A DNA stretch of 26,929 bases from a virus: positions 1-26,929 of IMG/VR virus record IMGVR_UViG_3300035670_001078, one strand, 5' to 3'. Positions 1-26,929 of the stretch are shown here, in pieces. The notes below the pieces were generated by a model. The model had not been told where the DNA came from. It worked only from the letters and a program-made list of their open reading frames with translations, and did no database searches. The translations under genes and the position numbers were made by a program. The number at the start of each line of letters is the position of its first letter. Position 1 is the stretch's first letter.

Positions 1-500
1 AGCACCTTTCTAATCTGGATATTGACGATGATGATAAGCTGTATATTGCAGAGCTAATCTCAGACTTTGATACGTTGCTAACGGCTAAGAAGCCATATGT
101 AGCCAATCTACTTCCGAAGATTTACCACGCTCAAATTCATGGATTGATTAAAGATGGTCCCAAGCTATATGCGGATTTTGTCGAGCCAATTCGTGAGGTA
201 TTTTTCACCTTTGGTATTCGGATTCTCTCTAACGTTCAGAGTGGCTTGATTTATAATCCAGCTAATGAGATTGAACGTTTGCGTCGGGAAGTTGAGCAGG
301 AGATTGCCAATATCGACAGGAGTGGGAATGAACGTTCCAAGATCCTTTTGCAAAAGGAGTTGAGTCGTTTGGGAGCTATTGGTAATGTCAGCAGTTCCAT
401 TGAAGGAGTGGTGTTTAGCTATAACGGCTCAACTTATAAGCTAACTGGTTCTTTTGCTCCTGTTAATCAGATTTTGGGGATTGGTAGATACGGACGTTAA
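1..500 (+). CDS. C-terminal part of a phage protein of unknown function (5' end outside window)
   Basis: The reading frame is open from base 3 and ends in TAA at 498-500, so about 165 codons of the C-terminal part are present. A TTG at 75 could be read as a start, but the frame continues upstream of it without a stop, in good coding style (an Asp-rich LDIDDDDK stretch), so this is a truncated gene and not a small ORF. The middle holds a charged helical region (EIERLRREVEQEIANIDRSG). The end carries a compact conserved-looking block, EGVVFSYNG followed by YKLTG and FAPVNQILG. EG-hydrophobic-hydrophobic with a downstream lysine loosely recalls motif IV/V of nucleotidyltransferases such as ligases, but without the N-terminal catalytic lysine motif this is only a weak idea. 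It precedes the baseplate operon by a 48-nt gap and may not belong to it functionally. Confidence 0.75.
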   Translation, partial: HLSNLDIDDDDKLYIAELISDFDTLLTAKKPYVANLLPKIYHAQIHGLIKDGPKLYADFVEPIREVFFTFGIRILSNVQSGLIYNPANEIERLRREVEQEIANIDRSGNERSKILLQKELSRLGAIGNVSSSIEGVVFSYNGSTYKLTGSFAPVNQILGIGRYGR

Positions 501-535
501 TTGATATTGGTCATACGTTAAAAATTGGTATAGTT

Positions 536-546
536 TATATCTATAC
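536..546 (+). promoter_or_regulatory. TATA-type element in the 501-548 gap, candidate late promoter
   Basis: The 48-nt gap before the spike gene is AT-rich and contains TATATCTATAC ending 2 nt before the ATG at 549. The same 11-mer occurs at 9915-9925, just before the gene at 9927. No Shine-Dalgarno sequence lies in front of 549. T4-like phages use a single TATAAATA-type late promoter element without a -35 box, so this may be a variant of that. Used this way it would give a nearly leaderless mRNA. That is inference; no convincing -35/-10 pair was found. Confidence 0.35.
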
Positions 547-548
547 GT

Positions 549-2270
549 ATGCCCACAAATTTTTCCGGTATATATCGATCTTTAGTTGGCGGCGGCTCAA
601 CTACTTCAACAATATTAGCTAATGCTGTTACGGCGGCCCCTCCGCCTACTTTGCAAAGAGCTGTGGTTGTTGATATAATCGTTGATCCAAATATATTAAC
701 TGAAGACTATAAGAATAGTTTAATTGAAACTGTCAATAATCCTGATTTAGTAAATTTAATGTCAGTTAATACGATTATTGCCAAGATAGTTTCAAATAAT
801 CAAGGAATGGGTCCAAGTTCAAATACCATTCTATTTCCTTTCTATTCGTCTCATATAATGATGCCAATTTCTCCTGGGGAACAGGTATATGTGATATATG
901 AAGATTTTACTGGTACTGGAAATGTGGTAGGCTACTGGCTAGCACGTGTACCTGGATTTGGAACAATAGAAGATCCGAATTATGTGCATTTAGATAGAAG
1001 ATATGATCGATCAAATGATTCGAGCACATATACAACCCGTGAGGAAGCGGAAAGAGACGTATCGCCAGGACCGGAAAATTTTCCTAATGGCGGGAATACT
1101 GTTGATTCTTTAACGTTACCAGTTCCAGAAACAAATCCAACTGACAATCCATATGATTTAATATTTAATCAAGCTCCTGCGGCAGCATTTGTTACTCCAG
1201 AACCGGTTCCGAGATGGAAAAAGCGCCCACAAGAATTGGTATTGCAGGGTGCAAATAATGCTCTTATAATGTTAGGAGAAGACCGTAATGGTCCTATTAC
1301 CGGAGCCGCTGGAGATAATCCAATCGATATCGTAAAAGAGGGTGGAAATCCTAGACAAGCAGGAGCAATTGACATTGTAACTGGAAGAGGTCGTTATCTA
1401 CCTGCCGCTGGAAGAAATCCAAGAGGGGGCGAGGCAGATACAAACCCGCCGGGTTCAAATTCTACAGCGCCTTTGATCATAGAAAACTCTAGAGGTTTCT
1501 TAGAGACAGATAAGAATCCTTTTAGAAATCAAAGAGAAACCCTAGCAAATCCAAATGAAGGAAATCCGGATCCAATGTTTGATGCGGCTCGGATATATGT
1601 TGTTCAGCAGAGTCGTGTAGATGAAAACTATAGGCTAATTCCTGGGGATGGTTCTGGATTAATATATCCACCAGAATGTTTACCTAACGAACAACCGGAA
1701 GCAGTCAATGGAACTCATGGAAGAAGCTATGTTGTTAACAAAGCCGATCATATAAGAATAATAGCTAGAAGAGAGCCATTAGAAGGGGATTCAGCAAATA
1801 TTAATGGCACAATATTAATTGTTCGTGAAGGACAAGAAAATACAAATGCAATATCTACCAGCCCAAATGCTATACCAACTACTCCAAATGGTAATTTGGC
1901 TTATATCTTGCTTAATAGAGAAGGCAAAGTTCAAATTGAAGGTAATGAGATATATCTCGGTAGAGCTACCGATTTAAATCAACCATATATCCGATATACC
2001 GTTTATAAAGCAACAGTTGAAGAATTGCAAAATCAAATCAATTTATTGAGAGATCATATTGGTCAACTAGAACAAACTCTAGAAACCGCATTTCAGAATG
2101 CTATAGCTATACCATATGGTAATATTCCTTCATTATTTTCATTAGCAAATAATGCATTAAGAGCACAAGTTCAATATGAACAATTAGATCAATCAATAAC
2201 ACAATCCGATGATACAGTAAAAAATTTCTATAATTTTAACGTTAAATCAACAAAGATTTTTGGAGAATGA
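549..2270 (+). CDS. Baseplate central spike protein, gp5/gpV-like, without lysozyme domain
   Basis: This 573-aa protein is probably the trimeric spike at the tip of the tail tube that pierces the outer membrane. Residues about 84-150 form an OB-fold-like beta barrel (NTILFPFYSSHIMMPISPGEQVYVIYED, then GNVVGYWLARVPG), which is the usual N-terminal module of T4 gp5 and P2 gpV relatives. Beta-rich blocks follow: RPQELVLQGANNALIMLGEDR near 226-246, HIRIIARRE near 401-409 and GKVQIEGNEIYLG near 459-471. They look like strands of a shaft. Residues about 487-515 form a short heptad-like coiled coil. The length is close to T4 gp5 (575 aa), but no glycoside hydrolase (lysozyme) region is visible; the middle is Gly/Pro/Asn-rich linker. 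The gene is followed by gp25- and gp6-like genes, the P2 V-W-J order, which supports the call. It has an ATG start with no Shine-Dalgarno. Confidence 0.78.
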   Translation: MPTNFSGIYRSLVGGGSTTSTILANAVTAAPPPTLQRAVVVDIIVDPNILTEDYKNSLIETVNNPDLVNLMSVNTIIAKIVSNNQGMGPSSNTILFPFYSSHIMMPISPGEQVYVIYEDFTGTGNVVGYWLARVPGFGTIEDPNYVHLDRRYDRSNDSSTYTTREEAERDVSPGPENFPNGGNTVDSLTLPVPETNPTDNPYDLIFNQAPAAAFVTPEPVPRWKKRPQELVLQGANNALIMLGEDRNGPITGAAGDNPIDIVKEGGNPRQAGAIDIVTGRGRYLPAAGRNPRGGEADTNPPGSNSTAPLIIENSRGFLETDKNPFRNQRETLANPNEGNPDPMFDAARIYVVQQSRVDENYRLIPGDGSGLIYPPECLPNEQPEAVNGTHGRSYVVNKADHIRIIARREPLEGDSANINGTILIVREGQENTNAISTSPNAIPTTPNGNLAYILLNREGKVQIEGNEIYLGRATDLNQPYIRYTVYKATVEELQNQINLLRDHIGQLEQTLETAFQNAIAIPYGNIPSLFSLANNALRAQVQYEQLDQSITQSDDTVKNFYNFNVKSTKIFGE

Positions 2271-2273
2271 GAT

Positions 2274-2531
2274 ATGTCTAGACAGGTAATGGAAGAAACA
2301 ATTAAAAATGCATTACGGGCAGAACTTAAATCTGGAGATGTAGGGGATTCGGAAGCACAAATTAATCGATTAGCTTCTGCAATATCAAGTGCGGTATATA
2401 CTCATGTAACGCAAGAATTGAATACTCTTAAGATTGTATTGTCAACACCAGGAACTTTTGTTGGAGCCGGTGTAGGAACCGTAGTAGTAACTGCACCCGG
2501 AATGGCTGCATGGTTGCCAGGTTCTTCTTGA
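2274..2531 (+). CDS. Small virion-associated protein of unknown function between spike and gp25-like genes
   Basis: The 85-aa product starts at ATG 2274, three bases after the spike stop, with GGAG at 2262-2265 at 8-nt spacing, so translation is probably coupled to the spike. The N-terminal half is amphipathic helix (EETIKNALRAELKSGD, then INRLASAISSAVYTHV). The C-terminal third is a short beta/Gly-rich segment (STPGTFVGAGVGTVVVTAPG). Small proteins with this plan, a helical half with an AIxxAxxxYI-like segment then a short Val/Thr/Gly-rich tail, occur beside baseplate genes of many large myoviruses, and their role is unknown to me. It could be a spike-tip or hub accessory protein because of its place, but it lacks the HxH metal-binding pattern expected of PAAR or gp5.4-like tips. 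There is no signal peptide or membrane segment. Confidence 0.8.
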   Translation: MSRQVMEETIKNALRAELKSGDVGDSEAQINRLASAISSAVYTHVTQELNTLKIVLSTPGTFVGAGVGTVVVTAPGMAAWLPGSS

Positions 2532-2560
2532 AATTTTGATTATCATCTATTTAGTAAGGT

Positions 2561-3028
2561 ATGGCTAGATTATCATTTAAAGATGTTGGTATACAAAATA
2601 CCGTTGAAAATACGATAACGAGCACTATCGCACCTAAACCAATTGGCATAAAAACTCCACTTGAACTTGACGAAGATCAGTCTATAAACATATTCAAGAT
2701 GCACTATGCGATTACAGATCAAATGGCTGATAACTTGAGAAATCTTATACTGACCAATCATGGAGAAAGACTGGCAATGTATGATTTTGGAGCCAATTTA
2801 AGACCACTTCTTACAGACTTTAGTAATAAAGATAACTTTGATCAAGAAGCTATGAAGCGAATAAAAGGTGCCGCAGCCAAATATATGCCTTTTGTCAATC
2901 TTCTTGGATATGAATCTAAAGTGGATAGAAGAGAGAATGTATATACAGGAATTATTAATATTTTAGTTGCATTTCAAGTTGCAAGTTTTCCAGAACAATT
3001 GATAGAAGTAACATTATTTATAACGTGA
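2561..3028 (+). CDS. Baseplate wedge protein, gp25/gpW-like
   Basis: The 155-aa product belongs by sequence style to the GPW/gp25 family. In contractile injection systems this protein sits on the inner baseplate ring, joins the wedges to the tube and resembles the sheath attachment handle. The key block lies at about residues 58-85: NLRNLILTNHGERLAMYDFG followed by ANLRPLL. It matches the family pattern (leucine-rich helix, T-N-x-G-E-R, then D-F-G-x-x-L/R). A helix (DQEAMKRIKGAAAKYMP) and strands ending in IEVTLFIT follow, as expected. T4 gp25 is 132 aa, so there is a short N-terminal extension of about 35 residues. The start ATG at 2561 has only AAGG at 2556-2559, almost touching the codon. 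The stop lies 4 nt before the gp6-like gene, the usual W-J neighbour. Confidence 0.9.
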   Translation: MARLSFKDVGIQNTVENTITSTIAPKPIGIKTPLELDEDQSINIFKMHYAITDQMADNLRNLILTNHGERLAMYDFGANLRPLLTDFSNKDNFDQEAMKRIKGAAAKYMPFVNLLGYESKVDRRENVYTGIINILVAFQVASFPEQLIEVTLFIT

Positions 3029-3032
3029 TCAT

Positions 3033-4874
3033 ATGGCAGACGATTCAAAAAAACAATTATTAAAGCAAATTAGGCAACGTAGATATCTTAATAAAGATTT
3101 TGATGCATTGCGTAATGATCTATTAGACTACGCCCGTTCATATTTTCCAGATAATATCAGAGATTTTTCTGAAGCCAGTTTGGGAGGTTTGTTATTGGAT
3201 TTCGCTGCATATGTTGGTGACGTGCAAAGCTATTATCTGGATCATCAGTTTCATGAGTCATTTCCAGAAACTTCTGTTGAGCCAAATAACGTAGAGCGTC
3301 ATTTAAGAAAAGCAGGTGTTCCAATCGTTGGTTCTTCTCCGGCAGTAGTAACAGTCACGTTCTATATTAAAGTTCCAACAGATGGAACCAATACAGGAAA
3401 TCCGGATTTATTGTCTTTGCCAATTATAAAAGAAGGAACAATTGTTAGAGCTAAAAACGGTATTGAATTTGAACTGACAGAAAATTTAGATTTCTCTGAA
3501 AAGAATATAGATGGGTCTTTCAAAGCTTCTGTTGTAATAGGAAACACTAATGCCAACAATATTCCACAAAACTATATAATGAGCTTGAATGGATTGTGCA
3601 TATCTGGCAAAAGAACAACGGAAACGTTTACTGTAACAAACTTTATTCCTTTTCGTAATATTCCACTATCAAATCCAAACGTTTCAGATGTTTTAAGAGT
3701 TGTAGATTCTCTTGGTAATGAATATTATGAAGTAGATTCTTTAACACAAGATACGGTATATAAACGTGTAACAAATGCAAGTTATGATCAAAAACTAGTG
3801 CCGGAAAATATTGTTCCAATGCCGGCACCTTATCGATTTGTAAAAAATACAGGATTGCAATCTAGAACCACTACTCTTGTGTTTGGTGGCGGATCTGCTG
3901 CTACCATTAATGATGACGTAATTCCAGATCCTAGTGAGTTTGCATTGCCTTTATATGGTAAACAAACATTTTCTAGATTTACTATTAACCCCGGCAATCT
4001 TTTACAGACTACAACGTTTGGTGTAATCGCTGAAAATGTATCTCTTAATATAACATATCGATATGGCGGTGGACTTAAACATAATATTGAAGCAGAAACA
4101 ATCGATACCGTTACTTCATTGAATATATTTTTTCCAAATAATCCCGTGCCTCAAGTTGCCGCTTTCGTTAGAAATTCTATCGATGTTATTAATCTAGATT
4201 CTGCTTCCGGAGGAGAAGATCCTCCAACAGTTAATGATTTAAAAACTAAAATACCAGCTTTCCTCGGTATGCAAAATAGAATTGTTTCAAAAGAAGATTT
4301 GTTAGCTCGTGTATATACTCTTCCTTCAAACTTTGGTCGTGTGTATCGTGCCGCCATAGAGCCAAATCCAAATAATCCTTTAGCTAGTCAGCTATTCGTT
4401 ATATGCAGAAATCAAAGCAATGAATTGATTATTGCTCCAGATACCCTAAAGAAGAATCTGGCAACTTATCTAAATCAATATCGTTTAATATCTGATGCTA
4501 TCGATATCTTGGACGCTAAAGTTATTAATATCACAGTTAAGTTTTCTATTGCAATTGATCCAACACAAAATAAAGAATTAATTTTGCGTAATGTTCTTCT
4601 TAAGCTTAAGAATTATATGAACATTAAAAATTTCGAAATTAATCAACCTATAGTTTTGAGCGATTTGCAAAATATTATATTCAACATTGATGGTGTTGCT
4701 TCAGTAATAAGCTTAGACGTAGGAAACGTTTATGGAGTAGTAGACGGGCGAGCTTATGCAGATGAACAATATAATATCAAAGCAAATACTAGTCGTGGAA
4801 TGATATTTGGACCACGTGGCTCAATGTTTGAGCTAAAGTATACAGATTACGATCTAATAGGAACAGCGGTTTGA
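3033..4874 (+). CDS. Baseplate wedge protein, gp6/gpJ-like (baseplate J family)
   Basis: The 613-aa product is the likely core wedge protein that forms the inner baseplate ring (T4 gp6, 660 aa; P2 gpJ). The N-terminus has the family signature: YLNKDFDALRNDLLDYARSY at about 18-37, then EASLGGLLLDFAAYVGD and YYLDHQFHESF at about 48-80. The Baseplate_J-type signature is near 404-442: KIPAFLGMQNRIVSKEDLLA, then PSNFGRVYRAAIEPN, corresponding to 'R-I-V-t-x-E-D' and 'p-x-f-G-x-V'. C-terminal alpha/beta segments (INITVKFSIAIDPTQNKELI, then IDGVASVISLDVG) are also typical. It follows the gp25-like gene by 4 nt and has no clear Shine-Dalgarno, which suggests translational coupling. Its stop is 4 nt before the next start. 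Confidence 0.92.
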   Translation: MADDSKKQLLKQIRQRRYLNKDFDALRNDLLDYARSYFPDNIRDFSEASLGGLLLDFAAYVGDVQSYYLDHQFHESFPETSVEPNNVERHLRKAGVPIVGSSPAVVTVTFYIKVPTDGTNTGNPDLLSLPIIKEGTIVRAKNGIEFELTENLDFSEKNIDGSFKASVVIGNTNANNIPQNYIMSLNGLCISGKRTTETFTVTNFIPFRNIPLSNPNVSDVLRVVDSLGNEYYEVDSLTQDTVYKRVTNASYDQKLVPENIVPMPAPYRFVKNTGLQSRTTTLVFGGGSAATINDDVIPDPSEFALPLYGKQTFSRFTINPGNLLQTTTFGVIAENVSLNITYRYGGGLKHNIEAETIDTVTSLNIFFPNNPVPQVAAFVRNSIDVINLDSASGGEDPPTVNDLKTKIPAFLGMQNRIVSKEDLLARVYTLPSNFGRVYRAAIEPNPNNPLASQLFVICRNQSNELIIAPDTLKKNLATYLNQYRLISDAIDILDAKVINITVKFSIAIDPTQNKELILRNVLLKLKNYMNIKNFEINQPIVLSDLQNIIFNIDGVASVISLDVGNVYGVVDGRAYADEQYNIKANTSRGMIFGPRGSMFELKYTDYDLIGTAV

Positions 4875-4878
4875 TATC

Positions 4879-6468
4879 ATGTATAGAATATTAACAGCAA
4901 GCAAAGACACTTATATAACCAACAAATATATTGCTGGTGAACGTTGCACTACATCTAATGTGGGACAAGCCGCCACCCTCGACCTATTCAAGTTATATGA
5001 TGAAACTACTATTATAAGTGCCTCAACTAAACTTACAGGAGTTATTGAACTTACTCGTGGATTGATGCAATTTGATTATGAACCTCTTCAACAAATAACT
5101 GCTTCATTCCTTAATATCAACGACTCAAGCTTTAAGGCTTATCTATCCCTTAAGGACGTGTATGGCGGTCAAACTACCCCTTCAAACTTTTCTATAAGGC
5201 TTATACCGCTTTCTCAAAGTTGGGATGAAGGTAGGGGCTTTGACGTTGTTGGATTTCGTGATTTGGATACAGCAAATTTCCTTACCGCTTCCGTAGTAAC
5301 AGGAGCTCCAAACGTATGGTTTTTGTCTGGAGCAGCAGAGAGCGGTTCTCTTGGCGATCCAAATATTGATATCATCGTTTCTGGTAATTTAGGTGCTGGA
5401 TTACAAGATTTAACGGTCACCCAGCAGTTTGCCCGTGGTGATGAAAATCTTTATATGGACGTAACCACTCTTGTTAGTGCAGCTATAGCAGGTGATTTGC
5501 CAAATTATGGTTGGAGATTGTCTTTTATTGATGCCCAAGAACAAGATAACATAACTCGCTTTGTTAAAAGATTTGGAACTCGTCATGCTAATAATGCCGA
5601 CCTCCATCCACAACTTGTAATCAAATACAATGATCAACTTAGAGACGATATGGGCGACACCCTATTCAACGTTTCCCAGAGCTTGTTTACATTTAATCGT
5701 ATTAATGGCGGATATCAAAACTACTTCTCTGGCAGCACAGAGATAACTGGAGCTAATAGCTTATTAATAAATCTATATGGAGCCAAATATCTCACATATT
5801 ATACCTCCAGCTTCTCCATATCTCATAGCGCCAGCATTAATCATTTAACCCGCAGTCTTTATTCTATAACCCAGAGCTTCCTTGGTAGCCAGTATCTAAT
5901 TGGTAGCCTTCCACAAACCGGTATTTACTATGCTGATGTTAACTTTAATACAGTAGAGAATACTGTGCTTAAAGACTTCCTTACCGGTTCTACTCCTCAA
6001 GAGTTTACGTATGCATGGACCAGCTTAGATGGCACTCTTACATATGCCGCTGGTAAGACCCTCTACAAGCTCCCACAAGGCTCTATAAGCAACGTAGAGG
6101 AGAAGAACTGGGTAGTCAACATAACCAACCTTAAACAAGAGTATAAGGGCACGGAGCAGGCAAGATTACGTATCTTTGCATTGGATTACAATACGGAACA
6201 GACTGCGAGTAGATTGCCATTACAACCAAAGAGCGTTATATTAGATAACCTTAAATGGAGAATGATTAATGCTTATTCTCGTAAGGTTGTTGTTCCATTT
6301 GATGATGTAGCTACACTTTGCTCTTATGATGCTGAGGGCATGTATTTTGATCTTTGGATGGAGGACTTTGCTCAGGGCGAAGTTTACGAAATAGAGTTAA
6401 TGATTACTTATGGTGGCAAGGATTACTTGATTAGTAATGCTGGATTTAGATTTAAGGTGATGCCATAA
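4879..6468 (+). CDS. Baseplate-associated structural protein with DNRLRE-like N-terminal beta domain
   Basis: The first half of this 529-aa product (residues about 1-255) has the plan of DNRLRE/CBM-like jelly-roll domains: ASKDTYIT near the N-terminus, SWDEGRGFD at about 114-122, then DVTTLVSAAIAGDLPNYGWRL near 195-215. The rest is beta-rich with Ser-rich repeats near 300-345 (YYTSSFSISHSASINH, then SLYSITQSFLGSQYLIGS). No catalytic motif is seen. DNRLRE-like domains are associated with surface carbohydrate recognition, so a role in decorating the wedge or anchoring fibres is plausible but inferred. The gene sits between the gp6-like and the gpI/gp7-like genes. Codon use looks different from its neighbours, with more ACC, GCC, AGC and CGT, which may mean high expression or a separate origin. 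Its stop overlaps the next start by one base (TAATG). Confidence 0.7.
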   Translation: MYRILTASKDTYITNKYIAGERCTTSNVGQAATLDLFKLYDETTIISASTKLTGVIELTRGLMQFDYEPLQQITASFLNINDSSFKAYLSLKDVYGGQTTPSNFSIRLIPLSQSWDEGRGFDVVGFRDLDTANFLTASVVTGAPNVWFLSGAAESGSLGDPNIDIIVSGNLGAGLQDLTVTQQFARGDENLYMDVTTLVSAAIAGDLPNYGWRLSFIDAQEQDNITRFVKRFGTRHANNADLHPQLVIKYNDQLRDDMGDTLFNVSQSLFTFNRINGGYQNYFSGSTEITGANSLLINLYGAKYLTYYTSSFSISHSASINHLTRSLYSITQSFLGSQYLIGSLPQTGIYYADVNFNTVENTVLKDFLTGSTPQEFTYAWTSLDGTLTYAAGKTLYKLPQGSISNVEEKNWVVNITNLKQEYKGTEQARLRIFALDYNTEQTASRLPLQPKSVILDNLKWRMINAYSRKVVVPFDDVATLCSYDAEGMYFDLWMEDFAQGEVYEIELMITYGGKDYLISNAGFRFKVMP

Positions 6469-9400
6469 TGGCCATAAATAATACAAGAAATTTACAGGCT
6501 AATAAACCGGCTCTATTTAAGCCGGTCGTGGTGCGAGCATTTGAAGATCCTGCTGATGCATCTGTAAGTTTCAATTTATATGAAGCCAACGTTATAACAG
6601 ATACTGCAATTGACAGCACTTCATCATTTAAGTATAATCCCCCGGGGACCGGTCTTCGGAGCACTCAGCAATTAAATGTAGACTGGTCAGATTTTGCAAA
6701 TCATACATTTTTTAACTCTGCTCAAGTAAAAGTTAACGTTGCTTTCGATAAGATTCAAAATGGATTTCCATTTGATGGAGATCAAAGAGCAAATGAACTT
6801 TTTTTGGATAAATTAACCGGTTTCGAAAAATATTTGTATGACAATTATCCAAAAAATAAAGGATATTTATTTTTTTCTGGCACTAACGTTAGCTCTGTGC
6901 CTGGGTATGGAACATATGTTACGGTAGTTGATCAAGCAGGTGCGGCATATACCGATATATCAACAAGGCTCGATGGACAAAATATTATTAATCCAATGTT
7001 AAATCCTATGACTTTTGAGTATTGGATTTATCTTCCAACTATATCAAATACTGATCAAGTTGTTATCGATAAGCATAGTGGTTCACTTGGATTTACTTCT
7101 GCTATTAATGCAAACGTTTCTATAACCACCGCCACAAATACGCTATATATATATTCCGGTTCTGCATATGAACAACTTTCTGTTCCTTTAACAAAGGGCG
7201 AATGGACTCATATAGCTTGGGTATGGAATAGAACACCAGGTTATTATGGGATTACTTCTTATGTTAATGGGGAGTTATATAACTCATCTAGTGCCGGTGT
7301 TGAGTTTGACGTTTTAAATGTTCCATATAATCTTTACATAGGTTCTGGCAGTTCTATTCCCTTAGTTGGATTTACTCCGACCAACACTCTATCTGGCGCT
7401 TTGGATGAACTAAGAATATGGCATAGCATACGTTCTGCTGATCAAATCTATGATAACTATCAAAAATCATTATTTGCAGATTCAAACTTAAAGCTTTACT
7501 ATAAGTTTAATGAGCCCTCCGGAAGCAATTCTGGAATTGTTATTGATGCTTCTTCAAATGGTTTGCATGGAAATTTAAGTGCGAATGCACTAACGTTAAA
7601 AGTAAGAAATTTTCCTACTTCTTCTATAGCTGGGTCAGATCCTGTAACTTATGAAAATTTAAATTTGTGCCCGATATTGTTTGCAAATCATCCAGATGTT
7701 TATACGTATAGAACCAATTTTTATACTAGTGCTAGCATCTATGATAATGAAAATCCAAATATTGTTACAAAGCTGGTTCCAAGACATTATTTCTTAGAAG
7801 GACAGGTAGAAGATGCTTTAGAAACAGAAGAAGGAGCTATTGTTAATACTCTTAATTCTGGAGATGACCCACGTTCGACAAAACTAGGAGACAGTCAAGT
7901 ATTATTGCTGTTCTTATATACTTGGGCCAAGTTTTTCGATGAAATAAAGCTTTATACTCAGCAATTTGTTGACAATCAATTTGTTGACTATGATAACATC
8001 GATACCGTGCCAGATCAGTTCTTGCAACAATTAGCAAGAAATCAAGGAATTGAATTGCCTCCAATGTTTACAGGGGCATCTGTAGCTCAATTTATAAATG
8101 CACTTAATATTCAAGACAATCCAAGTTTAAATCAATTATCACTTCAACAGGTTCAGAATCAAATCTGGAGAAGGATATTAGTTAATCTTCGTGAAATTGT
8201 TACTTCTAAAGGAACAATACACGGCATAAAAACGTTTATTCGTGCAACTGGAATTGACCCAGACAACAACTTCCGTATTAGAGAATACGGTGGTCCAACA
8301 AAACAGAATTTAGATTTTGTTAGAGATACGAGAAATGAAATATCGACTATGTTGACTTTTGATTTGGGCGGCGAAGTAAGAAGTCCATTCTTGTCTGCTA
8401 GCAGAATAGAACCTGGATATCCAGAAATGGCTGGAACTCCCTCTGATGGTTTGTTAACATCTGGTTCTTGGACATATGAAGCAACATATCGATATCCAAT
8501 TAATAATAATTACAACACTTATCAAAGCTTAGTTAGATTTGTTGGAACAGGCAGCCTGTTGGCTAATGATGATCTGGTATATACTAACTTAGTTGCTTAT
8601 TCTGGAAGTAGAACTTATACTACTGTAACTACAAGTTCTCTTACTTTATATGTTCGTTCAAATGCAAACACGACTGCTCCTTATACTGCATTAACTTTGT
8701 CCGGAGTTAATATATTTGATGGTGATAAATGGTATATTAGCTTCGGCAAAAGAAGAAATGATGATGGGCTGGACTCGGTAATATCAAGTTCATATTTCTT
8801 AAGAGCCGCTAAAAACATATATGGAGATATCTTTGAGAATTATGTCACTCAATCATGGTTTAATGATTATGAGGGTGGGGTCACTAATATATGGAATACT
8901 CTATCAGCAACAGGAAATGCTAGTGGTTCCTTGTTTATGATTGGTTCAAGTTCTATCGATACAACTATAAACAATTTCTTAAACAATAACTCTCTACCTG
9001 CGCCCACAAAAGAAACAATATTTCAAGGTTCTGTATCTCAAATACGTTTCTGGAACAAATATATTAGCGATGTAGAATATCCGGAACACGTTAAAAATTT
9101 CAAATCCATAGGTGTTCAAGATCCGCTTACAAAATTTAACTTTGTTACTTATAAGTCTGGCTCATGGGAAAGATTACGTATTGACGCCAGCACAGATCAA
9201 ATCGTAACGCAATCAAGTCCAGGCGGACAAATTGATATCTTTGATTTCTCACAAAATAATTTCCATCTTTCTGGAACTTCTTTCCCGCAAGCCGCTCAAG
9301 TTATCGACCCAGAAAGATATTATTACAGCTTTATATCTCCAAAGTTTGATGAAGCAAATACAACTAACAAAGTAAGAATTCGATCATTTGAACAATATGA

Positions 9401-9899
9401 GAACGTTGTTGCTACTCCTTGGGCGCAAGTAGCCCCTGTATATGAAATACGCAGAAGTGAACAACCAACGGATAGCACCAAGTTTAGCATTGAATACAGC
9501 GTTGTTGAAGCTCTTAATCAGGACATTATTAATATATTCTCAACTTTAGATGAACTTGATAATGCATTAGGTGCTCCGGAGTTAGTATTCTCTCCAGATT
9601 ATCCGGATTTAGAAAGTTTAAGAAACGTATACTTTAATCGTCTTACGGATAAGATTAATCTTAAACAATTCTTTGAGTTTTATAAGTGGTTTGATACAAA
9701 CATCGGAACTTTTGTCTCTCAATTAATACCAAAGAAAACCAAATATTTTGGAACCAACTTCATAATAGAAAGTCATATGTTGGAACGTCCGAAGTTTGAA
9801 TATTTGTTTAGCGAACTTTATTTGGGCGATAGCAATAGGACCGGGCTAAGAGATAGAATTTTGTTACAACTATTAGTTGGAACATTTGCAAAATATTGA
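6468..9899 (+). CDS. Large baseplate wedge protein: gpI/gp7-like region flanked by two LamG-like domains
   Basis: In this 1143-aa product, residues about 160-375 are a LamG/concanavalin A-like sandwich: TFEYWIYLP, GEWTHIAWVWN, SYVNGELYNSS, GALDELRIWHSIRS, LKLYYKFNEPSG. Residues about 478-600 are helical and resemble P2 tail protein I: LYTWAKFFDEIKLYTQQFVD, DQFLQQLARNQGIELP, IWRRILVNLREIVTSKGTIH, GIKTFIRATGID, then IREYGGP. The KGT-x-x-G and E-Y-G-G signatures are the strongest. Residues about 660-885 form a second LamG-like domain (GSWTYEATYRYP, then SQIRFWNKYISDVEYPEHVK). T4 gp7 (1032 aa) is the structural counterpart of gpI in the (gp6)2-gp7 wedge, so this is likely the third wedge subunit. 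It comes after gp25- and gp6-like genes as in P2 V-W-J-I. A good Shine-Dalgarno (AAGGTGA, 6454-6460) precedes the start, which overlaps the previous stop by one base. Confidence 0.8.
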   Translation: MAINNTRNLQANKPALFKPVVVRAFEDPADASVSFNLYEANVITDTAIDSTSSFKYNPPGTGLRSTQQLNVDWSDFANHTFFNSAQVKVNVAFDKIQNGFPFDGDQRANELFLDKLTGFEKYLYDNYPKNKGYLFFSGTNVSSVPGYGTYVTVVDQAGAAYTDISTRLDGQNIINPMLNPMTFEYWIYLPTISNTDQVVIDKHSGSLGFTSAINANVSITTATNTLYIYSGSAYEQLSVPLTKGEWTHIAWVWNRTPGYYGITSYVNGELYNSSSAGVEFDVLNVPYNLYIGSGSSIPLVGFTPTNTLSGALDELRIWHSIRSADQIYDNYQKSLFADSNLKLYYKFNEPSGSNSGIVIDASSNGLHGNLSANALTLKVRNFPTSSIAGSDPVTYENLNLCPILFANHPDVYTYRTNFYTSASIYDNENPNIVTKLVPRHYFLEGQVEDALETEEGAIVNTLNSGDDPRSTKLGDSQVLLLFLYTWAKFFDEIKLYTQQFVDNQFVDYDNIDTVPDQFLQQLARNQGIELPPMFTGASVAQFINALNIQDNPSLNQLSLQQVQNQIWRRILVNLREIVTSKGTIHGIKTFIRATGIDPDNNFRIREYGGPTKQNLDFVRDTRNEISTMLTFDLGGEVRSPFLSASRIEPGYPEMAGTPSDGLLTSGSWTYEATYRYPINNNYNTYQSLVRFVGTGSLLANDDLVYTNLVAYSGSRTYTTVTTSSLTLYVRSNANTTAPYTALTLSGVNIFDGDKWYISFGKRRNDDGLDSVISSSYFLRAAKNIYGDIFENYVTQSWFNDYEGGVTNIWNTLSATGNASGSLFMIGSSSIDTTINNFLNNNSLPAPTKETIFQGSVSQIRFWNKYISDVEYPEHVKNFKSIGVQDPLTKFNFVTYKSGSWERLRIDASTDQIVTQSSPGGQIDIFDFSQNNFHLSGTSFPQAAQVIDPERYYYSFISPKFDEANTTNKVRIRSFEQYENVVATPWAQVAPVYEIRRSEQPTDSTKFSIEYSVVEALNQDIINIFSTLDELDNALGAPELVFSPDYPDLESLRNVYFNRLTDKINLKQFFEFYKWFDTNIGTFVSQLIPKKTKYFGTNFIIESHMLERPKFEYLFSELYLGDSNRTGLRDRILLQLLVGTFAKY

Positions 9900-9914
9900 T
9901 TTTTTGTTTCGGTA

Positions 9915-9925
9915 TATATCTATAC
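9915..9925 (+). promoter_or_regulatory. Second copy of TATATCTATAC element in the 9900-9926 gap
   Basis: The 27-nt gap after the large wedge gene holds TATATCTATAC one base before ATG 9927. The copy at 536-546 is identical and equally close to its start codon, and in both cases GGTATA lies at or just upstream of the element. There is no Shine-Dalgarno sequence in the gap. It is a candidate late-promoter-like or translation-initiation element, and its function is inferred only from repetition and position. Confidence 0.35.
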
Positions 9926-9926
9926 T

Positions 9927-10880
9927 ATGACTATGACTGCATATTCTGAAACAGAAAGCCTAATTGGCACAGAATTCTCTCCATATGACGATAGCACAGC
10001 AGGATATCCTGCCGCTACACGTATTGGTTCATATCCAGAAGATGTAATAGCTATCTTTAATCAATCTGGTTCTGGAATGGATACTTCCGCCTTTGATAAG
10101 TTTAGGCAGGGCGTTGAAATGAGATTGCCAAGACACGTATATGGTAGCACTCAACCAAAGCTTTGGGCTGGTAATCTTTTACAAATACCAAGAACATATT
10201 TGCCATATGGTGAAGCTAGAACTTGGACCGAATATGAAAATACTACTGAATATTATGACAATATAATACCATTCAATCCAGTTCAATATATACAGTCACA
10301 AAACAACAACATAAACACGTATCCGTTTCCAATCTATTTCAATGATGGTCCACAAGAGGGACAAGAAGCTATTATGGAACCTCTTACGATTCCATTTAGA
10401 GCAGCTACATCATATGTCGAAGGTGCTTTCCCAGCTCGTAGACCAAAAGGAAATCTTGAAGATGGAAATCCAACTTCAGATATTCCACAATCAAATAACA
10501 GAGTATTTCAGTTTATAGAATACAATTCTCCACTAACTGCTAATCCATATCTAGACGCTGGACAAGAATACATTGGGGCTGGTTCTATAGAAGATGCTAT
10601 TATAAGAGAAGGTTACGTTGATTTCATTTTAAGACTTGGCGATCCATTTGATGACACCGAAACTGAAGTTATTGTTAAAGAATTGCAGTTTAATACGGGT
10701 TCAGTAGGTGGTCAAGCATTTGAAGCAGCCTTATTAAATTTAGATATTGGTTTAGACGACGACATAAGAGGAAGTTATACTCAAAAATCAGCAACAGCAG
10801 GTTATACTGTGTATGGACCTGATCAGGGAAGATATGGAACTGATAGTATTGCATATATGGGATGGAGCAGAGGATCATGA
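9927..10880 (+). CDS. Virion structural protein of unknown function in the baseplate/fibre cluster
   Basis: This 317-aa product is not recognised. It is rich in Tyr, Pro, Asn and Glu/Asp, acidic and without a membrane segment or signal peptide. An extended, loop-rich stretch runs from about 60 to 190 (RLPRHVYGSTQPKLWAGNLL, then PRTYLPYGEARTWTEYENTT), including a motif rich in aromatic residues. A later piece, FILRLGDPFDDTETEVIVKE, looks like beta structure, and the end is Gly/Tyr-rich. Such composition fits an extended connector that lies along other baseplate proteins. The start is ATG 9927; a second in-frame ATG at 9933 would also do and would place the upstream TATATCTATAC element 7 nt away. 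Neither has a Shine-Dalgarno. The stop overlaps the next start (ATGA at 10877-10880), pointing to translational coupling with the LamG protein downstream. Confidence 0.7.
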   Translation: MTMTAYSETESLIGTEFSPYDDSTAGYPAATRIGSYPEDVIAIFNQSGSGMDTSAFDKFRQGVEMRLPRHVYGSTQPKLWAGNLLQIPRTYLPYGEARTWTEYENTTEYYDNIIPFNPVQYIQSQNNNINTYPFPIYFNDGPQEGQEAIMEPLTIPFRAATSYVEGAFPARRPKGNLEDGNPTSDIPQSNNRVFQFIEYNSPLTANPYLDAGQEYIGAGSIEDAIIREGYVDFILRLGDPFDDTETEVIVKELQFNTGSVGGQAFEAALLNLDIGLDDDIRGSYTQKSATAGYTVYGPDQGRYGTDSIAYMGWSRGS

Positions 10881-13744
10881 GTAGACAAGAGAAAAGAACT
10901 AGAATAAGAGTAGTTCCTCCAAAGCTACAATTACGTGGCCAGGATGCTCTTACAGGCTCTTATCCAACCAATGTGCGCTTCTCATTAGATGGACGCTCAG
11001 GCAACTATAAAGTCGGTTATAACGATGTTCAGACGGTTGTATTTGGCACTCGTTCAAATGGAACATCATGGCAAGACAGTATGATTGGATATTGGACTAT
11101 GCAAAGACTGGGCCCAAGTGCTGGTGCGTCGGGCAGCATTACTTTTGAAGCAGAATTATCCGGCTCTATTAAAGAAGGACTATTTCCATATCTAGATTTT
11201 AATTTAGCCGATGATCCTTCAACAAATTTTAAATTTATTGGAGTTAGTCAATCTTTTTCACATTATGGAAAGGCTTATAATGTAGATATCGATAAAGCAA
11301 TTCCAACAGCCGGAACAACTGCAAATATTGAATTTCCATATATACAGCCAAATAAATCATATGATTATAGACCAAATTTCAGTCCATATGGAATTATTTA
11401 CGAACCATCATCTGCCATTACAAGTGTGACCCCATTATTAGCTCAAAATATGGACACAGATAAAAGTCTATTTGAGTTTGCGGATCTAATAGTTCCAACT
11501 CCTGGTAAAATAGTCTATGAAAGCTTTACTTTTGCAGGTTGGTTTTACTATAATCATGATGTTAGTAACGTTGTTAATGGAATGTATTTGATTGCCGGTC
11601 CATGTAGAAAAAGTCCATGGAATATTGACAATCTAGATTATGTTGCTTCTGTTACTGAGAATTTTACCGCTAATGCATTGGATTTTTCTATTTCATTTTT
11701 AAGTGGTAGCGCAGCAAATAGAATGACACTAAACACAGTTGCAGTTCCAAATTTAGTTGATACTTGGTTTCATTTTGCTTTTAGTTTTGATGGAAAAACT
11801 TCTGGAGTTCCAGCAACCTCAGATTCAATAAAAGTTTATATCAATGGAGAAAGAGTAGCCGCTTCATCTTTCAGCTCTTTTGGAGCCGGATTTGATTCAT
11901 ACGATACAGATACCGCAATACAATATGGAATTTCTTCTGGCTATTCATTCGCAAAAAACTCATCAGTAACCGGCTCTGTTGGAGAAATTTCGTTTTTCAA
12001 TAGAGAGTTAAATTCTGATGAAATAAAAGATATATATTATTCTCAAGTTCCATGGAATAAGAAACGTCGTGTAATAGCTGGAACATCTATAGACCTTGAT
12101 AATGACCCATATCCAGTAGATGCTGGAGAATACATGACCACGTTTAATAGAGATGGCATGTTAGTTACCGGCTCTATTGTAAAGGGAGTTGGAGATAGCT
12201 CAGAGTGGGTTCATTTCTCTCCTGGGCAAGAGATGCAACCATTCCATGATCAACAACAGTTTGCTGCTGATGCTAAGGGAGCCCCTGTTCAAAATCCTTT
12301 CTTTGCTACAGGTAGTGCAGAGACTTTAGTTGGTGAAGGATTTAACAGTCCTCTTTGGAGCAAAAACAAGATTGAAATACCAATACCGGTTGCATCAAAT
12401 ACGGTATTAAAATTACCAGAGGGAAAAATAGGTGCGGGATTGGAGGGCAGTTACGATTCTCCGATGGCCTACTATAACTTTGATAAAAACGTTTGGGAAC
12501 CAATAGGAATTGGAATAAAAATTAATTCATCTGACCTTACAGATTGTCAAGATTATTTGACCGTTGGTTTCTTTGATGGGTATCTAATGACGCAATCCAT
12601 TGATACAGCGTTAGGGAATTTGAACATTAATGGTTTACATACTATGGGATATTGCGGAAGTGACTTTGGTTTTCCATATCATCCAAAATATCATGCAACT
12701 AGTTCACAAACTCTAGATATGAGCCAATATATCACAGAGCCTTTTCTCTTGGAAAAAGCTGTATTAAACATGGGACCATATAGCTTTGTAGTTGGGACAG
12801 TAGACCTAACGACCATTACTAGCGTTGTAACAGGCTCAATCACAACATTTTTCTTATTAAATCAGAGAAGAAATCAAAACATAAATTATTTCAAACGTCA
12901 GGCGGCATTCGTAAATGGAGTTTTAACGACAGTTTCTGTATCTGCACACGTGCCAGCCGATACTGTTTTAACTTATGATGATGCGTTAGCGTCTCCTCCT
13001 ATAACAACACGTGTAGATACGCTAAGAGATATCCTAGGTTTTTCTCAAGTGTATTCATTTGCAAAAGATGTATTAAATACGGTGGTAAAAAGAGGCGCTT
13101 TTTCAATAGTGAGTGCTGTTACTAGTTCAATTAATGATCTAATACCGGTAACCAGTAATGACATTCTTATTGAAACAAAAAATGCGGGTATTAGTGGTGC
13201 TAATTATAATATAACTCCAACGTTTTCAATGAGCATGGGGACACCACCCGGTCTTTTTAATGATTTTCAAAACATTGGTTTGACTAATCTCATGACCAAA
13301 TATATTCCTGGATCTCCAGCAGTATTTGATACCATTTATATATCATTTGATGGTTCTAGGACCGGCATTAATGTTACGCAACTTTCAACACGTGGACTTA
13401 ACAATGATCTTTTTCATTCTGAGGATATAGATAATAGTCTTGTGCCGGGACCAGAATGGCCAAAAGATAAATGGAAACAAAATCCTTATATATTATATCC
13501 GCAAGATAAACTAATATTAGGTTGTCAGGCACCTGTATCAATAGCGCCAGCATTTAGAACTATATATGATATCGCTCTTGGAGCCACTAATGCTGAATGT
13601 GTGTTAACATTGCTAGCTAGTTCTAATTTTCTAGTTGAGCCAAAATTAATTCTATATGGTTCTTATATCAGAGAAAATAGAGAATATAATGATGGAACCA
13701 ATCAACTTTTGTCATCAGAAACAATTCACGAGGTCATAGAATAA
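10877..13744 (+). CDS. LamG-domain tail/baseplate protein, probable fibre or adhesin component
   Basis: The 955-aa product carries one clear LamG/concanavalin A-like domain at residues about 212-390: SFTFAGWFYYNHD, DTWFHFAFSFDGKT, IKVYINGERVAASSF, GSVGEISFFNRELNSDEIKD. Such domains often bind glycans, so surface binding is plausible. The remaining roughly 560 residues are beta-rich and not recognised. The N-terminus is basic (SRQEKRTRIRVVPPKLQLRG), perhaps a docking peptide. I chose ATG 10877 and not the upstream ATG at 10862. The 10877 codon forms an ATGA overlap with the previous stop and has AGAGGA at 10869-10874 as Shine-Dalgarno, whereas 10862 lies inside the previous gene without a site and would add only five residues. 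The stop lies 1 nt before the next ATG. The LamG recalls those of the 1143-aa protein, suggesting shared use of the module. Confidence 0.72.
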   Translation: MSRQEKRTRIRVVPPKLQLRGQDALTGSYPTNVRFSLDGRSGNYKVGYNDVQTVVFGTRSNGTSWQDSMIGYWTMQRLGPSAGASGSITFEAELSGSIKEGLFPYLDFNLADDPSTNFKFIGVSQSFSHYGKAYNVDIDKAIPTAGTTANIEFPYIQPNKSYDYRPNFSPYGIIYEPSSAITSVTPLLAQNMDTDKSLFEFADLIVPTPGKIVYESFTFAGWFYYNHDVSNVVNGMYLIAGPCRKSPWNIDNLDYVASVTENFTANALDFSISFLSGSAANRMTLNTVAVPNLVDTWFHFAFSFDGKTSGVPATSDSIKVYINGERVAASSFSSFGAGFDSYDTDTAIQYGISSGYSFAKNSSVTGSVGEISFFNRELNSDEIKDIYYSQVPWNKKRRVIAGTSIDLDNDPYPVDAGEYMTTFNRDGMLVTGSIVKGVGDSSEWVHFSPGQEMQPFHDQQQFAADAKGAPVQNPFFATGSAETLVGEGFNSPLWSKNKIEIPIPVASNTVLKLPEGKIGAGLEGSYDSPMAYYNFDKNVWEPIGIGIKINSSDLTDCQDYLTVGFFDGYLMTQSIDTALGNLNINGLHTMGYCGSDFGFPYHPKYHATSSQTLDMSQYITEPFLLEKAVLNMGPYSFVVGTVDLTTITSVVTGSITTFFLLNQRRNQNINYFKRQAAFVNGVLTTVSVSAHVPADTVLTYDDALASPPITTRVDTLRDILGFSQVYSFAKDVLNTVVKRGAFSIVSAVTSSINDLIPVTSNDILIETKNAGISGANYNITPTFSMSMGTPPGLFNDFQNIGLTNLMTKYIPGSPAVFDTIYISFDGSRTGINVTQLSTRGLNNDLFHSEDIDNSLVPGPEWPKDKWKQNPYILYPQDKLILGCQAPVSIAPAFRTIYDIALGATNAECVLTLLASSNFLVEPKLILYGSYIRENREYNDGTNQLLSSETIHEVIE

Positions 13745-13745
13745 T

Positions 13746-16625
13746 ATGCCTATCTTTGATCAATTTGAAACCGAACCTTATGCAACCTATTCTGGGTCAT
13801 ATACGGATAACTACATATATGGCTCTATATTCAATTCTTCTCCGGCATATAGTAGAGAAGTTATTGCCCTTAAAACAACTGGAATTGTCAGCTCCTCTTT
13901 TTATTCCAAAGACCTAAGCCGCTCAGATCAGTTGGGATATACAGAAGGAAATTATATATCCTCAAAAACCCAAAACATACTCAATAAGTTTTTTGATATA
14001 TCAGAATATATCTTTGATTCAATTATTCCTTCTCCGATTGGTATTGGAAATGTAGACAATACTTTAAATCCATACCTACAAACCACTTCTAGTTGGAAAC
14101 AAATATTTTCGGCTAGCTTAAGCGGCTCTAGTAACTTAGGTCGGTCTGCTTTAACGGACAATTCTTTTCATACCTTTTTTCCTGCGCAGGTTAAGGAAAT
14201 ACCAGCCGGCTCTGGTGATACCCTATCAATTCCGGACATTAATAACTTTACAAACAACAAATGGTTAAACAATTTCCCATTTCAATCTAGATATAGACAA
14301 TTAAGAAGGTTTCTAGGTGTTGGATTAGATAACACTTCAATAGAAGTTGACATATATTCAGGAAGCTTTGTTTCTCCTGTAATTACAACTAAAGAGCTCG
14401 GTTCTCTATTTTATGTGTATGGAGATGCCAGCTATAGGGTCTATACCAGATATTCTCAATTTTGGGTGGGACTTGGATTAAAAAATGATATACAACATGT
14501 TCATATACCAACTAGATTTTTCAATCCAATACAAAAGATTTGTTTCACAAATTATAGCGGTTCTCAAAATTCTTGTTATGTAGCTTTTGGAGACAATGGA
14601 ACGATATTGACTAGTTCTTTAGGATATCCAGATACATGGGAGCCTATATGTTTTGGTAGAGATGGATATAATGCTGGAGAGGGTATAGCCTCCGTAAATG
14701 AAATTGAAATCGATTCTTGGCCTTTTGTTACCAATTCCATTAGAGATGCTTTGGCTCTTGGATATTCGCCTTCTGGAAAAGATGGGTGCCATTGGCAATG
14801 GCTTTTAGTCGTGGAAGATATTAATAGACGTGGTAAAATAGTAAGAACAAAACCTGGTCTTCAAGGCAATGCTGACTATAAAATTCCCACCAAAAACCAA
14901 TGGGAATATGTTAATTTAGATGCATCTATTAATTTTTCTGATCCAGTTGATATACATTCTATATGTAGCGTCAATCCTGGAGGCATATCAGATTCTGGAT
15001 ATGAACTTTATGCTGGAGTATTTGCTGTTGGTAGAATTCTTGACGGTGGATTTGGTTCTGGTTTAGTAGCATATGTTGAAAAACCGGAGGCTCCTAGTTG
15101 TGTTGATACGGAATGGAACCGGTTTACACAGCCAGAAGTAACAGCGCCGGATGATGTATTTCTTTCTGTGACGGCTAATAAATTTTTTGATTCAAAACCT
15201 CGTATTTGGACCTGCGGATATACAAAAGGTTCGCCAGATGTTGGGAAAATTATATCTGGGTCGCAAGATGTTGGGGTTCCTAATTGGAAAGATGTTACTC
15301 CGACTGCTCTTTTTGCTCCGGGCCCAGTTCCTGTTTTACGTTCTATAGCATATAACGTTACAAGTGGTTCAGCCGCCGATCTTTCGTCCGGTTTAGTTTG
15401 CGTTGGAGATAATGGAACAATATTGTATTCATCAGATGGTGGAGAAAATTGGAGTAAAAGAACTCCTGCAAATAGCTATACGGGAAGTTTCGTAGAAATA
15501 AAAAAGGCTTATAGCCTAAACAGCAATAATCCTATTGATTTAACTAATGTGGCATGGATTGCAATCGGAGATGACGGAGAAATACAATTTAGTCAAAATG
15601 GTAATGCTTTAAATTGGTATAGTTTTAGAACAGGAAAACCAGCACCGGGGGCCATTCAAGCTTCAATTGATTATCCTAACCGTTTATATCCTTCTGCTAG
15701 TTTAGGGCGTTCAGTTGGAACAGATCCAAGTTGGAAGAATTTTTCTTATACTTTGCAAAATAGTTCTTTTAGGAGTTACTATGCAGGTTCAGTAGAAAGA
15801 ACATTGGTTACAACCAATGCAAATATTATTAAACCACTATATACAATGGCTGCGGGAGGACTTTCAATACATGATTTTAATAAACAAATTCAAGGAGAAA
15901 CAATAGGTTCAAGCAATACTTTGTTGGTGTGCAGAGTTGCAGATGTTTCATCAAGTATTAAATTTGGGTTTGAATTCGGTAATTCTAATGGTTACGAGAA
16001 ATATGGATTTTTACCACAATTAGAAATTAATAACTTTTATGAGCCAAGAAGGCCAAATGCTATATGGATAAAGCCAACAAATAACGATTATAATAAAGCA
16101 TTTTTTGGTTATGGAGAAGGCTTCGCTCTAGATTTAACCGACTGGCAATATGGGGCGCCTTTACAGGTTGGGAAAAAAGGAAAAACAGCCAATTTCTTAG
16201 ATTGGAGCCCATATGATGTTTATTATAGCGGAAGCAATATTGACATTCCTCAGTTTAACCTTTATAATCCAGAAATACGTGGATGGAAATATGGATTATA
16301 TAGTGCGATTAACACAACAACTTCGGCAATCTGGCGCAGAGGCAGATATGGACAATTCCGAGATATGTTAGAGCAGAGATTATTCACAAGATATCTCCAG
16401 ACTGAAACTGTTAATCCATATGCAAATATTAAATTAAATCAAAAATTAAGACAAACAGTAGATGGACCAATACAAGTTAGGTTTATATCTTCAAGTGCAA
16501 TATATTCAGCATCTGTTGATTATGTGACTGCAACAAATCCAACATATAATCCTTATGATAGTGGTATTTATGACATATACTATCGGAGTGGTCAACCATT
16601 CTTTGATAGACCAAATGAGGATTGA
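13746..16625 (+). CDS. Asp-box (BNR) repeat tail protein, probable beta-propeller fibre component
   Basis: The 959-aa product contains motifs of Asp-box/BNR propellers as seen in sialidases and Ycf48-like proteins. The clearest is GLVCVGDNGTILYSSDGGENW at about 548-568, with the S-x-D-x-G-x-x-W core. A related blade is WIAIGDDGEIQFSQNGNALN near 603-622, and a degenerate one, CYVAFGDNGTILTSS, lies near 278-292. No sialidase Arg triad or FRIP motif is evident, so I infer structural or binding use, not hydrolysis. The N-terminus is Tyr/Ser/Gly-rich (ATYSGSYTDNYIYGSIF) and the C-terminus ends in Tyr-rich extended sequence. GAGGT at 13730-13734 is a distant Shine-Dalgarno (11 nt). The gene lies between the LamG protein and a repeated-family virion protein, whose start is 2 nt downstream of this stop. 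It may be a receptor-binding protein or part of the fibre shell. Confidence 0.7.
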   Translation: MPIFDQFETEPYATYSGSYTDNYIYGSIFNSSPAYSREVIALKTTGIVSSSFYSKDLSRSDQLGYTEGNYISSKTQNILNKFFDISEYIFDSIIPSPIGIGNVDNTLNPYLQTTSSWKQIFSASLSGSSNLGRSALTDNSFHTFFPAQVKEIPAGSGDTLSIPDINNFTNNKWLNNFPFQSRYRQLRRFLGVGLDNTSIEVDIYSGSFVSPVITTKELGSLFYVYGDASYRVYTRYSQFWVGLGLKNDIQHVHIPTRFFNPIQKICFTNYSGSQNSCYVAFGDNGTILTSSLGYPDTWEPICFGRDGYNAGEGIASVNEIEIDSWPFVTNSIRDALALGYSPSGKDGCHWQWLLVVEDINRRGKIVRTKPGLQGNADYKIPTKNQWEYVNLDASINFSDPVDIHSICSVNPGGISDSGYELYAGVFAVGRILDGGFGSGLVAYVEKPEAPSCVDTEWNRFTQPEVTAPDDVFLSVTANKFFDSKPRIWTCGYTKGSPDVGKIISGSQDVGVPNWKDVTPTALFAPGPVPVLRSIAYNVTSGSAADLSSGLVCVGDNGTILYSSDGGENWSKRTPANSYTGSFVEIKKAYSLNSNNPIDLTNVAWIAIGDDGEIQFSQNGNALNWYSFRTGKPAPGAIQASIDYPNRLYPSASLGRSVGTDPSWKNFSYTLQNSSFRSYYAGSVERTLVTTNANIIKPLYTMAAGGLSIHDFNKQIQGETIGSSNTLLVCRVADVSSSIKFGFEFGNSNGYEKYGFLPQLEINNFYEPRRPNAIWIKPTNNDYNKAFFGYGEGFALDLTDWQYGAPLQVGKKGKTANFLDWSPYDVYYSGSNIDIPQFNLYNPEIRGWKYGLYSAINTTTSAIWRRGRYGQFRDMLEQRLFTRYLQTETVNPYANIKLNQKLRQTVDGPIQVRFISSSAIYSASVDYVTATNPTYNPYDSGIYDIYYRSGQPFFDRPNED

Positions 16626-16627
16626 CA

Positions 16628-17593
16628 ATGGCTGGCTTATTAGATCCTAAAACTCGTGTATTAGATACCGTCATCACAACAGAAGGTAAGAGACAAGCTG
16701 CTACTGGAAAGATGAAGGTCGAGTATCTTTCCTTTAGCGATGCTGGCGCTATATACGCCCTAGATACGCTTGTATCTGGTGGGCCAGACTTCACCTCACG
16801 TATAACATTTGAAGCCGGTAATCTGCCCCAGGACGCCATTGTATTTGAAACAGATGATAGCGGCAATCTATTAGCTAATTTTGTAGACGGAGATTCTGGT
16901 TATAAAGTTAGAGCTGGAAAGGTATTTCCTGTATTGACAGGTTCTACAAGGTTTGAAGCACCATTTATAAGCGGCTCTCAGTTTGCATCCTTAGCTACGA
17001 CACTATTAAGTTCTTCTCTTAAGAATTTCGAAAACTTATCTTTGTTAAGAAGTCCGGATCCACTAGATATTAACTTTAACGAATTTATAATCGATAACAA
17101 AAGCTTGACGTTTAAAATATCTGACACAAAGCCAATACCAAATTCTGACATACAAGAGATCGATATTGATAATGTTGAAAGCATATTCTTTGACAAGAGA
17201 TTATCCCATGTTCCAAACTTTCAATATTTACCCCCTATTAATAAACCAAAGATGGGTTCAACCAATTCTATAGTTTTAGGTACGTATAAAAATCTAAATC
17301 AAAACGGATATGGAACTTATGAATCTCTTGCTCTAGAGTTAAGCGGCTCATATGCTAATGGGTTTAGTCGTGAGGTTAACTTCATAGAAACTTCTAGACA
17401 AAATAATATATTAGGGCAGTTTTTTGAAGTTTATTCAGACGGTTTGAAAAAGCTCGATGTGATTGATTATGGCATATTCCCTCCAGATCAAAATGGAATA
17501 GCTCATCATGTATTTTTCGTTGGAAAAGTATTTATAGACAGCGATAATACGCCAACATTCGTTAACATGTTTACATTAGTTTGGGAGATGTGA
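16628..17593 (+). CDS. Virion structural protein, 'LD-x-V-x-T-x-x-G-K/R' family, member 1
   Basis: The 321-aa product begins GLLDPKTRVLDTVITTEGKR, then VEYLSFSDAGAIYALD. The pattern LD-T-V-I-T-x-x-G-K-R, a short variable stretch, then a beta strand ending in S-D/G-D, marks a family seen in structural clusters of large myoviruses; its exact role is not known to me. A second member starts at 26458. The rest is mixed alpha/beta, with a C-terminal strand-rich part (GIAHHVFFVGKVFIDSDNTP). I chose ATG 16628: it lies 2 nt after the previous stop and has GAGGA at 16617-16621 at 6-nt spacing. A TTG at 16622 would add two residues but would place the Shine-Dalgarno on top of the codon. The stop TGA shares one base with the next start (TGATG at 17591-17595). 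Confidence 0.75.
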   Translation: MAGLLDPKTRVLDTVITTEGKRQAATGKMKVEYLSFSDAGAIYALDTLVSGGPDFTSRITFEAGNLPQDAIVFETDDSGNLLANFVDGDSGYKVRAGKVFPVLTGSTRFEAPFISGSQFASLATTLLSSSLKNFENLSLLRSPDPLDINFNEFIIDNKSLTFKISDTKPIPNSDIQEIDIDNVESIFFDKRLSHVPNFQYLPPINKPKMGSTNSIVLGTYKNLNQNGYGTYESLALELSGSYANGFSREVNFIETSRQNNILGQFFEVYSDGLKKLDVIDYGIFPPDQNGIAHHVFFVGKVFIDSDNTPTFVNMFTLVWEM

Positions 17594-20076
17594 TGGTATT
17601 ACCAGTTTTAAATAAGGATTTTCCATTGGTATCTGTTCTTAAGGAAGATACAGCAAATCTAAATTTGATTAGCATCGCCGGTAACTTAATCGTTTACGGT
17701 TTGCGATATGGTTTTAATCCCAAACTAGCTAATCAACTAAACGCTACAAAGTTGCTAATAAGCATTCAAACACAAATGGGGAATACCACTACCAAACCTC
17801 AACTTATCAAAGGCTTCAATGTCGATCAAATAACCGAAAACTTACTTCAACAAGTTAATATATACAAGGCAGCCTCTCAAGTAAAAAATCAATATTCATT
17901 TTCTGTTACTAAGAATCTAGCTAAATACTTTGATCCTAAAACAATTGACAGCACTCAGCTATATACGAAGACATATGTAAACGTAGAAGTCGATCAGTCA
18001 AATACCTTAAACCGTAATGTCAATTCTGCCAATCAAAACTTAAATGCTAATGTAAATCTAAACACTTACATATCTCCGTTGCCATTTAACTTAAGAAAAG
18101 AAAGATCCAATCTTAAAACGAAGAAAAAGATAGACCCAGCGAGCTTATATAATACTGGCACAAATGCTATGGTGCCAACCTCTAAAGCATATTCCGGACT
18201 CATTCCCTCTAGAGCTTTTACTCAAAATCCTATATTACAATCCAATGCAAAAGCAAAACAACTAGTAACGGCTTTTTTATCTAAAACCGTAACAAATAGT
18301 CCGAAAGATGCCCCACAAAAAACTTATTTAACAGAGATTAAAAAAATAGCTACTGATACGATAGTAGTTAGTGATCGTATTTTTATTCCTATTGGCACAA
18401 TAGGTCAAAGTGATTTCAAAATAATCTTCGAACTATTTGACGTATATGATCATAGAGTTCAAAAATTTGAAGTGTTCGTGCCGCACAACACAAATATCAA
18501 CAACACATACATTACAAAGCCGCCTTTTGTAACAAAGAAGGCAAATACTGGAATCAGCAAACCTACTTTTATAATTGAACAAGTTGATCCATATGCGCAT
18601 GGAGTTTCTGTTTATCGTCGGACATTATTTGCTCAGGATAACGTGCCTTTTGCAAATTATGTAAAACTGACAGATATTGCTCTTAAGTCAGGAGATAACG
18701 CTAAAACGTTTGTGGATAACGTTTTGACTAGCTCGGACGTGATATATCGTTTTGTTCCTTATGACAAGGACAAAAAACCAGCTTCAGTATTTGCGACAGT
18801 ATTAGTAAGCAATTCTTCTATTAACAAAAATGGAACCAATATACCTTTACCTAAAAAGCTTTCAACAAGGCAGAATTATTGCTCACTTGATTATGCTATA
18901 GATAATGATTGTATTATAATGAAAGCCAGCAACTTTCCAGCAGACGTTGTTGCCGTGTATTATTACCGAAGAAATACCACAATAAACGAAACGACATTCA
19001 GAAGAATTGGCGGGATTTCTAGGATTCAGCCTTCAAGTAGTTTGCCATTTCGTTTGGTTGATACCGGAGTCAAAAAGTATAACGTTTACGAATATAAGGT
19101 TGGTTTCATATATTCTGACGGTCTAGAGCAAATGAGTCGTAACATCATGGCGGTTGAGTTCAGACCTATTGAAAAAAATGTTGCTGCTTGTAATGTAAAT
19201 GGCATTAAAACTGGAACATATATTGATGGATTTCCAGATGTAACGTTTAATATTACTTATGCCTTCAATAAGAATCAATATGAAGATATCAAAAACTTGA
19301 TTACAAAACAGGGTTTATTATCTGAATATAATGAACAAATTAAAGAGAACAAGGAACTTCTAGGCAGATTATTTGCATATAAAGTTTTAAGACTGAATAT
19401 GGCAACTGGGGAGCTTGAAGATTTTGGAGTTATAACAGATAATAATTTTTCAGATCGACAACAAGGCTTGGCTAAAGGAATTTCTCCAATATCTGAGGGG
19501 ATAGAATATTCTTATAAAATTACCACTTTATTAAGAAATCCGGAAACATTATTTCCTACCATTACCAGAACTGTAAGTAAGATTAAAAAACAAAGCATTA
19601 AGTCTTTGAATAGAAGCTATACGTTATATCCATATGAATGGCAACAACCGGTTACATTCCGAAATGGAACACTATATAGCGACGATTCGATAGTTCGTAG
19701 TTATCCACGTAAACTGCCTTCATTTGAGTTTGGAGACGTGGTAGATATAAAAGAAGTTACTGTTAAAGTAGTAAGTGATTTGCCGACAGTCACAAATTTA
19801 CAAGCAATTTCTCTTGGTCCTCAAAGATGTTTATTGAAATGGGGTATAAGTGGAAGTCGAAGAAAAATTGATCATTTTATAATCGTTAGAGATATCTTAG
19901 GAACAAAAACTATAGTGGGAGCTGCACACAGTTTAGCTAATGCAAATGACAGTCAAATGTTATATCTAGATACTTTTAACAATAATGAAAAAGGACAAGT
20001 AACCTATACTTTAATACCAATATACTATGATGACACAGAAGGTCCGCCAACTCGTTCTAATACAATTTTGATGTAA
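17593..20076 (+). CDS. Virion protein with several fibronectin type III-like units
   Basis: The last 500 residues of this 827-aa product look like a string of FN3-like beta sandwiches, each with a 'hydrophobic-x-Y-R-R' strand and a later 'D-x-x-Y-x-F/Y-x-P/V-Y' turn. They lie at about 329-409 (HGVSVYRRTLFAQDN ... VIYRFVPYDKDKKP), 449-526 (VVAVYYYRRNTTINE ... VYEYKVGFIYSDG), 594-656 (more divergent) and 726-826, the clearest (TNLQAISLGPQRCLLKWG ... KIDHFIIVRDILGTKT ... VTYTLIPIYYDDTEG). The N-terminal 250 residues are Asn/Thr/Lys-rich and probably extended. FN3 domains are common surface-exposed modules of phage tails and may aid weak glycan binding. I use ATG 17593, which has GGGAG at 17583-17587 at 5-nt spacing and overlaps the preceding stop by one base; the TTG at 17581 is not needed. 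Role beyond structural is unknown. Confidence 0.72.
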   Translation: MVLPVLNKDFPLVSVLKEDTANLNLISIAGNLIVYGLRYGFNPKLANQLNATKLLISIQTQMGNTTTKPQLIKGFNVDQITENLLQQVNIYKAASQVKNQYSFSVTKNLAKYFDPKTIDSTQLYTKTYVNVEVDQSNTLNRNVNSANQNLNANVNLNTYISPLPFNLRKERSNLKTKKKIDPASLYNTGTNAMVPTSKAYSGLIPSRAFTQNPILQSNAKAKQLVTAFLSKTVTNSPKDAPQKTYLTEIKKIATDTIVVSDRIFIPIGTIGQSDFKIIFELFDVYDHRVQKFEVFVPHNTNINNTYITKPPFVTKKANTGISKPTFIIEQVDPYAHGVSVYRRTLFAQDNVPFANYVKLTDIALKSGDNAKTFVDNVLTSSDVIYRFVPYDKDKKPASVFATVLVSNSSINKNGTNIPLPKKLSTRQNYCSLDYAIDNDCIIMKASNFPADVVAVYYYRRNTTINETTFRRIGGISRIQPSSSLPFRLVDTGVKKYNVYEYKVGFIYSDGLEQMSRNIMAVEFRPIEKNVAACNVNGIKTGTYIDGFPDVTFNITYAFNKNQYEDIKNLITKQGLLSEYNEQIKENKELLGRLFAYKVLRLNMATGELEDFGVITDNNFSDRQQGLAKGISPISEGIEYSYKITTLLRNPETLFPTITRTVSKIKKQSIKSLNRSYTLYPYEWQQPVTFRNGTLYSDDSIVRSYPRKLPSFEFGDVVDIKEVTVKVVSDLPTVTNLQAISLGPQRCLLKWGISGSRRKIDHFIIVRDILGTKTIVGAAHSLANANDSQMLYLDTFNNNEKGQVTYTLIPIYYDDTEGPPTRSNTILM

Positions 20077-20097
20077 TCATATTTAATATAGGTTTAT

Positions 20098-23000
20098 ATG
20101 TCGCTTAATATAAGAAATAACACAGCAAATGATGGTGGAATCACCACCGACCCAGCCCAACAAAATAATGGAAACAGCATTTCTTCCGATGTGAATGAAA
20201 CTGTTCCAGTAACTTTTGCTGTTGTTAATCCACAGCAAAAACCTAATAATAAAAATTATGCATATGTCGCTCCTCCAAACGTTCAATACGTTGTAAGTCA
20301 AGTAAATAAAAAATTACTTTATCAATTATTGAATCAAAAACCTTTTGTATCCAATAGAAAACTACCGTCTCTTATATCGTATTCCCCACCATTACAAAAC
20401 ACAATAAATAAACTTAATACAGATAGTATTAATACAGGGGTATCCACGGTTGCAAATGGAACTTCACAGATTGTAAGCAATGCCGGCATTTCTGCTTTGG
20501 ATCTTAGACCAGAAATTATATCTATGTTGGATTTGGCACCAATATGGAAAAAACAAACTAAACCAACAAATACGAATTCAATTCTAGAACGGTTATATAC
20601 TGATAGTGGAATGTTTGTAAAGTTTCAATATCAAACAAAGCAACTAAGACAAGAAACTTTAATTTCGACTATTAAACAGATAAAAAATGTTCTAAAGCAA
20701 GATACGGCGTTTGATCCAATACGAACAGATTATTTGAAAGAAATAACATATGTTCAAAATGCATTGATGTTCTACAAAAATATCATCGACAATATTGATA
20801 TCATCAAGAATTCTTTTGAAATCAGAATGATAGGAGATGACAGTTTCAAAACGAATGATGGAACATTGGTGACTCCTTTAAAAAAATTCTATACGGAGAA
20901 TTTAGGATATAAGACGGCTCAATATGATGCATTTTCAGAAACAAAACTATTACTTCAACTGATGTTCGAATTGAACGTTCGTCTTAAGAATTATTCTTCA
21001 AAATTTTTAGATCAATTACTAATCGGCAGGGCTTCAGATTTGAGCCCAATAAATATTAATACGAGCGAAGACGTTGTTGGTTATAAATTCGATATCAACA
21101 ATTTTACTTCTCAAAATAATTCACCATTAAATGCCGCTTCAAGCGATACATTTCAAAGCTTTCTTAATTCCTTGCCTTCTGAGGTTGATTCTAGAATTAA
21201 GCTTCTGACATATCTTCTAGCGAAAGAATATATTGTATCTAGTAATCTAGGAAACAGTAAAAATGATTCTGTATTTAAGCCATTTAATGTTCAGTCTATC
21301 GGAAATCCATTTCCATCGATTCTTGGAGACATTCCTAACACAATATTAAAATTACCAGTTAACAAAAATGGAATGTCGGCTTTGCCATTCTTTGGTTTAT
21401 CACGTGACAATAATGTTTTAGTATTCGAAAACAAGTTCATAGATGATCCAACGAATACAAATATTTCATGGATTCCAGGTCAAAACTATTATACAGAGCA
21501 AATAATAAACCCGGCTGGCAACACCTGGGATATTAGTGCATATGAAGCATATATCTCAAATTATTTGAAAGTTATGACGGCTGGAATATCTGCCATAAAA
21601 GCGTTGCTCGGTATTGCAATTCAAGGCACTACAAATCAATATATAACCCCGAGCAAATTGAATAGAAGAATTCTTGAGTGTTTCTATACAGCGTTTGACA
21701 AAGTTACTCCTCAAGAGGAAGAAGTTGCGGCACGATTTGATCCTGCGTCTTATGCACAAAAACTAGCACTACAACAATCAAGAAAAGAACTTGAAGAAAA
21801 ATTGAAAGTTGAAAGAGAAAAAATACCAAACGGAGAAATTACCCTAAATAATATAACGCCAGATGGTAGTAGCACAGATCCTAATGGTCCATTCCGACCG
21901 CACCCGGATGATCTTAACCGTGAAATTGATAAGATCAAAAACCCTCCAATTATAAAAGCATTAGAACAAAAAATAGAAGAATTGAATCGCAAGATTAATG
22001 AACTAAACGTTCCGGACCCAACGGTACTACAAGTAACTCTGGAACAAGCATTAATAATGAATATATTCAATGCTGCAAGCGAAAATGAATTATTAAAAAG
22101 GCTGTTGTTTCAGTATTGTATATTAGCTGGTCTTATACGAAATAAGACTAGTGATACTAATGGGCTATTTAACGTATTAGCTGCAAACGAAATTAATAGT
22201 GTAGAAAAATTAGATTCCGTCCCAGGTGCTGCCGCTCGTGACCCATCACGTGAGTTTGAGGAGTTTCCATCTACAGTTAACGGTTCTGATTTAGTAAAAT
22301 ATATAAAAGATTTAGCTTCCGGAATTGCTGCTGTATATACACAATCTCGAAATGGTTCTACAAATAATTCCGTAGCTGGGTTCGGGGGCGCCAAAAAGAT
22401 ATCTGTTATTATAAGTGAAACAGATATTCCTACTGTATTAGAGAGAGCAGCTTTAGGTCAAGGAACAATTGGTAACGTAAATTTAATATATCAATACGTA
22501 AATCTAGCAAATGACATCTTTAAGTCGTCTCAAATTAATGGAGCCAATGTTCAATTGTTGCCGGACAACTCAGGTAGAACCAGGTTTAATTCTATCAGCA
22601 CATCAACTCAACTTTTTATGTTGTTTGAAATATTTTGCCAATATGCAAAAAAATATTCATTTATTGACATTAATAAATCGAGTCAAGATGTATTTGGTTC
22701 TGTTGTCACGTCCACATCGTCATCGATAATAAATGGCGGCAACGTCAGATTAGACCGTGATGGAGATATGGCTGAATATACTGATAGTGTAGCTGCTGAG
22801 TTTAAAACAACTACAACAACAACAACAGAAACAAAAACGGGAGTATTAACTTTTTATTCTCTCAATATTGACCTTACAAACACGGGATTAGTTCAAAAGG
22901 CTATAGGTATCTTAACTAAAGACTATAAAGAAGATGAAGCGCAATCAGAACGCCAAAACAATGAATATTTTATCTCCCTAGAAGATAACAAGAAAAAAAT

Positions 23001-24468
23001 AGACAAAGAATATTCAGATATGTCTGACATATTAGGAATATTTGAAGTCATTGGAAACAACCTTAACTCGAGTCTCAATAAGGTTAAGCAATTTTTCAAT
23101 CAAACAACTCTTAAGACGTTCTTGGCTACAAATCCAATACCAAATCTTAACTTGGTCAAAAATAAATCTCAGCTACGTATATCTGCTCAAACGTTCGAAG
23201 ATATTAAGCAGAAAACGATCGTGCCTCTAGATTTTATTTCTGCTAATAGTTCTGGTCAACAATCTACGCAGACTAAAGAGATAGAACTTATTGTTTCTGA
23301 TGCAGTTCTTCCACAAGAATATTCTATTCTTGAAAAGATGATGAAGAACTACGTGGCAGGAAATGATGTCGGAGAGGAAACAATAAAAAGGAACTTTAAA
23401 GTTTTGAGTGTCGGTATTCCTACAGGATTTACAAAAGCATTGTCTGATCGAATCAATAAGGGTGATATTAATAACGTTACCTTCAAAGATAGACAAAGTG
23501 ACTTGATCAACATTAACGTTTTCGTAAGAAATGCAAAATATCCAGAATTAGTATTCAAACCAACCAAGTATATATTTGACACCAGTTTGTTCCTTACAAA
23601 GAAAAACATAATCAATGTACAACCGCAAGACGGTGAAAGTTATCTTGCAATATTGAACCGGCTGATGTTAACTGATTTTGACAATCCTTTTAGTCCAGTA
23701 GAAATTGATCTTCCAACATTACGTCAAGATCCAAAGTATGGCTTCTTAACTGACCAACAGTTTATGGAATTATACATTAATCATACAAACAGTTATTTGT
23801 TTGGACTATATATGAGCTTGTTTACTGGCGTTAAGCCAAGCGAAGATACATTTACTTTCCCTGAGATTCCGGAAAGAGTTTTGAATAGCAAAATGAGATC
23901 GATATTAATCGAATATCTTAAGAGAATCAATCTTCCAATTCCGGCAAATTTAAAAACAACTTCTGAAGTTATTGCAGACCCAAATATTCCTGATGAAGTT
24001 AAAGACCATTTCAGATTGTTTACATATGGCAGTCTAGTGATGAATACAAATGAAGTATCTAATCGTGTATTGACACCAAAATTGTATGATCGTATATTCT
24101 ATTTGCCAATTCAAACATATTTGATGGAAATCGATATTCAAAGAACTAAAATATATAATCCGGATATTAACTTTGATTTATATAGAGAAAACATGGTTTT
24201 CGATACAAGAAATCCTAATCAACCAAAATATTTTATTCGTGATGGTAAGCCAGAAGATTTCATTGTAAAGGATTTGTTTGTGCAAGTTGAAACTGTAGCA
24301 GATCAGAGAAAGTTCTCGGATCAATTAGCAACTATTGCCGGTTCTTTCAAAGCTTTGATTCCTCCAAAAAGCATTACAAACATAATTAAATCACCATTGC
24401 TACGTAATGGTCCAAGTCTAGGTAATATACCGGCACAAAACAATAACTCCTTGGTTAGAAGGAGATAA
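20098..24468 (+). CDS. Giant virion protein of unknown function with coiled-coil hairpin
   Basis: This 1456-aa product is the largest of the window and is not recognised. The N-terminal 100 residues are Asn/Pro/Gln-rich and look disordered. A long alpha-helical body follows. Residues about 552-645 hold two charged coiled-coil helices (LALQQSRKELEEKLKVEREK, and KALEQKIEELNRKINELN) separated by a Pro/Asp/Asn loop, so a helical hairpin is likely. At about 903-912 there is a Thr-rich run encoded by ACA/ACT codons (TTTTTTETKTG region). The C-terminal 350 residues are mixed and Pro-rich. No transmembrane segment, protease motif or nuclease motif was found. It could be a fibre-hinge, baseplate scaffold or tail-peripheral protein. 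A tape-measure role is less likely because the helices are not continuous. Upstream is a 21-nt gap with ATAGGT at 20088-20093 as possible weak Shine-Dalgarno. Its stop lies 2 nt before the next start. Confidence 0.7.
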   Translation: MSLNIRNNTANDGGITTDPAQQNNGNSISSDVNETVPVTFAVVNPQQKPNNKNYAYVAPPNVQYVVSQVNKKLLYQLLNQKPFVSNRKLPSLISYSPPLQNTINKLNTDSINTGVSTVANGTSQIVSNAGISALDLRPEIISMLDLAPIWKKQTKPTNTNSILERLYTDSGMFVKFQYQTKQLRQETLISTIKQIKNVLKQDTAFDPIRTDYLKEITYVQNALMFYKNIIDNIDIIKNSFEIRMIGDDSFKTNDGTLVTPLKKFYTENLGYKTAQYDAFSETKLLLQLMFELNVRLKNYSSKFLDQLLIGRASDLSPININTSEDVVGYKFDINNFTSQNNSPLNAASSDTFQSFLNSLPSEVDSRIKLLTYLLAKEYIVSSNLGNSKNDSVFKPFNVQSIGNPFPSILGDIPNTILKLPVNKNGMSALPFFGLSRDNNVLVFENKFIDDPTNTNISWIPGQNYYTEQIINPAGNTWDISAYEAYISNYLKVMTAGISAIKALLGIAIQGTTNQYITPSKLNRRILECFYTAFDKVTPQEEEVAARFDPASYAQKLALQQSRKELEEKLKVEREKIPNGEITLNNITPDGSSTDPNGPFRPHPDDLNREIDKIKNPPIIKALEQKIEELNRKINELNVPDPTVLQVTLEQALIMNIFNAASENELLKRLLFQYCILAGLIRNKTSDTNGLFNVLAANEINSVEKLDSVPGAAARDPSREFEEFPSTVNGSDLVKYIKDLASGIAAVYTQSRNGSTNNSVAGFGGAKKISVIISETDIPTVLERAALGQGTIGNVNLIYQYVNLANDIFKSSQINGANVQLLPDNSGRTRFNSISTSTQLFMLFEIFCQYAKKYSFIDINKSSQDVFGSVVTSTSSSIINGGNVRLDRDGDMAEYTDSVAAEFKTTTTTTTETKTGVLTFYSLNIDLTNTGLVQKAIGILTKDYKEDEAQSERQNNEYFISLEDNKKKIDKEYSDMSDILGIFEVIGNNLNSSLNKVKQFFNQTTLKTFLATNPIPNLNLVKNKSQLRISAQTFEDIKQKTIVPLDFISANSSGQQSTQTKEIELIVSDAVLPQEYSILEKMMKNYVAGNDVGEETIKRNFKVLSVGIPTGFTKALSDRINKGDINNVTFKDRQSDLININVFVRNAKYPELVFKPTKYIFDTSLFLTKKNIINVQPQDGESYLAILNRLMLTDFDNPFSPVEIDLPTLRQDPKYGFLTDQQFMELYINHTNSYLFGLYMSLFTGVKPSEDTFTFPEIPERVLNSKMRSILIEYLKRINLPIPANLKTTSEVIADPNIPDEVKDHFRLFTYGSLVMNTNEVSNRVLTPKLYDRIFYLPIQTYLMEIDIQRTKIYNPDINFDLYRENMVFDTRNPNQPKYFIRDGKPEDFIVKDLFVQVETVADQRKFSDQLATIAGSFKALIPPKSITNIIKSPLLRNGPSLGNIPAQNNNSLVRRR
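24459..24464 (+). promoter_or_regulatory. Strong Shine-Dalgarno (AAGGAG) for the 646-aa gene
   Basis: AAGGAG stands 6 nt before ATG 24471 and lies inside the last codons of the 1456-aa gene. It is the closest match to the consensus in the window and contrasts with genes at 549, 3033 and 9927, which have none. Confidence 0.75.
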
Positions 24469-24470
24469 CA

Positions 24471-26411
24471 ATGACAAAATCTTATCCTTCAAATAGAGCA
24501 ATAATATTAGATGCCCCTGGTGAAATACCAATACCAACAGCAGAATTTATATATAATTTCTTTTTGCCAGATGAGTATAAGAATGAAAACCCGCTTGGTT
24601 CGACTCCTAATAAGTTACAAAATGACCTAAAGAGATATACAAATACATCTCAAAGACAGCAACTGAAACGCAAGATTCAAAGATTCGTTCCTAGATACAA
24701 CAATCTATCTTGGAAAGCAATTGCAATAGGTAATAGACCTGATTGGATTGGCACTATATCGATAGCTGATAATCTTAATAAAGTTATCGATGAAGAAACA
24801 CTATCTTCAGACTTTTTTACTAGCATTATGTTTAAGGACAATGGAGCTGATGGCAAAATAAATTATGCCATATCAAAAGCTATCAATACAATCTTTACGC
24901 AACTAAATGCAAACACGACAAATATGTCTCAAATGGATATGATTAAGCTTTTAAATGCAGCTACGTCAGAAAACATCGATGGAACATTTCTTACCGAAGC
25001 TTTCATTAATCTTGAGAAAAATGGCGTTAAATACACCAGCAACAATACCAAAGAAGATATCGTAAAATCCATCATTGATGAATTGAGAAACGTCAAAACA
25101 AAAGCTTTCTTTAATAATAAACGTATTGCAACGTTACTTAAATCTAGTGTTCAACAACCGGAAAATATATTTGGCGATGAAACCTATGCGAGTTTAGGCA
25201 TGGCTAGAATAGTTCAAGAAAACACTATAACTGCTAGACCTAATTCTGTCATAGATTCAGTTGACTATCAGCTTAACTTACCAAACTATATAAACTATAA
25301 TCGCAATATACCAAGCGGGACATATAAGATCAATTATCAAGTAATTGGTTATATCATAGAAAAGAAAGAATATCCAGTAGATGGTCAACCTATTGATAAA
25401 GACCCTATAGTGATTGACAATCCTAATGTTTCTGAATGTGTAGATTATAATGTGAAATATGGTGCTCAGTATGGCTATACTGTCAAATCCGTATTTTTGT
25501 TAGAGTTGCCGACTTATAATATTACGGATAACAACATTGAGTTTGGGACGAGCACTTATTTAGTAGCTTCTCAAAGATCACCAGAGGTTTATATACAATG
25601 TAGAGAATATATGCCTCCACCTCCCCCAGCGGACTTTAAAATAATATGGGATTACCAAAGAGATATACCAATGTTGACGTGGAACATTCCAGTTAACTCA
25701 CAAAGGGATGTGAAATATTTTCAAATCTTTAAGCGCCGGGGAATTAATGAACCATATCAGTTGGTAAAAATGTATGACTTTAACGATAGTCAGACTCCTC
25801 TAGCGTTGGCTGATATGAGTGAAAACTTCATTGATCAAAATCTAATAGAAAACTTAAGGTTTTCAAATGGAACCTCATTACCTAAAAAGTATTATTATGA
25901 TGAAGAATTCAAGCGAGAAGATACGGCAATGTATGCTGTAGCTTGCGTCGATGCTCATGGATACAGTTCAAATTATTCAGTTCAGTTCAAGATATCATAT
26001 GACAAATTCGCAAATAAAATTATAACTGAATCGATTTCTAAAGAGGGCGCACCAAAAGCTTATCCTAATTTCTTTATACAGAAAGATGCTTTTGTTGATT
26101 CTATCAGAACTAGCGGAACTAAAAAAATGACCGTTTATTTCAATCCTGAATACTTAAAGGTAACGAGCAAAGGTGCGCCACCGACAGACTTAAATTTGCT
26201 TAAAACCGATATTAATTCAAAATATGTTTTTCAAATGATTAATATTGATTTAGAGACTGAACAGACGCTAGATATTAAGTTAACTGACACAAGAGATCAA
26301 ACCAATAAACCTGGTCCAAACAATATATCAAACAATTCAACAATTTCAGTTAACAATAACATTAAACCATTGTCTTTTGATAATGTCAGCTATCTTGGCG
26401 TTCCAAAATAG
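24471..26411 (+). CDS. Virion structural protein with C-terminal FN3-like region
   Basis: In this 646-aa product, the N-terminal 250 residues are mostly helical and not recognised (NRAIILDAPGEIPIPTAEFI, QRQQLKRKIQRFVPRYNNLS). The segment at about 255-375 is beta-rich (GTYKINYQVIGYIIEKKEYP, YGYTVKSVFLLELPTYN). A proline hinge, PPPPPADF, near 380-387 separates it from an FN3-like unit at about 388-505: MLTWNIPVNSQRDVKYFQIF, then KRRGINEPYQLVKMYDF, with MYAVACVDAHGYSSNYSVQF at the end. This unit resembles those of the 827-aa protein. The final 60 residues are Asn-rich and probably flexible. It has the best Shine-Dalgarno of the window (AAGGAG at 24459-24464, 6-nt spacing) and a 2-nt gap after the previous stop. 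It is likely a partner of the two large proteins upstream in one peripheral tail structure, but that is inferred from context. Confidence 0.7.
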   Translation: MTKSYPSNRAIILDAPGEIPIPTAEFIYNFFLPDEYKNENPLGSTPNKLQNDLKRYTNTSQRQQLKRKIQRFVPRYNNLSWKAIAIGNRPDWIGTISIADNLNKVIDEETLSSDFFTSIMFKDNGADGKINYAISKAINTIFTQLNANTTNMSQMDMIKLLNAATSENIDGTFLTEAFINLEKNGVKYTSNNTKEDIVKSIIDELRNVKTKAFFNNKRIATLLKSSVQQPENIFGDETYASLGMARIVQENTITARPNSVIDSVDYQLNLPNYINYNRNIPSGTYKINYQVIGYIIEKKEYPVDGQPIDKDPIVIDNPNVSECVDYNVKYGAQYGYTVKSVFLLELPTYNITDNNIEFGTSTYLVASQRSPEVYIQCREYMPPPPPADFKIIWDYQRDIPMLTWNIPVNSQRDVKYFQIFKRRGINEPYQLVKMYDFNDSQTPLALADMSENFIDQNLIENLRFSNGTSLPKKYYYDEEFKREDTAMYAVACVDAHGYSSNYSVQFKISYDKFANKIITESISKEGAPKAYPNFFIQKDAFVDSIRTSGTKKMTVYFNPEYLKVTSKGAPPTDLNLLKTDINSKYVFQMINIDLETEQTLDIKLTDTRDQTNKPGPNNISNNSTISVNNNIKPLSFDNVSYLGVPK

Positions 26412-26421
26412 AATTGGACTA

Positions 26422-26433
26422 TATATAATATAA
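26422..26433 (+). promoter_or_regulatory. TATA-rich element in the 26412-26457 gap, candidate promoter
   Basis: The 46-nt gap before the last gene contains TATATAATATAA, including an exact TATAAT at 26424-26429. A -35 partner at 17-nt spacing would be TTCCAA (26401-26406), only 3 of 6 matches, so a T4-late-type element without -35 is at least as likely. A Shine-Dalgarno (CGGAG, 26446-26450) follows, 7 nt before ATG 26458. Unlike the gaps before 549 and 9927, this one has room for a real leader with a ribosome binding site. Confidence 0.4.
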
Positions 26434-26457
26434 AGCATAGATTTTCGGAGTTTTAAA

Positions 26458-26929
26458 ATGGGATTTTTACAAGGCGATACAAACAACATAATATTAGATG
26501 CTGTATTAACAGATACAGGAAGAAAATTCCTATCTCAAAATAATCAAAGTTTTAAAATCTCTAAGTTTGCTCTTGGTGATGATGAAGTAGATTATGGTAT
26601 TATTCAAAAATATGGCCGAACAGTAGGAAAAGAAAAGATTGAAAAGAATACGCCAATCTTCGAAGCTCTTACAAATGGTTCCCTAGCACAAAAATATCGC
26701 TGCGTCTCGGTATCAGATCCTAATCTTGTTTTCTTGCCAACTATAGAATTAGTCGGCGGACCAAAAACAATATCAATCAATTCCGCAAATAAAATTCCTG
26801 CTAATATTCAAATACAGCAGGTTTTCAGCGATCCATTAAATGTCAGCAGCGAACTAGTTGACGCCACATATATGGTGCAGCTTAACTCTCAATTCTTGGA
26901 TATTGTTGGTGAAACCCCAGAATATACCG
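26458..26929 (+). CDS. Virion structural protein, 'LD-x-V-x-T-x-x-G-K/R' family, member 2 (3' end outside window)
   Basis: About 157 codons are present and the frame runs off the window end. The N-terminus reads GFLQGDTNNIILDAVLTDTG, then RKFLSQNNQSFKISKFALGD, then DEVDYGII and KYGRTVGKEKIEKNTPIFEA. The 'LTDTGRKFL ... KFALGDDEVDY ... GRTVGKEKIEKNTPIFEA' pattern is one I recognise as a conserved structural-protein family of large and marine myoviruses without a firm function. It aligns at its start with the 321-aa protein at 16628 (M-x-x-L, LD-x-V-hydrophobic-T, G-K/R, then a strand ending in SD or GD), so the two are probably distant paralogues. ATG 26458 has CGGAG at 26446-26450 at 7-nt spacing. 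The gene begins after a 46-nt gap with a TATA-type element and may open a new transcription unit. Confidence 0.8.
   Translation, partial: MGFLQGDTNNIILDAVLTDTGRKFLSQNNQSFKISKFALGDDEVDYGIIQKYGRTVGKEKIEKNTPIFEALTNGSLAQKYRCVSVSDPNLVFLPTIELVGGPKTISINSANKIPANIQIQQVFSDPLNVSSELVDATYMVQLNSQFLDIVGETPEYT

Follow-up and report, generated by a model that had tools for sequence, protein, structure and literature searches.

The locus described here raises the question of whether a core subunit of a phage baseplate can itself sense the host surface. The window, meaning the whole stretch of DNA analysed, is a linear virus fragment of 26.9 kb from IMG/VR, and its long genes all lie on the plus strand. A sequence-only reading had placed LamG-like sandwiches on both sides of a helical region in the product of ORF 6468-9899, and had proposed that receptor sensing resides there, on the part that triggers sheath contraction, instead of on a separate fibre. 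Overall, we find the observation sound and the family correct, and the functional reading over-reaching. The genes of the locus are as follows.

549-2270, + strand: gpV/spike-like gene, labelled from position only
2561-3028, + strand: gp25/gpW-like wedge protein, with a weak PHROG match; syntenic in 99/99 loci
3033-4874, + strand: gp6/gpJ-like wedge protein (PHROG 219, E 6.5e-14; Pfam Baseplate_J above cut-off)
4879-6468, + strand: gene X (529 aa), flanked by gp6 and gp7 without exception and repeatedly swapped as a single gene
6468-9899, + strand: gpI/gp7-like baseplate wedge protein, 1143 aa, so labelled from its motifs, gpI profile match and gene order
10862-13744, + strand: 960-aa protein with its own Laminin_G_3 at residues 221-389, the LamG-bearing part variable among relatives; likely a fibre or adhesin
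13746-16625, + strand: 959-aa propeller-like protein with a weak BNR/YCF48-like signal, its middle (residues 240-720) found in ~6% of gene-keeping relatives; likely an adhesin

ORF 6468-9899 is uninterrupted, and its 1143-aa product carries the helical signature in mid-chain just as first described: KGTIHGI (581-587) is followed by IREYGGP (604-610), and an alignment of 57 sequences shows no variation at K581, G582, T583, E606, G608 and G609. The chain divides into the following parts.

6594-6842, + strand: N-terminal helical segment, residues 43-125, conserved; precedes the putative LamG1 insertion and is partly aligned in the sister clade (A1 profile)
6858-7589, + strand: LamG1, residues ~131-374, with Pfam Laminin_G_3 at 178-327
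7650-8321, + strand: helical core, residues ~395-618, gpI/gp7-like
8208-8216, + strand: KGT motif, residues 581-583, invariant; aligns with the KGT of P2 gpI
8283-8294, + strand: EYGG motif, residues 606-609; E606 is paired with gpI E102, which is near-invariant
8322-9317, + strand: LamG2-like sandwich, residues ~619-950, common to the Mel-JY01 clade
9345-9896, + strand: C-terminal helical segment, residues 960-1143 (960-1110 conserved), modelled with low confidence

In one relative (L013, 10001-13436), two ORFs of 425 and 709 aa stand in place of a single wedge gene, which may reflect a sequencing error, a frameshift or an insertion.

Judged by profile and predicted structure, LamG1 is certainly a LamG domain. 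Its Laminin_G_3 match in Pfam (E 1e-15) scores 58.6 bits vs a cut-off of 27.6 and recurs in 31 of 34 diverse family members; the AlphaFold model places the sandwich strands at 134-371 with pLDDT ~90, and profile comparison with the PDB matches pentraxins. LamG2 has no Pfam match in the ORF 6468-9899 protein, and its assignment as a LamG-like sandwich is supported by the predicted fold, in which a second sandwich occupies ~619-862 and additional strands extend as far as 956 (pLDDT 60-90 for the most part), and by Foldseek matches to tandem LG structures. Laminin LG4-5 and neurexin L2-L3 align over ~750 columns, a length that we read as covering both sandwiches since the output gives no aligned ranges; the rmsd is large because the relative placement of the sandwiches differs, and the match is best explained if both predicted sandwiches are LG-like. 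Full-chain structure prediction, the check suggested together with the sequence-only reading, returned two sandwiches, and Pfam (for LamG1), the AlphaFold model and Foldseek agree that they flank the helical core. Of the limits proposed from sequence, those of LamG1 (160-375) were about right, except that the true start lies some 30 residues earlier, while those of LamG2 (660-885) fell in the right region but were ~40-65 residues too tight on each side. A profile alignment of LamG1 with LamG2 is co-linear over 205 columns, but at P 0.012 it is too weak to claim LamG1 as a copy of LamG2, and this origin was rejected.

Gene order and profile comparison support the assignment of ORF 6468-9899 to the gpI/gp7-type baseplate wedge proteins. 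The order gp25-gp6-X-gp7, with X as the sole intervening gene, occurs in all 99 loci with enough sequence; P2 and Mu share this wedge gene order without X, and T4 has gp6-gp7, likewise without X. Because a P2 gpI scan of viral contigs gave only near-identical copies, diverse gpI proteins were drawn from whole genomes. In a single hhalign comparison, the 90-sequence profile of the core matched 31 of these gpI proteins at P 2.7e-4, pairing the near-invariant gpI positions P/LLxxLA, R, KGT and E; its score of 33.1 is not reached by any of 120 column shuffles, the highest of which scores 21.7. Against 24,736 Pfam families, the commonest sub-threshold match was Tail_P2_I (52/90 members, best E 0.0012), followed by Gp7_helical (6/90). 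The wedge identity first proposed from the letters thus agrees with the gene order, the gpI profile match and these weak hits. Gp7_5th and Gp7_6th, which correspond to T4 gp7 domains V and VI, matched none of the family members, the T4 gp7 single sequence had no significant match to the family profiles, and PHROGs gave no informative match for the ORF 6468-9899 protein. The isolated core gave a model of moderate quality (pLDDT 71, pTM 0.43) with no gp7/gpI fold match in the PDB; the core may fold fully only within the heterotrimer.

The family is widespread, with 417 IMG/VR relatives confirmed in one scan and at least 568 in a core-only scan, on contigs of up to 324 kb. A one-off curiosity was rejected as an explanation, since hundreds of relatives carry the same architecture. 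Homologous genes are also present in Microcystis phage Mel-JY01, Flavobacterium phage immuto and the huge phage LR756508; the gp7-like proteins of the first two (L082:16271-20281 and L083:15276-19073) stand unannotated as "hypothetical proteins". Bacterial genomes gave only two partial matches, both in MAGs, from which no host was inferred, and no photosystem genes scored above the cut-off in 15 large relatives.

Since the initial searches for relatives relied on LamG1 peptides, which favoured relatives retaining LamG1, domain presence was re-counted on the core-only scan. In the window's clade, counted on the best 80 of at least 568 relatives with exceptions further out possible, sequences of sufficient extent carry LamG1 in 79/79 cases and LamG2 in 78/78, and on this comparison the two-LamG architecture is a fixed trait of the clade. 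The sister (Mel-JY01) clade has LamG2 in 76/76 and LamG1 in 0/79. It is co-linear with the window protein over 404-1125 (P 2e-27), LamG2 included, so LamG2 appears to be the older of the two domains; a segment N-terminal of its core weakly matches the residues before LamG1. The absence of LamG1 from the sister clade points to a single-site insertion, and the best reading is that LamG1 entered once, between about residues 126 and 400, and became fixed in the window's clade, with loss from the sister clade as the formal alternative.

Pairwise comparisons of relatives revealed no pair with a swapped LamG domain. Identity in LamG1 and LamG2 lies ~4-15 points below that of the core in all identity bands, and dN/dS is 0.11-0.12 vs 0.05-0.07 elsewhere, rough values with dS near saturation; tested as exchanged modules, the two domains diverge in step with the core and only moderately faster. 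ORFs 10862-13744 and 13746-16625 have conserved ends and very variable middles (an own LamG and BNR-like repeats, respectively). Among gene-keeping relatives, only 12-24% align with ORF 10862 over the stretch (81-400) that carries its LamG, a coverage partly reflecting limited tblastn sensitivity, and the middle of ORF 13746 aligns in ~6% of relatives retaining that gene; from this variability, the products of both are likely host-range modules.

By sequence comparison, gene X is exchanged as a single gene. It shares 97% protein and 90-96% DNA identity with relative L012, compared with 67% for gp6 and 62% for gp7, the breaks in identity fall near its ends, and in 40 pairs of relatives it stands >15 points above its neighbours. 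Searches of Pfam and the PDB yielded no convincing relative of gene X. The truncated first ORF (window 3-500) has 98% protein identity to L012, the gpV-like and gp6-like proteins lying far below it at 54% and 67% in the same comparison, which reads as a second sign of exchange at the locus. The idea that receptor sensing sits on the wedge protein instead of a separate fibre runs counter to these patterns: LamG1 and LamG2 appear fixed and co-inherited, without module exchange, whereas the exchanged adhesion-like modules sit in ORFs 10862-13744 and 13746-16625 and in gene X.

The explanation that we favour, with modest confidence, is a gpI/gp7-type wedge protein whose fixed LamGs are structural or docking domains, with host choice made elsewhere. 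ORF 6468-9899 would encode a wedge subunit of a contractile-tailed environmental phage, its helical core (395-618) packing with two copies of the gp6-like protein encoded at 3033-4874. LamG2, directly after the core, would belong to the older body of the protein family, and LamG1, to judge from the clade comparison, would have entered a single time, in the clade ancestor, at a site between the core and the N-terminal helices, and been retained since. Going by the gp7-like part of AlgoCIS Alg12, both most likely lie on an outer arm and would offer structural or docking surfaces to neighbouring wedges or to fibre proteins from downstream genes; several large proteins are encoded downstream of ORF 6468-9899. 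Host choice would fall to the modules exchanged within ORFs 10862 and 13746, perhaps also to gene X, and is argued to lie there because the adhesin-like modules of these two ORFs are exchanged. The gp7-like part of Alg12 is lateral on the baseplate, holds the tail fibres and is an evolutionary hotspot (PMC8894135), which makes docking or structure the simplest reading for fixed gp7 domains.

The permanence of both LamGs in the clade makes them look like structural or docking domains, or binders of a shared target, rather than a host-selecting sensor. The shared-target option weighs against pure docking: sugar binding is frequent among LamG folds, domains that serve a conserved secondary receptor would likewise be fixed, and within the favoured scheme the two LamGs may, as a second role, bind a glycan that all hosts have in common. 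In a rival reading, LamG1, LamG2 or both would form a secondary receptor for a glycan of all hosts (such as the LPS core or a widespread capsule sugar) that aids wedge release for contraction, as has been suggested for the pair of carbohydrate-binding modules in the AlgoCIS Alg11 cage; we regard this as possible but tentative. It is encouraged by the lectin homologues of the LamG/pentraxin-like fold, by the wedge-protein precedents of Alg11 CBM1/2 and Vp4 Gp119 (cell binding shown), and by a roughly twofold weaker constraint on LamG1 and LamG2 than on the core, as in exposed domains. However, LamG folds also mediate protein-protein contacts, as in laminin and neurexin, no ligand site has been identified in the candidate LamGs, and the exchange signature is borne by other LamG/propeller proteins of the locus. 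A more specific form, which seems to us rather unlikely, makes the gp7-type arm a fixed second-step glycan sensor: the 10862/13746 fibres would choose the host, and LamG1/LamG2 would then engage a sugar conserved on the surface, pulling the wedge open. If so, the contraction switch would check the surface directly.

Two further readings fit the locus poorly. That ORF 6468-9899 encodes a large peripheral baseplate or fibre protein merely placed after gp6 would account for the missing PDB fold match of the isolated core and for single Pfam matches that all fall below their cut-offs; we consider it improbable given a position after gp25-gp6-X that is invariant in the 99 loci, a gpI profile match far exceeding the shuffles, and the genes of Mel-JY01, immuto and LR756508, which follow gp6 with one or two genes between. 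Least probable, and very much so, are LamG1 and LamG2 as main host-specific receptor sensors that replace separate fibres, as originally proposed. The presence of two lectin-like folds in a core wedge protein invites that view, but the domains are never swapped or lost among the clade members compared, separate adhesin-like genes with strongly exchanged modules lie directly downstream, and the exchanged gene between gp6 and gp7 is the neighbouring X.

The analysis brings to light a large clade of contractile-tailed phages that is hardly annotated, and puts a name on the gp7-like proteins left unannotated in Mel-JY01 and immuto. It also suggests an ordered change of architecture in a central baseplate protein, in which LamG2 came first and a single insertion later added LamG1, which then became fixed. 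The clade that has LamG1 and the one that lacks it form a natural pair for asking whether lectin-like domains on the wedge help to trigger contraction, a question that also applies to AlgoCIS.

Compared with known systems, the protein resembles P2 gpI (Tail_P2_I, PF09684) in its helical core, with the P..LL..LA, R, KGT and E positions aligned, and in following gpW/gp25- and gpJ/gp6-like genes; gpI differs in being a 176-aa protein without inserted sandwiches, and the P2 locus in lacking the extra gene X between the gpJ- and gpI-like genes. T4 gp7 (PDB 5hx2/5iv5) is similar in size (~1000 aa), in having domains on both sides of a helical part and in its place after gp6, and its best local alignment falls, weakly, on the Gp7_helical segment 643-689. 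The sequence match is not significant, however, the window protein is without Pfam domains V and VI, and Pfam reports no LamG in T4 gp7.

Carbohydrate-binding modules on wedge proteins are already known (PMC8894135, PMC13314943, PMC11406892). AlgoCIS Alg11 is likewise a core wedge protein with two putative modules, and a second contact through two CBMs on the wedge cage has been proposed as needed (PMC13314943); unlike the window protein, Alg11 is the gp6-like partner, its CBM1 and CBM2 are consecutive in one insertion and form a cage round the spike, and their reported fold is CBM27-like, not LamG. Gp119 of Bacillus phage Vp4 (baseplate wedge 3) also combines a wedge protein with two CBM folds and binds bacterial cells (PMC11406892), but it is a peripheral, A511 Gp105-like wedge protein, and its CBMs are missing from the close relative Deep-Blue, i.e. 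not fixed. Mel-JY01 WWT39511.1 and immuto QQO92079.1 differ in being without LamG1 and in having their own N-terminal domain of ~240 aa. Both have a homologous core with the KGT/E(F/Y)GG motif (KGT and YGG in immuto), and WWT39511.1 also has LamG2 and the C-terminal part in common with the window protein.
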